DNA from: Methylocystis sp. B8
GTDB taxonomy: Bacteria; Pseudomonadota; Alphaproteobacteria; Rhizobiales; Beijerinckiaceae
Length of the DNA stretch: 64,000 nucleotides
NCBI RefSeq assembly: GCF_005771425.1
Contig: NZ_VBTZ01000011.1
Span: 1-64,000, forward strand
Direction of reading: 5' to 3'
Position numbers and translations under genes: made by a program. Numbering within the stretch: position 1 is the first letter of the stretch; each line of letters begins with the position of its first letter. This document shows positions 1 through 64,000 of the stretch, piece after piece. The notes below the pieces were generated by a model that saw only the letters and a program-made list of their open reading frames with translations, made no database searches and had not been told where the DNA came from.

Positions 1-186
<186 letters not shown>

Positions 187-256
187 CTATGGGAAGGAAC
201 ACATCGCTCGGCGTGGCGTAGGCGTGCGTTCAGCCCTCACTCGCAAGCGCCAACGA

Positions 257-272
257 AGCAACCGGTGTGCCA
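257..272 (-). promoter_or_regulatory. Sigma54 (RpoN) -24/-12 promoter of nifH
   Basis: Read on the minus strand the site is TGGCACACCGGTTGCT, which fits TGGCAYR-N4-TTGCW at every defined position and has the GG-N10-GC spacing. Transcription would start near 245. In diazotrophs this promoter type is activated by NifA bound upstream. The segment between it and the candidate NifA site is AT-rich (about 298-320), which could favour IHF bending, although I found no strict IHF match. Confidence 0.88.
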
Positions 273-398
273 AAAGGTCGCGAGCGAGGCCTTATCTCTG
301 TTTTTAAAGAATTATATCGCCATCTTTCCAAGCTGCTGGCGCGTCGCTTCGCGCTCTGGCGCGCCTTCCTGTTTTCGTTGTCCGCGCGGGATCGAACA

Positions 399-421
399 AT
401 TGTTGCGTAGTTTGCGACAAT
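399..421. promoter_or_regulatory. Imperfect palindrome between nifH and the divergent gene
   Basis: ATTGTTGCG and TGCGACAAT form arms separated by 5 bases, with 7 of 9 positions pairing as an inverted repeat. The adjoining AACAATTGTT at 395-404 is itself a perfect 10-bp palindrome. The site lies about 130 bases upstream of the nifH promoter and 45 bases upstream of the divergent sigma54 promoter, so it is well placed for an activator or repressor. Which protein binds is unknown. It does not match the FNR/FixK box. Confidence 0.4.
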
Positions 422-423
422 GG

Positions 424-441
424 ACATGCGGCTTCGCATGT
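424..441. promoter_or_regulatory. Perfect inverted repeat ACATGCG-GCTT-CGCATGT
   Basis: Two exact 7-bp arms are separated by a 4-base loop, directly upstream of the divergent sigma54 promoter at 465-480. The right arm ends in the TGT that starts the candidate NifA half-site at 439. It may be a protein-binding dyad or a small hairpin. No family consensus was recognised. Confidence 0.4.
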
Positions 442-455
442 TCGCCCCCGGGACA
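439..455. promoter_or_regulatory. Candidate NifA upstream activator sequence (TGT-N11-ACA)
   Basis: TGT at 439-441 and ACA at 453-455 are separated by 11 bases. The classical NifA site is TGT-N10-ACA, and N11 variants are known. The site is about 170 bases upstream of the nifH -24 box, a usual distance for an enhancer. The motif is short and occurs by chance every few kilobases, so the call rests mainly on position. Confidence 0.4.
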
Positions 456-464
456 GCCGCCGAA

Positions 465-480
465 TGGAACGCCGATTGCT
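465..480 (+). promoter_or_regulatory. Sigma54-type promoter of the divergent receiver-like gene
   Basis: TGGAACGCCGATTGCT matches TGGCAYR-N4-TTGCW with a single mismatch (C to A at the fourth base) and exact GG-N10-GC spacing. Transcription from about 491 would give a leader of roughly 37 bases containing the AGGAGG site at 515-520. Together with the nifH promoter it makes the intergenic region a divergent pair of RpoN promoters. Confidence 0.7.
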
Positions 481-527
481 TGTCAAACGCGCATTCACAA
501 CCGTTGCTTCCTTCAGGAGGACGCCGC

Positions 528-959
528 ATGCAGATTGGTGTCGAGACGTCGAAGGCTGTCGATCAGCGCCGCGTTTTCGTCGTGGACGAAGACGAAATCA
601 CCCGCGCTGCGCTGCAATTCATGCTCCACGACGAGATCGAGACGCACGAACTTGCCGACATCGAGGAAGCTTACGAGAAGGGCGTGGATTGGCTGAAGCC
701 CGACGTTATCCTTCTGGGCGTAAGCTTCATAAAGAGCAGAGGCGTCGAGCTGCTGCGGGAAATCTCCGACCGCTTTGCGGGCGTGAGGGTTCTCGTCGTG
801 TGCGATCCGGCGGATGAAAAGCTGGCCGTCGAGGGTATGAAGGCCGGCGCTCATGGCGCTCTGGTCAAGCCGCTCAAGATCGAGGCTGTTCGGGAAAAGG
901 TCGATACGGTGCTTGGGCGCGGCGGCGCCAAGCCGCTCGTGCAGTTGAGCCTGCTCTGA
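528..959 (+). CDS. Receiver-like protein lacking the phosphoacceptor aspartate (nif-linked)
   Basis: A 143-residue single-domain protein with a CheY-like fold pattern. RVFVVDEDE at about residues 15-23 supplies the acidic pocket, and LVKPL near residue 115 keeps the conserved lysine. Where the phosphoacceptor aspartate should be, the sequence reads PDVILLGVSF, with Gly for Asp, and the conserved Thr/Ser position reads Cys (VLVVCD). It is therefore probably not phosphorylated in the usual way. There is no DNA-binding domain. The start at 528 is chosen over upstream in-frame ATGs because AGGAGG lies 7 bases before it. A paralogue with the same loss is at 7925-8326. The role is unknown; regulation of nitrogen fixation is inferred from position and promoter. 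Confidence 0.8.
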   Translation: MQIGVETSKAVDQRRVFVVDEDEITRAALQFMLHDEIETHELADIEEAYEKGVDWLKPDVILLGVSFIKSRGVELLREISDRFAGVRVLVVCDPADEKLAVEGMKAGAHGALVKPLKIEAVREKVDTVLGRGGAKPLVQLSLL

Positions 960-1065
960 CATTCGGCGCGATCCGCCCTTGCTTCCGATGGGCCCATGGC
1001 GAGACCGCGGAGTCTGCGTCTGGACGTCGTGCGACTCCAGGACGTCCTAATAGCGAGAGGAGCGA

Positions 1066-1470
1066 ATGACGCCTTTGCTGGCCGCAAGCGCAATGGGTCG
1101 GTGCGCTGAGTTGCGCACGCTGATTGCGCAAGGCGCCGATCTCAGCGCCACGACGGTAGACGGCAACAACGCTCTCTGGCTTGCCGCCGCGAATGGGAGT
1201 CTCGAGGCCATCCGGGTTCTGATCGACGCCGGAGTTGAGGTCAATCATTGCAATCCAGATGGCGCTACGGCGCCGATCTACTCGGCGTCGGCGGGCAAGG
1301 CGGAGGTCGTGGCGCTGCTGTTGCAGCACGGGGCCGATCCTGCACTGGAGACGATAGATGGATTCTCAGCCTGCGATCTCGCCGCGAACATTGAGTGTCT
1401 AGCCCTGCTACGAAAGGCGCGCCCTCGCCAGGTCGCAGGCGCGGCCGACGCTGCGGATCAAATCACCTAA
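1066..1470 (+). CDS. Ankyrin-repeat protein
   Basis: A 134-residue protein made almost wholly of ankyrin repeats. Recognisable units include GNNALWLAAANGSLEAIRVL at about residues 42-61 and a following unit ending in EVVALLLQHGADP. Degenerate repeats lie on both sides. Such repeats bind protein partners and have no catalysis of their own. A strong GAGAGGAG site precedes the ATG. It lies about 100 bases after the receiver-like gene and 17 bases before sufE, so the three may be co-transcribed. The partner is unknown. Confidence 0.82.
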   Translation: MTPLLAASAMGRCAELRTLIAQGADLSATTVDGNNALWLAAANGSLEAIRVLIDAGVEVNHCNPDGATAPIYSASAGKAEVVALLLQHGADPALETIDGFSACDLAANIECLALLRKARPRQVAGAADAADQIT

Positions 1471-1487
1471 GCACGGCGAGAAAGAAT

Positions 1488-1925
1488 ATGAACATCGACG
1501 AAATCATCGAAAATTTCGAGCTCCTCGACGATTGGGAGGACCGGTACCGCTATGTGATCGAGCTCGGGCGCGGGCTCACGCCACTTGAGGAGGCGCTGAA
1601 GACAGACGAAAATAAAGTGTCTGGGTGCGCGAGCCAGGTTTGGCTTTCGATGACAACCAAATTTCCGGACGGATCGGAGCCGACGCTTACTATATTCGGC
1701 GATAGCGACGCACACATCGTTCGCGGTCTAGTGGCGATTCTGATTGCGCTCTACTCGGGAAAGAACATAACCAAAATATTGGAAACGGATCCCATGGCGC
1801 TTTTTGAACGGCTGGGGTTGAAGGAGCATCTGACTCCGCAGCGATCGAATGGATTTCGGTCGATGGTCGCCCGCATCCGCTCCGAAGCCAGCGCCGCCCA
1901 GGAGACGGCGCGCGCTCTTTCATAA
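1488..1925 (+). CDS. sufE: SufE-family cysteine desulfuration protein
   Basis: SufE accepts persulfide sulfur from a SufS/NifS-type cysteine desulfurase and passes it to Fe-S cluster scaffolds in the cytoplasm. The 145-residue product has the family pattern MNIDEIIENFELLDDWEDRY at the start and the acceptor cysteine in KVSGCASQVW at about residues 43-52. Length is normal for the family. A longer in-frame reading begins at 1395 inside the ankyrin gene, but the ATG at 1488 matches the usual SufE N-terminus. Its place next to nif suggests a copy dedicated to nitrogenase cluster assembly, which is inference. Confidence 0.9.
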   Translation: MNIDEIIENFELLDDWEDRYRYVIELGRGLTPLEEALKTDENKVSGCASQVWLSMTTKFPDGSEPTLTIFGDSDAHIVRGLVAILIALYSGKNITKILETDPMALFERLGLKEHLTPQRSNGFRSMVARIRSEASAAQETARALS

Positions 1926-1929
1926 TCCT

Positions 1930-1960
1930 CCGCGACGCCGTCAACCTATGGTCGTCGCGG
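1930..1960. terminator. Stem-loop between convergent sufE and ferredoxin genes
   Basis: CCGCGACG (1930-1937) and CGTCGCGG (1953-1960) are exact 8-bp arms separated by 15 bases. It sits just after the sufE stop and just before the 3' end of the convergent ferredoxin gene, where a bidirectional terminator is expected. There is no T-run on either side, so termination is uncertain. Confidence 0.4.
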
Positions 1961-1986
1961 GGGATGCTCGAAGGGCGGTTTTCGCC

Positions 1987-2337
1987 TTACCGCGTAAGGA
2001 TCATAACCAAACGGTCGACGCGCTGGCCGCCTTTGAGGTGGGAGGTGAAAATCTCGTCGATATCCTCCTGCGTCGTCGGGCGGTACCAGATGCCTTCTGG
2101 ATATACGACCATCAAAGGGCCGGCAGAACAAAACCCCATGCAGCCGGCGGCAGTGAATCCAATTTCTCCGGAGCCTTCGGTTTCAACGAGTTTTCCTAGC
2201 CGGTCCCAAAGCGGCTGCGCCCCATTCGCGCCGCAGCTGCCGCGTGGATGAGTCGGAGGCCTCTGCGTGTAACAGGCGAAGACATGGCGCTTATAGAGCT
2301 GAGGAATCTCGAATTCATCATCCGGCGTGTCCGACAT
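1987..2337 (-). CDS. Thioredoxin-like [2Fe-2S] ferredoxin (Shethna protein I type)
   Basis: A 116-residue small electron carrier of the thioredoxin-fold [2Fe-2S] family, related to the Azotobacter FeSI protein and to the NuoE C-terminal domain. The four ligands are visible as FACYTQ...GSCG in the first half and AAGCMGFCSAGP in the second. It ends with the usual W-Y-R-P...DIDEIFTSHL helix. It is convergent with sufE and divergent from sufT. Nearby copies in nif clusters suggest electron supply or cluster handling for nitrogenase, but the exact partner is not known. A sigma54-like site at 2424-2439 may drive it. Confidence 0.88.
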   Translation of the reverse strand: MSDTPDDEFEIPQLYKRHVFACYTQRPPTHPRGSCGANGAQPLWDRLGKLVETEGSGEIGFTAAGCMGFCSAGPLMVVYPEGIWYRPTTQEDIDEIFTSHLKGGQRVDRLVMILTR

Positions 2338-2423
2338 TGCGCGTTTTACCTTTCGAGATCGGCCTGGCGGCCGAAAGACGCATTTCTCTCAGACGCATTC
2401 ATGGAAGCGTTCACGCCGCCCAA

Positions 2424-2439
2424 AGCAAGTTCCAGTCCA
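2424..2439 (-). promoter_or_regulatory. Weak sigma54-like promoter before the [2Fe-2S] ferredoxin
   Basis: On the minus strand the site reads TGGACTGGAACTTGCT. The GG-N10-GC spacing and the TTGCT box are exact, with two mismatches in the -24 box. It would start transcription near 2412, about 75 bases before the gene. It is a candidate only, supported by the similar site facing the other way at 2453-2468. Confidence 0.4.
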
Positions 2440-2452
2440 AGGGGCTCGCGAC

Positions 2453-2468
2453 TGGCGCCCGCCTTGCT
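2453..2468 (+). promoter_or_regulatory. Weak sigma54-like promoter before sufT
   Basis: TGGCGCCCGCCTTGCT has exact GG-N10-GC spacing and the TTGCT -12 box, with two mismatches in the -24 box. The leader to the sufT start would be about 90 bases. A TGT-N11-ACA motif lies about 170 bases upstream (2268-2284), inside the ferredoxin gene. That motif is common by chance. Confidence 0.4.
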
Positions 2469-2570
2469 TCAACGGAAGACAAAATGAGGCGTTGGCCGTT
2501 TCGGCGAGCTTGCTTCCGATATCGGCGGCGCGCCCCGACGAAGCTCCTTCGCAAGTGACGGAAGAATGCC

Positions 2571-2951
2571 GTGGAGACACAGACCGTGCTTCAATCTGTT
2601 GCCGAGCCGAGCGGTAGCGACGCACGCGCCGAGCCGCGCCCTGACGCAAAGACTCTGTACGAGGCTGTCGTTGCAGCGCTACGCACCGTGTTCGATCCGG
2701 AGATCCCAGTAAACATTTACGATCTCGGCCTCGTGTACAGAATCGACGTCATCGACCAACGTCATATTGATGTCGATATGACGTTGACGGCGCCGGGATG
2801 TCCGGTTGCCGGCGAGATGATGAACATGGCGAAACGAGCCATTGACGGAGTCGAGTTCGTCTCGAGTTCGAAGGTCAACCTGGTCTTCGACCCGCCGTGG
2901 AACCAGGACATGATGTCGGAAGAAGCCAAATTGGAGCTTGGCTTTCTTTAA
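2571..2951 (+). CDS. sufT: SufT/MIP18-family (DUF59) Fe-S maturation protein
   Basis: SufT-type DUF59 proteins take part in maturation or transfer of Fe-S clusters. The 126-residue product shows the family landmarks DPEIPVNIYDLGLVYRI at about residues 43-59, TAPGCPVAGEM with the conserved cysteine, and the C-terminal DPPWNQDMMSEEAKLELGF. The first 25 residues are a variable extension. It starts with GTG, preceded by GGAAG at a suitable distance. Its place among sufE, a ferredoxin, glutaredoxin and BolA supports a cluster-assembly role tied to nitrogenase, which is inference. Confidence 0.88.
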   Translation: METQTVLQSVAEPSGSDARAEPRPDAKTLYEAVVAALRTVFDPEIPVNIYDLGLVYRIDVIDQRHIDVDMTLTAPGCPVAGEMMNMAKRAIDGVEFVSSSKVNLVFDPPWNQDMMSEEAKLELGFL

Positions 2952-3009
2952 ATTGTAAAAAGCGCTCAGCGCCTAGGCGCCGGCTGTTGACGAAGGAAAA
3001 CACGGTTCC

Positions 3010-3025
3010 CGGCACGAAATTCGCA
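3010..3025 (+). promoter_or_regulatory. Sigma54-like promoter before the dienelactone hydrolase gene
   Basis: CGGCACGAAATTCGCA has GG-N10-GC spacing and a near-consensus -24 box (GGCACG). The first base and the second T of TTGC differ from consensus. The leader to 3105 would be about 70 bases. Candidate only. Confidence 0.45.
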
Positions 3026-3104
3026 GTATGGCCGTGGGCAGACGACTGCGACTTCGCTTCGCCGTGGGAAGGCATCGCCTGCATGAAGACGCGAGGCTGT
3101 CATC

Positions 3105-3851
3105 ATGATTGAACTCACTTCTCAAGACGGACATCATTTCTCGGCCTATCGAGCCGATCCGACCGAGACGCCAAAAGGCGCTGTCGTCGTGCTCCAGGAT
3201 TATTCTGGAGTGAGCCCACACATACAAAAAGAGGTCGACGCCTTCGCGGCGCGCGGCTATGTCGCGATCGCGCCGTCTCTCTTCCAAAGGGGGCAGAAGA
3301 CGGAGGCCGCAAACGCTGAAGAGGGCGTCGAGATCGCCAAAGCAGTTCCAGTCGAGACGGCCTTGCTTGACGTTCAGGCCGCCGTGGACTCGGTTAAGAG
3401 CGCCGGCAAAGTCGCGCTCGTCGGCTATAGTTGGGGCGGATATATCGCCTATGTCTCCGCGAATAATCTAAACGACGTTGCTTGCGCCATCGGCTATTAC
3501 GCAGCCGGTCTGACTGACGAGCACTCAGAAAAGCGCAAGATTCCAACGCTTCTGCATTTTCCTGAGGATGATCCTGCGACGCCTCTCGAAGGCATCAAGC
3601 AGTTTCGGGCGACGCGCCCCGATGTGAGCGCCTTTTCCTATCCTAACGCCAAGGACGGCTTCAATTTCAACACGGCCGACAACTTCGACGCCGAATCCGC
3701 CGAACGGGCAAAGGAGCGCACGCTCTTTTGGATTTCGCAATTCGTTGAAGGTCAGCCGCCGATCGCGCTGAAGAACGCTGGGATGTATGCGCAAGCCAAG
3801 ACCGAAAAGAAGAAGAAAAAGAACGACGACATGGGTCCGCCCATGGACTGA
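3105..3851 (+). CDS. Dienelactone hydrolase family protein with an altered catalytic triad
   Basis: An alpha/beta-hydrolase of 248 residues, cytoplasmic by sequence. The nucleophile elbow is GYSWGG at about residues 107-112, with Ser in the place of the Cys of classical dienelactone hydrolase. An acidic residue follows in FPEDDPATP. The position where the family normally has its catalytic histidine (a Y-P-x-A-x-H-G-F motif) reads YPNAKDGFNF, with Asp for His. The C-terminus is a charged tail rich in lysine (about residues 231-243). The substrate is unknown and hydrolase activity is doubtful. It is the last gene of the sufT side. Confidence 0.8.
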   Translation: MIELTSQDGHHFSAYRADPTETPKGAVVVLQDYSGVSPHIQKEVDAFAARGYVAIAPSLFQRGQKTEAANAEEGVEIAKAVPVETALLDVQAAVDSVKSAGKVALVGYSWGGYIAYVSANNLNDVACAIGYYAAGLTDEHSEKRKIPTLLHFPEDDPATPLEGIKQFRATRPDVSAFSYPNAKDGFNFNTADNFDAESAERAKERTLFWISQFVEGQPPIALKNAGMYAQAKTEKKKKKNDDMGPPMD

Positions 3852-3976
3852 GCGGGAAGCGAAATTTGCGGGTTCGTGACGCCGGCGGCCGCGTCACAGC
3901 CTTCATGTGCATTGCACAGCTTGCGTCGACGCATAGAGCCGATTCGGCCGAGCCTCGATGAGGCAACGTCGAACTT

Positions 3977-4000
3977 GAATATATGCGCGAATATATGCGC
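3977..4000. repeat. Tandem duplication of a 12-mer in the gap after the hydrolase gene
   Basis: GAATATATGCGC occurs twice without interruption in the 307-base gap 3852-4158 between convergent genes. Nothing else was recognised in that gap. Confidence 0.7.
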
Positions 4001-4158
4001 GTCAGCGCAGTTCGTGTTGCGTCACTCGCTCAGCAATGCCGCTCGATCTCGGAAGCATAGAGTCGCTCTGGACTTTCAAAGTTCAGAAATCTGATGATAT
4101 AGCGCGCGAGCGGCGTGATGGCGCCGCCTGCCGCGAATAATCCCAAATTTCCGGAGCA

Positions 4159-4500
4159 TCACGCTTTCGCGATCTGATTATGCGGGATGCTCTTCTTGTC
4201 GAGAAGCGCCGCCAATTCTCCTGTCTGAAACATTTCGCGCGTAATATCACAACCGCCGATGAACTCGCCTTTGACATAAAGCTGAGGGATGGTTGGCCAG
4301 TTCGAGAAGGCTTTGACGCCCTCACGAATGTCTCCGTCGGCCAGTACATTGATAGCCTTATAGGAGGCGCCCATCTGACTGAGAATCTGGACGACCTGCA
4401 TCGAAAAACCGCATTGGGGAGCTTGCGGCGTTCCCTTCATGAAAAGGACGATGTCCGCACTCTCAATCGCTTCTTTGACTCGCGTGGTTGTATCGGACAT
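4159..4500 (-). CDS. grxD: Monothiol glutaredoxin, Grx4/GrxD type
   Basis: CGFS-type glutaredoxins bind a glutathione-ligated [2Fe-2S] cluster and deliver or store clusters, often with BolA. The 113-residue product has the active site PQCGFSMQ at about residues 28-35, the TIPQLYVKGEFIGGCDI glutathione-binding segment and normal length. A GGAG sequence precedes the ATG. It lies 43 bases downstream of bolA on the same strand, so the cluster-binding pair is co-encoded. Confidence 0.95.
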   Translation of the reverse strand: MSDTTTRVKEAIESADIVLFMKGTPQAPQCGFSMQVVQILSQMGASYKAINVLADGDIREGVKAFSNWPTIPQLYVKGEFIGGCDITREMFQTGELAALLDKKSIPHNQIAKA

Positions 4501-4543
4501 TTGCGCGCTCCAACACGAATTGCACCTTAGTTCGGCTCGAAAA

Positions 4544-4774
4544 TTATGGCGCTTGCGTCGTCAGCGCCAGGGCATGTAATTCGCCGCCAAGTTTGTCGCC
4601 CAAAGCGGCGTTGACCAGCTGATGCTGTCGCACGCGACTTAGTCCCTTAAACGCCGACGATGTGACGGTCGCGGACCAATGGTCGTTGTCGTCGGCGAGC
4701 GCCGTCAACGCCGCCACCGCGTCCGGCAGCGCGGTCTTGATAAGACTTTCAATATCTTTCGCAGACATCGGCAT
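4544..4774 (-). CDS. bolA: BolA-family protein
   Basis: A 76-residue BolA/YrbA-type protein, a partner of CGFS glutaredoxin in Fe-S cluster trafficking. The class II-like fold is seen in SRVRQHQLVNAALGDKLGG and the HALALTT end. The start at 4774 is chosen over the longer in-frame ATG at 4852 because AGGA lies 6 to 7 bases upstream and the product then matches family length. It is the first gene of a bolA-grxD pair. Possible regulatory signals lie at 4848-4877. Confidence 0.9.
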   Translation of the reverse strand: MPMSAKDIESLIKTALPDAVAALTALADDNDHWSATVTSSAFKGLSRVRQHQLVNAALGDKLGGELHALALTTQAP

Positions 4775-4847
4775 GGTTATTCCTTCCGAGTCTTCTCGCG
4801 TCAGTCCCGAACAGCTTTCAGCCGTCCAGCGCTGGCGGCCAACGGCA

Positions 4848-4863
4848 TGCAAAATAGGCGCCC
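4848..4863 (-). promoter_or_regulatory. Very weak sigma54-like site before bolA
   Basis: Read on the minus strand, GGGCGCCTATTTTGCA has GG-N10-GC spacing and the TTGCA box but three mismatches in the -24 box. The leader to bolA would be about 60 bases. It overlaps the inverted repeat at 4858-4877. Confidence 0.25.
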
Positions 4864-4877
4864 AATTGTTTGGGCGC
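4858..4877. promoter_or_regulatory. Perfect inverted repeat upstream of bolA
   Basis: GCGCCCAA and TTGGGCGC are exact 8-bp arms separated by TTGT. On the minus strand the hairpin is followed by TATTTT, so it could act as a weak terminator in front of bolA or as an operator. No factor is assigned. Confidence 0.4.
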
Positions 4878-4995
4878 GTCTTTAGAACTTTGCCCTGCCT
4901 GCGACTTCGACGAGCTTGACCGACTATGGTTCGCCGTTAGGATCAGCCGCCGCCGGAACGGCAAACCACATAGAAAAGAATAACAGGGGCAGGAA

Positions 4996-5301
4996 ATGAT
5001 ACGCGAATTTAAATATAAGGGTGAAACCTTCAGAGTTAATGCGCATGGCATACCGGGTCATGAAGAAGTGTTCATCATTCACCTCGTGGACGGCGAGGAG
5101 TTAGGCGAAATCTCTATCGATCGGATGACCGAAGAAAACGACACGAACGCTCCGATCGAGGCGATTTGTGTGATGCTATGTGATAAGTTGATCACTGAGC
5201 AAGATATTCAATGCGCCGATCCAACAGCAGCATTCGTATGGGTCGAGGGCAGGCGTGTGCGGGACGTGCTTCCGAGCAATGACGCCGCCGCTGTCGATTG
5301 A
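4996..5301 (+). CDS. Conserved-looking hypothetical protein, 101 residues
   Basis: Not recognised. The product is a small acidic soluble protein beginning MIREFKYKGETFRVNAHGIP, with a predicted beta-rich first half (EEVFIIHLVDGEELGEISID) and a helix around residues 54-70. There is no signal peptide or membrane segment. Two cysteines (residues 58 and 62, in ICVMLC) and a third at 74 are present, but no known cluster motif. A purine-rich GGGGCAGGA precedes the ATG. It sits divergent from bolA inside the nif-linked region, so a role in nitrogen fixation is possible but unproven. Confidence 0.6.
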   Translation: MIREFKYKGETFRVNAHGIPGHEEVFIIHLVDGEELGEISIDRMTEENDTNAPIEAICVMLCDKLITEQDIQCADPTAAFVWVEGRRVRDVLPSNDAAAVD

Positions 5302-5406
5302 CTGTTCGCGCCATAATTCTGGTTGCTCTCTCGACTCTCATTGTAGTGTTGACGTGGGTCTCGCTTGCGGGACAGACGTGCTGCCGAGCAGCAGGAATTG
5401 ACGCGC

Positions 5407-5448
5407 GGGGAGCGCATGCGCTGTAGGCCTCGTCTACTTGCGCTCCCC
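5407..5448. other. Long stem-loop in the gap before pqqA
   Basis: GGGGAGCGCA (5407-5416) and TGCGCTCCCC (5439-5448) are exact 10-bp arms. A second short stem (GTAG/CTAC) can form in the loop. It lacks a following T-run. The 421-base gap 5302-5722 otherwise holds only the pqqA leader, with a CCGCC-ATATC-GGCGG hairpin near 5683-5697. It could be part of a structured leader or small RNA, or the end of the upstream transcript. Confidence 0.45.
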
Positions 5449-5722
5449 AATCAACCTGTTGACGGCTCCGCTCAAGCGTGCGGGAACGCGACTAACATCG
5501 TAGCCTCACCAGTTTGATTCTGGTCTGGTCCCCATCAATCGCACACAGCTCTGATAATTGAAGGGAGCGCGAATCCGGTGACGAAGTCCGCATGCCATTC
5601 GCGAGGTGGGAAATTTTGGAAGCGCGAATGGAGAAAGTTTGAAGGTGAAAGGATACGCGCCTTTCATTATTCTCGATTGGAACCGCCATATCGGCGGACA
5701 CGAATTTGGAGGAGCAACGCCA

Positions 5723-5800
5723 ATGGCATGGTCGCAACCCACTATCGTTGAAATCTGCGTCGGCATGGAAATCACGAGCTACGAATCGGCTGAGATCTAA
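5723..5800 (+). CDS. pqqA: Pyrroloquinoline quinone precursor peptide PqqA (orphan copy)
   Basis: PqqA is the ribosomal peptide whose Glu and Tyr side chains are cross-linked by PqqE and then become PQQ. The product is 25 residues, with the core EICVGMEITSYESAEI. The E-x-x-x-Y pair is Glu16 and Tyr20, the usual positions. GGAGGAG lies 9 bases before the ATG, so a longer in-frame reading from 5606 is not needed. A strong terminator follows at 5889-5923. No pqqB, C, D, E or F is adjacent, so the peptide must use enzymes encoded elsewhere. Lone extra pqqA copies are known in methylotrophs, where PQQ serves methanol dehydrogenase. Confidence 0.93.
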   Translation: MAWSQPTIVEICVGMEITSYESAEI

Positions 5801-5888
5801 TCTTTCGTCTTCTCGAGGCCGGGGCCAAGGCAATCTTGGCTCTGCAACTCGGGAAACGAATGCTCAGCGCCCAGAAAAGTCAGTACGC

Positions 5889-5923
5889 AAAAGCGTCGCC
5901 GTCGTTAAGATGGCGACGCTTTT
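5889..5923 (+). terminator. Rho-independent terminator of pqqA
   Basis: AAAAGCGTCGCC and GGCGACGCTTTT are exact 12-bp arms with an 11-base loop, ending in a T-run. It makes pqqA a self-contained transcription unit. The remaining gap up to 6201 shows no gene. Confidence 0.88.
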
Positions 5924-6201
5924 GTCTGTTGGACAGATTGCGACGCTCTTCGCGTCCAATCACGCGAATATTCGACCTTGGCGACGTCGCCGAATACCCA
6001 ATTCCCGTTCTTCGGACTTCGGGCCGTTCCGCTGCGCGAGGGAAGGGATCAGGATCTTCCTAGGTAAAGCGCTCGGTTGCTTTGTCACTCACGGCATTGT
6101 GCTGCTAGCATATTGTTTTTGAATGTCTTTATTGTTCAGAGCGCTTGCTCTACGAAAATTTGCGCCTAATCTGGAGAGAATCGAACCGCGAGGAGAAGGG
6201 C

Positions 6202-6471
6202 ATGGCGTGTAGCGGTTTCCGTCTGCAGCTCGAAGGCTATGGCCTCACGACGGCGAATATTCTCTATCGTCTGCCGGATTACCCGAAGATCATCCAGTCA
6301 TACGTCTGGCAGGAGTATGATCTCCATCCAGACTTCCCGGAACTGCGCAAATTCCTGGATTTCTGGAGGCGTAGCCTCGATGGCCCCCTCCATTCCGTTA
6401 TCGTCGCGCACGCAAATCTGATCAAACCCGCCGAGATGAAGCTGCTCGACGGCGAATTTAGCGTCCACTGA
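6202..6471 (+). CDS. usg: Usg-family protein
   Basis: An 89-residue member of the small alphaproteobacterial Usg family, whose function is not established. The family pattern is plain: LEGYGLTTANILYRLPDYP, YVWQEYDLHPDFPELRKFLD and a C-terminal GPLHSVIVAHANLIKPAE. The start at 6202 is chosen because GAGGAG lies just upstream and the product then has the usual length. The longer reading from 6145 adds nothing conserved. Confidence 0.85.
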   Translation: MACSGFRLQLEGYGLTTANILYRLPDYPKIIQSYVWQEYDLHPDFPELRKFLDFWRRSLDGPLHSVIVAHANLIKPAEMKLLDGEFSVH

Positions 6472-6536
6472 GGGGGCGCCTTGCGGAACGAGCTTCGGCG
6501 AGACAAAATCGCCGAAGGTTTGGAGCGGGGCGGGCT

Positions 6537-6992
6537 GTGAGGGACGAAGCTGATCGAAAGTCTTGGGCGGACGTCTTGGAAGCGGCGGCGGCGATCGCCG
6601 TCGTGGTCGCGGCTTTCCTTTTCGCGAGGCAATATCGGGAAAGCCTTTCCATCGAGGAAGACGCTGAGCCGCTCTCGCTGACTTTGCAGCGCGAAGCGGC
6701 GGAAGTGAACGCCACCCTTCCCGAAATGGTCAGCGAAGGCGTTCGCCTGGATAAGACGACGGCGGGGCCTGGCAACATCTTCAATTACAACTATACGATT
6801 GTCGACGACGAAGCGGCTCGAACGCTGATCGGGAACGCCAAAAAACTCGCCGAATTAAAGAGCCAGTTGCACGAACGCGTTTGTCTGACCATGCCGCAAC
6901 ATCGCACCAGCGGCGCCATTATCAGATATTTTCTGAAGGACAATAAAGGCGAGACGATTGCGGACGTCATGATTGACGCTAGCGACTGTTAA
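6537..6992 (+). CDS. Membrane-anchored protein of unknown function
   Basis: A 151-residue product with a GTG start. After a short charged N-terminus, residues about 15-30 (EAAAAIAVVVAAFLFA) form one membrane segment, and the rest is likely periplasmic. The body carries LPEMVSEGVRLDKTTAGPGN and a Y-N-Y-T-I-V motif, then two cysteines (ERVCLTMP and the final ASDC) that could form a disulfide. The layout resembles a widespread uncharacterised family, but I cannot name it. It begins 65 bases after usg, possibly in one unit. Confidence 0.65.
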   Translation: MRDEADRKSWADVLEAAAAIAVVVAAFLFARQYRESLSIEEDAEPLSLTLQREAAEVNATLPEMVSEGVRLDKTTAGPGNIFNYNYTIVDDEAARTLIGNAKKLAELKSQLHERVCLTMPQHRTSGAIIRYFLKDNKGETIADVMIDASDC

Positions 6993-7043
6993 GAAGGGCG
7001 GGCTGACGCGCCGCGCCATCGAGCCACGAATTGTCCAGCTGCT

Positions 7044-7247
7044 GTGGATCGGCTGCGGCCAAAAACTGTTTCGCTGCGGCTTAAGCGTTGTCCGAGGATG
7101 TGTGCGCCGCGCATCGCCGATGATATAGACGAGATCGTGCAGTCCCATATCATCGAAGGAAAGCCGGTCGAAACGGCTGATTTTTGCGCCGCAGCCATAG
7201 AGACGCCGGACGCCGTCGAGGGGGCCGTAGCAGAAACTAGTTCTTAG
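7044..7247 (+). pseudogene. C-terminal remnant resembling thioredoxin-like [2Fe-2S] ferredoxins
   Basis: The readable part, DDIDEIVQSHIIEGKPVE, resembles the last helix of the ferredoxin at 1987-2337 (EDIDEIFTSHLKGGQRVD). None of the four cluster cysteines of that family is present, and there is no convincing ribosome binding site for the GTG at 7044 or the ATG at 7098. It looks like a truncated gene, though a small expressed protein cannot be excluded. Confidence 0.4.
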
Positions 7248-7257
7248 GAGCCATGGC

Positions 7258-7464
7258 ATGAAAATTTCCGCGCGTAACTGCCTTCCCGGAACCGTTAAAC
7301 ATATTCAAAAAGGCGCGACCACGGCGCATGTAACGATGGACGTCAACGGATTGACGGTCACGGCTTCAATAACCAACGAATCCGTTGAGGAGCTCGGACT
7401 TCGCGAAGGATCCAAGGTTAAGGCGGTCATCAAGTCTTCCGACGTGATGATTGCGGTCGACTAA
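7258..7464 (+). CDS. Molbindin (Mop-domain molybdate-binding protein)
   Basis: Molbindins are small oligomeric proteins that bind and buffer molybdate in the cytoplasm. The 68-residue product is a single Mop domain, with MKISARNCLPGTVKHIQKG at the start, the VTASITNESVEELGL core and KVKAVIKSSDVMIAVD at the end. AGGAG lies 7 bases before the ATG. Beside nif genes it most likely supplies or stores molybdenum for FeMo-cofactor synthesis, which is inferred from position. Confidence 0.92.
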   Translation: MKISARNCLPGTVKHIQKGATTAHVTMDVNGLTVTASITNESVEELGLREGSKVKAVIKSSDVMIAVD

Positions 7465-7487
7465 AATTCGCAGGCGGGCGATGGAAG

Positions 7488-7913
7488 CTATTGCGCTGGA
7501 ATGCGCGACGGCTTTCCATCGGCGCCGACGAAGGGAAATAGCCCGGCCTGGAAGCATTGCGTCATGTGAGCGGCTTTGGCGATGGCCTGCTCGGCCTGCT
7601 TCTTCGGCAGCGTCTCATTGGCGCTTTCGCTAAAGAGTTCGAGCCAGCGCGCAAAATGCTGCGGCTCAATCGGAAGATTAATATGCGCGGCGAAGGGATG
7701 ACCTTGGTAACGATCCGTTCCGAGCAAGGTTTTGGACCAGAAATTTGCGACGATCCCCATGTGCTCGTCGAGACCGTCTATGGCCGTAAAGATCGGCCCT
7801 AGCAACTGGTCGTCGGCGCCCTTGGCATAGAAGCGGCGCACGCAGTCGTCGATCGCAATCTCCAACTTCGCACATTCAGTTGCGTCTCCTATCGGGGCAA
7901 TGTCGGGTTCCAT
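7488..7913 (-). CDS. Group III truncated haemoglobin
   Basis: A 141-residue 2-on-2 haemoglobin of the group III class (Campylobacter Ctb type), a cytoplasmic haem protein linked to oxygen or NO handling. The class pattern is seen in CVRRFYAKG, NFWSKTLLGTDRYQGHPF, AAHINLPIEPQHFARW and LELFSE. The start at 7913 is chosen for the GGGAGA ribosome binding site, against a TTG at 7928. It lies 11 bases downstream of the receiver-like gene on the same strand and so is probably driven by the sigma54-type promoter at 8365-8380. That would place a haemoglobin under nitrogen-fixation control. Confidence 0.87.
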   Translation of the reverse strand: MEPDIAPIGDATECAKLEIAIDDCVRRFYAKGADDQLLGPIFTAIDGLDEHMGIVANFWSKTLLGTDRYQGHPFAAHINLPIEPQHFARWLELFSESANETLPKKQAEQAIAKAAHMTQCFQAGLFPFVGADGKPSRIPAQ

Positions 7914-7924
7914 GGCGTTCTCCC

Positions 7925-8326
7925 TCAACGACTAGCGCTTGCCGCCGTCTCGCTCAGCGAGTCGACCTTGTCGCGCACGAATTCAGCCCGCAATGGCTTC
8001 GCCATAAATCCGTGCGCGCCAGCGGCGACGCATTCCTGGCCGAACCCGCTTGAAATCTGATCGACGATGACCAGGATTTTCGCTTCGGGGATGCGCGTCA
8101 AATATTCCTGAATGAGATCCAGGCCGTTGGCGCGTATGACGCCTTCGGCGAGCACCAGCAGGCCCGGTCTTATTTCCTTCACCTTTGCGAGCGCGCCGGT
8201 TGCGCTCTCTAGTTCATGCGCCTCATATCCATCGCGGAGCATGAATCGGATGGCCGCGCGCGAGTTTTCGTTGTCGTCGACGACGAAAACACGCGTACTT
8301 TCAGAAACTTGTATCGCGCTCCGCAC
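7925..8326 (-). CDS. Second receiver-like protein lacking the phosphoacceptor aspartate
   Basis: Paralogue of the protein at 528-959, sharing RVFVVD, the R-A-A and F-M-L motifs, HEL, GAHG and KPL. The phosphoacceptor position reads LLVLAEGV, with Ala for Asp, and the Thr/Ser position reads Val (ILVIVDQ). The acidic pair (VDDNE) and the lysine (MAKPL) remain. A longer reading from a TTG at 8362 would begin upstream of the transcription start implied by the promoter at 8365-8380, so the GTG at 8326 is preferred, giving 133 residues. It is followed by the haemoglobin gene. Function is unknown; a phosphorylation-independent switch or adaptor is possible. Confidence 0.75.
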   Translation of the reverse strand: MRSAIQVSESTRVFVVDDNENSRAAIRFMLRDGYEAHELESATGALAKVKEIRPGLLVLAEGVIRANGLDLIQEYLTRIPEAKILVIVDQISSGFGQECVAAGAHGFMAKPLRAEFVRDKVDSLSETAASASR

Positions 8327-8364
8327 GAAAAGTCTCGCTCGGCGTTGACCAAGAATATTCAACG

Positions 8365-8380
8365 AGCAAGTTACATGCCG
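8365..8380 (-). promoter_or_regulatory. Sigma54-type promoter of the receiver-like/haemoglobin pair
   Basis: On the minus strand the site is CGGCATGTAACTTGCT, matching TGGCAYR-N4-TTGCW at all but the first base, with exact GG-N10-GC spacing. Transcription would start near 8353. No clear TGT-N10-ACA site was found in the next 300 bases upstream. Confidence 0.7.
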
Positions 8381-8628
8381 CGTGAAGCTGGGCTCAAAAG
8401 GTCAAAGCGTGAACGCAATGGACTCGACGCCTCTGTGGGCGTCGCCGCCAGCCTTCACCTCGTCTGCTCTATTCGCCGTGCGCAGCCGCCCGCGTGCAAC
8501 AAAACGCTCTACAGTGCAGCGTTCCAAGCGCGAGCATATTTTCGCGAGTTCTAAACACTGTCGGCGTGTAGCTTCTTGGTGTTCTGTATCGCCGCCGCCG
8601 CCTCTATTTCAATCCACCAATCCTGAGC

Positions 8629-8659
8629 CTAGTTTGGAATTAAAACGTTTCCAAACTAG
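8629..8659. promoter_or_regulatory. Large perfect palindrome upstream of the TonB-dependent receptor
   Basis: CTAGTTTGGAA and TTCCAAACTAG are exact 11-bp arms separated by 9 bases, in an AT-rich gap about 150-210 bases before the receptor operon. The inner TTTGGAA/TTCCAAA resembles the form of iron-responsive boxes, but it does not match the Fur, Irr or RirA consensus. It may be an operator for iron regulation or a hairpin. The rest of the gap 8381-8809 shows no gene. Confidence 0.55.
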
Positions 8660-8809
8660 ATCTGTGGTAGAAAAGTGACAATCAAATACAAAATACATTT
8701 GCATGTGACTGAAACTATACAGATTACAATGCTTCCATTCAGCTGTTTCTTCGATTGACCGCCGCCGTACCGAAATTTAGCTTCGGTCAAGTCTTCGCAG
8801 ACGCGGAAG

Positions 8810-11362
8810 ATGATAACGCATAATCCTCCCCGGCGGTTCCAAATGAGCGACGTAAAGTCTCCAATTTCTCTTCGAATGTTGACTCAATCGCTTCCGAGGA
8901 CACGCGCCGGTGATTTGTCGTCGGTAAAGGCGCTGAGCGTCGCAGCGGCGCTTGCATCAAGCGTGAGCGCTTCAGCTTTGGCGCAATCCGCCGCGACGAC
9001 GTTGCCTCCCGTCAAAGTCGACGCGCCGCAAGAAAAGCCGCGCGCGGCCATGCCGTCGAAACCCAAGCCAGTTCTTGCTCAGCCGCGTCAAGCGCGACAG
9101 CCGGGCGCCAATTCTGCAGCGGCGGGCAATCAGCAAGGCGCGCCCGGCGCTTCGAGCGCAGCCGGTCAGGGCGCAGGCGCGGGAGGCGTTCCGATCTTTG
9201 TCACGGCGCCGAACGCCAATCCTTACGCCGATCCGGTCGCGCCTTATAAGGTCGACCGCCTGGCGTCGACGAAGTTCACTGAGCCGGTGCTCAATACGCC
9301 GCGCACGATCACGGTGCTGAGCAAGGAAGTGCTCGACGACAAGAATGCGTTCACTTTGCGCGAAATCGGCCGCAGCACGGCGGGCGTGACGCTGGGCACG
9401 GGCGAAGGCGGCAACGCCTTCGGCGACCGCTTCTTCATTCGAGGCTTCGACGTTCGCAACGACATTTTCGTCGACGGCATTCGCGATCCTGGCGTCAGCA
9501 TTCGCGAGAACTTTTACACTGAGCAGGTTGAAATTCTGCGCGGTCCCGGGTCGACATTCGCCGGCCGCGGCACCGCAGGCGGCGCGATCAACATCGTCAC
9601 TAAACAGGCGACCGATCGCGATTTTGTCGATCTCAACACGATCGGCGGCTTCTCCGATCACATGAAGCGGGTGACGCTCGACGTCAACAAGGCGATCAGC
9701 CCGATCCTCGCGGTGCGCGTCAACGCGCTTTGGCATGACTCGAATGTCGCTGGACGCGGATTTATCACCGACTACCGCGACGGCGTCGCCGGCTCGGTGG
9801 TGTTCAAGCCGCTGCCCGACCTGACGCTCACGGGACAATATACGCACGTTTATCAGAAGGGTTTGCCAGACTTTGGCGTGCCGTACAACAGGGTTTGGAA
9901 TCGGCCATTCCCCGAAGGCGTTATCCCACGCTACAACTGGTATGGTTTTGTCGACCGCGACTTCCAGGCGGCGGTGCAAGACTTCGGCACCTTTACGGCC
10001 CATTACCGCTATAATGACAATCTCGTCATTGATAATCGGTTCCGACAGGGCCGGTCCGTTCTCGATTACATCGGGTCCTTGGCTGGAAGCGCCAACCTTT
10101 TTGCCGGGACCGTGAATATCGGCGCGCAAAGCCGCTATCAGGTCGTCAACATACTCGACAACCAGACCGAGGCGACCATTAGGCTCGAAACCGGCCCCAT
10201 TAAACACGCGCTTGTCGCTGGCGTCGAATTTGCGCGAGAGGGCGTGACGCGCACCAATTACCAGGGCCTTTCTTCGGAGCTGAACGGAATCCCTTCTGGC
10301 AACACCATTACTTGCAACCTCTATCTGCCGTGCACCTATCTACCGTTCCTGAACACGCCCTATCGCAATCCGAATCCGACGCGCATCGCCGTCGACACCA
10401 AATCGGGCTATCTGATCGAGACTGCGAACTATCAAGATGTCGTGCTCGTGAACGGCGGCGCGCGCTTTGATGCATACGACATCACGAGCCGCACTGAGAC
10501 TCTTTCGACTTTCGCCGAGAATCATTCGGGGCTGTTCAATTGGAACGCCGGCGTCGTCTTCAAGCCGTTCCCCAACGTCAGCGCTTATGCCGCCTACGCC
10601 ACCTCGGCGACTCCTGTCGGCGCGGAGCTCGACGGCAGCGCCGCGAATTACGGCGGCTTGAATACAGCGGCGCAAATCTTTCCTCCCCAAATCAACAAGG
10701 CTGGAGAGGTTGGTCTGAAATGGGAGCTGTTCGACAGGCATCTGCTTGCGACCGCCGCTTTCTTTCGGACGGATGTGACTGGCGCGCGAGAAGTGAATTC
10801 TGGCGTCACTACCGGCAATGCCGCTTATTTCGTCGATGGCATCGATCTCGAAGCTGCAGGCAATATCACAGATAGGTGGATGATCCTTGGCGGTATCGTG
10901 CTGATGGAGTCGCAAGTGACCAGCTCCTATGCGCGAACGAACATCGGTCTTAAACTTGCCAATATCGCGCATGAATCCTTCAGCCTGCTGTCGAAGTATA
11001 AGGCCGGCGAATTGCTTGGCCTTGCGCCAGACGTGCTCGAAATCGGCGGCCAGGCGATTTATCGTTCCAGGATCTATGGCGGCAACAATATCGTCGCCAA
11101 CGGCGGCTCAGCGTTCAACGCCTACGGCTGGCCCGCGCCGACCGCGGCAAATCCCTTCCTGAACGTGCCCACTGTTCTGCCTTCATACTGGCGCTTCGAC
11201 CTCTTTGCGGAAGGAAAGATTGGTCCCAACATCACCATGAAGCTCTCCGTCAACAATCTCTTCGACCGCACGATCTATGACGCCTTCTATCAGACCGCGA
11301 CGCCCTTCGTGCAGATGTCGCCCGGCCGCGCCGTTTATTTCGAAACGCGCGTCTTGTTCTAG
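8810..11362 (+). CDS. TonB-dependent siderophore receptor (Fiu/FhuE-like)
   Basis: An outer-membrane receptor of up to 850 residues that imports a ferric siderophore using TonB energy. A long N-terminal signal region ends near ASALAQ, followed by a Pro/Ala/Gln-rich spacer. The plug domain includes [34 protein letters not shown] and [17 protein letters not shown]. The 22-strand barrel closes with the aromatic-ended ETRVLF. The start is uncertain: ATGs at 8810 and 8843 are both possible and neither has a strong ribosome binding site. It leads a tight operon with piuC-type genes and exbBD-tonB, which points to catecholate or similar siderophores. The substrate is not proven. Confidence 0.92.
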
Positions 11363-11373
11363 GAGCCGCATCG

Positions 11374-12057
11374 ATGCTTGCGCACATACGAGGAGCGCTC
11401 GAAAAGGATGACGTCGCCGCCATTCGCGAGGCGATGAGGCAGGCGAAGTGGGAGGGCGGCGACTCGACCGCGGGCGCGAACGCTGGCGAGATGAAGCGCA
11501 ATCAGCAGCTTCCGCCAGACTCCGAACTCTCACGCACGCTTGGAAGTCGGCTACTCTCCGCGCTCCTCGCCAATCCCGCCTTTGTTTCGGCGGCTGTCCC
11601 GCTTCGCGTATATCCGCCGCTCTTTAATCGTTACGGCGTCGGTGATCACTTCGATCCCCATGTCGACAACGCCATACGGGGCGACGCCGTGACGGGCGCC
11701 CGCATTCGCGTCGACCTCGCTGCAACCTTGCTGCTCTCAGAGCCTGAAGAATATGATGGCGGCGAACTGATCGTCGAAGACATTTACGGGTCGAGAAGAT
11801 TTAAGCCGCCTGCTGGCGATCTCATCCTCTATTCGGCCGGCAGCCTTCATATGGTGACGCCGGTCACGAGCGGCCTGCGTTTTGGCTCATTTTTGTGGCT
11901 GCAAAGCATGATCCGTGCTGATGAAGCGCGCAGCCTCGTTTGCGATCTCGACGAGTCGATACAGGAACTCGCGCCGCGCGTGGATTCAGACGATCCGGAT
12001 CTGCGCAAGCTCGTGACCGTCTACCACAATCTCATCCGTTATTGGGGAGAAGCATAG
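11374..12057 (+). CDS. Fe(II)/2-oxoglutarate-dependent dioxygenase, PiuC/YbiX family (copy 1)
   Basis: PKHD-type hydroxylases of this family accompany siderophore receptors. The substrate is not established. The 227-residue product has the usual [14 protein letters not shown] start, W-E-G-G-D-S-T-A-G, the iron ligands in [11 protein letters not shown] (His and Asp) and a distal His in [10 protein letters not shown], then the [12 protein letters not shown] segment. It begins 11 bases after the receptor gene. It is followed at once by a second copy. Confidence 0.9.
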
Positions 12058-12062
12058 CGCCG

Positions 12063-12746
12063 ATGCTGATTTGCATACCAGAAGTTCTTTCCAAGCAGCA
12101 GGTGGCGTTTTTTCGCGCAGCCATGGACAAGGCGCCTTGGGAGGATGGCCGCTCGACAGCCGGCGCACAATCCTCTCTGGTGAAGAACAATCTCCAACTG
12201 CCGCAATCCGGAGAAGTCGCCCGGGAACTTGGCGAACATGTGCTCGAGGCGCTTGCGCAGTCGTCCATGTTCGTCTCGGCGGCGCTGCCGCACAAGATTT
12301 TTCCGCCGCTCTTCAATCGCTATGGCGTCGGTCAGAACTTTGGACTGCACGTCGATAATGCGATCCGCGGCATACCCGGAACGCCCATTCGCATTCGTAC
12401 CGATCTTTCTTGCACGCTGTTCCTCTCTGAAGCGGAAGAATATGACGGCGGAGAGCTGGTCATAGAGGATCGAGTGGGTCAGCAGGAGGTGAAACTTCCT
12501 GCTGGCGATCTCGTGCTTTATCCTTCAACCAGTCTTCATCTTGTTCGGGGCGTTACGCGCGGCGAGCGCATCGCTTCTTTCTTTTGGCTGCAGAGCATGA
12601 TTCGCGACAATGTGGCCCGCGCTTTGCTCTTCGATCTTGACCAGGCGATTCAATCACTGACGACGAAGTTTGGCGCTGGCGATCCGGCTTGCGTCAAACT
12701 CTCTGGCATCTATCACAATCTGATCCGCACATGGGCTGAAGCATGA
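12063..12746 (+). CDS. Fe(II)/2-oxoglutarate-dependent dioxygenase, PiuC/YbiX family (copy 2)
   Basis: A 227-residue homologue of the preceding gene, equal in length and colinear throughout. Iron ligands are seen in [11 protein letters not shown] and [10 protein letters not shown]. Differences are spread over the whole length, so the duplication is not recent. The start at 12063 aligns with copy 1; a GGGGAGAA sequence lies about a dozen bases upstream. The stop overlaps the exbB start by ATGA. Two copies may act on different substrates or form a heterodimer, which is speculation. Confidence 0.9.
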
Positions 12747-13552
12747 AAAATCTTTTGCAATTTCTGGTGATCTCAAGCGCCGCGCTTCTTCTTGCGCAAA
12801 ACGGCGCAGCGGCGCAGGCAAATCATCCGGCGCTTGACGCGGCGATTGCGGCCAACAAGCCTCACGATCTTTCTGTCTGGACGATGTTCGTCAACGCCGA
12901 CATCGTTGTGAAGATCGTGATGATCGGTCTGCTGCTCGCCTCCGTCGCGACGTGGACGATCCTCATCGCCAAAACGATCGAGTTGAAACGCGCGCGCGAA
13001 CGCGTTGTGGCGGCGATCGGCCGTCTCTCGGAAGCGCGTGGGCTTTCCGAGGCGCGGCTGGCGCTTGGCGGCGGCGATCGTCTGACTCAGTCCCTACTCG
13101 GGGAGGCGACCCGGGAAATGAAGCTGTCGTCCGACATCATCGCGGCCCCGGGCGTGAAGGAGCGCATCGCGGGCTGTTATGCGGAAATCGAGCGCGCTCA
13201 AGCGCTCGCTATCAAACGGGGCACAGGACTGCTCGCCTCTGTCGGATCGACCGCGCCATTCATCGGTCTTTTCGGCACGGTCTGGGGCATCATGAACAGC
13301 TTCATCGGCATCTCGAAAGCGCAGACGACCAACCTCGCCGTTGTTGCGCCCGGCATTGCTGAAGCGCTGCTTGCGACGGCGATCGGTCTTTTCGCCGCTA
13401 TACCGGCGGTGCTGATCTACAATCATCTTGCGCGCCAGGCGACGGCCTATCTCGAACTCGTCTCCAATCTTTCCGGCGAGTTGCTTCGCATTGTCTCGCG
13501 TGATCTCGATCGCGCCGGACACGCCGCAACGAAAATTCATGCGGCGGAGTAG
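12743..13552 (+). CDS. exbB: ExbB-family energy-transducing proton channel subunit
   Basis: ExbB with ExbD forms the inner-membrane motor that energises TonB. The 269-residue product has a cleavable-looking signal (to about AAAQA), then a first membrane segment around residues 50-72, a cytoplasmic domain, and the two-helix core [19 protein letters not shown] followed by [15 protein letters not shown]. It overlaps the second dioxygenase gene by four bases and precedes exbD by 3 bases, so it clearly belongs to the receptor operon. Confidence 0.93.
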
Positions 13553-13555
13553 CAC

Positions 13556-13981
13556 ATGGCCGTTCATCTCAAGAGCGATCTTCAGGAAACGCACGAGATC
13601 AACGTCACGCCGTTCATCGACGTGATGCTCGTGCTGCTCATCATCTTCATGGTGGCGGCGCCCCTCGCCACCGTCGATCTTCCCGTCGATCTGCCGGCCT
13701 CCAACGCGGCGCCTCATGAGAAGCCCGATAAGCCCGTCTATGTGACGATTCAATCCGATCTTGCGCTCGCTCTTGGCGAAACGCCGGTCAAGCGAAAGGA
13801 TCTTGTTTCAGCGCTTGACGCGCATCTCGGCGACAAATCGAAACGCATTTATCTGCGAGCGGACTCCGCTGTGCCCTACGGCGAGATGATGGCGGTGCTA
13901 GAGAGTCTGCGCGCAGGCGGCTATTTGCGCGTTGCGCTCGTTGCGCTGGACGCTGGCGGCAAGGAGCCTTCCGCGCAATGA
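13556..13981 (+). CDS. exbD: ExbD-family energy-transducing proton channel subunit
   Basis: A 141-residue ExbD/TolR protein with one membrane segment (DVMLVLLIIFMVAAP, about residues 22-36) carrying the proton-carrying Asp in NVTPFIDVML. A periplasmic domain follows, with the R-A-D-S-x-V-P-Y-G pattern. Length is normal. Its stop overlaps the tonB start. Confidence 0.93.
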   Translation: MAVHLKSDLQETHEINVTPFIDVMLVLLIIFMVAAPLATVDLPVDLPASNAAPHEKPDKPVYVTIQSDLALALGETPVKRKDLVSALDAHLGDKSKRIYLRADSAVPYGEMMAVLESLRAGGYLRVALVALDAGGKEPSAQ

Positions 13982-14766
13982 GCGCCGCCGCCGCTCTCCA
14001 GAATCCGCAATCGAACGGCAAGCTTTGGGGCGTCGCCGTCGCTTTCGCAGTGCTTCTGCATGTCGGCGGCGCGGTCGCCGCACTGGTGACTCTGCAGGGC
14101 GATGACGAGAACGCTTCCGGCGCGCCGGCGATCGAAATATCTCTCGAGCCTGCCGCGCCGCGCGACGCCGAGGCCGCGGATCTGCCGCCCGGACCTCTCG
14201 CTCACGAAGCAGCGGCCGCGGCGCCTTCCGCCGCCGCATCCGAGGCGAAGGAGGCGAAAGAGGAGCAGATAGCGCGGACAGAAGCCGAGGACGCCGAACT
14301 CACGCACAACACCACCCCGGATAAGCCGGTCGAGGACGAAAAAAAGGTTCAGGCCCAGCCAGTTGTTTCCGCTGAGTCGGCGGCGTCCGAAGCGACGGCG
14401 CCGCCCAAGTCCGACGTTGAGCGAGAGTCCGACAAACCGGTATCGCCGGTCCAGGGCGCTGACGTCAAAGCGAACGCGATTAAGCTCACTTGGCAAAAGG
14501 CGCTGCTCTCCCATCTCAACCGCCACAAGCGCTATCCGACGGCGGGCGGCCGTCGAACGGCCGAAGCGAGCATCTCATTCACGCTCGACCGGCGAGGCCA
14601 TGTCGTGAGCTACAGCATCAAGCGTTCAGCGGGACATCCGGCTTTTGACGAAGCGGCGCTCGCGATGATGAAGCGCGCCGATCCTGTCCCAGCGCCGCCG
14701 CCAGTTATCGCCGATGAAGGATTGACCTTCGAGGTTCCGGTGCAATTTCGCGCCGTCGGAAAATAA
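13978..14766 (+). CDS. tonB: TonB-family energy transducer
   Basis: A 262-residue protein with a single N-terminal membrane helix (WGVAVAFAVLLHVGGAVAAL, the His being typical of TonB helices). A long Ala/Glu/Pro/Lys-rich periplasmic linker follows (about residues 45-165). The C-terminal TonB domain includes HLNRHKRYP, A-S-I-S-F-T-L-D-R-R-G and H-P-A-F-D-E-A-A-L-A-M. It is the last gene of the receptor operon and would couple ExbBD to the receptor at 8810. Confidence 0.92.
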   Translation: MSAAAALQNPQSNGKLWGVAVAFAVLLHVGGAVAALVTLQGDDENASGAPAIEISLEPAAPRDAEAADLPPGPLAHEAAAAAPSAAASEAKEAKEEQIARTEAEDAELTHNTTPDKPVEDEKKVQAQPVVSAESAASEATAPPKSDVERESDKPVSPVQGADVKANAIKLTWQKALLSHLNRHKRYPTAGGRRTAEASISFTLDRRGHVVSYSIKRSAGHPAFDEAALAMMKRADPVPAPPPVIADEGLTFEVPVQFRAVGK

Positions 14767-14974
14767 GTTGCGTATAGTCATGCTGACGCAGGCAGATTGA
14801 TCGACGCTTGGCGAATGGCGAGATCGACAGTCGAACCTAAAGCTTGTGGGAGCTAACTTGAGTTCTCCACAGGGCATTTTGCCTGCCAAGCTTTTCTATT
14901 TCTTAAATAATTAAGAGCATGGTCGGAGCAGATTTTCGAATCGGCGCTTCAATAATCCGTGTGGGGGGCTGCTC

Positions 14975-15175
14975 ATGTCGCCACATGAAAAGCGAGCGAT
15001 ATGGACGGAAGCGGCAATGAGACAGAATCAATTGGCATGCGAGGCGCTCGATTTGGAGCGAAGCGTCATGCGACTCGGCGAACAGCTCAGAAGGCAATTT
15101 TCTGATGTCACTTCGGAGCCTCTGCCCGAAGACATGCGCGTTCTCCTGGAAGAGCTGAGCCAGGCGGCTGAGTGA
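14975..15175 (+). CDS. NepR-like anti-sigma factor candidate
   Basis: A 66-residue product whose second half, LGEQLRRQFSDVTSEPLPED followed by MRVLLEEL, fits the NepR core (IGxxLRxxYxxxxxEPxPxxfxxLLxxL). NepR holds the general-stress sigma factor EcfG inactive until phosphorylated PhyR binds it. No phyR or ecfG lies nearby, so this would be an orphan paralogue. A G-run precedes the ATG. It converges on a second NepR-like gene. Confidence 0.6.
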   Translation: MSPHEKRAIWTEAAMRQNQLACEALDLERSVMRLGEQLRRQFSDVTSEPLPEDMRVLLEELSQAAE

Positions 15176-15199
15176 ACGATGCAGATGGGCGCTCGAAGC

Positions 15200-15391
15200 T
15201 TAATGCGCCTTGCTTGAACGATCCGTGAAATCCAGTTTCACGAGAAGACCTTTAATATCCTCCGGCGCTGGCTTCAGGATCAAATCCAGATAAAGGAGCG
15301 AAAAGCGTTTTCCGAGCGCTTCGCTCATTGAGCGCAAAAGCAGCGCTTTCTTGCCTTGCCTCGAGCCGATTTTCGGTGAAGCGATTGTCAT
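15200..15391 (-). CDS. Second NepR-like small protein
   Basis: A 63-residue product with ALGKRFSLLYLDLILKPAPE followed by DIKGLLVKLDF, again resembling the NepR core but more divergent: Lys replaces the Glu before the Pro. Its ATG overlaps the stop of the upstream gene (ATGA), and the pair is preceded by an EcfG-type promoter at 15613-15639. It may modulate the general stress response, which is inference from motif and promoter. Confidence 0.6.
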   Translation of the reverse strand: MTIASPKIGSRQGKKALLLRSMSEALGKRFSLLYLDLILKPAPEDIKGLLVKLDFTDRSSKAH

Positions 15392-15576
15392 GGCGAACGT
15401 TCCTCTGGTTTGAAGAGCGACTGCCAGGCGGATAGCTCATCGCGCGTGTCTTTGCCTGCGAACAAGCGTTCGGCCGACTGGTCGGCAAGTCGGAAAGGCG
15501 CGCCGCCCCTAACCAATCGTGACCTGCCGCGCTTCGAGCGATATTCGATGATGAACGGGCGAACGGCTTTCTTCAT
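15388..15576 (-). CDS. Small basic protein in the stress-type operon
   Basis: A 62-residue Arg/Lys-rich soluble protein beginning MKKAVRPFIIEYRSKRGRSR. AAGG lies at a suitable distance before the ATG. Function is unknown. Translational overlap with the following NepR-like gene and the upstream EcfG-type promoter suggest general-stress expression. Confidence 0.6.
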   Translation of the reverse strand: MKKAVRPFIIEYRSKRGRSRLVRGGAPFRLADQSAERLFAGKDTRDELSAWQSLFKPEERSP

Positions 15577-15612
15577 AGATGAACCTTCGTCTGGAGAGCG
15601 CCGGCAAGGATC

Positions 15613-15639
15613 AAACTTTTGGGTGACGCCAAATGTTCC
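15613..15639 (-). promoter_or_regulatory. EcfG-type general stress promoter of the small operon
   Basis: On the minus strand GGAAC is followed after 18 bases by GTTT (N17 plus AGTT), fitting the GGAAC-N16/17-CGTT consensus in all but the C. It shares GGAACATTTG and a CCCAAA/CCAAA core with the csbD promoter. The leader would be about 25-30 bases. Confidence 0.65.
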
Positions 15640-15699
15640 GGCTTATGACTGTCGGGTGCGAACCATTAGTGTGCGTATTTGCAAACTTCGAAAAAGAAA

Positions 15700-15723
15700 C
15701 GCCGGCGAATTGACTCGCCGGCG
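15700..15723 (-). terminator. Rho-independent terminator of csbD
   Basis: CGCCGGCGA and TCGCCGGCG are exact 9-bp arms around a 6-base loop. On the minus strand the hairpin is followed by TTTCTTTTT. Confidence 0.82.
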
Positions 15724-15744
15724 TCCTGCAACGATGCGCTGCCG

Positions 15745-15942
15745 TTAGTGGCGCGACATCCAGTCATCGATCTGCTTTTTGGCTTTGTCCTTGGCCACGC
15801 CGTAGCGCTCCTGGATCATGCCTTCGAGCTGCTCGCGGTTGCCGTTGATCCGCGCAATATCGTCGTCCGTGAGCTTGCCCCATTGCTCCCTGACGTTGCC
15901 TTTGAATTTCTTCCAGTTGCCTTCGATCGTGTCCCAGTTCAT
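15745..15942 (-). CDS. CsbD-family stress protein
   Basis: A 65-residue CsbD/YjbJ-type protein: MNWDTIEGNWKKFKGNVREQ, WGKLTDDD, then a helix ending in the DWMSRH C-terminus. These are abundant small stress proteins of unclear mechanism. GGAG precedes the ATG, an EcfG-type promoter lies about 85 bases upstream and a terminator follows, so it is a single-gene unit of the general stress response. Confidence 0.92.
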   Translation of the reverse strand: MNWDTIEGNWKKFKGNVREQWGKLTDDDIARINGNREQLEGMIQERYGVAKDKAKKQIDDWMSRH

Positions 15943-16025
15943 GGATGTCTCCTAATCAGGAGGCGGCCGCAATCGCGGCGGACGCCTTCGAAAGCGAGCC
16001 CGGGCCTAGCTTTCAAGACCTTTTT

Positions 16026-16050
16026 AACCTTTGGCTCGCGCAAATGTTCC
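16026..16050 (-). promoter_or_regulatory. EcfG-type general stress promoter of csbD
   Basis: On the minus strand GGAAC-N17-GTTA (N16 plus GGTT) fits the GGAAC-N16/17-CGTT consensus. The predicted start near 16016 gives a leader of about 75 bases. Confidence 0.7.
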
Positions 16051-16475
16051 AACCCGACTTGCGTTCTCGCTCAAATTTAAAATCCGCCTCGCTAGAGATA
16101 AGTATTTGCGCCGCTCGCTGAGCTTAAGGGCCTTGGCTATGGCGCGCGGCCGACCCCTCAAAGGTACGCATTTGCGCTGAGCGGTCGTGAAGCGTTCGGC
16201 ATATATGCGGTACGCAGTTGCGTAGAAACTGGCGTGCGCCGTCTATCCCGAAAACCTCGAAATTCGTCCATTTTGCCAATCCGTTAGGACGGCTCGGCGA
16301 CAGCCAGAAGCGAATTGCGGGGACCTGTCATCAGGGCGTGAGCAAATCGCTCTACGGTCAGAATATTTATTGAAGGACTTCCCCGAGCGCGGCGGGAAGA
16401 CCGCGCCCTGACCGTCGGCTTTTCGTTCAACTGACGGGCACATCAGCCGGGCGCTTTTTTAGCCTTTCGAAGAGA
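16051..16475. other. Gap with no recognisable gene
   Basis: About 425 bases between the csbD promoter and the next gene. The short readings present lack ribosome binding sites and family features. No RNA gene was recognised. Confidence 0.5.
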
Positions 16476-16886
16476 ATGGGTCGCGAATGTCTTAATTTCG
16501 GCAGGTTCGAGCTTTGCTTTCGTTTCGCTGGACGCAAGCAGGAGGATGATGCCGTGTGCACGGTGGACAGCGCGCTGCAAGACGATTGCGTGAGAGTCGT
16601 TCAAAGGCGCGACGATGAAGGCGCCTATATGATTCGGATCGGGACGCTCGAGACCGTTGTCACCATTCGACTGCGTCGGACCTGGGGATCGCGAACGGCC
16701 TATCGCCTGAGCCACGCGATAAAAACGCCGCGCCAACCAAGCCCTTATTGGAGCTGCGCGCCAGAAGCGGAAACGCCGGGCGACGCATTGCGCAAGGCGA
16801 TCAGCGGTTTCACGATGCATTATCGCAAGGCCGTCGGCGAAGGCTATGCGCCAGCCGAAGACTGGCTCGTTCCAGCCGGAAATTAG
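16476..16886 (+). CDS. Hypothetical protein, 136 residues
   Basis: Not recognised. The product is a soluble, mixed alpha/beta sequence. Its C-terminal part (PGDALRKAISGFTMHYRKAV, then GEGYAPAEDWLVPAGN) looks like genuine protein. No signal peptide or membrane segment is seen. The ATG at 16476 has only a weak AAGAGA upstream, and the true start may be further in. A competing minus-strand reading is rich in Arg and less protein-like. Confidence 0.5.
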   Translation: MGRECLNFGRFELCFRFAGRKQEDDAVCTVDSALQDDCVRVVQRRDDEGAYMIRIGTLETVVTIRLRRTWGSRTAYRLSHAIKTPRQPSPYWSCAPEAETPGDALRKAISGFTMHYRKAVGEGYAPAEDWLVPAGN

Positions 16887-17131
16887 TAGACGAAATCGGG
16901 AACATCGGTGACGCGCCGCCAGGCAACGGGCTGATCGTTCTTCAGACTGTTACGCACCGGGCAAAGCAAGGCGGCGTTCGTCCAGATCTGCGAATGGCAG
17001 GTCATGGAGGTGTCGGTCGGCGGCGTTCCCGCGTTGGACGAAACTTCGACGGCGGTGTGACGATATCGACAGTCGATTCCCAATATGGTCACGTTGTGCC
17101 GGCGCTGCCGACAAGACCGGCTGCGCCTCAA
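16883..17131 (-). pseudogene. Decayed fragment of a multihaem c-type cytochrome
   Basis: The reading GIDCRYRHTAVEVSSNAGTP, then PTDTSMTCHSQIWTNAALL and PVRNSLKNDQPVAW with VTDVPDFVY, matches a known cytochrome c pattern found in ActA-like subunits and related multihaem proteins. Both haem sites are broken: the expected CRYCH is CRYRH, and CMTCH is SMTCH. The frame stops right after DFVY, where homologues continue with a haem-ligand His segment. It abuts the 3' end of the gene at 16476-16886. It is a remnant, not a functional cytochrome. Confidence 0.75.
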
Positions 17132-17140
17132 TGGAGTGCG

Positions 17141-18484
17141 TCACGGCCTAGCCTGACGTCGAGCGAGCTGTGCGAAGAGGTAGCTTGCGATCAGTCCCAG
17201 CGCCGCGAACAAGGTGACGACCAAGAACACGTGATTGTGTCCGGCTGCTCCGGGCGACCGGTCGAGTAGGTAGCCCATGAGCGGTCCCATGAAGATATCA
17301 GGCGCGTAACCGATGACCGATAGAAGCCCGACAGCGAAACCTGTCTGCTCCAGTGGAATTCCGCCATCCTGCATGATAGCGAAATAGAGGCCACGGAGCC
17401 CAAAAATTCCAACGCAGGTGAAGATTATCGTCAGAACGAATGCCCACGCCATACCGGCGCCAACAAAGCCAGAGGCGAGAACGGAACTCCCTACTGCGAG
17501 CAGCACGAAACAGATGACGGTCAAAATTGGGGCGCCAATCCGCTCGGCAAGATAACCGGCGCCGGTCGCCGCGACCGGTCGTATCCACAGCGATATGGCG
17601 CCGATGCGTATTGCGTCGACTTCATTCAGCCCAATGACCTGGTTCGCGTAGAGCGAAAAGTCGTCGATCGCTTTGAAGCCGACATAAGCGCAAAGAATAA
17701 TCGCAGCCTGCAGCCAGACAGACGGCATGGCGAATAGGCGGGCGTCGCGGCATAGAGATATGGCGCTTCGCGGCGGCGCTTTGCGTTCCGGCAGCGCGAA
17801 CCAGATCAGCAGGGCCGCTCCGCAGGTTATCGCGGACAGCAACAGAATGACCTGCCGTAATGAGTCAGTTCGCTGCGCAAGACTGGCTGTCGCGCTGTCT
17901 TCCGGCAGCAGCGCGGCGAACAGGAACACCATGATCGACGCCATCACGGCGGCGAGCGCGCCTCTGCCGCCCTCAAGCAAGCCAAACGCGCGACTTTGGG
18001 AAAAGTCGAGTCCCCACTCACGCGTGGCGCGGATCAAGGGCGACCAGAACAGCGCGATCGTGGTGATTCCCCAATATCCGTACAAAATCGCCAGAGTTGA
18101 CGAAGAGGGAATCGCCATCATCACAAGTCCGCCGGCTGCAGTGGACGTTAGCGCAACGAACAACATCGTGCGCGTCGCAAATCGATCAGCAAGCAGGCCG
18201 CCAAAAAGATACGCAGCTATTGCAACAACGCCATAAGCCGAATAGGCGGCGCCGAGCTCAAGATTAGTTACGTGAAACACGTCAAGCAGCGTCGGCCTGA
18301 ATATCCGGGCCAATCCGAAAGGCAGCAAGAAAATCGACTCCCCGGCGATAATCAGCGCTGCGATCGCCAAGTATCGCCCGGGCGCATGCTCCCGACGGGC
18401 GGAAGCGGGCGCAGGCGGCCTGGGCTGCGCCGGCGATGTAGCGTTCTTATTCAACGTGGCGCATCTCAATCGCTCCGTCCTCAA
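17141..18484 (-). CDS. Major facilitator superfamily transporter
   Basis: A 447-residue inner-membrane transporter with about 12 hydrophobic segments. The MFS signature between helices 2 and 3 is seen as GGLLADRFATRTM (about residues 95-107). The N-terminal 35 residues are a Pro/Ala-rich cytoplasmic extension. The substrate cannot be read from the sequence. It stands alone, next to the cytochrome remnant. Confidence 0.85.
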   Translation of the reverse strand: MRTERLRCATLNKNATSPAQPRPPAPASARREHAPGRYLAIAALIIAGESIFLLPFGLARIFRPTLLDVFHVTNLELGAAYSAYGVVAIAAYLFGGLLADRFATRTMLFVALTSTAAGGLVMMAIPSSSTLAILYGYWGITTIALFWSPLIRATREWGLDFSQSRAFGLLEGGRGALAAVMASIMVFLFAALLPEDSATASLAQRTDSLRQVILLLSAITCGAALLIWFALPERKAPPRSAISLCRDARLFAMPSVWLQAAIILCAYVGFKAIDDFSLYANQVIGLNEVDAIRIGAISLWIRPVAATGAGYLAERIGAPILTVICFVLLAVGSSVLASGFVGAGMAWAFVLTIIFTCVGIFGLRGLYFAIMQDGGIPLEQTGFAVGLLSVIGYAPDIFMGPLMGYLLDRSPGAAGHNHVFLVVTLFAALGLIASYLFAQLARRQARP

Positions 18485-18692
18485 TCATTAGGACCTGAAA
18501 GCGCTGATGCATCTTAGGAGCCGGACCTTCATTACAGGACTACCAGGGCGCGCCGCGCCGGATCCCTTAAGTGAGACCGTCGCGTAGATGATACACAAAG
18601 CCGCATCCGCCTTGCGACGGCTTGAACGGCTAAGTTTCACAGGCGTATGATGTCTCCCATTAAAGGCGCGTCGGCGGCGGAGCGCTTCAAAG

Positions 18693-19526
18693 ATGAACAA
18701 GATTACGACGAGTTCGAACACGGGCGCGCCTATAGAAACGGGCGCGACTTTAGAAACGCGTCCACTGCTCAGACCCCGTTGGCTGCATCCCGTGTCGACC
18801 GTTTCGGTCGTCGGGATATTCGTCGCCTTCTTTGCTTCGGGAATCTATTGGCCACAGTCGCCAATCATTGACCTGGGCGGCATTAGCGCGGACCTCGTCC
18901 CGGAAGGCGTTTCCTTGGACGCGGGCGATGCAGCGCCTGAGGGGGATTCGCTGGACGATCCCTTGCCGATCGAAACGGCGTCTCTCACCGAGGAGGGTAT
19001 GGAGGAGTTGATCTCCGATGAGCAGCCACCCCCTCTGATCATGCAGCCCGACGCGGTTCCGATACCCGCGAAAAAAGAAAAAGCGGAGAAAAAGGAAAAG
19101 TCCGAGAAGCCCAGGAAGGTTGACCAGAAGGCCCAGGAAAGACGGGAAGCTCAGAATGACAGCCGTCGCGCGGCTGAGAACAACCGGCGCTACGGCCTGC
19201 CTGGAGGCGGCGGAATGGGATCAGGATCCGCTCGGGTGGCTGGCAGGTTTGGACTGCCAGGAGGCGGCGGCGACGGTTCGGGTCAGGCGACGTGCCTTGC
19301 TCAGATCGCAGCTTCAATTCGCGGGCACACTCCCGCATCGACGAGCCTTGGACCGGGAACGGTCTACGTGACCTTTTATGTGAACGCGGGCGGCGGCATA
19401 TCAGGCATTTCAGTAACCGGCGGCAGCCCGGCTCATGCAGCGCTGGCGCGGCGCATCGTCGCCTCTGCGCGCGGTCCGAGCAGCTGCGGGCCCGTGTACG
19501 CGCGACAGGGCATTACTTTTCAATAA
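18693..19526 (+). CDS. TonB-like periplasmic-spanning protein
   Basis: A 277-residue protein with one membrane helix at about residues 35-55 (STVSVVGIFVAFFASGIYWP). An acidic/Pro stretch follows, then a charged Lys/Glu coiled segment (about 128-165) and two copies of a Gly-rich GLPGGGGxGSG motif. The C-terminal domain (GPGTVYVTFYVNAGGGISGI, then a SPAHAALARRIVASA helix) resembles TonB C-terminal domains. It lies 33 bases before an exbB-type gene, so it is probably the transducer of a second TonB system. Its receptor partner is not visible. Confidence 0.7.
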   Translation: MNKITTSSNTGAPIETGATLETRPLLRPRWLHPVSTVSVVGIFVAFFASGIYWPQSPIIDLGGISADLVPEGVSLDAGDAAPEGDSLDDPLPIETASLTEEGMEELISDEQPPPLIMQPDAVPIPAKKEKAEKKEKSEKPRKVDQKAQERREAQNDSRRAAENNRRYGLPGGGGMGSGSARVAGRFGLPGGGGDGSGQATCLAQIAASIRGHTPASTSLGPGTVYVTFYVNAGGGISGISVTGGSPAHAALARRIVASARGPSSCGPVYARQGITFQ

Positions 19527-19559
19527 GGCTTAGCCTCAACGCCGCAGGAGAGCATTGCA

Positions 19560-20162
19560 ATGAATCTCGCGCCAATGTCGCCGATCGGCATGTTTATTTA
19601 TGCGGCCCCCGTCAGCAAAATTGTTATGGCGCTGCTGCTCGCCGCGGCGGTCTGGACTTGGGTGCTCATTATTGACGGCGTTTTCGTTCTGTTGCGGGTG
19701 TCCAAGGCGCTCGATCGCGTGCGCGCCGGCGGCGATATTGGCGTCCTCTGGCCGATCGAGGCCGCCGCGCAGGAGGCGTCGCAAACTGAATTGCCCAACG
19801 AGACCGCTCATCAGAAGCGCGACCGCGTCTTGCAACAGATGAACCGGGCGGCGCGCGAGTTCATGCTCGACGCCGAAGGCGGGCTTCCCGTTCTCGCAGT
19901 CGTGGCTTCAGCAGGCCCGTTCGTCGGCCTTTTCGGCACCGTTTGGGGCATCATGTCGAGTTTCTCTGGAATCGCTCAGACCCAGGACACAAGTCTCGCG
20001 GTGGTCGCACCCGGCATCGCTGACGCGCTCGCTGCAACCGCCTACGGGCTTGCCGCCGCCATTCCGGCCGCCATCGGCTACAATAGAATGGGCATGGCCT
20101 TCGGCGATCTCAGAGAAAAATTAAGCCGTTACGTCAAATCCTATGCGAGTTCGGTCGCCTAG
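19560..20162 (+). CDS. ExbB/TolQ/MotA-family proton channel subunit
   Basis: A 200-residue product with a first membrane helix at about residues 15-40 and the paired helices [18 protein letters not shown] and ATAYGLAAAIPAAIGYN. It lacks the long N-terminal signal of the exbB at 12743. AGGAG precedes the start. It follows the TonB-like gene directly, but no exbD/tolR gene follows. The motor would need an ExbD from elsewhere. Confidence 0.88.
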   Translation: MNLAPMSPIGMFIYAAPVSKIVMALLLAAAVWTWVLIIDGVFVLLRVSKALDRVRAGGDIGVLWPIEAAAQEASQTELPNETAHQKRDRVLQQMNRAAREFMLDAEGGLPVLAVVASAGPFVGLFGTVWGIMSSFSGIAQTQDTSLAVVAPGIADALAATAYGLAAAIPAAIGYNRMGMAFGDLREKLSRYVKSYASSVA

Positions 20163-20241
20163 CCGCGAAGCGGCGCCCATCTTGGCCAGCGAAGCGTCCT
20201 CAATTAGAGTTTCGCCGCTTATAAATTTAGCGAGGCCAATA

Positions 20242-22020
20242 ATGAGCGATCAGTCCAGCGAGCAGGCGGCGCTCGAAAGAGCCAATCTCGACGCGAGGAT
20301 CGCCTTCGCGGCCGCGAGCTTTCTCCTGGCATACGCCTTCGCAGCGCTGCTTGACCGCGTTGGCGCGCCGGAGCGCTTTGTCGGCGGGGCGCCGCCTTAT
20401 TTCACCATTCTTGGCCTCGGCGCGCTCGGCTTCCTTCTGCATTCGATGCGGGTGTCGGTTTATTACACCGCCGGCCGGGCGTTGCCCGCCGCTTACGCAG
20501 GCTTCGCTAACGCCGCCATCGTGATCGCTCTGCTGCTTCCCTTTGGCGCACGGCTTGCTGGACAGAGCTGGGCTATCGGAGCGATCGGCGGCGTGTTCAT
20601 CGGCCTCGCCGCAGCGGGGCTTTATTTTGGCCCGCTGCTGCGCAAGACCGGCGTTTTTTCAATTTCGGAGCTTCTTTGCGCGCGCTTTCCGAGCGCCGCG
20701 ACGCGGGTGGGCTTCATCGGCGCGGTGGCGTTGTCGTCGACGCTTCTCGCCGCCGCCGGCGGGTTGATCGCCGTCAATGCGCTCGTCGAGCTCACTGGCG
20801 CCAACCGGGCGTTTGCGGCGTTTCTTGTCGCGGCGTCGACGCTTATTATCGCTGGCCCGGGCGGGCTTTCGGGCGTCATGTGGGCGTCGGCGGCCGCCGC
20901 TGGCGTGGCGACCTTGGGGTTCGGCTGGCCCATCGCCGCCCTCAGTCTCCACGACGCCTTGCCGAGCGGCCTAATTTTTGGCGGCTCAGCTTCGACGGAG
21001 GCTGCGCAGCTACTGGTAAGCTGGCGCGTCGCGCCCGCCCCGATGGGCCTTATAGCTGAACTTGCCACGACCTTGGCGGCCGCGCTTGGCGTCGCCTCGC
21101 TTGCTCCTGTCCTGGCCGCTTCGTTGGCGACGCCGGACAGGAGGAGTGCGCGCCGCGCCGGCTATTCGGCGCTTTTCTGGAGCATCGTTATCGCCCTTCT
21201 GGCGGCGGCGGCGATGGCCGTCTCGGCGCTGTCGCTCGCCCGCGCCACCGTGGGACAGCCGCCGGAACGCCTGCCGCGAACGGTCTATCAAGCGAGCGAG
21301 CGGGGTCTGATTAGCGTTTGCGGCTACTCTGTGCGTGGACCCTCCGAGGCGCAACGGGCCTGCGCGGCGAAAGGATACGCCCCAGGCGCGCCCCTTGCCG
21401 CATCCGACATTCGCCCGATCGACGGCGACTTTCTGCTCGGCTTCCTCCCCCAGGCGGCGGAGCTTGGGGCCGCTTCTTCTGGGCTGATCGCCTCGGCGCT
21501 CGTGGCGCTGGGGCTCGCGCTCGGCGCATCGGGGCTGCAAGCCTGCGCGACGGCCTTCGGCCATGACGCGCTCTATCGGCTGCGCGGCGAGATCGACCTG
21601 ACGAGCCGACGCCTCGCCGTCAATCGCATCACGCTGGTCGCCGTTTCGACCCTGGCATACGTGGCGGCGGTCGCCGGCGTCTTCACGCCAGGCGCGCTCG
21701 TCGCCGCGGCGCTTGCAGTATCCGCGTCCTGCCTGGCGCCGTCTCTTGGCCTTGCCTTTTGGCCGCGCGCCGGCGATCGCGAAGCGCTTATCGCTGTGTG
21801 CGGCGGCGCTGTCGGCCTGTTCGCCGCGCTCGCCGTGGCGGAGACGCCCAATCGATTCGAAATTTATGCGCTCTGCGCGCTTGCAGGCGCGACGATCGGC
21901 GGCGCGTTCGGCCTGATATCGGGGCTAGCATCGCGAAGCGACAAGCCGGCGGCGCGGGCCTTCATCACCCGCATGCTGCGGGGCGACGCCCAGATGCTTC
22001 AGCCCGATAAGGGCGCTTGA
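20242..22020 (+). CDS. Sodium:solute symporter family protein (ActP-like)
   Basis: A 592-residue inner-membrane protein with about 13 hydrophobic segments. It shows the SSS layout, including YTAGRALPAAYAGFANA near the N-terminus and the VRGPSEAQRACAAKG loop seen in acetate/VC_2705-type symporters. The substrate is probably a small organic acid but is not certain. The start at 20242 follows a GCGAGG sequence; an upstream in-frame reading from 20143 overlaps the exbB-like gene and is less likely. Confidence 0.82.
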   Translation: MSDQSSEQAALERANLDARIAFAAASFLLAYAFAALLDRVGAPERFVGGAPPYFTILGLGALGFLLHSMRVSVYYTAGRALPAAYAGFANAAIVIALLLPFGARLAGQSWAIGAIGGVFIGLAAAGLYFGPLLRKTGVFSISELLCARFPSAATRVGFIGAVALSSTLLAAAGGLIAVNALVELTGANRAFAAFLVAASTLIIAGPGGLSGVMWASAAAAGVATLGFGWPIAALSLHDALPSGLIFGGSASTEAAQLLVSWRVAPAPMGLIAELATTLAAALGVASLAPVLAASLATPDRRSARRAGYSALFWSIVIALLAAAAMAVSALSLARATVGQPPERLPRTVYQASERGLISVCGYSVRGPSEAQRACAAKGYAPGAPLAASDIRPIDGDFLLGFLPQAAELGAASSGLIASALVALGLALGASGLQACATAFGHDALYRLRGEIDLTSRRLAVNRITLVAVSTLAYVAAVAGVFTPGALVAAALAVSASCLAPSLGLAFWPRAGDREALIAVCGGAVGLFAALAVAETPNRFEIYALCALAGATIGGAFGLISGLASRSDKPAARAFITRMLRGDAQMLQPDKGA

Positions 22021-22090
22021 TTCCGGTTGAATCGCTGTGGTTTGCCAAACCCCTACCGTTCGCCTCAAAACCTGCTATAAGGCCCTCGCA

Positions 22091-22110
22091 CGCCCCGGCT
22101 CGCCGGGGCG
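22091..22110 (+). promoter_or_regulatory. GC-rich hairpin in the rpsO leader
   Basis: CGCCCCGG and CCGGGGCG are exact 8-bp arms around CTCG. The hairpin is followed by GCTCCGTTTT, about 85 bases before rpsO. A TATAAG sequence at 22076-22081 may be part of the promoter. The hairpin could attenuate or be the site of S15 feedback, which is not established here. Confidence 0.4.
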
Positions 22111-22194
22111 GCTCCGTTTTCGCGCGACCCTGCTGGACGACATCCCGGCCCTGGCCGCAGAGCGCGGATCACCCCTAAAAACAAGGACTATCCG

Positions 22195-22464
22195 ATGTCG
22201 ATCACGGCGGAGCGCAAGCAGGCGCTCATCAAGGAATATTCCACCAAGGCCAACGACACGGGTTCGCCCGAAGTGCAGGTCGCGATTCTCACCGAGCGAA
22301 TCGCTAACCTGACCGAACACTTCAAGACCCATGCGAAGGACAATCACTCGCGTCGCGGGCTCTTAAAGCTCGTCTCCCAGCGCCGCCAGCTGCTCGACTA
22401 CGTCAAGGTGCGTGACGAAGGGCGCTACAAGACGCTGATCGAGCGACTCGGCATCCGCCGCTAA
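22195..22464 (+). CDS. rpsO: 30S ribosomal protein S15
   Basis: The 89-residue S15 binds 16S rRNA early in 30S assembly. The whole family pattern is present: [33 protein letters not shown] and [13 protein letters not shown]. Length is normal. As in most bacteria it precedes pnp, here with a terminator between them. truB, often upstream, is absent. Confidence 0.98.
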
Positions 22465-22477
22465 CCGCAAGCGCGCA

Positions 22478-22502
22478 AAGGCGGCGCCGATGCGCCGCTT
22501 TT
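22478..22502 (+). terminator. Terminator between rpsO and pnp
   Basis: GCGGCGC and GCGCCGC are arms around CGAT, flanked by AAA and a TTTT run. It would reduce read-through into pnp. Confidence 0.75.
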
Positions 22503-22660
22503 GCCATTACGGAGCGCCAGAGAGGGCGCTCGCTACGACCAACGCGTAAAGTCATGGCAGGATCGCCGGACGCTGCGTCGACGCTTTAAGAAACATCGCT
22601 GCCGCAGCTTCTCGCCGTCTTGCTCATGACGAACCGCAGGTTCATCAGAGAAAGACCAGC

Positions 22661-24814
22661 ATGTTCCAGATTCATCGCGAAGAACTCGAATGGGCAGGGC
22701 GCAAGCTCGTGCTCGAGACCGGCAAAGTCGCACGTCAGGCCGACGGCGCCGTCATGGCGAGTTGGGGCGAAACGACCGTGCTCGCAACCGTCGTTTCCGC
22801 CAAGGCGCCAAAGCCCGGCCAAGACTTTTTCCCGCTCACCGTCAACTATCAGGAAAAAGCCTTCGCCGCGGGCCGCATTCCCGGCGGCTATTTCAAACGC
22901 GAGGGCCGTCCTTCGGAGCGTGAAACGCTGGTTTCGCGCTTGATCGACCGGCCGATCCGCCCGCTCTTTCCGGATGGTTATCGCTGCGACACGCAGGTGA
23001 TCGTGACCGTTCTGTCGCATGACCTCGAAAACGATCCTGACATTCTGGCTATGGTCGCGGCGTCCGCGGCGCTAACGCTTTCGGGCGTGCCCTTCATGGG
23101 ACCTGTTGGCGGCGCGCGCGTCGGCTATATCAACGGCCAGCTCAAGCTCAATCCGACGATCGAGGAGATGAAGCTCTCAGATCTCGATCTCATCGTTGCT
23201 GGCACGCAGGACGCCGTGCTGATGGTCGAGTCGGAAGCCAAGGAGCTTTCCGAAGAGACGATGCTCGAAGCGGTCATGACCGGCCATCGCGGCTTCCAGC
23301 CCGTGATCGACGCGATCATTCGCTTGGCTGAACGCGCCGCCAAGGACCCGCGTGAACTCGCTACGTCCGATACGAGCGAAATTTCGAAGGCTGTGGCGGA
23401 GATCGCCGAGGCTGATCTGCGCGAAGCCTATAAGAACACGGTAAAGCAGGAGCGCTATGCCGCGGTTGATGCGGTGAAAGCGAAGGTGATGGCGGCGCTC
23501 GCGCCGGAGGGCGGCGAGTCGAAGTTCTCCAAGGAGCAGATTGCAGAGATCTTCAAGGAGCTTCAAGCTAAAGTCGTACGCAACAATATTCTCGACACCG
23601 GCCTGCGCATCGACGGTCGCGACGTGAAGACTGTGCGTCCGATCGTCGCCGAAGTCGGCGTTCTTCCGCGCACGCATGGCTCCGCGCTGTTTACGCGCGG
23701 CGAGACTCAGGCGCTTGTCGTTGCGACGCTGGGCACCGGCGAAGACGAGCAATATGTCGATTCGCTCGAGGGCACTTATAAGGAGCGTTTCCTGCTCCAC
23801 TATAACTTCCCGCCCTATAGCGTTGGCGAGACGGGGCGCATGGGTTCGCCCGGCCGTCGCGAGATCGGCCATGGCAAACTCGCATGGCGCGCCCTTCGTC
23901 CGATGCTGCCGGCGGCGGCCGAATTCCCGTACACGCTGCGTGTCGTCTCCGAGATCACCGAGTCCAATGGTTCGTCTTCGATGGCGACGGTCTGCGGCAC
24001 GTCGCTCGCGCTGATGGACGCCGGCGTGCCGATCAAGGCGCCGACGGCCGGCATCGCCATGGGCCTCATTCTCGAAGGCGAGCGCTTCGCCGTGCTCTCG
24101 GACATTCTCGGCGACGAGGATCATCTCGGCGACATGGACTTCAAAGTCGCCGGCACAGGCAATGGCGTGACCTCGCTGCAGATGGACATCAAGATCGCCG
24201 GCATCACCGAGGAAATCATGAAGGTCGCGCTCGCTCAGGCGAAGGACGGCCGCATGCATATTCTCGGCGAAATGGCGAAGGCGATCGCAAGCTCGCGCGC
24301 CGAACTCGGCGAATTCGCGCCGCGTATCGAAACGATGAAGATCCCGACTGACAAAATCCGCGACGTCATCGGCTCGGGCGGCAAGGTCATCCGCGAGATC
24401 GTCGAGAAGACCGGCGCCAAGATCAACATCGAAGACGACGGCACGGTGAAGGTCGCATCCTCCGACGGCAATTCGATCAAAGCGGCGATCAACTGGATCA
24501 AGTCGATCGCCTCTGATCCAGAGGTCGGCATGATCTACGAAGGCACGGTCGTCAAGACCGCCGACTTCGGCGCCTTCGTCAATTTCTTCGGCGCCAAGGA
24601 CGGTCTCGTTCACATTTCGCAGCTATCGAAGCAGCGCGTGAACAAGACGACGGATGTCGTGAAGGAAGGCGACCGCGTGAAGGTCAAACTTCTCGGCTTC
24701 GACGACCGCGGCAAGGTGCGCCTCTCGATGCGCGCCGTCGATCAAGAGACCGGCGAGGACCTCGAGGCCAAGGAAAAGGCCGAACGGGAAGCCGCAGCGG
24801 CGAGCGAAGGGTAA
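22661..24814 (+). CDS. pnp: Polyribonucleotide nucleotidyltransferase (PNPase)
   Basis: PNPase degrades RNA 3' to 5' by phosphorolysis and is part of the degradosome. The 717-residue product has two RNase PH domains ([20 protein letters not shown] in the first; [17 protein letters not shown] and [10 protein letters not shown] in the second). A KH domain ([14 protein letters not shown], about 567-580) and a C-terminal S1 domain ([13 protein letters not shown]) follow. Length is typical. A strong terminator follows. Confidence 0.98.
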
Positions 24815-24820
24815 ACCCTT

Positions 24821-24851
24821 AAAAGGGCGGCTTCTCAGAAGCCGCCCTTTT
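24821..24851 (+). terminator. Rho-independent terminator of pnp
   Basis: AAAAGGGCGGCTTC and GAAGCCGCCCTTTT are exact 14-bp arms with a 3-base loop, followed by CTTT. Confidence 0.92.
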
Positions 24852-25015
24852 CTTTGGCCAAGCCAAGTCTTTGGCCAAGACAAGTCATTTTTCACAAAGC
24901 TCGTCGACGCGGCGTCGCCAGGGGTCATTCGCCACTCGGAGAAACTCGCCATTCCCGCGCCTTGCCAAGCCCGCGACGCGCCCTGTCTATAGGCGGGTAG
25001 CAACAGAGGCGAACA

Positions 25016-26089
25016 ATGGACGATGAGCTGGAAGCGGCGGCGCTCGTTGAACAAGAGCCTGCTCTTTCGATTGACGTTTTCGTCCTCGCCCGACTCGCTG
25101 TCACGCTCGCCTTCATCTGCGCCGCGCTGCTGGTCGCCGCGCCTTTCCTGCCTGCGCTCACTTGGGCGCTTGTGCTTGCGGTTCTGTTTATTAGTCCTCA
25201 CCGTCTATTGGAGCGCTTTTTGCCGCCTTCCGTCGCGGCCCTTGTCTCTATTCTGATCGTTGGCCTTGTTGTCGTGGGACCGCTGTTGCTCGTGATCGAG
25301 CGGATCGTCAGCGAGGCCGCCGCAGGCGTCGACTATGTCCAGAAAGCTGTGCAGCAAGGCGACTGGCAAACGATGCTCGATGCGCATCCTTGGCTCAGCA
25401 GTTTTCAAAGCTGGATCGAACGCAGATTTGATCTCCAGGCAATTTTCTCGCAGCTCGGGGCGTTCTTCACCAATATCGCCGCAAATGTTTTACGCGCGTC
25501 GACGGGTCAGATCATCACGACCCTGCTCGCCTTTTATCTTCTCTTCTTTCTCTTGCGCGACAGAGCGGTGGCGCTGCAGACGCTTGTGCGGTTGTCGCCC
25601 TTTTCAAATCTCGAAACCGGCAAGATTATCGTGCGCGTTCGGGATACGATTCACGCGATCATTTTCGGAACTCTGGCGGTCGCAGGTTTGCAGGGTCTCC
25701 TTGGCGGCTTCATGTTCTGGGTGCTCGGCTTGAACTCGCCGGTGCTCTGGGGCTTGATCATGGGGCTTGTATCGATCGTGCCGGTGCTCGGCTCCTTCGT
25801 CATTTGGATTCCGGCGACGATCTACCTTTTGATCGAGGGCCGGTGGGTCGCGGCCATCATTCTCGGCCTATGGGGCGGTGTGGTTATCTCCACCGTCGAC
25901 AATCTTGTTCGGCCGCTGCTCATCGGCGACAGCATGCGCCTACACACGGTTCCGGCTTTCATCGCGATGCTCGGCGGCCTTCAGCTGTTCGGCGCTTCGG
26001 GCCTTGTCATTGGCCCGATCGTCATGGCGCTCAGTTCACTGTTGCTGGAATTCTGGCGTCGTCGGGTCGGACCCGATCAGCCGACCTAG
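25016..26089 (+). CDS. AI-2E/PerM (UPF0118) family membrane protein
   Basis: A 357-residue inner-membrane protein with about 8 membrane segments in the family order: paired helices near the N-terminus, a soluble central domain (about 110-160), then the C-terminal bundle with LLGGFMFWVLGLNSPVLWGL, SIVPVLGSF and DNLVRPLLIG. Members act as exporters or sodium/proton antiporters, and this one's substrate is unknown. It is convergent with addA. Confidence 0.88.
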   Translation: MDDELEAAALVEQEPALSIDVFVLARLAVTLAFICAALLVAAPFLPALTWALVLAVLFISPHRLLERFLPPSVAALVSILIVGLVVVGPLLLVIERIVSEAAAGVDYVQKAVQQGDWQTMLDAHPWLSSFQSWIERRFDLQAIFSQLGAFFTNIAANVLRASTGQIITTLLAFYLLFFLLRDRAVALQTLVRLSPFSNLETGKIIVRVRDTIHAIIFGTLAVAGLQGLLGGFMFWVLGLNSPVLWGLIMGLVSIVPVLGSFVIWIPATIYLLIEGRWVAAIILGLWGGVVISTVDNLVRPLLIGDSMRLHTVPAFIAMLGGLQLFGASGLVIGPIVMALSSLLLEFWRRRVGPDQPT

Positions 26090-26102
26090 TTCAACCGCTC
26101 GC

Positions 26103-29100
26103 CTAGTGAGCGACTCTCGCGTCTTGTTCGAACTCCTGTTCGAGCGCGGCGATCAGCGCCGATTGATCGGCTTCAAGCACGCTGGCGTTCTGAGTAAAAA
26201 TTAGAAAACAGCGGAGTCGCTTGCCCGGAAACAACGGCGCGACGGCGGCGCGGTAGAGCGCGAGCTGACGCAAATGCGCGCCTTCAATCTTGGCGCGCGG
26301 CCGTCCCGTCTTGAATTCGGCGATGAACGCTTCGTTCGCCGTTTCGGCGATCCGGTCGATGCGGCCTGAAACGACGGCTCCATTGTCGAGCGTCGCGACG
26401 ACATCGACCTCCGGAGTCGATTCGGGTCCAAAGAGCGGCGCGAGGCGGGGGTCGGCGAGCACCGAAAGCGCCGATTGCGCCAGCGCTTCCTGTTTGTCTT
26501 CGTCGAGCAAGTTGCCGCGCGCTTGGAGAAAACGCCGCGCCGCCTCTTGCCGATGGTCGGGCGCGCAGGCCGGCAGATGTTGCAACAGCGCGTGGATGAA
26601 ACGGCCCTGCAGTAGACGTTCGGCCTCGCCGCGCTTCGCGCCGCCGCCGTCGACTTCAAAGTCGATGATGTCCGCGCCGGCGAGCGCGCTCGATGGCCGC
26701 AACGGCGGCGCCGGCGCATCTTCGCGCCGCGCTTTGGTCGTGGCGAAAGCGGGAAGTTCGGCCGCGGCCGGGGCCGGCTCGTTTCTCGGCAGATCAAGGC
26801 ATCGCGGGACCGCGCCACGTTGCAGGATGGTCCGTCCAGATTCAAGCGGGTCGGGCAGAGTTTCGCAACTCGCTTCGAGCGCATTGCGGATCGCGTCATA
26901 CCAGCAATCCTTGGCGCGTCCATTCACGCCATGAGCGCCGCAAATATAAAGCCGCTCCTCAGCGCGCGTCATCGCGACATAGAGCAGGCGCTGGCTTTCC
27001 TCGCGCTCGCTGCGGCGATGCGCATCGCGCGCCTCTTTGAGCGCGGCAGGATCGCTATCCTTGCCAAGCGACCAGAGAAGAATCGCATCGTCCGCCTCTC
27101 CGAGCGCATAGAGCTTTGGATCATGCTTGCCCGCAGGCGCGCCACAGGTGTCTGGCAGAAAAACGATTTTCGCCTCGAGCCCCTTCGCCGCGTGAGCAGT
27201 CATCGCCCGTACGGCGCCGCCGGCCGATTCCATGTCGCGCTTGATCGAAAGATCGAGCGACTCGGCCATCGCCAAAAACATCGTAAGCGACGGCGGTTGC
27301 TCGCGTTCGAAACTCGCCGTGAGTTTCAGGAATTCATCGATTGCGTCCTCCGCTTCGCGGCCGAGTCGCGCGACAAGCTGCGCGCGTCCGCCGTCGGGGC
27401 CAAGAACACGGCTGTAGAAATCAAAGGGGGCGAGTTCAGTGGCGTCGCGCCGCGATCGCCGCAGCCGCTCGGCCGCGTGCCTGTAGCGCGCTTTTTCCGA
27501 CTGCTCGAGCGCCTCGAAGAGCGAAGCGCGGCGCGTCGGCGCTATCGAGACGAGATCGTCGTCGTCGAAGCCGAAGAACGGCGACTTCAGGACGCTCGCT
27601 AATGTCAGATCGTCTTGCGGCAGCAGCGCCGCGCGCCCGAGCGCCACGAGATCATGCACGGCGATGTGCTCAGCGAGGTTGAGGCGGTCGGCGCCGGCCA
27701 CGGCGACATGCTCGCTCTTCAAGGCGCGAATGATCGCTTCAAAGAGCGGGCCACGCTTGCGTACGAGAATTAATATGTCGCCGGCCGCGACCGGACGCAG
27801 TTCGCCGCGATCTTCGACACATTCGCCGTTTTCCGGCGCGAGCAGCGCTCTGACTTTGCGCGAGAGCTTTTGCGCCAAAAGCTCATTGGGGTCGTTGGCG
27901 TCGGCATAATCGAGCGGCAGACGCCAATCGCTCGGGTCCTGCGCCTTTTCTGCGCCGATCGGCTCCCAAATTTCAATGAGCGCGGCGACATCGGATTTCC
28001 ACGCCTCGTGCCTTGGCGCCGGCTCCTGCGGATCGAAGCACAGGCCAATACGATTCTCTTCGATCGCGAAAATGTCGTCGACCGCTTGCAGCACGCCAGG
28101 CGCCGAGCGGAAGGATTGGGTGAGCCTCACCTCTTCGAAGCGACGCTCCACAACTTCGAACCTCCGGCGGAAATCGCGCCGCATGGCGTCGAATCTTTCG
28201 GGCGCTGCGCCTTGAAACGAAAAGATCGACTGCTTTTCGTCGCCAACGGCGAAGAAGCTTCGCGGCGGATGATGGCCTCTCGCCTCGCGCGCGCCGGCGC
28301 CGGCGCAAAATTCGTCGGCGATCGCGGCCAATATGTCCCACTGCGCCGAACTCGTATCCTGCGCTTCATCGAGCAGAATATGGTCAATCTGCGCGTCGAG
28401 CTTATAGAGAACCCAGGATGGATTCGAACGATGGAGCAGGCGTCGCGCGCCCTCGATCAGATCATCATAGTCCAACAATCCCCGACGCCTCTTGGCGCGC
28501 TCATATTCTTCCATAATTGCGTCGCCGAGCGCATGGATCGCCAGCGCGCGATCGGCGGCGGCGGCCGCCTTGCGCTTTTCGACGAGCGGCGCGAGTCGGT
28601 CGCGCTCGGACTCCATGCGCATGAGAAGCTGCGGCTCACGCTCGGCGAGACCACGTGTAATGATTTTCGTTTTTCCGGCGCCGCGCGGTTCGCCTTCTGT
28701 AGTGAAAAAGGCCGAGAGATAGTTTTCGATACTGTCCGGATGCGGGGCAAGCGCGAAAGCGGACTCGAGCGAATTGGCGAGCTTGCAGTCATTGTCAGAA
28801 CCGCTGCGCAACATTCGGGCGAGCGCCGGCCACTCTGACGGCGGTTCGCCTTTCTCGATGATTGAAGTTTCAATCCGCGCCAGAGTTTCATCTGTCGTCA
28901 GACCGAGCGCCGCGAAAACTCTGGCTTCATAATCGTCCTGCTCGCGCAGCCGCGCAATCTTCTGGCGATGATGCAGCAATTCCTCGCAGAGCGTCTTGAA
29001 CCCCGCGGCGGATGTGTCGCGCGCGACAAGCTCCAGCGCCTTTCGCAGCGATCCGCAGTCCCGCATGGCGGCGTCGAGCGCGCGGCGGCGCGCCGCCTCC

Positions 29101-29576
29101 ATCAGCTCGGCGCGCTCAAGATCGTCGACGACGCGGAAGGAAGCCGGAACGTTAGCTTCCAAGGGAAAGATGTGAAGCAGCTTCTCGCAGAAGGCGTGAA
29201 TCGTCTGGATCTTGAGTCCTCCTGGCGTCTCGACGGCGCGCGCAAAAAGCCGTCGCGCGAAATCAAGATCGATGCGCGACTCGACCGTCGCGCCCATCTC
29301 AGCAATTTCCTTGGCTAGCGCCGCATCGTCGAGCGTCGCCCAGCGCGCCAGCGCCTCAAAAACCCGCGAACCCATATTGGCGGCCGCAGCCTTGGTATAG
29401 GTGAGGCAGAGAACCTGCGAAGGCCGGGCGCCCGCGAGCAGCAGCCGCAAGACGCGCTGCGCGAGCACATGCGTTTTACCGGACCCGGCATGCGCCGAAA
29501 CCCACGCGGACGCGAAGGGATCGGAAGCCGTTTGCTGACGCCTGATCGTCAGGCTGCCGACGGGACGCTCGCTCAT
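26103..29576 (-). CDS. addA: Double-strand break repair helicase-nuclease subunit AddA
   Basis: AddA is the UvrD-like helicase and nuclease subunit of AddAB, the alphaproteobacterial counterpart of RecBCD, which resects DNA ends for RecA. The 1157-residue product has the Walker A loop AHAGSGKTHVLAQR, motif LCLTYTKAAAANM, the Walker B ILLDEAQDTSSAQWD, GDEKQSIFSFQGA and a C-terminal RecB-type nuclease with AFIAEFKTGRPR. The start at 29576 overlaps the addB stop (ATGA) and is preferred to 29603. trxA, often next to addA, is absent. Confidence 0.95.
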   Translation of the reverse strand: MSERPVGSLTIRRQQTASDPFASAWVSAHAGSGKTHVLAQRVLRLLLAGARPSQVLCLTYTKAAAANMGSRVFEALARWATLDDAALAKEIAEMGATVESRIDLDFARRLFARAVETPGGLKIQTIHAFCEKLLHIFPLEANVPASFRVVDDLERAELMEAARRRALDAAMRDCGSLRKALELVARDTSAAGFKTLCEELLHHRQKIARLREQDDYEARVFAALGLTTDETLARIETSIIEKGEPPSEWPALARMLRSGSDNDCKLANSLESAFALAPHPDSIENYLSAFFTTEGEPRGAGKTKIITRGLAEREPQLLMRMESERDRLAPLVEKRKAAAAADRALAIHALGDAIMEEYERAKRRRGLLDYDDLIEGARRLLHRSNPSWVLYKLDAQIDHILLDEAQDTSSAQWDILAAIADEFCAGAGAREARGHHPPRSFFAVGDEKQSIFSFQGAAPERFDAMRRDFRRRFEVVERRFEEVRLTQSFRSAPGVLQAVDDIFAIEENRIGLCFDPQEPAPRHEAWKSDVAALIEIWEPIGAEKAQDPSDWRLPLDYADANDPNELLAQKLSRKVRALLAPENGECVEDRGELRPVAAGDILILVRKRGPLFEAIIRALKSEHVAVAGADRLNLAEHIAVHDLVALGRAALLPQDDLTLASVLKSPFFGFDDDDLVSIAPTRRASLFEALEQSEKARYRHAAERLRRSRRDATELAPFDFYSRVLGPDGGRAQLVARLGREAEDAIDEFLKLTASFEREQPPSLTMFLAMAESLDLSIKRDMESAGGAVRAMTAHAAKGLEAKIVFLPDTCGAPAGKHDPKLYALGEADDAILLWSLGKDSDPAALKEARDAHRRSEREESQRLLYVAMTRAEERLYICGAHGVNGRAKDCWYDAIRNALEASCETLPDPLESGRTILQRGAVPRCLDLPRNEPAPAAAELPAFATTKARREDAPAPPLRPSSALAGADIIDFEVDGGGAKRGEAERLLQGRFIHALLQHLPACAPDHRQEAARRFLQARGNLLDEDKQEALAQSALSVLADPRLAPLFGPESTPEVDVVATLDNGAVVSGRIDRIAETANEAFIAEFKTGRPRAKIEGAHLRQLALYRAAVAPLFPGKRLRCFLIFTQNASVLEADQSALIAALEQEFEQDARVAH

Positions 29577-32500
29577 GCCGGCTCTCCACCGCCGCGCATC
29601 CATTCCCTCACGCGCGCCAGATGATCGTAATCGCCGACATCGCTCGTGAAAGCTGGATGCGGTCGCGACGCGTAAGGCATGGATTCATCGCGAAACTGCG
29701 ACAAAAGCGCCTGAAGTTGCACGCGATGCGCCGCAACGACTTCGGCAAAGCGCGCGTCTGTCCACTCAAGCCATTGCGTCTTGCCGCCGTTCCGCAGCCC
29801 AATGTAAGCGGCGCAAGCGACGCTCGGAGCGCCGACTTTTTCGAACGCGCCGGCTTCGATCATCGCCGCCTCCAGGGTTAGCTGCGGCGACCAGCCGACT
29901 TTGACCTGCTTGTTGGAAGGCGGCGCGCCAGTCTTGTAATCGAAGACATAGGCTTGGCCCTGCCGATCTAACTCTATGCGATCCGCAATTGCAGTTAGAT
30001 GAAATGTGCTGCCGTCGGCGAGCGTCAGCGCCATTTCGCCACGCGTTTCGACATGGATTTCACAATTGAGCGCGCGTCGCTCCTGTTCGAAGCCGAGCGC
30101 GTGACCGAGCCCGGCTTCGATACGCGGCCATTGGAAGCTCACGAAAGCGGAGTCGGACATGAAGCCGTTGAGTTTCTCGCGCGCGAGATAGAGCAGAGTG
30201 TCGCGCGCGCCACAGGGAAGCGCGCCGTGCGGATGGCGCATGACGAATTCAGCAAGCGCTTCATGTATCGCCATGCCGATTTCTCTCGTCCCGGCTTCCG
30301 TTCCCATGAGCGGCAAAGGCGTGAGTTTGAGAACATATTCGGCGAAGATCGCGTAAGGATCGCGCCGCAGTCGTTCGATGCGGGTGACGCTCAATCGCTG
30401 CGGACGCAGCGCTAGAGGAGGACGCGGCTGCGGCCGTTCGATCGCCATCGTCTCCTTTGGGCGATCGAGCGCGGCGGCGATCGTGAGCATGGCGTCGCCG
30501 CGTTTCTTGCAGTCGTCGAAAGCGTCGCCCGCAAGCGCCGAGAGACGCGCGATAAAACGCGAAGGCACGGTCGGCGCGCCGTCACGCTTAATGGCGCGGC
30601 TCAGCACGACGCGCTTTGCGCCCAGAGCCATGATGAAATCATGCGCGCTTTGGCCAATGCGTCGCTCTGGCGCCATCAGGCCGAGTTGCGCGCGCATCGA
30701 GCGATTGAGAAAGGCGCCTGTGTCGGTCTGCGGCGGCCATACGCCTTCATCAAGTCCGGCGAGCAGGATGAGGTCGGCGTCGATCAGACGCGCTTCCAAA
30801 GGGCCAAGAATCTTCAGCCGCGGATGCGCGCGTCTTGGGCCGCGCAGCATTGTCTCTGAAAGAATGCGATCGAAGAGCGCCACGTAGTTTTGCGCGTCAA
30901 AGCCTTCCGGCGCCTCGGCGTGAGTCAGCCGATCGAAGAGTTCGAACAACGCCGTTGCGCCTTCATCACCACACTCATCGGCGCCAGAGATTACGGCTTC
31001 AAACGCGACGCGATGCGCGCGCGCGCGATCGGACAGCGACGCCGTCGGCGCCAAGGCCGCCAATGGCGCGAAAGCGGCGTCTATGCGCTCAAGCGCGTCT
31101 TCGATCTTAAGCCAGTCATCGTCGCTGATGCGGCGCGCCGCCGGATGCGCATGCGGCGCGCGCGCCAATTCGCGCGCTGCCGCCACGCGAGGCGCCCAGC
31201 CGCAGTCAGGCTGCGCAAACGTCCGCAGCCTCCCGACCTCGATGAGCGGCGCGAGCGCTGAGACTCGCTCGCTCGAAAGTCCAAGCGCGGTCAGCGGATG
31301 CGCAAGCAGCGCTGCGACATTCACCGCGCCGGCGCGATCCGAGCCGATCGTCGCGACGAGCCGCGCCAAAGCGCCGATGGACGTTCGCGCGAGCGGCATG
31401 CCGCCGGAATCGTCAACTTCTATGTCGAAGCGTCGCAACTCGGCGGCGACGCGCCGCGCAATGAGTCGATCAGGCGTAACGAGCGCCGCGGTGCGGCTTG
31501 TCGTCTCCAGCGCCTCGCGCATGAAGAGCGCGAGCGACAAAGCCTCGAGTCGCTCGTCCGGGGCTTCCAGCGCAATGACGCCTTCAAGCGCCTCCGCGAA
31601 ACCGCCGCTGTGCGTAACCTGATAATCGCGCCACGCTGAGGTCGCTTCAGCAGGCGCCATCGCTTGCGATACGAAGGCCCGCCGCGCCGCGAGGGCAGGG
31701 GTCAGCTGCGTGAGTTCGCAAGGCTCGTCGCGCGCAGCGCCCATGGTGGCGAGCAAGCGTTTCAACATCGTCTGCGGATGGGTGAAGGCCGACTCTCCGC
31801 CTTTCTCCGTGTGACCTACGCTCGCCCAGGCGTCCGCGCTCATAATTTGATCGAGGCCCGGCAGAACCACTGCCCCATTTTCGAGTGAAGCGATCGTGGC
31901 GAGGAGCCGCGTCGTCGTCGGCTGCGTCCCGGTGGAACCGAGCGCGATCACCGGCGTCGCCGGCGGAGACCGATTGAGTTCCGTAATCTGCGCTTCAATC
32001 AAGCGCTTCAGATAGGCGCTGGCGTCGATGCGTCCGCGTTCGGCGAGAATTTGCGGCCATTCGCGCAAGGCGATCTGCAGAAATTGCGTCGTGATCGCCC
32101 AGAAATCGCTGTAAGCGTCATCGCTAAGCGTCCCGAAGGCGTCGACCGAAACATTTTCAATGTGCAATTCGTCAATGAGGGCGCCGAGGTCGGCGGCGAG
32201 CGTGTAAGCCGCCGACGGCGTGGCGGCGACAAGAAGCGGTTCGCTCTCGTGCAGATTGGGCGCGCCGGTCGCATCGATCGAGATGATCGCGCGTCCCAAC
32301 GCCTCCGCCCATTGCAGAATGAGCTGCGACAGGAGAAGACGCCGCTCCAGCTCTTCGATCGGCGCGCCGAGCGGCGCGTCGGCAACATCAAAGTCTGCGC
32401 CGAAAAGAGCGGCGTTCTCGCCCTCCTCCAGAGCGCCGAGCGGCAGTATGCGCGGCAGCAACGTTGCCCGCCGATCCAGCGCCTGCGCGAATTCGGCGGA

Positions 32501-32677
32501 GAGCGCACGCGCCGCCCGCTGAGTGGGCACATAGATCGTGGCGCGCGCCATCGTCAGCGGCGGCGTTTCGCGCGACAAAGCCGGAACGATTTCGCCGTTG
32601 AGCAAGGCCGAAACGAACGTCTTCAGAAATGGCGCGCCTGGCGCGATGGTGAAAAGATTGCGCCGACGAGTGAGCAC
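29573..32677 (-). CDS. addB: Double-strand break repair subunit AddB
   Basis: AddB is the inactivated-helicase and second nuclease subunit of AddAB. The 1034-residue product contains IYVPTQRAARAL near the N-terminus, LAGLDEGVWPPQTD in the centre, and a C-terminal nuclease with AIADRIELDRQGQAYVFDYK. It starts with GTG 4 bases after the murU stop and overlaps addA. Length and order fit alphaproteobacterial addBA. Confidence 0.94.
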   Translation of the reverse strand: MLTRRRNLFTIAPGAPFLKTFVSALLNGEIVPALSRETPPLTMARATIYVPTQRAARALSAEFAQALDRRATLLPRILPLGALEEGENAALFGADFDVADAPLGAPIEELERRLLLSQLILQWAEALGRAIISIDATGAPNLHESEPLLVAATPSAAYTLAADLGALIDELHIENVSVDAFGTLSDDAYSDFWAITTQFLQIALREWPQILAERGRIDASAYLKRLIEAQITELNRSPPATPVIALGSTGTQPTTTRLLATIASLENGAVVLPGLDQIMSADAWASVGHTEKGGESAFTHPQTMLKRLLATMGAARDEPCELTQLTPALAARRAFVSQAMAPAEATSAWRDYQVTHSGGFAEALEGVIALEAPDERLEALSLALFMREALETTSRTAALVTPDRLIARRVAAELRRFDIEVDDSGGMPLARTSIGALARLVATIGSDRAGAVNVAALLAHPLTALGLSSERVSALAPLIEVGRLRTFAQPDCGWAPRVAAARELARAPHAHPAARRISDDDWLKIEDALERIDAAFAPLAALAPTASLSDRARAHRVAFEAVISGADECGDEGATALFELFDRLTHAEAPEGFDAQNYVALFDRILSETMLRGPRRAHPRLKILGPLEARLIDADLILLAGLDEGVWPPQTDTGAFLNRSMRAQLGLMAPERRIGQSAHDFIMALGAKRVVLSRAIKRDGAPTVPSRFIARLSALAGDAFDDCKKRGDAMLTIAAALDRPKETMAIERPQPRPPLALRPQRLSVTRIERLRRDPYAIFAEYVLKLTPLPLMGTEAGTREIGMAIHEALAEFVMRHPHGALPCGARDTLLYLAREKLNGFMSDSAFVSFQWPRIEAGLGHALGFEQERRALNCEIHVETRGEMALTLADGSTFHLTAIADRIELDRQGQAYVFDYKTGAPPSNKQVKVGWSPQLTLEAAMIEAGAFEKVGAPSVACAAYIGLRNGGKTQWLEWTDARFAEVVAAHRVQLQALLSQFRDESMPYASRPHPAFTSDVGDYDHLARVREWMRGGGEPA

Positions 32678-32680
32678 TGC

Positions 32681-33445
32681 TCAGCCCCTGCGCGTGGCGA
32701 TCGCCCGCTCGGCTTCCTCGATGGCGCCGACGGTGCCGACATGAAGCCAGAGACCGCTGGAGACGACGCCATAGAGTCGCCCCTTGCGCGCAGTTTCGAA
32801 GAAGAAGGGCGCGAGCTTGAAAACATCATCCGCGACGCCGGTAAAGAGCTGTGGCCTTATGAGTCCAACGCCGGCGTAGACATAGGGCTTCGGGCCTTCG
32901 CGCCGAATAATGCGGCCGGCGTCATCAAGATCGAAGTCGCCGTCCCAGTCGACCCCGACGCTTCCTGACGTTGGCGCGAGCAGGAGCGCCGCATCCATCT
33001 TGTCGGCGTCAAAGGCCTGGGCGAGCGCGAGGATGTTGGAGCGCGTCGCGTCGATCCAGAAGGCGTCGGTGTTGCAGACGAAAAAGGGATTGTCGCCGAT
33101 CAGGGGGAGCGCCTTCTTGATTCCGCCGCCCTGATCCAGCAGCAGCGCGCGTTCGTCCGAAATGACGATGCGCGGTCGCGTGCGGTTCTTAAGATGCGCC
33201 TCGATTTGATCGGCAAGATGATGGACATTGACGATCGCAGTTTCGACGCCAGCCTGCTCAAACGCGTCAAGCGCGCGGTCGAGCAGGGTGCGGCCAGCGA
33301 TCGAGACGAGCGGCTTTGGTATCTTGTCGGTGAGGGGCCGCATGCGCGTCCCAAGCCCGGCGGCGAACACCATGGCGACGCTCGGCGCATGCGCGAGCGC
33401 GCGCTCGTCAGGCGTCGCGAAACAAGCCGGGGATATTGGCCTCAT
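32681..33445 (-). CDS. murU: Sugar nucleotidyltransferase, MurU-like (MurNAc-1-phosphate uridylyltransferase)
   Basis: MurU makes UDP-MurNAc from MurNAc-1-phosphate in the cell-wall recycling route that bypasses MurA. The 254-residue product has the nucleotidyltransferase signature MVFAAGLGTRMRPLTDKIPK at about residues 25-44 and the metal-binding NTDAFWID. The N-terminal 24 residues overlap the end of the upstream kinase gene by 38 bases. No better start is available. Pairing with the AmgK domain upstream supports the recycling role. Confidence 0.87.
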   Translation of the reverse strand: MRPISPACFATPDERALAHAPSVAMVFAAGLGTRMRPLTDKIPKPLVSIAGRTLLDRALDAFEQAGVETAIVNVHHLADQIEAHLKNRTRPRIVISDERALLLDQGGGIKKALPLIGDNPFFVCNTDAFWIDATRSNILALAQAFDADKMDAALLLAPTSGSVGVDWDGDFDLDDAGRIIRREGPKPYVYAGVGLIRPQLFTGVADDVFKLAPFFFETARKGRLYGVVSSGLWLHVGTVGAIEEAERAIATRRG

Positions 33446-34946
33446 ACCAAGCCCTGACGTCGGCCAACGCCGGATGGCGGAGGCTCTTTCTAAGATAGGA
33501 TTCTACGCGCGGAAGATGCACGAGATATTGCGGCTTGCGATCGCGCTGATCGAGCCGCGCAAAAATCCCCAGAATTTTTGTCGCGCGCTGCGCCGCCAAG
33601 ATCGCGTAAGCCTTGGCGAAAGCGGCCATGTCAAACCCAGAATCAGCTTCGCGACGAAGTTTGGCGTAATAAGCGAGGAGCTTCAACTCCAATTCATTGG
33701 ACACGTCGACGCGGGCGTCCTGCCCGAGCGAGGCCACGTCATAGGCGGGGTGGCCAAGCACGCAGTCCTGAAAATCGAGGATGCCGATCCGCGACACGCC
33801 CTTGCGCTGCGCGAGCCACAAGAGATTGGGAGAGTGATAGTCCCTCAGAGTCCACGTGGGCGCAGCGCTCGCCGCCTCGATGAGCGCCTGGCGCCAAAGG
33901 TTGAGAAAGATCGCGCGTGCGCCGGACGAAATGGACGCTTTCAGGTGGGGGAGATACCAATCGACCGCCAACTCCACCTCGATCAGCAGCGCGTCAAGAT
34001 CATAGGGCGGGATATGGTAATTGCGGCCGTCTTCGATCGTGATCATGTCCGGCAGACGTTGCGCATGGAGATAGGCGAGCGCGCCAGCCGCCTCGAGATA
34101 GCGTTCGACGATTGGGCCTTTCTCATCGACGACGCTTTCGCCGCCAAGATCTTCGATGATCAGCAAGCCGGCGTCGAAATCCCTGCGATAGACTTCAGGG
34201 GCGGAAAGTCCCAGGCCGCGCAGCGCCTGTGACAATGCGACGAAAGGAACGACATTTTCTGCGAGGCGCGCGATAGCGCTGTATGATTTTCCGTAGCGGA
34301 TCGGCGGCCCGTCTTGTCGGGCCGGCGATATCATTAGTATCGCGCGCCGCCCGTCCGGTTTTTCGAGCCGTTCATAGGCGCGCGTCGAGGCGTCGCCCTG
34401 CAAGAACGAGCGCTTGGCGTCGGACCAGTCCGACTTTTGTAGAAGTTCGCGCAGCGCCTTGTGGAATGCAAGGCGCTGAACGAAAGAGCCATAGCCGGAG
34501 ATTGTGAGCCGTCGCGCCTCGCGATTGTCGCCGTCGACGAAACTCAAGCGCACTTCGAGGCGATCGGGCGAGAGCGCTTCGCGCGCCCGTTCGGCCCATT
34601 CAACGAGCACGATGGCGTCTTCAGTCGCGTCCTCCCAGCCCAATCCATCAAGTTCCACAGTGTTCTCGAGCCGATAGAAGTCGGCGTGGACGACGCGCTT
34701 GCCGGCGCCTTCATAAATTTGCATCAGCGTGAAGGTCGGGCTCGGCGCTTCAAGCTCAGGGTCGTCGACCAAGGCGCGGATCATCGCGCGGGCGAATGTG
34801 GTCTTGCCCGCGCCGAGGTCGCCCGAGAGCATGACGGCGTCGCCGCTGCGAAGAATCGTCGATAGCTCCTGCGCGAGTTCGACCGTTCCGGCTTCGCTGC
34901 CGACATCAAGGCGCCAGACTGCTTTTTGCGGTGACTCGTCGCTCAT
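33408..34946 (-). CDS. Fusion of TsaE with an AmgK-type sugar kinase
   Basis: Residues about 1-150 are TsaE, the ATPase of the tRNA t6A37 threonylcarbamoyl-transfer machinery, with Walker A SGDLGAGKTTFARA and HADFYRL. Residues about 165-512 are an aminoglycoside-phosphotransferase-type kinase like AmgK, which phosphorylates MurNAc/GlcNAc at the anomeric carbon. It shows LRDYHSPNLLWL (catalytic loop) and ILDFQDCVLGHPAYD (metal-binding). One continuous frame joins them. It overlaps divL by ATGA, and murU, the next enzyme of the recycling pathway, lies downstream. Fusions of this kind are known in Hyphomicrobiales. Confidence 0.9.
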   Translation of the reverse strand: MSDESPQKAVWRLDVGSEAGTVELAQELSTILRSGDAVMLSGDLGAGKTTFARAMIRALVDDPELEAPSPTFTLMQIYEGAGKRVVHADFYRLENTVELDGLGWEDATEDAIVLVEWAERAREALSPDRLEVRLSFVDGDNREARRLTISGYGSFVQRLAFHKALRELLQKSDWSDAKRSFLQGDASTRAYERLEKPDGRRAILMISPARQDGPPIRYGKSYSAIARLAENVVPFVALSQALRGLGLSAPEVYRRDFDAGLLIIEDLGGESVVDEKGPIVERYLEAAGALAYLHAQRLPDMITIEDGRNYHIPPYDLDALLIEVELAVDWYLPHLKASISSGARAIFLNLWRQALIEAASAAPTWTLRDYHSPNLLWLAQRKGVSRIGILDFQDCVLGHPAYDVASLGQDARVDVSNELELKLLAYYAKLRREADSGFDMAAFAKAYAILAAQRATKILGIFARLDQRDRKPQYLVHLPRVESYLRKSLRHPALADVRAWYEANIPGLFRDA

Positions 34947-37447
34947 TCGGCGCCTCCTGCGCTCGCTGCGACGAGACGCTCTTCTTCATGCGCCGCAGGC
35001 GCCGGGAAGATGCAGGTGACGGTCGTGCCTTCGCCAGGCGCGGAATCAATGAAGACCTTGCCGCCATGGAGGTCCATGAAGGCGCGCACGATCGAGAGAC
35101 CAAGTCCCACGCCGCGATGGCGTGAACCGGCGGTATGCGATTCGAAGCGGTCGAAGACGCGTTCTAGAATTTCCGGCGAAATCCCGCGCCCGCGATCGGT
35201 CACTTTGAAGACGATTTCGTTCTCGCGTCGCATCACGGCGAGCGTGACAGTCTGGCCCGGACGCGAGAAGCCGATGGCGTTAGAAAGCAGATTGAACAGG
35301 ATTTGGCGCACCCGCTTGGCGTCGCCACGGAACGCTCCGACATCGTCCATCGCGACGATCTGGACCTCGATCGAATTCTCTATGAGTCGGTCTTGTACGC
35401 CTTCGATGGCGGCGCGCATCGTCGTCTCGACGTCGACATCGGAAAATTCGAGCTTCATCGCATCCTCGTCGATAGTCGCAAGATCGAGAATATCATCGAC
35501 GATGGCGAGCAGCGCCGCCGAGGATTTGCTCACGTAGCCAAGATATTCGCGCTGGCGGGCGTTGAGCGGTCCGGTCGAGGCCTCTCCGAGGAGATGCACG
35601 AAGCCGTTGATGTTGTTGAGGGGCGACCGCAACTCGTAGCTGACGTGATGAATGAAGTCATTGCGTAGCTTTTCGGCTGCGAGCAGCGCTTTGTTGCGGT
35701 CCGTGAGCGCGCGCTCGACGCTCACGTCGGCGGAAACATCGACGAAGGTGAGGAGCGCCGCGCCCTCGAGCAGAGGTTGCGCCGCGCAATCCAAGACCAC
35801 GCCATCGTTGCGCTCGATGCGCCGGGTCAAGCCTTCGCGCATTTCATTAAGGCCGGTGACGAAACCCTGTAGCGCCGCCCATGTCTCCTCTTTGGAGTGC
35901 AGCGCGCGACATTCGGCGGCGACCGCCTCGAAACGGGGTCTCTTCGCGAGTTCCTCGGGATCGAGGCGCCAGAGGCGGGCGAAGGCAGGATTGCTGAACC
36001 TCAAGCGTCCGTCGGAGCCAAAGACCGCGACGCCCTCATGGAGCGTATCCAGCGTTTCGCTCTGCATGCGGGCGAGCGCATTGAAACGCGTTTCGAGATC
36101 ATAGGCCTTGGTGGCGTCGTCATAGAGATAAGTGACGCCGCCTTGGGGATTCGGATGCGCGACGACATCGACGATCCTGCCGTTCGGCAGATGCCATGTG
36201 TGGGTTACGGGCTCCGGCGAATGGTAAGCCTCGAACAGCCGTTCCTTCCAGGCTCTGTAATCCGATTCTACCGGCACGCGCTGCTCGGCGCGCAGCCGGT
36301 CGAGAATTTGTCCGTCGGTGGGCTTTTGTTCAAGAAAAGCGAGATCGAGCTGCCACAGTTTGGCGTAAGCGTCGTTGCAATACATAAGGCGTCGCGCGCG
36401 ATCGAAGCTCGCGACCGCCGTCGGCAGCTGATCGAGCGTGCGCACATGCGATTGCATCTGCTCTTCGAGATCAGCGCGAACCGTCTCGACCTCGTGACGA
36501 TCGATTGCAATGGCGGCGGCCGCCCCCGAGGGGGCGGCCTGCGTCACGTCGAGCGGATGACGTTCGCCTGCGACGACCGCGTTGACCCGCTCGCGCCAAA
36601 CGCTGTTTTTGGCGCGCGCTTGCTCAGCCGCGCTGCGCGCCGACTGATCGAGCAATTCCAGCTTTCTGGCGACGGCGTCCTCCGGGTTCTTCGCTTCCAC
36701 CGCCTGCGCGTAGGCGTCGTTGACGAAAATGAGTTCGCCTGCGTCGTCGCGTATCCAAAATGGCGCAGGCAGCGCCTTGAGCATCGCGCGCAGACCGGCA
36801 AGTTCGGATTGCGCCGCAGCGTAACGCTCGCGAAGGCCTATCAACTCCAATCTGTCGCCGGAGACTTCGCGAATGCGCAGTACGGCGCTGCCGCCAACCG
36901 CGCGACCGTCGGCGTCGAAATGCCGTCCGGCGACGCCGCCAAGCGCCAAACGAAAGCTTTCGCCGCTTTTTCGCAGACGTTCAACGGCGCCCTCAAGCTC
37001 CTGAGCGTCTTTGGGCGCAAGCCAGGCGCTAAAGTCCAATAGCCGGCGCGGCGCGACGGCAGCCCCTGTCATCATCAGCGAGGAAGAATGGATGTCCGGT
37101 TCGGCGTCGGCCGCCTTCCAGGCGAGGAAAATCTGCGGTTCGGCCGCGAGAAAGGTTTTCGCCCGGTCGAGTTGGGCGCGGGCGTCCTCGCTTTCGGCGC
37201 TTAGCGCGGCTTCGCGCCGGCGCCAGACGGCGCGTTCGCGCACATGCGTTATGACGATGGCGGCGGCGAAGATCGCCAACCCCCCGCCGAAAGCGAAACT
37301 GACGACTTGCGGATCGAACGACAGATCATCGAGAACGCCAGCGGCGCGCGCCGGCGTCGCCTCGAGCCATAAAAGCAGAGACCCGAGCGAAGCGCCGGAA
37401 AAAGGGGGAGCGCCAGAATAATGGGTCGCGCGCCGCCGTCTCTTCAT
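34943..37447 (-). CDS. divL: DivL-type PAS sensor kinase with tyrosine in the H-box
   Basis: DivL is an atypical histidine kinase that governs CckA and the CtrA cell-cycle pathway together with DivK. The 834-residue product has a membrane-proximal N-terminus (helix near residues 50-70), several PAS domains (for example LPAPFWIRDDAGELIFVNDA and LPTAVASFDRARRLMYCNDA) and a kinase core. The phosphoacceptor motif reads FIHHVSYELRSPLNNI, with Tyr in place of His, the DivL hallmark. The ATPase domain is complete (NLLSNAIGFS, DRGRGI, GVGLGLSIV). It heads the leftward divL/tsaE-amgK/murU/addB/addA block and is essential in relatives. Confidence 0.9.
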   Translation of the reverse strand: MKRRRRATHYSGAPPFSGASLGSLLLWLEATPARAAGVLDDLSFDPQVVSFAFGGGLAIFAAAIVITHVRERAVWRRREAALSAESEDARAQLDRAKTFLAAEPQIFLAWKAADAEPDIHSSSLMMTGAAVAPRRLLDFSAWLAPKDAQELEGAVERLRKSGESFRLALGGVAGRHFDADGRAVGGSAVLRIREVSGDRLELIGLRERYAAAQSELAGLRAMLKALPAPFWIRDDAGELIFVNDAYAQAVEAKNPEDAVARKLELLDQSARSAAEQARAKNSVWRERVNAVVAGERHPLDVTQAAPSGAAAAIAIDRHEVETVRADLEEQMQSHVRTLDQLPTAVASFDRARRLMYCNDAYAKLWQLDLAFLEQKPTDGQILDRLRAEQRVPVESDYRAWKERLFEAYHSPEPVTHTWHLPNGRIVDVVAHPNPQGGVTYLYDDATKAYDLETRFNALARMQSETLDTLHEGVAVFGSDGRLRFSNPAFARLWRLDPEELAKRPRFEAVAAECRALHSKEETWAALQGFVTGLNEMREGLTRRIERNDGVVLDCAAQPLLEGAALLTFVDVSADVSVERALTDRNKALLAAEKLRNDFIHHVSYELRSPLNNINGFVHLLGEASTGPLNARQREYLGYVSKSSAALLAIVDDILDLATIDEDAMKLEFSDVDVETTMRAAIEGVQDRLIENSIEVQIVAMDDVGAFRGDAKRVRQILFNLLSNAIGFSRPGQTVTLAVMRRENEIVFKVTDRGRGISPEILERVFDRFESHTAGSRHRGVGLGLSIVRAFMDLHGGKVFIDSAPGEGTTVTCIFPAPAAHEEERLVAASAGGAE

Positions 37448-37733
37448 TGCGAGGACGACTCCGCTTGCTGGCGATCAGCATGCTGGCGATCGGCTTGGTT
37501 GCGATCGGCTTGGCGCGTCATGAGAACCGGTCTCCACGGTCAATTGCGGGCGCTCATCACAACAACGCCGTAAGCGGTTCACGCAGGACACGGACGAAAA
37601 GCCTGCGGAGCGCAGGATCATGCGGACAGATTCCGTCGACAGGAAGACGAAAGGCCGCCCGTCGCGCCGCTTGCGAATCAGCTTCAATCTTAAGCGCAAA
37701 AGCCCAAAACGGAATCTTTGGCGCAAAACAAAA

Positions 37734-37763
37734 CGGCCCCGCTCCAGGCGAGGAGCGGGGCCG
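37734..37763 (-). terminator. Rho-independent terminator of ahcY
   Basis: CGGCCCCGCTCC and GGAGCGGGGCCG are exact 12-bp arms around a 6-base loop. On the minus strand it is followed by TTTTGTTTT. The rest of the gap 37448-37788 shows no gene. Confidence 0.9.
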
Positions 37764-37788
37764 CGTATGGCGGAACGGCTGAGCCGGA

Positions 37789-39198
37789 TCAGTAGCGATA
37801 ATGTTCCGGCTTGAAGGGGCCGTCCTTCGGCAGGTTCAGATATTTCGCCTGCTCGTCGGTCATATGGGTCAGCTTCACGCCGATCTTGTCGAGATGGAGC
37901 GAGGCGACCTTCTCATCGAGGTGCTTGGGCAGCGTGTAGACTCCCACCGGATACTGGCCCTGCTTGGTCCACAATTCAATCTGCGCCAGCGTCTGATTGG
38001 TGAAGGAGGCCGACATCACGAAGGAGGGATGGCCCGTCGCGCAGCCCAGATTCACCAGGCGCCCTTCCGCGAGCAGGATGATGCGCTTGCCGTCCTGGAA
38101 CTCGATCTCGTCGACCTGCGGCTTCACATTATGCCATTTGAGATTGCGCAGGCCCGAAACCTGAATCTCCGAGTCGAAATGGCCGATGTTGCAGACGATG
38201 GCGCGGTCCTTCATCGCGCGCATATGGTCGATGGTGATGACGTCGATATTGCCGGTCGCGGTGCAGAAGATGTCGGCGCGCTGCGCCGCGTCCTCCATCG
38301 TCGTCACCTCATAGCCTTCCATCGCCGCCTGCAAAGCGCAGATCGGATCGATTTCGGTGACGAGCACGCGGCAGCCCGCGTTGCGCAGCGAGGCGGCCGA
38401 GCCTTTGCCCACGTCGCCATAGCCGGCGATGCAGGCGACCTTGCCGGCCATCATCACGTCGGTGGCGCGGCGGACGCCGTCGACGAGCGACTCGCGGCAG
38501 CCATAGAGATTGTCGAATTTCGACTTGGTGACAGAGTCGTTGACGTTGATCGCCGGCCAGAGGAGCTTGCCCTCCTTGTGCATCGTGTAAAGGCGATGCA
38601 CGCCGGTCGTCGTCTCTTCGGTGACGCCTTTGATCGCCTCGGCGTTGCGCTTGTAGAAGCCGGGATTGGCCTTCAGGCGCTTCTTGATCGCGGCGTAGAG
38701 AACTTCCTCTTCTTCATTCGAGGCGGTCTCCAGAAAGGCGACGTCGCCCTGCTCGGCGCGGAGGCCAAGATGAATGAGCAGCGTCGCGTCGCCGCCGTCG
38801 TCGAGGATCATGTTCGGGCAGCCGCCGTCGCCCCATTCGAAAATCTTGTGGGTGTAGTCCCAATAATCTTCCAGCGTCTCGCCCTTCTTGGCGAAGACCG
38901 GCGTGCCGGTGGCGGCGATGGCGGCGGCGGCGTGGTCCTGCGTCGAATAGATGTTGCAGGAGGCCCAGCGCACGTCGGCGCCGAGCGCCTTCAAGGTCTC
39001 GATCAGCACCGCCGTCTGGATCGTCATGTGCAAGGAGCCCGCGACGCGCGCGCCTTTCAAGGGCTGCGCGGGGCCGAATTCGGCGCGGGTCGCCATCAGG
39101 CCCGGCATTTCCGTCTCGGCGATGGCGATCTCCTTGCGGCCCCATTCGGCGAGCGAAAGATCGGTGACGGCGAAATCGTTAAAGTGATGTGCGGTCAT
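37789..39198 (-). CDS. ahcY: Adenosylhomocysteinase
   Basis: Splits S-adenosylhomocysteine to adenosine and homocysteine in the methyl cycle, using bound NAD. The 469-residue product shows [20 protein letters not shown], the NAD-binding [20 protein letters not shown] and the conserved C-terminus [10 protein letters not shown]. The start at 39198 is chosen because AAGGA lies 7 bases upstream and [14 protein letters not shown] is the usual N-terminus. The longer reading from 39243 is less likely. I did not recognise a SAH riboswitch upstream. Confidence 0.96.
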
Positions 39199-39272
39199 GC
39201 GAAATCCTTGTGTTTTCCTGCGCGGCTTAGTCTCGGATGTCATTTCCGACGTTTCGCGCGAGCCGAAGCGAT

Positions 39273-39321
39273 CGGGAATTCAGAGCAGCACCCTGCATTT
39301 CGCGTCTGCTCTGGATTCCCG
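39273..39321. repeat. Dispersed palindromic repeat, copy 1
   Basis: CGGGAATTCAGAGCAG and CTGCTCTGGATTCCCG are 16-base arms with one mismatch, upstream of ahcY. The left arm and its flank (AGCGATCGGGAAT) recur at 44300-44348. It looks like a REP-type intergenic repeat. Confidence 0.55.
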
Positions 39322-39489
39322 GTCGGACCTGCGGCCTGCGGGGAATGACAACCAAGCTACGGCTCAACCGAATTCGCGCCGCCAGCCCAGACTAGCGGCT
39401 CGGAGCGAGCCTATAGCAGGGGCGGCCGAGAAAGGCAATAAAGATATAAAGATTTCTTTATGTCTATCCGCTGCAGAGGCCGAGTCGCC

Positions 39490-39509
39490 GCAACAAAACG
39501 AAACAAACG
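39490..39509 (+). promoter_or_regulatory. 10-bp direct repeats upstream of the response regulator gene
   Basis: GCAACAAAAC and GAAACAAACG stand head to tail with a 10-base period, the form of OmpR-family binding sites. They lie about 80 bases before the regulator's start. A near-identical array is at 41581-41610. An ATAAAG-ATTT-CTTTAT palindrome lies about 30 bases further upstream. Confidence 0.55.
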
Positions 39510-39585
39510 CGCCAGAATCTCGACACGCCTATCCGGCATGTCCCGGCTGGGAACTGCTCGCTTGGAGCCGCGAATACGCGAATTA

Positions 39586-40317
39586 ATGAGATGCTTGGCC
39601 TTGAGTGAAACCGCACCGGGCGCGGTCGAAAAGCGACGAATCCTCGTCGTGGAAGACGACGTGGAGATCAGATCGCTCGTATCGAGATACCTCAGCGATC
39701 ACGGTTTCAAGGTGATGCTTGCCAGGGACGGCAAGCAGATGGACGAGGTTCTCGCTGGCGAGCAGGTCGATCTCATCGTGCTCGACATCAATCTTCCCGG
39801 CGAGGATGGGCTTTCGATCTGCATGCGTATGCGGAACACGGGAGGGCCTCCGCTAATCATGCTGACCGCGCGAGGCGAGGACACGGACCGGATACTTGGA
39901 ATCGAACTCGGGGCCGACGATTATCTGGTCAAACCCTTTATTCCAAGGGAACTGCTCGCGCGCATTGGCGCCGTCCTCAGGCGGACCGCCCCGAATATCG
40001 AGCCATCTCAGAAAATCAGCGCCTATTGTTTCTCCGGTTTCCTTCTAGACCCTTCCACGCGGCGACTGTTGGAGCCGACCGGCGTAAGGGTGATCCTGAC
40101 GAGCGCGGAATTCGACCTGCTCCTGACGCTCTGCCGCAATCCCGGGAAAGTCTTCTCGCGCGACGAGCTGAAGGCGGCGTCAACGACCGAACGGAGCGTG
40201 GACATTGTGATAAGCCGGCTTCGTCAAAAGATCGAGGCGGACCCGCGAGACCCAGCGCTCATCCAGACAGTCCGCTCGATGGGCTATACGTTCACGGCGA
40301 AAGTCAGCGTTCAGTGA
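39586..40317 (+). CDS. OmpR-family response regulator
   Basis: A 243-residue two-domain regulator. The receiver has the acidic VVEDDVE, the phosphoacceptor Asp in LIVLDINLPGEDG, the Thr in IMLTARGED and the Lys in YLVKPF. The C-terminal winged-helix domain shows LTSAEFDLLLTLCRNPGKVF and the recognition region ERSVDIVISRLRQKIE. The start at 39586 is the first sensible ATG; a TTG at 39601 is possible. It overlaps the kinase gene (GTGA). Direct repeats upstream suggest autoregulation. Confidence 0.92.
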   Translation: MRCLALSETAPGAVEKRRILVVEDDVEIRSLVSRYLSDHGFKVMLARDGKQMDEVLAGEQVDLIVLDINLPGEDGLSICMRMRNTGGPPLIMLTARGEDTDRILGIELGADDYLVKPFIPRELLARIGAVLRRTAPNIEPSQKISAYCFSGFLLDPSTRRLLEPTGVRVILTSAEFDLLLTLCRNPGKVFSRDELKAASTTERSVDIVISRLRQKIEADPRDPALIQTVRSMGYTFTAKVSVQ

Positions 40318-41576
40318 GGACGTCTGCGTTCCGAAACATCAATGTGCAGTTGGGGCTTCTCCTCCTCTTATGCGTCGGCCTGTTCCACGCGGCGGTGACC
40401 GCGATCCTTTTCCTGACTCACCCCGCTCCTGACGATCCTCGGGACCAAAGCGCCGCCGTCATCGTGGCGTCTTTGACGGCTTTAGACGCCGCTTCCGTGA
40501 CGGAAAGGCCGATGATCGCCGCCGCCCTGAACGCAAACCTTCCAGGTTTTCACGTCGAGCTTTCGGAGTCGGTAGTCGCCGCGCGCAATGGGCGTCACCC
40601 GGTCTACTTTCGATCCCGGCTGCCCGTTGGGGTCGAGATCGAAATGAAAGAGGGCCAGCAATTGTTCGGGTCGTTGCATGACGGCCAGAACTTCGTGCTC
40701 GACGCTCCCGATGCGCATCCAGGATTGCGTCGGTTCATCATCATCACCGTCGGCTTCGTCGCGCTCAGTCTGTTCGTCTTCTCACTATGGGCCGCGCTGT
40801 CGCTTACGCGTCCCCTTACGAACTTCGCCAACGCCGCCGAGTCCTTTGGGCTCGACAGCGTCCCGGCGCAACTGCCCGAGAAGGGTCCCGAAGAGGTGCG
40901 CAAGGCGACGCGAGCCTTCAATCGCATGCAGCGTCGCATTGCTGAGATGGCCTCTCAGCGAACGAGGATGTTGACGTCGGTCAGCCATGATTTGCGGACG
41001 CCGATCACGCGAATGCGTCTTCGCGCTGAATACATCGAAAACAGCGACACGAAAGCGAAACTGCTGCGGGACATCGACCAGATGGAGGCGATGGTCGGCG
41101 GCTGTCTCGACTATTTGCGCGGGGGCTTCCGCCAGGAGTTGGTGGTGCTGGATCTGGCAAGCCTGTTGCAATCGGTCGTCGACGAATTCGTCGACGTCGG
41201 CGCAGACGCCCGCTACGACGGGGTCGGTCACGCCAATGTTCTGGGCAGCCCAGATGATCTGCAACGCGCCTTTTCCAACCTTATAGACATTGCGGTGAAA
41301 TACGGGGAGAGCCCGGAGATCCGCCTGTCGGGGAACGATGAAGCGGCCGTCGTCGAGGTCGTCGACAGGGGTCCGGGCATCCCAGCGGAAAAAAGGGAAT
41401 TGATGCTTGAGCCTTTCGAGCGGGGAGATGCGGGCGCGTCCATGAATGCAAACGAGGGCTTCGGATTGGGCTTAGCGATCGCGCGCGCGATCGTGGAAGC
41501 CCACAGCGGACGCCTGACGTTGGACGAGCGGATTGGCGGCGGCCTCGTCGCCAAGGTGTGCCTGCCCAAGATTTGA
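40314..41576 (+). CDS. Sensor histidine kinase with an altered N-box
   Basis: A 420-residue membrane kinase, partner of the preceding regulator. There are two membrane helices (about residues 12-35 and 142-165) around a periplasmic sensor of roughly 105 residues, then HAMP, the H-box SVSHDLRTPITRMRLRAEYI and an ATPase domain with VVDRGPGIP and GFGLGLAIARAI. The N-box reads NLIDIAVKYG, where the second conserved Asn, a Mg-ATP ligand, is Ile. GTG at 40314 is taken as start because it overlaps the regulator stop and gives a normal N-terminus. Confidence 0.88.
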   Translation: MRTSAFRNINVQLGLLLLLCVGLFHAAVTAILFLTHPAPDDPRDQSAAVIVASLTALDAASVTERPMIAAALNANLPGFHVELSESVVAARNGRHPVYFRSRLPVGVEIEMKEGQQLFGSLHDGQNFVLDAPDAHPGLRRFIIITVGFVALSLFVFSLWAALSLTRPLTNFANAAESFGLDSVPAQLPEKGPEEVRKATRAFNRMQRRIAEMASQRTRMLTSVSHDLRTPITRMRLRAEYIENSDTKAKLLRDIDQMEAMVGGCLDYLRGGFRQELVVLDLASLLQSVVDEFVDVGADARYDGVGHANVLGSPDDLQRAFSNLIDIAVKYGESPEIRLSGNDEAAVVEVVDRGPGIPAEKRELMLEPFERGDAGASMNANEGFGLGLAIARAIVEAHSGRLTLDERIGGGLVAKVCLPKI

Positions 41577-41580
41577 CCTC

Positions 41581-41610
41581 GAAACAAAACGAAACAAATC
41601 GAACAAATAA
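41581..41610 (+). promoter_or_regulatory. Three 10-bp direct repeats upstream of the glycosyltransferase gene
   Basis: GAAACAAAAC, GAAACAAATC and GAACAAATAA follow each other without gaps, 5 bases after the kinase stop. They match the pair at 39490-39509. The array is 46 bases before the glycosyltransferase start, so it probably controls that gene. Confidence 0.6.
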
Positions 41611-41655
41611 ATGTCTTTGGAGAATCCGACCTAGGACCCGAAGAGGGTCATTGGG

Positions 41656-42912
41656 ATGTCGGCACATCAATCGGTTCCCGGCTGCGTCGCGCTATCGGGC
41701 AAAACAGTCGCAGTCGTGCATCCTGCCTGGCATTCCTGCGGAACGCATCAGGTTATCGCGAGTCAAATAAGGGCCTACAAAAGTCTTGGCGCGCGTGTGC
41801 TCTCCGTGGCGATCATGGACGATGTCACGCGCTCGATCGGCGCCGGCGCACGCTGGAATGATTATCGTGCGCATAGTCGGGACCTCGCTGCCGACGGGAG
41901 ATATGAATCGTCCGCAACGATCGCGGACCTCTTCAAGACGGCGCTCCTGAGAGACGGCTGGTGGCGTTTTATTCATGGCGACCATGCCAATTGGCTCGTG
42001 GAGGTGGTCAAGCGCGCGCCTCTGCCCGAAGGGCTCGATACGGACGCGATCGACCTGATCCACGCCAATCATTTCTTCGTGATGCCCTTCGTCGAGAGAA
42101 TGCGCGAGCGGCGCCGCATTCCCGTAATGATCGACACTCATGACATCCAGGCGCGGCAATACGAGCTCCGCAATCGGACTGGATTCATTCTCCCGCCGTA
42201 TGCCGGCTATGATGGTTTGCTCGCGGTCGAACTCGACTGGCTCAGGCGCGCCGACATCTGCATTCACTTGAATTCGGAGGAGCATGCGGCGTTCAGCCGT
42301 CTTCTGCCCCTCTCTTCTCACGAGTTGATCTATCCTTCGATCGCCCGAGTGCGTGCCGGAGCCAATGGCGCCCAGGCCATTTTTGTCGCGAGCAACAATG
42401 CGGCGAATTACATCAGCGCGCGATGGTTTTTGAAATATATTGCGCCACGCGCGCGCGAAATGTCGATCTCCATTTTTGGAAACATTGACGGGGGCGTGAA
42501 GAGCCGTGACAGGGGGTTATATGAGAATAATCGCCATCTTTTCCGGGGCGAGATCGCCGATATACAGTCCGCCTACGCCGATGCAGCTGTTGTCCTGCTT
42601 CCAACTAGAGAAGGGCATGGCCTTTCGATCAAAACCGTGGAAGCTCTGTCCAGCGGACTGCCGATCATTGCGACGTCGAAGGCTTTCAGGGGAATGGAGA
42701 TCGACCCTTCGCGACTCGGGAACGTGTTTATCGCGGACGACGCCAGCGAATTCGCCGCCGCTATGGTCGAGCGCCAGTCAATGGATCGAGGAAGCGATCC
42801 GAGGGCGAGCGATACGCGTACGCTATACGAAGAGAGATACTCACTGGAACACTATGCAAGTCGGCTGGGCGACGTCGCATGCAAGTTGATTGCCCGGATG
42901 CAAACGACGTGA
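41656..42912 (+). CDS. Glycosyltransferase (GT4-like)
   Basis: A 418-residue cytoplasmic or membrane-associated GT-B fold protein. The C-terminal half carries the donor-binding pattern PTREGHGLSIKTVEALSSGL, then PIIATSKAFRGM, typical of GT4-type retaining transferases. The N-terminal domain includes HPAWHSCGTHQVIASQI and IDTHDIQARQYE. It probably transfers a sugar to a surface polysaccharide; acceptor and sugar are unknown. The ribosome binding site is weak. It lies 79 bases after a two-component system and shares its operator-like repeats. Confidence 0.8.
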   Translation: MSAHQSVPGCVALSGKTVAVVHPAWHSCGTHQVIASQIRAYKSLGARVLSVAIMDDVTRSIGAGARWNDYRAHSRDLAADGRYESSATIADLFKTALLRDGWWRFIHGDHANWLVEVVKRAPLPEGLDTDAIDLIHANHFFVMPFVERMRERRRIPVMIDTHDIQARQYELRNRTGFILPPYAGYDGLLAVELDWLRRADICIHLNSEEHAAFSRLLPLSSHELIYPSIARVRAGANGAQAIFVASNNAANYISARWFLKYIAPRAREMSISIFGNIDGGVKSRDRGLYENNRHLFRGEIADIQSAYADAAVVLLPTREGHGLSIKTVEALSSGLPIIATSKAFRGMEIDPSRLGNVFIADDASEFAAAMVERQSMDRGSDPRASDTRTLYEERYSLEHYASRLGDVACKLIARMQTT

Positions 42913-43056
42913 GCCATGCCGGCGGCGCTTTTCTGTCGCGGCAACGGGGCTTCCAGCAGGCAAAAGTTTGTTACAGGACTTGCGATAGGTTTCGCGCCGC
43001 GCAGCCATAATTGACCACAGGCCAAATGCGCCTCTAAGCAACATGCGCGGGAACCT

Positions 43057-44289
43057 ATGAGGCCGATTCGTCGGCGCGGGGCGCTGGCGCCGATGACCTT
43101 CGACATTTATGAGCTGGGGCTGCTGCTCGCCGTCACGACCGCGGTGGCGCTCGTCTGCGAGCGGATGAGGCTGCCATATACGATCGGCCTGGTGCTCGCT
43201 GGCCTCGCTCTTGCGGCGCTGCCGCTCAAGATCGAACTGCCGCTGTCAAAGGACTTCGTCTACACCTTCCTGCTGCCGCCATTAGTGTTCGAGGCGGCGC
43301 TGCGGCTGAGCTGGCCAAGGCTGCGCCGCGATCTTCCGGTGATTCTCACGCTCGCCGGGCCAGGACTCATCGTCTCGGCGCTGCTGCTTGCAGCCGGCAT
43401 GCACTGGATCGCTGGCTGGTCGTGGACCGCGGCGGGGCTGTTTGGCGCGCTGATCTCGGCAACCGATCCCGTCGCTGTCGTCGCCACCTTCGACGAAGCC
43501 AGGGTGCGGGGGCGGGTCGACCTGCTGGTGCGCGCGGAAAGTCTGATAAATGACGGAACGGCGGCGACGGCTTTCGCCATCCTGCTTGCGATCGCGCTCG
43601 GCGCGCCGGCCGCGCCCATGGAAGTGACATGGACGTTGCTTCTAACTGTTGGCGGGGGGCTCGCCAGCGGCTTCGCCGTGGCGGGAGCGCTACTCTTTTT
43701 CGTGGGTCACACCAATAATAACTTAGTCAAGATCACGCTAACGACGCTGTGCGGTTATGGCTCCTTTTTGTTGGCCCAGCGAATAGACGCTTCGGGCGTG
43801 CTAGCTGCGCTTGCGGCAGGTCTGGTCGTGGCGCAAGGAAGCCGGTGGGGGCTTTTCGGCTCTACCGGACAGGGCGCGGTCGCGGCCTTCTGGGAATATG
43901 TCGCCTTTCTCGTCAATTCGGTAATCTTCATCCTGATTGGTCTGCATGAGGCCGAGCGGCATTTTCTGCCGGTGTTCTGGCCCGCCTCCGCCGCGATATT
44001 GCTTGCCGTCGCCGGGCGCGCCATTGCCGTCTACCCCTTCTGCGCCTTGTTTCGGGGAACGCGTTACGCTGTCGAACTCAGGCACCAACATGTGCTGTTC
44101 TGGGGCGGCTTTCGTGGCGCCTTGCCGCTGGCGCTCGCGCTTGGATTGCCGATGTCGATCGCTGAACGCGAAGACCTCGTCACCGTGACCTTCGCGGTGG
44201 TGGCGTTCTCCGTCTTCGTTCAGACGCTGGTGATGATCCCGTTACTTTATCGGCTGGGAGTGATTCATCGTCCGGCAGATCAGACTTAA
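43057..44289 (+). CDS. CPA1-family sodium/proton antiporter
   Basis: A 410-residue inner-membrane antiporter with about 12 membrane segments. The family core is visible: FLLPPLVFEAALRL, the ATDPVAVVATF motif with the transport Asp, RAESLINDGTAATAF, and FWEYVAFLVNSVIFILIGL, then WGGFRGALPLALAL. It would exchange Na+ or K+ for protons in pH and salt balance. The start may be 43057 (GGGAA upstream) or 43093. Confidence 0.92.
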   Translation: MRPIRRRGALAPMTFDIYELGLLLAVTTAVALVCERMRLPYTIGLVLAGLALAALPLKIELPLSKDFVYTFLLPPLVFEAALRLSWPRLRRDLPVILTLAGPGLIVSALLLAAGMHWIAGWSWTAAGLFGALISATDPVAVVATFDEARVRGRVDLLVRAESLINDGTAATAFAILLAIALGAPAAPMEVTWTLLLTVGGGLASGFAVAGALLFFVGHTNNNLVKITLTTLCGYGSFLLAQRIDASGVLAALAAGLVVAQGSRWGLFGSTGQGAVAAFWEYVAFLVNSVIFILIGLHEAERHFLPVFWPASAAILLAVAGRAIAVYPFCALFRGTRYAVELRHQHVLFWGGFRGALPLALALGLPMSIAEREDLVTVTFAVVAFSVFVQTLVMIPLLYRLGVIHRPADQT

Positions 44290-44299
44290 GCGTTACTGG

Positions 44300-44348
44300 A
44301 GCGATCGGGAATCCAGAACAACATTCCGCATGTCTGGGAGTCGCTCTG
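44300..44348. repeat. Dispersed palindromic repeat, copy 2 (degenerate)
   Basis: AGCGATCGGGAATCCAGA at the left edge matches copy 1 at 39269-39321, and CGCTCTGG at the right edge resembles its other arm. It lies between the convergent antiporter and L,D-transpeptidase-like genes. Confidence 0.45.
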
Positions 44349-44361
44349 GCGACGCCGTCGG

Positions 44362-45069
44362 CTATGCCGGCAGCATGACCACTTTGGTCTTGATCGGCGT
44401 TCGTGAATAGAGGTCGAGCATGTCCTGACTGAGGAGGCCGGTGCAGCCGCTCGTGATGCCGGACCCGATCGTCTCGGGGTCGCTGGTGCTGTAGATCGTG
44501 TAGACCGTGTAGGCGCCGTTCTTATAGAGATAGAGCACGCGGGCGCCGAGCGGATTTTCCAGACCTCCAGGCATGCCGCCGGCATATTTGCGCGCCTCTG
44601 GCTGGCGCGCCATCATCTCCTTAGGCGGCGTCCAGGTGGGCCATTCGGCCTTGCGCCCGACATAAACTTCGCCGCTCCACAGGAACCCTGGGCGGCTGAC
44701 ATTGGCGCCGTAGCGGGTGGCCATTCCGTCGCCTTCGATGCGGTAGACATAGTAGTTGGCGGGATCGACGATAATCGTGCCGGGCGCTTCCTTGCTGTCG
44801 TAGCGCACTGTCTTGCGAAAATATTTCGGATGGAGCTTGCCGATGTCGACCGCCGGGATCGGGTATTTTTCGTTGGGCACAGCGGCGTAAAACTTGGCCG
44901 CCTCGGCGCGCCCCATGTCGTCCGACACGCAGCCGGCGAGCCCGGCCGCGCCGAGACCGGCGGCGGAGCCGACGAGAAACGACCGGCGGCTGAGACGCCC
45001 CGACCGAAGCCCGAGCAGAACACCCTCGTTGCTTTCGCCGGAATCGGCGATCCCATCGTCAATGATCAT
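44362..45069 (-). CDS. L,D-transpeptidase-like (YkuD) exported protein with altered active site
   Basis: L,D-transpeptidases cross-link peptidoglycan or attach proteins to it. The 235-residue product has a twin-arginine-type signal (SRRSFLVGSAAGLGAAGLAG, about residues 27-46) ending at a Cys that could be lipidated. The YkuD domain follows. The Cys is present in GITSGCTGLLSQD, but the usual HGT before it reads YST and the usual Arg after Cys is Gly. Activity is therefore uncertain. The start at 45069 is chosen because it places the signal near the N-terminus. Confidence 0.8.
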   Translation of the reverse strand: MIIDDGIADSGESNEGVLLGLRSGRLSRRSFLVGSAAGLGAAGLAGCVSDDMGRAEAAKFYAAVPNEKYPIPAVDIGKLHPKYFRKTVRYDSKEAPGTIIVDPANYYVYRIEGDGMATRYGANVSRPGFLWSGEVYVGRKAEWPTWTPPKEMMARQPEARKYAGGMPGGLENPLGARVLYLYKNGAYTVYTIYSTSDPETIGSGITSGCTGLLSQDMLDLYSRTPIKTKVVMLPA

Positions 45070-45460
45070 GATTTTGGAGCCCCCATGACCTGTCGCCGGA
45101 CCTAAAGAATAATCCGGCGTAAACCCGCTGAACGTCTTCACTGAGCTGAGAGTGCCGTCACTTGCTTTTCGGAATGTGAAGAACGTCGAGTTTGAGGGGA
45201 AATTCCGATCATTCTGTGGCGGCGATCGCCAATGGCGACGATCCACCCTCGTGCAGCCGCCCGCCCCGTCCGCTAATGGAGCAGGAACGGCCATTCGCGG
45301 CGGTTTGTAATGCGCCAATTTCAAACCTTTGCACGAGGCTCCATCAGAGTCCGACTCGCGCGGCCCCGGAGAGCGCAATTTTTTCGAGATCCCGAGGATC
45401 GAACGTCATGTGAGCGTTGCGCCTCGTAAGAAATCCAATCATGGGGAGCTCAGCAATTGT
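45070..45460. other. Gap with no recognisable gene
   Basis: About 390 bases between two leftward genes. It should contain the promoter of the transpeptidase-like gene. No RNA gene or repeat was recognised. Confidence 0.5.
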
Positions 45461-46048
45461 TCAAAGCTCTCTTATGCCGCTGACAGTTCCAGTTAAAAAG
45501 TAGCAGCCGGCAATGAATGCGAACATCGAAAAAAACCCGCAAATCACAGCCGTCCAAAAAGAGAGTTTTAGGAGCCTATTATAATAATTCATGTATCCCC
45601 CAGAACGACCAAGCACTATATCGACGAGACTTTGGTTCGATTCATACGAAGGAAGCGTATTATTTATTCTGGCTAATTCAGATTCATAGGACGCGCGCAC
45701 AAAACCGGCAAAATAGAGATGGTTAAGGTATGCGATAAAGGCGCAAAGCAACACTAGGACTTCCCCTAAAACAAAAGATATTCCTGGACGCCAAAAAAGT
45801 TCAACCAGGTCGTGTCCAAAGAAATATTTCTCGCCAAAGAAACCGCTAATCGCTGGAATTGCAGCAATTCCCCCAGAATTCAAAAGAAACAGATTAGAGA
45901 TAATGGTATGAATTATCTCCGAAGCTGAGTGCTCTTCATCCAGCGCCTTCTCGTCCAGTCCCCGCATATAAGAAAGCTCTAAAAACTTCGCCTGATAAGA
46001 ATACCAAGGAAGTTCAGTCTTTTTGTGCGGCAGGTTGTTGTCTGTCAT
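45461..46048 (-). CDS. AT-rich membrane protein of unknown function
   Basis: A 195-residue protein with three or four membrane segments (around residues 52-70, 85-110 and 160-190) and an acidic loop between. No family was recognised. Base composition is clearly lower in GC than every neighbour, and codon use is richer in A/T-ending codons, which suggests recent acquisition. It stands alone, with long gaps on both sides. Confidence 0.65.
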   Translation of the reverse strand: MTDNNLPHKKTELPWYSYQAKFLELSYMRGLDEKALDEEHSASEIIHTIISNLFLLNSGGIAAIPAISGFFGEKYFFGHDLVELFWRPGISFVLGEVLVLLCAFIAYLNHLYFAGFVRASYESELARINNTLPSYESNQSLVDIVLGRSGGYMNYYNRLLKLSFWTAVICGFFSMFAFIAGCYFLTGTVSGIREL

Positions 46049-46438
46049 CGATTTTCGATACCATCAATAGCAGCACCCAGATTCGTGTTCATACAGCGCC
46101 TTCACTGCATTCGGTCGTGGCGCAGTGCTTTGGCCTACATAAATTCGTAAGAGCGGCCTAATCGAATTAGTGCGCTTCTGCGACCGGTAAAGCGGTTCGC
46201 CCGATGCGCTGGAACAGCGACGACCGAAGCGCTCTCGCCTCTCGAAATTCATTGAGCTTCGAAAAATCGAGTTATGCTGCCCCGCCCTTCTTGGCGCGCC
46301 CGTTGCCCATTCGATTGACCGCTTTGAGTCATGAGCAGTTACTCAACTCGATCGGCCTAATCGGTATTTGCTACCCATCCTACCTCACCTGATCTATACG
46401 GATCGCAACGCACCCCCCAGCCGGTAGCCCCGCCGCCC
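46049..46438. other. Gap with no recognisable gene
   Basis: About 390 bases of moderately AT-rich sequence flanking the AT-rich gene. No gene, tRNA or terminal repeat was recognised. Confidence 0.45.
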
Positions 46439-46951
46439 ATGCTTTCCGCTCTCAAGAACTTCATCAACGAACTCACGGGCGAGGCCGAGCGGCCCAAACC
46501 TTTTGAGGCCGCGGACTATCAGCTCGCCGCCGCCGCGCTTCTCGTCCATATCGCCTCGATCGACGGCGAATTCGACGATAGGGAGAAGGCCCGCATTCGA
46601 CAGCTCGTCGAGGCGCGCTTTGGCCTTCAAGGCGATGAAGCGACCGAACTGATCGACTCCGCGCAGGAGAGCGAGCGCGACGCCGTCGATCTCTATCGCT
46701 TTACGAGCGTGTTGAAGCGCCGGCTCGACGAGGACGGGCGCCGCCAGATCGTCGGCATGCTCTGGGACATGGCGCATGCCGACGGCGCGGTGCATGAATT
46801 CGAGGAGAATGTCGTCTGGCGAGTCGCCGAATTGCTCGGCGTCTCGACGCGCGAACGCGTCGAGCTGCGCCGCGAATTCCGCGACGCCGCCGGCCCGGGC
46901 CCAAGCGGCCCCAGCGGCCCCTGGTCGCGCGATAAGGATAGCGGCGAGTGA
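46439..46951 (+). CDS. TerB-family (tellurite resistance-like) protein
   Basis: A 170-residue helical protein of the TerB/DjlA metal-binding fold. The acidic repeats AALLVHIASIDGEFDDREKA (about 35-54) and WDMAHADGAVHEFEENVVWR (about 103-122) are the family signature. Biochemical role is unclear and tellurite resistance is not implied. The C-terminus is a short Gly/Pro/Ser tail. It overlaps the next gene by GTGA, so the two are co-translated. Confidence 0.88.
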   Translation: MLSALKNFINELTGEAERPKPFEAADYQLAAAALLVHIASIDGEFDDREKARIRQLVEARFGLQGDEATELIDSAQESERDAVDLYRFTSVLKRRLDEDGRRQIVGMLWDMAHADGAVHEFEENVVWRVAELLGVSTRERVELRREFRDAAGPGPSGPSGPWSRDKDSGE

Positions 46952-47733
46952 CGCGTCCGGTCGCGATCATCACCGGCGCATCTGAAGGCATCGGCGCGGA
47001 GCTTGCCCACATCTTCGCCGCCAAGGGACATGAGCTCGCGCTCGTCGCCCGTCGCGGCGAGCGCCTGGAAGCTCTCGCCGACGAAATCGCCGCCGCCGGC
47101 GCGGCGCGCCCGCTGCCGATCGAACTCGATCTTACCGAGCATGGCGCGGCGGATGCGCTGTCGGAGCGGTTAGGGGAGGCCGGCGTCGCGCCGCAATTCC
47201 TGGTCAACAACGCCGGCTTCGGCCTCATGGGCCGGGCGATCGAACTCGACGCCGCCGAGCAGCTCGCGATCGTCGATCTCAACATGCGCGCGCTCACCGC
47301 GCTGACCTTGCGCTTTCTGCCTTCGATCGTCGCGGCGAAGGGCGGCGTGCTCAACGTCGCCTCCGTCTCCGCCTATATGCCGGGGCCGGGCTTTGCCGTT
47401 TATTACGCCAGCAAGGCCTATGTGCTCTCGCTCAGCGAGGCGCTGTCGCAGGAATTAAAGCCCCAAGGCGTGAAGGTCGCGTGCCTTTGTCCCGGTCCTG
47501 TGCAGACCGGCTTTCAGGCCCGCGCCGGTTTCGACTTTTCTGGCGTGATGGGCGCGATGAAGCCCGCCATGCTGCCGGCCGCGGAAGTCGCGCGCCAGGG
47601 CTATGAAGGCCTGATGGCCGGCAAGCGCGTCATCGTGCCGGGCATCGTCAATCGGATGTTCGTTTGGGGCTCGGCGGTTGCGCCGCGATCGCTGCTGCTG
47701 CCATTGCTCGCAACCGCTCAGCAGCGGCGCTGA
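46948..47733 (+). CDS. Short-chain dehydrogenase/reductase
   Basis: A 261-residue classical SDR with the nucleotide-binding IITGASEGIGAELAHIFAAK, an ARRGE segment that may recognise NADP, the NNAGFGLMG motif, the catalytic Ser in NVASVSAYMPG and YYASKAYV (Tyr-x3-Lys). The substrate is unknown. GTG start overlaps the terB-like gene. A terminator follows at 47775-47802. Confidence 0.92.
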   Translation: MTRPVAIITGASEGIGAELAHIFAAKGHELALVARRGERLEALADEIAAAGAARPLPIELDLTEHGAADALSERLGEAGVAPQFLVNNAGFGLMGRAIELDAAEQLAIVDLNMRALTALTLRFLPSIVAAKGGVLNVASVSAYMPGPGFAVYYASKAYVLSLSEALSQELKPQGVKVACLCPGPVQTGFQARAGFDFSGVMGAMKPAMLPAAEVARQGYEGLMAGKRVIVPGIVNRMFVWGSAVAPRSLLLPLLATAQQRR

Positions 47734-47740
47734 AAAGAAA

Positions 47741-47764
47741 AAAGCGAGCCGCAAGGGCTCGCTT
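47741..47764 (-). terminator. Terminator of groESL
   Basis: AAGCGAGCC and GGCTCGCTT are exact arms around a 5-base loop. On the minus strand the hairpin runs into TTTTTTCTTTT, so it ends the groES-groEL transcript. Confidence 0.8.
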
Positions 47765-47774
47765 CAGTCGCGTG

Positions 47775-47802
47775 GCCCCGGACCGCAAGTCCGGGGCTTT
47801 GC
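47775..47802 (+). terminator. Terminator of the SDR unit
   Basis: GCCCCGGAC and GTCCGGGGC are exact 9-bp arms around CGCAA, followed on the plus strand by TTTGCTTT. With the preceding hairpin it forms a pair of opposed terminators between convergent units. Confidence 0.75.
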
Positions 47803-47813
47803 TTTCTCTGGGC

Positions 47814-49448
<1,635 letters not shown>

Positions 49449-49490
49449 TTAAAATTCTCCTGAGTGTTGGAAGCGAACGGCGGCGTCGAG

Positions 49491-49778
49491 TCAGTCGACG
49501 ATGCCGAGGATGTCGCTTTCCTTCATGATGAGCAGGTCATCGCCGTCGATCTTGACCTCGGTGCCGGACCATTTGCCGAAAAGCACGCGATCGCCGGACT
49601 TGACGTCGAGCGGGTTCAGCTTGCCGTTTTCGTCGCGAGCGCCGGGGCCGACGGAGACCACCTTGCCCTCTTGCGGCTTCTCTTTCGCGGTGTCCGGGAT
49701 GATGATGCCGCCTTTGGTTTTTTCCTCGCCTTCGAGTCGCTTGACCACGACGCGGTCGTGGAGGGGACGGAACGCCAT
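49491..49778 (-). CDS. groES: Co-chaperonin GroES
   Basis: The 95-residue lid of the GroEL chamber: [20 protein letters not shown], the mobile-loop [17 protein letters not shown] and the closing [14 protein letters not shown] pattern. Length is normal. A CIRCE element lies about 65 bases upstream. Confidence 0.99.
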
Positions 49779-49840
49779 TGTGAATCTTTCCTTTTCTGAC
49801 CTGACGGGCTTGACCCGCCAAAAAGGGATAAGCGAACGCC

Positions 49841-49871
49841 TGCTGGCACTCGTCTTAGATGAGTGCCAGCA
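49841..49871 (-). promoter_or_regulatory. CIRCE element (HrcA operator) of groESL
   Basis: TGCTGGCACTC and GAGTGCCAGCA are exact 11-bp arms separated by 9 bases. The core GGCACTC-N9-GAGTGCC is the CIRCE form, with CTGG in place of the common TTAG. HrcA repression is relieved on heat shock. Confidence 0.93.
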
Positions 49872-50054
49872 GGCGCCCCTCAGATATGGGCGAGGCGGCT
49901 AGCTGTCAAGTTGGGGATAGCGCCAAAAATTTACGCGCCTGTGGCGACGCGGCTACAGCGCCATCCAACCGTTCGTTTTAACCATAAGTCAGTGTTGAGT
50001 CGGTGGTATTTTGGCCTGAGCCGTCGACCCATTCTGGAAATTTCCGAGAATTGA

Positions 50055-51845
50055 ATGCGCAAGTTCTTCCTCGCCTGCTCGCTCCTGGCGGCGTCGTTCA
50101 ATCCCTGCGCTGTTTTCGCGGCTGATCTTCCCTCTTACAAAGCGCCGCCGCCGGTGCTCGCTGTTTCGCCGTGGCGAGTCGAAGTCGGCGTCCGCTACTG
50201 GTTCAGTTCCGGCAACCATAAATATGATTACTACCACCAGACCATCCCCGGATTGTTGATTTCACGTCTCACCTTCGGCGACCTGACCGGACATTCGGCT
50301 GAGACCTTTTTTCGCGTCGATCACGAGAGCGGCATCTTCCTAAAGGGCTTTCTTGGCGGCGGGACGCTCGCGAGCGGCAAGCTCAATGACGAGGACACTG
50401 TCGCCGCAACGAGAGGTCCCTACGCCAACACTGTCCATGTGCAGAGCGGCGGCTCGCTCAAATATGTCACCGTCGATCTGGGCTACAATGTCTTGGAGAC
50501 CAGATTGCCGACCGGCCAGCCGGTCAGGATCAGTCCCTTCGTTGGCTATAATAATTTCCACGAGCGGATGAATTCATTCGGCTGCGCGCAGATTCTCGCC
50601 AACGCGGAGTTTTGTGGAACCGATCCGCCGACCAGGACGCCCTATCCGACAAATTTGGACGGGCTCGATTTCGACGTTGCGTGGAACTCGCTGCGTGTCG
50701 GCCTCGGCGGCGACATCGAATTCTGGCCGGGTCTGCGCGCATCGCTCGAAGCGGCGTGGATTCATAGCTGGTTGTGGAACACGGACTATCACAATTTTCG
50801 GCCGAACATACGCGGCGTGCAGCAGTCGGGCAAAGGCGACGGTTTTCAGCTCGAGGGCCTCATCGCCTATGATCTGACGCCGCGTTTCAGCGTCGGCGTC
50901 GGCGGCCGTTATTGGCAATTCAGCGCGCCAGGCAAAGACCATGGGGAGCGCCTTTTCAATAACGTGACCAGGCCGATTTACTCATTTTCGCAACGCTATG
51001 GTTTTTTCTTGCAAGCGGGCTACCGCTTTGGCGGGCCTGACGATCCGACCGGCGCGGGCGATTTCGGCCTATTCTTCGGCAAGGCCGAGGCGGAGCCGCA
51101 TGAGTGGAGCGGCGTCTATCTCGGCGGCCATGTCGGCTATGGTTTCGCCGCCGCAAAAGACACAACGCTGGCGGCGCGTTCGCCGGAAGCGGCGACCCTC
51201 CAGACGGGCTTCCAGGCGCCTTTCGCGCAGCGTTCCGACATTGCGGGCTTCGTCGGCGGTGGGCAGATCGGCTACAATTGGCGCCTACATCCGCTTCTCG
51301 TCGCGGGTCTCGAGACGGACTTCGCCTACGCCAATATCGGCGGCTCCTTCGGCGCTTCCGCCGATTTCGTCACAGACGACAGTATTCGGAATTTCGCCAC
51401 AAGCACCAAGCGCCTGCTCGAGTGGCTGGGGACCGTGCGCGGCCGGCTTGGGTTTTTGCCTCGTGACGACATCATGCTCTACGCCGCCGCAGGCTTTGCC
51501 TATGGCGAGGTTTCCACGCTCGGGGCCCTTGGCGATGGCAACAGGCTTTGCGCGCTCGAGTTCTATTGCTCCGCAGGCGCCTTTTCCGGCTTTGCTGTGG
51601 GTTGGACCGGTGGCGCAGGGTTGGAATACGCCATCGCGCGCAATTGGAGCCTTAAAGCCGAATGGCTATACGTCGATCTGGGCCGACAGAATTATGCGAT
51701 CAACGCCTTCGGCGGCTCCATCGCAGGCGGGTTTCCCGCAAATTTCGCGGCGTCGAGCGCCAGCGCGACCCACCTCATCCGCACCGGATTCAATTATCGG
51801 ATCGACTGGCCAGGGCCCACGGGACCGGCGGTAGCCGCCTATTGA
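50055..51845 (+). CDS. Outer membrane protein with two beta-barrel domains
   Basis: A 596-residue exported protein with a signal peptide ending at VFAADLP. Residues about 35-335 form one predicted beta-barrel with alternating aromatic strands (WRVEVGVRYWFSSGNHKYDY, RFSVGVGGRYWQF, YGFFLQAGYRF). Residues about 352-596 are an Omp25/31-type barrel, starting EWSGVYLGGHVGYGFAAAKD and containing GFVGGGQIGYNW and LKAEWLYVDLG. Two barrels in one chain are unusual, as Omp25/31 is normally a single barrel of about 200-250 residues. The function is unknown. It stands alone between groES and lspA, with a terminator after it. Confidence 0.82.
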   Translation: MRKFFLACSLLAASFNPCAVFAADLPSYKAPPPVLAVSPWRVEVGVRYWFSSGNHKYDYYHQTIPGLLISRLTFGDLTGHSAETFFRVDHESGIFLKGFLGGGTLASGKLNDEDTVAATRGPYANTVHVQSGGSLKYVTVDLGYNVLETRLPTGQPVRISPFVGYNNFHERMNSFGCAQILANAEFCGTDPPTRTPYPTNLDGLDFDVAWNSLRVGLGGDIEFWPGLRASLEAAWIHSWLWNTDYHNFRPNIRGVQQSGKGDGFQLEGLIAYDLTPRFSVGVGGRYWQFSAPGKDHGERLFNNVTRPIYSFSQRYGFFLQAGYRFGGPDDPTGAGDFGLFFGKAEAEPHEWSGVYLGGHVGYGFAAAKDTTLAARSPEAATLQTGFQAPFAQRSDIAGFVGGGQIGYNWRLHPLLVAGLETDFAYANIGGSFGASADFVTDDSIRNFATSTKRLLEWLGTVRGRLGFLPRDDIMLYAAAGFAYGEVSTLGALGDGNRLCALEFYCSAGAFSGFAVGWTGGAGLEYAIARNWSLKAEWLYVDLGRQNYAINAFGGSIAGGFPANFAASSASATHLIRTGFNYRIDWPGPTGPAVAAY

Positions 51846-51857
51846 ACGCCTGATCGA

Positions 51858-51885
51858 GGCGCGCCCCGTGCGCGCCCTTCTTTTT
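51858..51885 (+). terminator. Terminator after the two-barrel protein
   Basis: GGCGCGC and GCGCGCC are arms around CCCGT, followed by CTTCTTTTT. Confidence 0.75.
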
Positions 51886-51915
51886 CCCGCCGGCCCGGTC
51901 TAATGCTGCGGCGGC

Positions 51916-52437
51916 ATGAAAACACCCGTGTCCGACAGACTTTCCCCTCGCGCGTTGGGCCTCGCAGCGGCGCTCGCCGCTTTGGCCTTCGATCAGGCGC
52001 ATAAATTCTGGATGCTGCATATTTTCAACGTCGCCGATCGTCCGCCGATGAGCCTTGCGCCTTTCCTCGACATCGTTCTGTCCTGGAACTACGGCGTCTC
52101 CTATTCGCTGTTTCCGGCGCATGAGACGGCGGCCCGCCTGGCGTTGCTCGCGGTTCAGGGCGCGATCGTCGCAGGACTGGCGATCTGGATGGTTCGCACG
52201 CAGAGCCGCGCGACGGCCGTGGCGCTCGGGCTCATCATTGGCGGGGCGCTCGGCAACGCCGCCGACCGCATCGCGCGCGGCGCCGTGGCCGATTTCTTCT
52301 ATCTCCACACCAGCCTGCCGGTGGGGCCGCTCGCCAATTACGTGTTCAATCTGGCGGACGTGTTCATCACCGCGGGAGTGGCGCTTCTGGTCTTTGAAGG
52401 GTTTTTTCTGCCACAAGAGCGTCGCGTCGAGACCTAA
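51916..52437 (+). CDS. lspA: Lipoprotein signal peptidase (signal peptidase II)
   Basis: Cleaves the signal peptide of prolipoproteins in the inner membrane. The 173-residue product has four membrane segments. The catalytic aspartates sit in GNAADRIARGAVADFF and FNLADVFI. NYGVSYSLF replaces the more usual N-x-G-x-x-F-x motif with little change. Length is normal. Confidence 0.95.
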   Translation: MKTPVSDRLSPRALGLAAALAALAFDQAHKFWMLHIFNVADRPPMSLAPFLDIVLSWNYGVSYSLFPAHETAARLALLAVQGAIVAGLAIWMVRTQSRATAVALGLIIGGALGNAADRIARGAVADFFYLHTSLPVGPLANYVFNLADVFITAGVALLVFEGFFLPQERRVET

Positions 52438-52541
52438 ACCCTGCTCTTGAGGGGCCGAAACCAAGCCTTCGCCACTAAATCGCCAATAAGTCGCGGCCTT
52501 GTAGCCGATATAGAACCGGAGCCCGGAACGGAGTCCGAATA

Positions 52542-53276
52542 ATGAAATTTGCTCAGTCGCAGCTCTATGCCCTTTGCGCCGTCGCCGGCCTCGCGTCTGT
52601 CCAAGCGGCGCCGGCTCTGGCCAGCGACGATAAATCCACGGCCTCGGCGCTGATGGAGATGGTCGGCGTATCTTCGAATGAGGGCGCCAGCCAGATCGAT
52701 TATAGCGAACGCCCCAAGCTTGTTTTGCCGCCGCGCCTCGGCGAACTGCCGGCGCCCCGCGAGCGCGCCGAGCGGTCAGGAGACTGGCCCGCCCAACTCT
52801 CCGCCGAGCGGCGCCGCAACGCCGATCGCTACGCTCGGCTGCCAAACGCGCCGCCGGAAGCGCCGCGCCAAGGCGTGCTGGCGCGCGTCATGTCGTTTGG
52901 ATCAGGCGCTCAGCAGGCGCCTGCCCCGGCGATTGACGAGCCGGGCCGTCGGATGCTGTCGGAGCCGCCGACCGGCTACCGCCGTCCGACGAAGGATTTA
53001 AGCAAGATCACCGATACCGACGCCAAGAAGAGCTCTTGGTGGAACCCCTTGAGTTGGGGACGCGGGAGCGCGAACAACGCCGCCAGCGCAGCGGCTGAAG
53101 AGAAGCTGCGGCCGGAGGAGCAGGGCGTGTTTTCCAGCCTGCGTAAGCTCACAGGCTTTAATTCGTCGGATTCGACAACAATCGGCACATCGCCGGCCCA
53201 GCAAACCTCTTCCAGTGATTCGGGTTCTTGGTTCCAGATGCCGAGCTTCGTCCGGGGCTCAGACGACACGAGGTAA
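52542..53276 (+). CDS. Exported low-complexity protein of unknown function
   Basis: A 244-residue secreted protein. A signal peptide runs to about residue 28 (AAPALAS). The mature part is Ala/Pro/Arg/Ser-rich and probably largely disordered, with short ordered islands (LVLPPRLGELPAPRERA, SSWWNPLSWGRGS, VFSSLRKLTGF). No enzymatic motif is seen. It lies between lspA and the M16 peptidase pair. A role with them is possible but unproven. Confidence 0.75.
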   Translation: MKFAQSQLYALCAVAGLASVQAAPALASDDKSTASALMEMVGVSSNEGASQIDYSERPKLVLPPRLGELPAPRERAERSGDWPAQLSAERRRNADRYARLPNAPPEAPRQGVLARVMSFGSGAQQAPAPAIDEPGRRMLSEPPTGYRRPTKDLSKITDTDAKKSSWWNPLSWGRGSANNAASAAAEEKLRPEEQGVFSSLRKLTGFNSSDSTTIGTSPAQQTSSSDSGSWFQMPSFVRGSDDTR

Positions 53277-53346
53277 TTTTCGGCCTATATTGGAAGGGAT
53301 CCCTCTCTTCTGATGCGCGGCGCGAACGCCGCGGGAAAGGCCGTTC

Positions 53347-54675
53347 ATGTCATTTGAGACGAAGGCGTCAGCCGTCGCTTCGCTCGCGCCCGGCGCCGCC
53401 GCGCCAGAGCCTGCGCGCGCAAGCATTACGAGCTTTACGCTCAAAAACGGCATGGAGGTCGTCGTCATCCCCGACGCGCGGACGCCCGTCGTCACCCATA
53501 TGGTCTGGTACAAGAATGGCGCCGCTGACGATCCGCTCGGCCAGTCCGGCATCGCGCATTTCCTTGAACATCTGATGTTCAAGGGCACTGAAGATCATCC
53601 CCAGGGCGAATTCTCCAACCTCGTCGCCGAACTCGGCGGTCAGGAGAACGCCTTCACCAGCTACGATTACACCGCTTACTTTCAACGTATCGGCAAGGAA
53701 CATCTCGCGACGCTGATGGCGTTCGAGGCCGACCGCATGCGCAATCTGGTCTTAACCGACGAAGTCGTCGATCCGGAGCGCGACGTGGTGCTCGAGGAGC
53801 GGCGCATGCGCACCGACAGCGATCCCGCCGCGCAGCTCGACGAGGCCGTGCAGGCGGCGCTCTTCGCGCATCATCCTTATGGCACGCCGATCATCGGCTG
53901 GAATCACGAGATCGAAGGGCTCGATCGCGCGCATGCGCTTGCCTATTACGAGCGCTTCTACACGCCGGAGAACGCCATTCTCATCGTCGCTGGCGATGTC
54001 GAGGCGGATGAAGTGGAGCGAATCGCCAAGGACACCTACGGCAAAATCCCCGCGCGCTCGGCGCCGCCGCGCCGCGCACGCACGCAAGAGCCGCCGCATC
54101 GCGCCCACCGCCTTGTGACGCTGCGCGACGAGAAGGTCGAGCAGCCGGCGCATGAGCAGGTCTTTCTCGTGCCGTCCTACACCACGGCGGAGCCCGGCGA
54201 AGCCGAAGCGCTTGAGACGCTCGCCTATATGCTCGGCGGCGGACCGACGAGCGCGCTGTATGAAACGCTCGTTGTTGAGGAGAAGGTCGCGGTCGGCGCC
54301 GGCGCTTATTACATGGGCTCCGCCGTCGATAACACGCGTCTTTGGGTCTATGCGACGCCAGCGCCGGGCGTCGCGCTCGAAGAACTCGATGATGCGATCG
54401 GTCGCGTGCTGCGGCGCTTTGCGGAAGAGCCGATCGACGCCGAACATCTGCAGCGCGCCAAGACGCGTCTGATCGCCGACGCCGTCTATGCTCAGGATAG
54501 CCAGGCCTCGCTCGCCCGCTGGTATGGCGAGGCGCTCGCCACCGGGCTCACGATCGAAGACGTCGTCGCCTGGCCTGATCGCATGGAGAAGGTGACTGCC
54601 GCGGATGTGCAAAACGCCGCGCGCAAATGGCTCGACAAGCGCAGGGCCGTCACGGGCTTTCTGCTTCCAGCCTGA
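53347..54675 (+). CDS. M16-family zinc peptidase, catalytic subunit
   Basis: A 442-residue pitrilysin-type peptidase with the inverted zinc motif in GIAHFLEHLMFKGT (HxxEH, about residues 68-81) and the distal Glu region typical of the catalytic subunit. There is no clear signal peptide, although relatives are often periplasmic. GGGAAAGG precedes the ATG. It pairs with the next gene, as active and inactive M16 subunits usually do. PqqF-like activity is not implied. Confidence 0.93.
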   Translation: MSFETKASAVASLAPGAAAPEPARASITSFTLKNGMEVVVIPDARTPVVTHMVWYKNGAADDPLGQSGIAHFLEHLMFKGTEDHPQGEFSNLVAELGGQENAFTSYDYTAYFQRIGKEHLATLMAFEADRMRNLVLTDEVVDPERDVVLEERRMRTDSDPAAQLDEAVQAALFAHHPYGTPIIGWNHEIEGLDRAHALAYYERFYTPENAILIVAGDVEADEVERIAKDTYGKIPARSAPPRRARTQEPPHRAHRLVTLRDEKVEQPAHEQVFLVPSYTTAEPGEAEALETLAYMLGGGPTSALYETLVVEEKVAVGAGAYYMGSAVDNTRLWVYATPAPGVALEELDDAIGRVLRRFAEEPIDAEHLQRAKTRLIADAVYAQDSQASLARWYGEALATGLTIEDVVAWPDRMEKVTAADVQNAARKWLDKRRAVTGFLLPA

Positions 54676-54758
54676 GACGATCGCATGAGGCGGCTGGCGA
54701 CAGCCGACGCCTCATCCGACTGCCGAATATCGACTGCCGACCGTCATTAGGAACTCAC

Positions 54759-56042
54759 ATGACCGCTCACGCGCCCACCGTCACCATCGCCTCCCGCGCC
54801 GAACATGTGCAGCGGATCACGACGCCGGGGGGGCTTGAGGCCTGGCTCGTTGAGAGCCACGCAGTTCCGCTTGTCGCGCTTGAATTCGCCATACGCGGCG
54901 GCGCGGCGCAGGACCCCGCGGAGAAGCCCGGACTGGCGACGCTGCTCGCCGCGACTCTCGACGAAGGCGCTGGCCCCTATGATGCGCGCGGCTTCCATCG
55001 CGCCATCGACGATCTCGCGATCCATCTCGGCTTTGGCGCCGATCGCGACACGATCTCGGGCCATATGCAGACTCTCTCGCGCAATGTCGACAAGGCCTTC
55101 GGCCTCTTAAAGCTCGCGCTTAACGATGCGCGGCTTGAGGCGGGAGACGTCGCACGCGTGCGCAGCCAGCTCGCCGCTGAATTGAAGCGCGACGTCAATG
55201 AACCGGACTCCGTGGCGTCGAAAGCCTTTCGCGAAGCGGCGTTCCCAAACCATCCTTATGGGCGCCCGGTCCGCGGCGATCTTGCGTCGATCGATACGCT
55301 GTCGCGCGAAGACCTTATCGCGCTGCGCGAGCGGCTTTTCGCGCGGCGCGATCTCAAGATCGGCGTCGTCGGCGCGATCGACGCGGCGACGCTCTCTGAT
55401 CTGCTCGACGCGACCTTCGGCGGCCTTGCGCTGCAAAACGATCTAACGCCTGTTCCGGAAATCGAAGTCTCCAATGTCGGGATTCGCAAAATCGTCGATC
55501 TCGACGTGCCGCAATCGACGATCCGCTTCGGGCGTCCGTCGATCCGCAAACACGATCCCGATTACTACGGCGTCGTCGTCGCCAATCACATTCTCGGCGG
55601 CGGCACGTTTACGTCGCGGCTCTTCCGCGAGGTGCGCGAGAAGCGCGGCATGGCCTATTCGGTCTATTCGCATCTCAACGAATATGATCATTGCCCGATG
55701 TTGATCGGCGCCGCCGCGACGAAGAATGAACGCGCCGGCGAAGCGATCGGCGTGATCGAGGAAGAGTTCAGGCGCTTCGCCGCCGAGGGTCCGACCGAGG
55801 AGGAATTGGACAAGGCGAAGAAATTCCTCATCGGCTCCTATGCGCTGCGCTTCGACACCTCGACGAAGATCGCGAGCCAGCTTGTCAATTTACAGCTCGA
55901 CGGATTCGAGCCGAGCTTCCTCGATGAAAGGAACGGCCGGATCGCCGCAGTGACGATGGAAGATTGCCGGCGCGGCGCGAAGCGGTTGCTCGGCGATGCT
56001 GATCTGCTGGTGACGGTGGTGGGAAAACCTGCGGGCGTGTGA
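54759..56042 (+). CDS. M16-family peptidase, non-catalytic subunit
   Basis: A 427-residue homologue of the preceding gene. The zinc motif is absent: the matching position reads PGLATLLAATLDEGAG. The C-terminal Arg/Tyr pattern used in substrate binding is present (RLFREVREKRGMAYSVYSHL). It is expected to form a heterodimer with the catalytic subunit. The start at 54759 is chosen for AGGA upstream and alignment with the partner. Confidence 0.93.
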   Translation: MTAHAPTVTIASRAEHVQRITTPGGLEAWLVESHAVPLVALEFAIRGGAAQDPAEKPGLATLLAATLDEGAGPYDARGFHRAIDDLAIHLGFGADRDTISGHMQTLSRNVDKAFGLLKLALNDARLEAGDVARVRSQLAAELKRDVNEPDSVASKAFREAAFPNHPYGRPVRGDLASIDTLSREDLIALRERLFARRDLKIGVVGAIDAATLSDLLDATFGGLALQNDLTPVPEIEVSNVGIRKIVDLDVPQSTIRFGRPSIRKHDPDYYGVVVANHILGGGTFTSRLFREVREKRGMAYSVYSHLNEYDHCPMLIGAAATKNERAGEAIGVIEEEFRRFAAEGPTEEELDKAKKFLIGSYALRFDTSTKIASQLVNLQLDGFEPSFLDERNGRIAAVTMEDCRRGAKRLLGDADLLVTVVGKPAGV

Positions 56043-56322
56043 GATGCATTCCTCGCAAAGCAGGATGTAGCTGAAGGCGCTGACGCCTGACGCGCCATCG
56101 TCATGATTGGTCGCGCCGAAGTCGTGTTGGCAGGAACATTCTCGCCCAGATCAGCGGCGAGATAGCGCGCCGGAATATCGCTCTTTGTGACATGCATATG
56201 ACAAACTACTCCAGCGCCTTGCCGCTCTTTCGGCGCATTTGGGCTGGACCGAGCCGAGCCGAAGCAATAAGAAGCCCCGGTCTTCGGCGCCCTTCCGGTC
56301 CCGTCCGCATCCGATTGCAGAG
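56043..56322. other. Gap upstream of the metal-efflux genes
   Basis: About 280 bases that should hold the promoter of the efflux operon. No gene, repeat or known operator was recognised. Confidence 0.45.
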
Positions 56323-57534
56323 ATGTTCGCGAATCTCCCGACTCCGCCCTTCGGTAAGAGTCGCGTAATTTGGGCCGCCGCCATTGCGGGCGCGGCGCTT
56401 TTCGCAGCACTCGCTTTTTTCTTGCGCTCTCCATCGAGCGACGGAGTGAAGACGCAAAAGAACGGCCATGCCGCCACGGGCGCAGTGACCGTCGATCTGA
56501 CCGAGACGCAGGTCGCCTCTCTTAAGATCGAAAAGGTTTCGCAGCGCGCCTTCGCCCAGGAGAGGCAGGCCATCGGCAATATCGACTTCAATCAGAATCG
56601 TCTTGTCGCAGTCTTCGCGCCCTATCAGGGGCGCATCATGAGCATCTCCGCCAATGTCGGCGACCCGGTTGAAAAGGATCAGGCGCTCTACACGATCGAC
56701 AGTCCCGATTTGCTGACGGCGGAATCGAATCTTATTACGGCCGCAGGCGCGCTCGTTCTGCAGAACCGCAATCTCTCCCGTCTGAAACCGCTGCTGAAGA
56801 TCGGCGGCGCTTCCCAACAGCAGGTCGATCAGGCGATCTCCGACCAGCAAGCGGCGGAAGGCGCCTTGAAGTCGGCGAGGGACGTGTTGCGCATCTTCGG
56901 AAAGACACAGGAAGAGATCGATAAGATCATCGAAGACAGAATCGCGGACTCGCGCTTCGTCGTGCGCAGCCCTTTGTCGGGTTTCGTGACCGCGCGCGCG
57001 GCGGTTCCAGGCCAGCTTGTCCAGCCGGGCGTCGCGCCGGCGCCCTACGTCATCGCGGATACGTCAACCATGTGGATGGTCGCGAATGTCGTCGAAAGCG
57101 ACGCGCCGCTGCTGCGGCTGGGACAGGTGGTCAAGGCGAGAGTCGCCGCCTACCCAGGCCGCGATTTCGACGGCCGGATCACCGTGCTTGGCCCCTCTGT
57201 CGATCCGATCACGCGCCGACAGGCGGCCAGGATCGAGATCGACGATCCTGATCATCTTCTGCGCGCGGGCATGTTCGCGAATTTCACCATTCGGATCGGT
57301 GAGCCGATTGTTGCGCTCGCTGCGCCTCAGAGCGCCGTGGTCCGGGAGGGCGATGGGACTATGGTTTGCTGGGTCGCCAAAGACCGTCGGCGCTTCGTGC
57401 GGCGCGTGGTGACGGCAGGCCTGCGCCAGAACGGCTTCGTCCAAATCCTGTCCGGTCTCCAACTGGGCGAACCCATCGTCGGCGAAGGCGCGATTTTTCT
57501 CAGCAATCAGGCCGCGATCGGCGAGGCCAATTAG
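56323..57534 (+). CDS. RND efflux periplasmic adaptor (membrane fusion protein), CzcB/CusB-like
   Basis: A 403-residue adaptor joining an RND pump to an outer-membrane channel. It has a membrane anchor at about residues 12-32. A lipoyl-like domain is split by a helical hairpin (APYQGRIMSISANVGDPVEK, then RSPLSGFVTARAAVPGQLVQ). Beta-barrel and proximal domains follow. There is no His/Met-rich N-terminal metal-binding extension. The start at 56323 is preferred to 56239 because it places the anchor close to the N-terminus. It precedes the pump gene by 42 bases. Confidence 0.88.
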   Translation: MFANLPTPPFGKSRVIWAAAIAGAALFAALAFFLRSPSSDGVKTQKNGHAATGAVTVDLTETQVASLKIEKVSQRAFAQERQAIGNIDFNQNRLVAVFAPYQGRIMSISANVGDPVEKDQALYTIDSPDLLTAESNLITAAGALVLQNRNLSRLKPLLKIGGASQQQVDQAISDQQAAEGALKSARDVLRIFGKTQEEIDKIIEDRIADSRFVVRSPLSGFVTARAAVPGQLVQPGVAPAPYVIADTSTMWMVANVVESDAPLLRLGQVVKARVAAYPGRDFDGRITVLGPSVDPITRRQAARIEIDDPDHLLRAGMFANFTIRIGEPIVALAAPQSAVVREGDGTMVCWVAKDRRRFVRRVVTAGLRQNGFVQILSGLQLGEPIVGEGAIFLSNQAAIGEAN

Positions 57535-57576
57535 TCAGCGCGCTAGAACGCGCCGGCGCGGAAGGGGAGGTCGTCG

Positions 57577-60500
57577 TTGCTCAAGTCCATCGTCGAGTTC
57601 GGACTGACCCGACGGCTGACCGTTATTCTCGGCCTCGTCGCCTTTATCATTTTCGGAGCCTTCTCTTTCGCAAGGCTCAATATCGAAGCCTATCCCAATC
57701 CGGCTCCCGTCATTTTGGAAATCAGCGCGCAGGCGCCGGGCCTCTCGGCGGAGGAGATGGAAAAATATTACACGATCCCGATGGAGACTTCGCTCTACGC
57801 GACGCCTAAGGTGACGAACATTCGCTCGACGTCCTTTTACGGATTGAGCTTCGTCCGCGTGACGTTTGAATATGGCGTCGATCCGCACCTCGCCTACGTC
57901 CAGACTTCGACAAGCATTCAACAGCGTCTCAGCCTGCCGAACGGGCTGGTGCCGACCATTCAGCAATCGAGTCTCGTCGGCGAGATCGTCCGATACCAGG
58001 TCATCGGTCCGCCGAATTTTGGTCTGACCAATCTGCGGACCATCCAGGATTGGGTTGTCGCGCGCCGCTTGCTGACGATCCCGGGCGTCGTCCAGATCAA
58101 TTCTTGGGGCGGGCTCACCAAGCAATTTGCGATCGAGGTCGACCAGGGGAAGCTCGAAGCGCACAACGTCACCTTGCCGCAGGTCGTGACGGCGCTCGCC
58201 AATTCCAACCTCAACGTCGGCGGGCGCGAGATCGAACTCGGCGAGCAGTCGGTGAACATTCGCGGGGTCGGGTTGATCGACGACGGCGGCGACGGCGACG
58301 TGACCAAGGGCTTCCGCACCGACGACATCGAAAACATCGTGCTTGGCCAAGTGAATGGCGTTCCCGTGCAGATCAAGGACGTCGCCAGGGTGACGGTCGG
58401 CGCGGCCCCGCGTCTTGGCGTCCTCGGACGCGATCGCGAAGACGACGTCGTCGCGGCGATCGTCGTCATGGGGCGCGCGCAGCACACGAACGATATTCTT
58501 CCGCGCGTGGAGCAGGAGATCGATAGGATTAATGCGTCGAAACTGCTCCCGCCGGGGGTAAGGCTCGAGCCCTATTACGACCGCGGCGCCCTCGTCGGCG
58601 TGACGACGCACACCGTTCTTCACAATCTCGTCTTCGGCTGCATTCTCGTTTTCCTGATTCAATGGATCTTCATCGGCGACCTGCGCAGCGCGCTCATCGT
58701 CGCAGCGAATATTCCGCTCGCGCTGCTCTTCGCCATCGCCATCCTCGTGGCGCGCGAGGAGGACGCCAATCTGCTTTCCATGGGCGCCGTCGATTTTGGC
58801 ATCATCGTCGATTCAGGCGTCATTCTCATCGAAAACATTTTTCGAAATTTTCAATCCCAGCCTTTTGAACGCGCACGCCTCCTCAAACTTTTCGCGCAGG
58901 GATACTGGGGTCCGGACAAGACGCGCGCGCCGGGAGCGCGAAAGGTCTGGAACGACCGGTTGCGGCTCATCTTCATCAGCGCGATGGAGGTCGACAAGGC
59001 CGTCTTTTTTACCGGCGCGATCACAGTTACGGCCTTTCTGCCGCTTTTCACCATGACGGGCGTCGAAGGCCAGATATTCGGCCCGATGGCGAGAACCTAC
59101 GCCTATGCGCTGATCGGCGCCTTGGTTGCGACCTTTACAGTGACGCCGGTTCTTTCGGCGGTTCTCCTGCCGGTCCACATCGAGGAGACGGAAACGCTGA
59201 TCGTTCGTCGGATACGCTCGATCTACAACCCGGCGCTGCGTTGGGCGATCTCACATCGGCTGGCGGTCTTGGGCGTCGGCGCGGCCTTCCTGAGCCTGTC
59301 GGGCCTCGTGGCGTCGCGGCTTGGCGCCGAATTCCTGCCCGCGTTGGAAGAAGGCAGCTATTGGATTCGCGCCAATCTGCCGCCGACGACCTCGCTGCGC
59401 GTCGGCGAAGCGGCGACCAGCAAAATGCGCGAGATACTTCTAAATCATCCGGAGATCGTCACCGTCATCTCTCAGCATGGACGGCCGGATAACGGCAGCG
59501 AGGCGTCTTCCTTTGCGGAAGTGCAGCTTTTCGCGCCTTTAAAGCCGATGGACGAATGGCCGTCGGGCCTCACTAAAGAGACGCTCACCAAAGAGCTCGA
59601 CAAAGAGCTAAGGGCGGCGCTGCCGGGCGTGCTTTTCAATTTCTCCCAACCTATTCAGGATAACATCAACGAAGCTGTCTCGGGCGTGCGTGGCGCCAAC
59701 TCGATCAAAATCGTCGGTCCCGATCTCGAGACGCTCGAGCGCATCGCCGACCAGGTGATGGAGCAGTTGCGACTCGTTGAAGGAATCGCCGATCTCGCGG
59801 TGCTGCACACGCTCGGCCAGCCCAACCTCAACATAAAAATCGATCGGGCCAAGGCTGGCCGCTATGGGCTGACGGCGGCCGACATCAACAGCGTCATTCA
59901 GGCGGCGATCGGCGGCGCGCCGGCGACGGCGGTGCTCGAAGGGGACCGACAGTTTCAAGCGGTCGTCAGGCTGGCCCCGACCTATCGGGGATCGATCGAG
60001 GCGATCGAAAACGTGAAGGTCGCCGCGCAAGCGAGCGCGAATGCGCAGAACTTCTATATTCCTTTGAAGGAGGTGGCGCAGATCTCGCTCGACACGGGCG
60101 CCTCCTTCGTTTACCGCGAACAGAGCCAGCGCTTCGTTCCGGTCAAATTCAGCGTCCGCGATCGCGACCTCGCCTCGGCGATCTCCGAGGCGCAGCAAAG
60201 AATCGCGCAGCACGTGCCGCTTCCAGTCGGATACCAGATACTCTGGGCCGGCGAGTTCGGCAGCCTCGAACAGGCGAAAAAGCGGCTCGCGGTCGTCGTG
60301 CCGCTGTCCTTCCTGCTTATCTTCGCCTTGCTCTACAGCCTGTTTAATTCGTTCCGGGAGAGCCTGGTGGCGCTCGCAGGCATCCCCTTCGCCATTGGCG
60401 GCGGCGTGATCGCTCTTTATGTCGCCGATCTGCCGCTCAGCGTCTCGGCGGCCATCGGTTTCGTATCCTTGTTCGGCGTCGCAGTGATGGATGGCATTCT

Positions 60501-60828
60501 CAACATCACCTATTGGAAGGAACTCTCGAATCAGGGGATGGGCTTCATCGAGGCCGTGACTTACGCTGCGGAACAACGCATGCGGCCGATGTTGATGATG
60601 GCGCTCTCCGCCGGCGTCGGCCTTCTCCCAGCCGCGCTCTCCCACGCCATCGGCTCTCAGGTGCAGCGCCCGCTGGCGACGGTCGTCGTCGGCGGCATGT
60701 TCATCGGCCCCGCGCTGCTGCTACTTGTCGGACCGGTCTTGCGCAGCATCTTTCTAATCCCGCCCGCGCCGCCGGCTGAAATCATCGAAGGCGGCGGCGA
60801 CTTCAGCGAAGGCGCGCAGGATCAGTAG
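57577..60828 (+). CDS. Heavy-metal RND efflux pump, CzcA/CusA-like
   Basis: A 1083-residue inner-membrane proton antiporter subunit with 12 membrane helices and two large periplasmic loops. Helix 4 reads AVDFGIIVDSGVILIENIFR, the DFG-x-x-VD-x-x-V-x-x-x-EN form of the divalent-metal (Zn/Co/Cd/Ni) HME-RND group, not the monovalent Cu/Ag form. It starts with TTG, preceded by GGGGAGG at 7 bases. No outer-membrane factor gene follows, so a TolC-type channel must be supplied from elsewhere. The metal is inferred only. Confidence 0.92.
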   Translation: MLKSIVEFGLTRRLTVILGLVAFIIFGAFSFARLNIEAYPNPAPVILEISAQAPGLSAEEMEKYYTIPMETSLYATPKVTNIRSTSFYGLSFVRVTFEYGVDPHLAYVQTSTSIQQRLSLPNGLVPTIQQSSLVGEIVRYQVIGPPNFGLTNLRTIQDWVVARRLLTIPGVVQINSWGGLTKQFAIEVDQGKLEAHNVTLPQVVTALANSNLNVGGREIELGEQSVNIRGVGLIDDGGDGDVTKGFRTDDIENIVLGQVNGVPVQIKDVARVTVGAAPRLGVLGRDREDDVVAAIVVMGRAQHTNDILPRVEQEIDRINASKLLPPGVRLEPYYDRGALVGVTTHTVLHNLVFGCILVFLIQWIFIGDLRSALIVAANIPLALLFAIAILVAREEDANLLSMGAVDFGIIVDSGVILIENIFRNFQSQPFERARLLKLFAQGYWGPDKTRAPGARKVWNDRLRLIFISAMEVDKAVFFTGAITVTAFLPLFTMTGVEGQIFGPMARTYAYALIGALVATFTVTPVLSAVLLPVHIEETETLIVRRIRSIYNPALRWAISHRLAVLGVGAAFLSLSGLVASRLGAEFLPALEEGSYWIRANLPPTTSLRVGEAATSKMREILLNHPEIVTVISQHGRPDNGSEASSFAEVQLFAPLKPMDEWPSGLTKETLTKELDKELRAALPGVLFNFSQPIQDNINEAVSGVRGANSIKIVGPDLETLERIADQVMEQLRLVEGIADLAVLHTLGQPNLNIKIDRAKAGRYGLTAADINSVIQAAIGGAPATAVLEGDRQFQAVVRLAPTYRGSIEAIENVKVAAQASANAQNFYIPLKEVAQISLDTGASFVYREQSQRFVPVKFSVRDRDLASAISEAQQRIAQHVPLPVGYQILWAGEFGSLEQAKKRLAVVVPLSFLLIFALLYSLFNSFRESLVALAGIPFAIGGGVIALYVADLPLSVSAAIGFVSLFGVAVMDGILNITYWKELSNQGMGFIEAVTYAAEQRMRPMLMMALSAGVGLLPAALSHAIGSQVQRPLATVVVGGMFIGPALLLLVGPVLRSIFLIPPAPPAEIIEGGGDFSEGAQDQ

Positions 60829-60895
60829 AAAAGTATGTTGAGCGCGCTTTTTTTGCGGGAAGCCGCGCTCGGTGATGAGCAAAGGATAATGCCCC

Positions 60896-61756
60896 TCACT
60901 TCTCCTGCGGCAGCAACGCCAGGAGGTCCGCCATCTTCGGCGCGGCTGACGGATTCATCATGCCCACCACATGATAGCCGGCGTCGACATGCAGCACTTC
61001 GCCGGAGACGCCGCGCGCCAGCGGCGACAGAAGATAGACGGCCGTCTCGCCGACTTCCTCGATGGTCACGACCCGGCGCAGCGGCGAATTATATTCGTTC
61101 CAGCGCAGGATATAGCGGAAGTCGCCGATGCCTGAGGCCGCCATCGTCTTGATCGGCCCAGCAGAAATGGCGTTGACGCGGATGTTCTTGACGCCGAGAT
61201 CGGCGGCGAGATAGCGCACCGAGGCCTCTAACGCCGCTTTCGCCACGCCCATCACATTATAATGCGGCATCCATTTCTCGGCGCCGTAATAGGTGAGCGT
61301 TAAGAGCGAGCCGCCCTCCGTCATCAGTTTCTCGGCGCGCTGCGCCAGAGCGGTGAAGGAGTAGCAGGAGATGTTGAGCGACATCTGGAAGTTTTCCAGA
61401 GTCGTCTCGACATAGCGCCCGTCGAGCTGGTCCTTGTCGGAATAGGCGAGGCAGTGCACGACGAAATCGAGCCTGCCCCAAAGCTTTTCGATCTCGGCGA
61501 AGACGGCGTCCATCGTTTCCGGCTCGGCGACGTCGCAGCGGCCGACGACGGTCGCGCCGATTTCCGCCGCGAGCGGACGCACCCGTTTTTCCAGCGCCTC
61601 GATCTGATAGGTGAGCGCGAGTTCGGCGCCGGCGTCGGCGCAGGCCTTGGCGATGCCCCAGGCGATCGAGCGATTATTGGCGACGCCCAGAATGAGCCCC
61701 TTTTTTCCCTTAAGCAGTCCGGCGAAAAGGGCGGCGGGCGCAGCTTGCTGTGTCAT
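60896..61756 (-). CDS. fabI: Enoyl-[acyl-carrier-protein] reductase (NADH), FabI
   Basis: Catalyses the last step of each fatty-acid elongation cycle. The 286-residue product has GLILGVANNRSIAWGIAKAC for NAD binding, VHCLAYSDKDQL and the catalytic Tyr/Lys region in YNVMGVAKAALEASVRYLA. The RVNAISAGPIKTMAASGI loop follows. It is convergent with the efflux operon. Confidence 0.97.
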   Translation of the reverse strand: MTQQAAPAALFAGLLKGKKGLILGVANNRSIAWGIAKACADAGAELALTYQIEALEKRVRPLAAEIGATVVGRCDVAEPETMDAVFAEIEKLWGRLDFVVHCLAYSDKDQLDGRYVETTLENFQMSLNISCYSFTALAQRAEKLMTEGGSLLTLTYYGAEKWMPHYNVMGVAKAALEASVRYLAADLGVKNIRVNAISAGPIKTMAASGIGDFRYILRWNEYNSPLRRVVTIEEVGETAVYLLSPLARGVSGEVLHVDAGYHVVGMMNPSAAPKMADLLALLPQEK

Positions 61757-61973
61757 GCGTGTCTATTTCCTGGGCGTGAAATCTGCGTTCGAGGTTGCGC
61801 GCCCTTTAGCGTGGTTTTGGCGCAAAGGAAACCCTCGCGCCATAGGCCGCTGAGATAGGAAATCGGACGCGCCAGAGCGGCCAACCGTAGCCAATTGCGC
61901 GGCTTTGCCCTATCATTCGATAGGAAACGTCACTGGCCGCGCAGACAGGCAAAGACCGAGCGGAGCGGGCCGC

Positions 61974-62474
61974 ATGGGCAGAAGAGCCGACATCATAGTG
62001 GGATTGGGCGGGGCGACTCCCGCGTTGAGGCGCTATGCGCGCGCGCTTTGCGCCGGCGCCGGACCCGCTATCGCGGACGATCTCGTCCAAAGCGCACTAC
62101 AATCGATCGGCGCGCGTATCCGCTCCCGCGAGTTGCGCCCTGTAGACCTCGCCGAAGCGCGAATCGAAACCTATGCGACGCTCGTCGCGCTGGCTGAGAA
62201 AAAGCTCGGGAATGCTCCCGGCCCTGCGGCGCGACATCCGCCGATCGTTCACGGACTCGCGGGTCTCGCCTTTGACGAGCGCGCCGTGCTGCTGCTCGTC
62301 TCGCTCGAGGGCTTCGGCTATGACGCCGCGGCGCGTATCGTTGGCGCGAGTCGAGAGACGGCGCTGGCGCAGTTGATGCGCGCCCGCATGGCGTTGGGCG
62401 CCGAAGGATTGCGGCCAGTCGCGCCGCTCGAGGGCGGGCGTCGCGCCGCCTCGCATCTGCGGGTCGTGAAGTAG
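61974..62474 (+). CDS. ECF-type RNA polymerase sigma factor
   Basis: A 166-residue short sigma-70-family protein. A weak region 2 (LRRYARALCAGAGPAIADDL) is followed by a clearer region 4 (LAFDERAVLLLVSLEGFGYD, then AAARIVGASRETALAQLMRA). GGAG lies 8 bases before the ATG at 61974, which is preferred to a TTG at 61905. It lies 5 bases before a membrane-anchored anti-sigma candidate, the usual arrangement. The target promoters are unknown. Confidence 0.78.
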   Translation: MGRRADIIVGLGGATPALRRYARALCAGAGPAIADDLVQSALQSIGARIRSRELRPVDLAEARIETYATLVALAEKKLGNAPGPAARHPPIVHGLAGLAFDERAVLLLVSLEGFGYDAAARIVGASRETALAQLMRARMALGAEGLRPVAPLEGGRRAASHLRVVK

Positions 62475-62479
62475 CGGCG

Positions 62480-63370
62480 ATGACGCCTTCGGCCCTCATT
62501 GAAGAAGCCGACCTGCACGCGCTTGTCGACGGCGAGCTCGATCCCGAGCGGCGGCGCAAGGTCGAAGACCATCTTCTGCAGCATCCCGAGGACGCGGCGC
62601 TCGTCGAAGGCTGGCGGCGCCAGAACGCCGCGCTGCGGGCAGCCTTTGAACCCGTGGCGCTGGAGCCGCCGCCTCTGTCCTTGCGCGAGGCGGCGGCGCG
62701 GCCGCCAGCGCCGCCCGTCGGCCAGGGGCCGATCGAAACCGGCGCCATTCATTGGGGACGACCGGGCGCGGCCCCGCGTCCGATGCGCAAGCTCGATGAA
62801 ATTCGCGCGAGCCGGCGCCGGCAAGCGCTCGCCTCGACGCTGCTCACGCTCGTGGCGGGCGCGGCCGTCGCGGTTGCGGCGCTGCTCTTCTTGGCCAGCC
62901 GGCCGCCGACGCAGAGCCCGACGTTGACGAGGGCCGCCACGAGCTACGCCGCACGGGCGGGGCTGACCTACGCCACCTATATTCTCGACGCGCATCCCGT
63001 TGAGATCGACGCCGCCCGCCGCGACGAGCTTCTCGTATGGCTTCAGGAGCGGGTCGGCTTTGCGCGCGCGCCGGATTTGGACGGCGTCGGATTGCGCCTT
63101 CTTGGCGGACGCATTGCGCCGGGCGTCGCGGCGCCGGCGGCGTTTCTCATTTATCAGCGCGATGACGGCGTGCGCCTCGGTCTTTATTTCGAGCGCGCCG
63201 AGGCTGTCGCTGCGCCTTCGGGCCAACGCGGCCAGGGCGTCACTGTGATTGAATGGCGTGCGTCCGGCTTCGCCTTCGTGCTTGTCGGCGCGCTGCCGGC
63301 CGACGCGATGCAGGCGGCGGCGGAAGCCGCTGCGGCCGCCGTCCTTGCGCCGCCAACCGAAACCAAATAG
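62480..63370 (+). CDS. Membrane-anchored anti-sigma factor candidate
   Basis: A 296-residue protein with an N-terminal anti-sigma-type domain (ADLHALVDGELDPERRRKVE, then HPEDAALVEGWRRQN), one membrane helix at about residues 114-137 and a periplasmic C-terminal domain. No zinc-binding HxxxCxxC is present, so it is not a ZAS redox sensor. It probably sequesters the sigma factor encoded just upstream. Confidence 0.78.
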   Translation: MTPSALIEEADLHALVDGELDPERRRKVEDHLLQHPEDAALVEGWRRQNAALRAAFEPVALEPPPLSLREAAARPPAPPVGQGPIETGAIHWGRPGAAPRPMRKLDEIRASRRRQALASTLLTLVAGAAVAVAALLFLASRPPTQSPTLTRAATSYAARAGLTYATYILDAHPVEIDAARRDELLVWLQERVGFARAPDLDGVGLRLLGGRIAPGVAAPAAFLIYQRDDGVRLGLYFERAEAVAAPSGQRGQGVTVIEWRASGFAFVLVGALPADAMQAAAEAAAAAVLAPPTETK

Positions 63371-63379
63371 CCACGCGGC

Positions 63380-64000
63380 TCACGACATTTTGTCGCGCGG
63401 ATCGTAAGGGTGCGCTTCGCGCCATTCGCGCATGCGCGCGTCGAGATCGCTGGACGATTTCTCCGGCAGCATGATTTTCAACGAGACATAAAGGTCGCCA
63501 GCGATCTTCCCTTCCGACGCCGGAAGGCCTTTGCCGCGCAGCCGCAGAACCCGGCCACTGTTCGAATGCGGCGGGATCGTCAGCTCCACCTTGCCATCGA
63601 GCGTCGGCGTCGGGATTCGCCCGCCGAGCGTGGCTTCATAAACGGTCACCGGCAGCTCCAGCCGCAAATCACGGCCGTCCAGTTTGAAATAAGGATGCGG
63701 CGCGACTTTCACCGTGACGATGGCGTCGCCGGGTTCGCCCCCCATCGCGCCGGGCTGTCCCTGGCCGCGCAGCCGGATCTGCTGCCCGTCTTCGATCCCG
63801 GTCGGAATCTTGACCTCGAGCGTGCGTCCGCTCGGCAGGATGACGCGCGCCGATCCGCCGTGGGCGACCGTTTCAAGCGGCACGGTCGCGGTGGCGACGA
63901 CGTCGTCGCCTCGGATCGGCTGCGGTCCCGCGCGGCGACGCCCCCCGCCGCTGAAGAGATCTGAAAGAATGTCCTCGAAGCCCCCACGGCCACCGGCCGC
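63380..64000 (-). CDS. DnaJ/CbpA-family co-chaperone, C-terminal part (runs off the right edge)
   Basis: The visible 206 codons cover a Gly-rich linker (FEDILSDLFSGGGGR) and the two C-terminal substrate-binding domains of a DnaJ-type protein: VPLETVAHGGSARVILPSGR, VKIPTGIEDGQQIRLRGQGQ and LRLRGKGLPA. No Cys-rich zinc domain separates linker and C-domain, so it is of the CbpA (type II) kind. The J domain lies outside the window. The reading stays open to the window edge. Confidence 0.92.
   Translation of the reverse strand, partial: AAGGRGGFEDILSDLFSGGGRRRAGPQPIRGDDVVATATVPLETVAHGGSARVILPSGRTLEVKIPTGIEDGQQIRLRGQGQPGAMGGEPGDAIVTVKVAPHPYFKLDGRDLRLELPVTVYEATLGGRIPTPTLDGKVELTIPPHSNSGRVLRLRGKGLPASEGKIAGDLYVSLKIMLPEKSSSDLDARMREWREAHPYDPRDKMS

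Follow-up and report, generated by a model that had tools for sequence, protein, structure and literature searches.

Regulators of the OmpR type bind tandem 10-bp units arranged head-to-tail, a form into which the sites described here fit, and tandem sites of the OmpR/PhoB type usually activate. PhoB, a member of the same superfamily, also binds head-to-tail tandem repeats, the units of its pho boxes being 11 bp long, and the alpha2-alpha3 loop of PhoB and OmpR contacts RNA polymerase. For Salmonella OmpR, a ChIP-seq study reports the motif TGTWACAW, its absence from the classical ompC/ompF sites and a loose specificity of the regulator (PMC3586657), and a reference title in PMC5727384 describes EnvZ N347D as kinase-minus/phosphatase-plus. 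BvrR/BvrS and ChvI/ChvG (ChvGI of Caulobacter) are alphaproteobacterial, envelope-related two-component systems; for BvrR a 14-bp motif is reported together with a regulon spanning metabolism, envelope and virulence, with bvrR itself among the targets examined for the motif (PMC9491525).

The locus compared here lies in the window, i.e. the whole stretch of 64,000 nucleotides that was analysed, and encodes a two-component system followed by a glycosyltransferase, with one predicted operator (O1) ahead of the regulator gene and another (O2) ahead of the glycosyltransferase gene. It is closest to the enterobacterial EnvZ/OmpR system, which provides the best model and structure matches both for the kinase and for the DNA-binding domain of the regulator, and the core of the repeated unit, GnAACA, is compatible with one of the forms that the Salmonella motif TGTWACAW (PMC3586657) can take. 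It differs from EnvZ/OmpR in that the cut-offs of the respective models are missed, the alpha2-alpha3 loop is short, the regulon that this word reveals is very small and local, and the target in the window is a glycosyltransferase rather than a porin. We interpret O1 and O2 as predicted binding sites of the regulator encoded between them, which would control its own synthesis as well as the glycosyltransferase gene, and give this reading, made from sequence, a probability of about 0.82. The features concerned are:

39490 to 39509, forward strand: operator O1, predicted; two head-to-tail 10-bp units, at -96 to -77 bp relative to the regulator ATG
39510 to 39526, forward strand: conserved 17-bp element immediately 3' of O1; predicted, probably the core promoter
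39586 to 40317, forward strand: OmpR-family response regulator with receiver and Trans_reg_C domains; ATG start placed from relatives
40314 to 41576, forward strand: EnvZ-like histidine kinase with HAMP, HisKA and HATPase_c domains; GTG start overlapping the regulator stop
41289 to 41291, forward strand: kinase codon 326, Ile at the N-box position in the alignment with relatives and EnvZ
41581 to 41600, forward strand: operator O2, predicted; two head-to-tail 10-bp units in the gap between kinase and glycosyltransferase
41601 to 41610, forward strand: degenerate third unit 3' of O2; conserved, one base short of a unit
41656 to 42912, forward strand: GT4-type glycosyltransferase (Glyco_trans_1_4) by profile match; predicted direct target
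904 to 1764 of the relative locus L163: sulfotransferase-like gene, by three-residue motif

The regulator, the kinase and the glycosyltransferase

The regulator carries Response_reg (98.7 bits) and Trans_reg_C (68.9 bits) domains over their cut-offs and thus belongs to the OmpR/PhoB family. As its score against the OmpR osmolarity equivalog NF007005 (237.1 bits) is below the cut-off of 331, it is treated as OmpR-like and not as OmpR; its score against PhoB is lower, at 174.7 bits. The solved structures nearest to its DNA-binding domain are the OmpR entries 1opc (best) and 1odd, and 10 of 16 residues in the recognition-helix region are identical to OmpR by manual count. Compared to OmpR, and to a paralogous regulator on contig C12 of the same genome (53% identity), it lacks six residues in the stretch that links helices alpha2 and alpha3 (around 40160-40200), and this short form is common to all 16 relatives aligned (of 17, L168 being left out). 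Half-site pairs of tandem 10-bp direct units are present and conserved at the locus of the regulator. An earlier start of the regulator ORF at 39460, by which O1 would fall within a longer gene, was discarded, as homology with the relatives begins at about 39586 and the sequence upstream of O1 varies between clades. Among the plasmid matches listed, limited to 5000 records, the regulator has no close ortholog (best 56%), and in a scan of named genomes the best 80 loci are all 35-49% identical and do not represent orthologs.

HAMP, HisKA and HATPase_c domains were found in the kinase, as was the H-box SHDLRTP. Its best matches are the EnvZ model and EnvZ structures, although it reaches 198.5 bits against NF007004 (EnvZ), with a cut-off of 415; unlike ChvG, it lies far under the cut-off of the Caulobacter-type ChvG model (64.9 bits against 740). 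Of the hallmarks of an EnvZ-type bifunctional kinase it possesses the domains and the H-box and lacks the N-box Asn. The residue is Ile326 in the window kinase and Asn in all 17 aligned relatives and in the EnvZ N box; in our reading of the alignment it would correspond to EnvZ residue 347. As Ile replaces the N-box Asn, kinase activity may be lost in the window strain, in which case the circuit may rest unphosphorylated there. Alternatively, Ile326 possibly stems from a single-base sequencing error.

The glycosyltransferase matches PF13692 (53.2 bits, cut-off 27) and, below its cut-off of 26.4, PF00534 (22.3 bits), matches which we take to mean CAZy family GT4. That it makes a surface sugar, as the earlier note assumed, or acts on an envelope glycan goes beyond this family assignment and is putative. 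Among solved structures no relative was found at E 0.01, and a plasmid search returned no close ortholog (best 49%). The genome of the window strain also contains tandem glycosyltransferase paralogs with 57% and 43% identity (contig C1, 507812-510420), and similar tandem pairs are listed in other members of the family.

Uniqueness and conservation of the predicted operator sites

The units of 10-bp period, GnAACAAAAC/GAAACAAAnn, which the earlier note had placed ahead of the regulator gene at 39490-39509, are correct in coordinates and letters. Of the three units it had described before the glycosyltransferase gene, the two at 41581-41600 stand, while the third (41601-41610) lacks one base and is degenerate. 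As its third base also deviates in 13 of 15 aligned glycosyltransferase leaders, three units is a generous count; the stretch itself is highly conserved. O2 starts four bases past the kinase stop codon and 75 bp ahead of the glycosyltransferase ATG. The two sites have an exact 16-mer in common (39492-39507 and 41583-41598), the longest word shared by the intergenic regions before the regulator (342 bp) and before the glycosyltransferase (79 bp); the maximum in 2000 paired dinucleotide-preserving shuffles was 12. With up to three mismatches the 16-mer occurs three times in the window, against a shuffle mean of 0.26 and with none of 100 shuffles reaching three; the third match, at 5132, has three mismatches. 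No sigma-70 consensus promoter was found in 39350-43100 (shuffle mean 1.0). A possible hairpin was noted by eye in the alignment of glycosyltransferase leaders; to judge by eye again, its arms seem not to be retained in the more distant loci L169 and L171.

In the whole 3.4-Mb genome of the window strain the 16-mer matches O1 and O2 only at up to two mismatches (reversed control: one match). A relaxed 15-base pattern gives 15 matches at up to one mismatch against seven for the control, so that weaker real targets, if any, are indistinguishable from background. Throughout the genus, 24 matches to the 16-mer at up to one mismatch are found in 17 of 39 genomes (control: one), and the relaxed pattern, matched exactly, gives 45, of which 35 (assigned by hand from coordinates) lie in the locus and 10 elsewhere, the reversed control giving eight. 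These numbers argue for a small, local regulon, and the random scatter through the genome that the earlier note had named as refuting is not what the scan returned.

An orthologous kinase (at least 70% identity) is present in 17 of the 39 genus genomes, the window strain included, and an eighteenth (G161) has a truncated kinase at 62% identity. The 16-mer, at up to one mismatch, occurs in 15 of the 17 kinase-bearing genomes, the two lacking it being G149 and G163, versus two of the 22 others. These two, G178 and G180, which are without the system, hold three matches, two inside mechanical ORFs and one upstream of an ORF, in line with chance. A glycosyltransferase ortholog (at least 66% identity) is likewise found in 16 of the 17 kinase-bearing genomes and in none of the 22 others, seven of which are under 90% complete. 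All the genomes that show this conservation belong to a single related clade and are not independent of one another. Fisher tests on these co-occurrences, which treat related genomes as independent, yield values not readable as probabilities.

Relative loci were taken from the 16 other kinase-bearing genus genomes, from G161 and from G229, a member of another genus. Regulator and kinase are both found in 17 of these 18; the G161 locus (L170) meets a contig end, has no regulator match on its piece and was left out, so that the comparison comprises 18 loci, the window and 17 relatives. The glycosyltransferase directly follows the kinase in 16 of them. In 16 of the 18 the site before the regulator deviates from the 18-mer by at most three mismatches; it has four in L168, while that of L169 (at 2112, score 18.9) was found by matrix scan only, with a matrix built from the sites scored, one misplaced L169 spot included. 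It starts 90-102 bp ahead of the reference codon (39592 in the window) in 18 of 18 loci, the L169 value being taken from the matrix match. The site after the kinase is also within three mismatches in 16 of 18 loci, with four in L171 and seven in L168.

In 13 of the 17 relatives the kinase ORF extends across O2 in one and the same frame, and part of the conservation of O2 could therefore be at the protein level. However, the kinase stops before O2 in the window and L155 and inside it in L171, and in L166 it crosses O2 in a different frame, with its stop at the site end; the O2 word thus persists across differing kinase frames, albeit with the mismatches noted for L171. This change of frame is a better argument for constraint on the DNA than a codon-usage test, which gave a probability of 0.002 over six codons picked after inspection. 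As to O1, the sequence upstream was aligned for 15 loci, the most divergent (L168, L169 and L171) being left out. Six have a flank of the window type and nine another flank, which in eight of the nine follows a sulfotransferase-like gene. Despite the two flank types the conserved block begins at O1 and continues through 39510-39526.

Rearranged loci and additional candidate targets

L169 has its glycosyltransferase ortholog (66% identity) in inverted orientation about 3 kb from the kinase, with an operator ahead of it. Beside it an outer-membrane beta-barrel gene (OMP_b-brl; 2900-3678, fetched orientation) also has an operator ahead, and the operator linked to the kinase is now followed by a chimeric ORF (4315-5724, fetched orientation). 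The N-terminus of this ORF is glycosyltransferase-like (42% over 141 positions) and its C-terminus weakly matches an alpha/beta hydrolase. L168 retains no more than a stub of the glycosyltransferase, and its site after the kinase is degraded. The leader of the stub still has an operator-like site, so that loss of the glycosyltransferase did not erase every copy, and the glycosyltransferase leaders of L168 and L169 are related copies. An APS kinase gene (3083-3661) follows the two-component system in L168, and the ORF after the stub (6366-7118, both in fetched orientation) has a sulfotransferase-like motif by eye, without Pfam support.

Eight of the 17 relatives (L154, L157, L158, L159, L160, L162, L163 and L167) carry a sulfotransferase-like gene upstream of their regulator gene, the ORFs being chosen by a three-residue motif, by which others may be missed. 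Its products reach 14.5 and 16 bits against Sulfotransfer_1, under the cut-off of 22, and resemble sulfotransferases of known structure weakly in profile comparison (best E 0.36). An operator-like site precedes the gene in all eight, with matrix scores from 13.7 to 29.3. Three of these sites reach 13.7, less than the highest-scoring site that appears to be stray (15.9, in L171), and the case for them accordingly rests on their shared position. The element after the operator is very similar to that of the regulator promoter, so that the promoter of the sulfotransferase-like gene probably arose by duplication and offers no independent evidence of recognition. With the alignment of the eight relatives as query the gene was not found in the genome of the window strain, a search that is weak as it lacks a positive control.

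The predicted circuit and competing explanations

In the proposed mechanism a phosphorylated regulator dimer would occupy the two 10-bp units in head-to-tail arrangement, along a single face of the DNA and beside or over the -35 region; we infer both the binding to O1 and O2 and this dimer geometry. At O1 the regulator would control its own regulator-kinase operon and at O2 the neighbouring glycosyltransferase gene, which would form a transcription unit of its own, and the regulon detectable by the 16-mer would be tiny and local. The operator form of the OmpR family recognised in the earlier note agrees with an OmpR/PhoB-family regulator whose DNA-binding domain is nearest OmpR, with the EnvZ-like kinase and with sites conserved clade-wide. 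The predictions that it drew from this form, autoregulation and direct control of the glycosyltransferase gene, are, at the level of sequence, well supported by the uniqueness of the sites, their conservation and the kinship of the regulator.

On the direction of control we lean towards activation, as sites of this type usually activate and as both lie upstream of presumed core promoters, not over a recognisable one. A repressor at O1 and O2, for which the missing sigma-70 consensus and the residues absent from the region of the polymerase-contacting loop may speak, is less likely. It is improbable that the paralog on contig C12 is the main binder, with the local two-component system as one of its targets. 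Its recognition-helix stretch is nearly the same as that of the local regulator (16 of 19 residues identical, manual count), and it could bind the sites as well, but operator matches track the local kinase; 20 of the 22 genomes without this kinase still have some other kinase match, which in part may be of the C12 line. We consider it very improbable that a mobile or duplicated cassette ends in these direct repeats (as a target-site duplication or recombination sites) and that they lack a regulatory role. They do flank a 2.1-kb gene pair, the upstream flanks of the locus differ by clade, and promoter-plus-leader segments were apparently duplicated, yet either site is in itself composed of tandem 10-bp units, several relatives keep both O1 and O2 with sequences that differ from each other, and further copies stand ahead of other genes in the orientation of those genes.

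Building on the reading of O1 and O2 as sites of the local regulator, a bolder and on balance unlikely proposal has two parts that would have to hold together. Operator and leader might form a portable envelope-glycan cassette, copies of which occur near the regulator locus, in different species, before the glycosyltransferase gene, before the sulfotransferase-like gene and, there with another leader, before a gene for an outer-membrane protein; and loss of the N-box Asn might have locked the window circuit in a phosphatase-only, unstimulated state.

The host is very probably a methanotroph, as its genome has two AMO/pMMO family matches over cut-off. Literature searches on OmpR in Methylocystis, on EnvZ in methanotrophs and on the 15-base word returned nothing on this system, subscription papers being mostly outside their coverage, and the system is apparently uncharacterised in methanotrophs. 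The sensor-regulator pair with its paired operators is a small example of a well-known type of switch. The analysis gives a methanotroph two-component system a defined predicted operator and a compact predicted regulon, and the natural variants, in which target genes have been moved, lost or swapped, make the prediction cheap to test.
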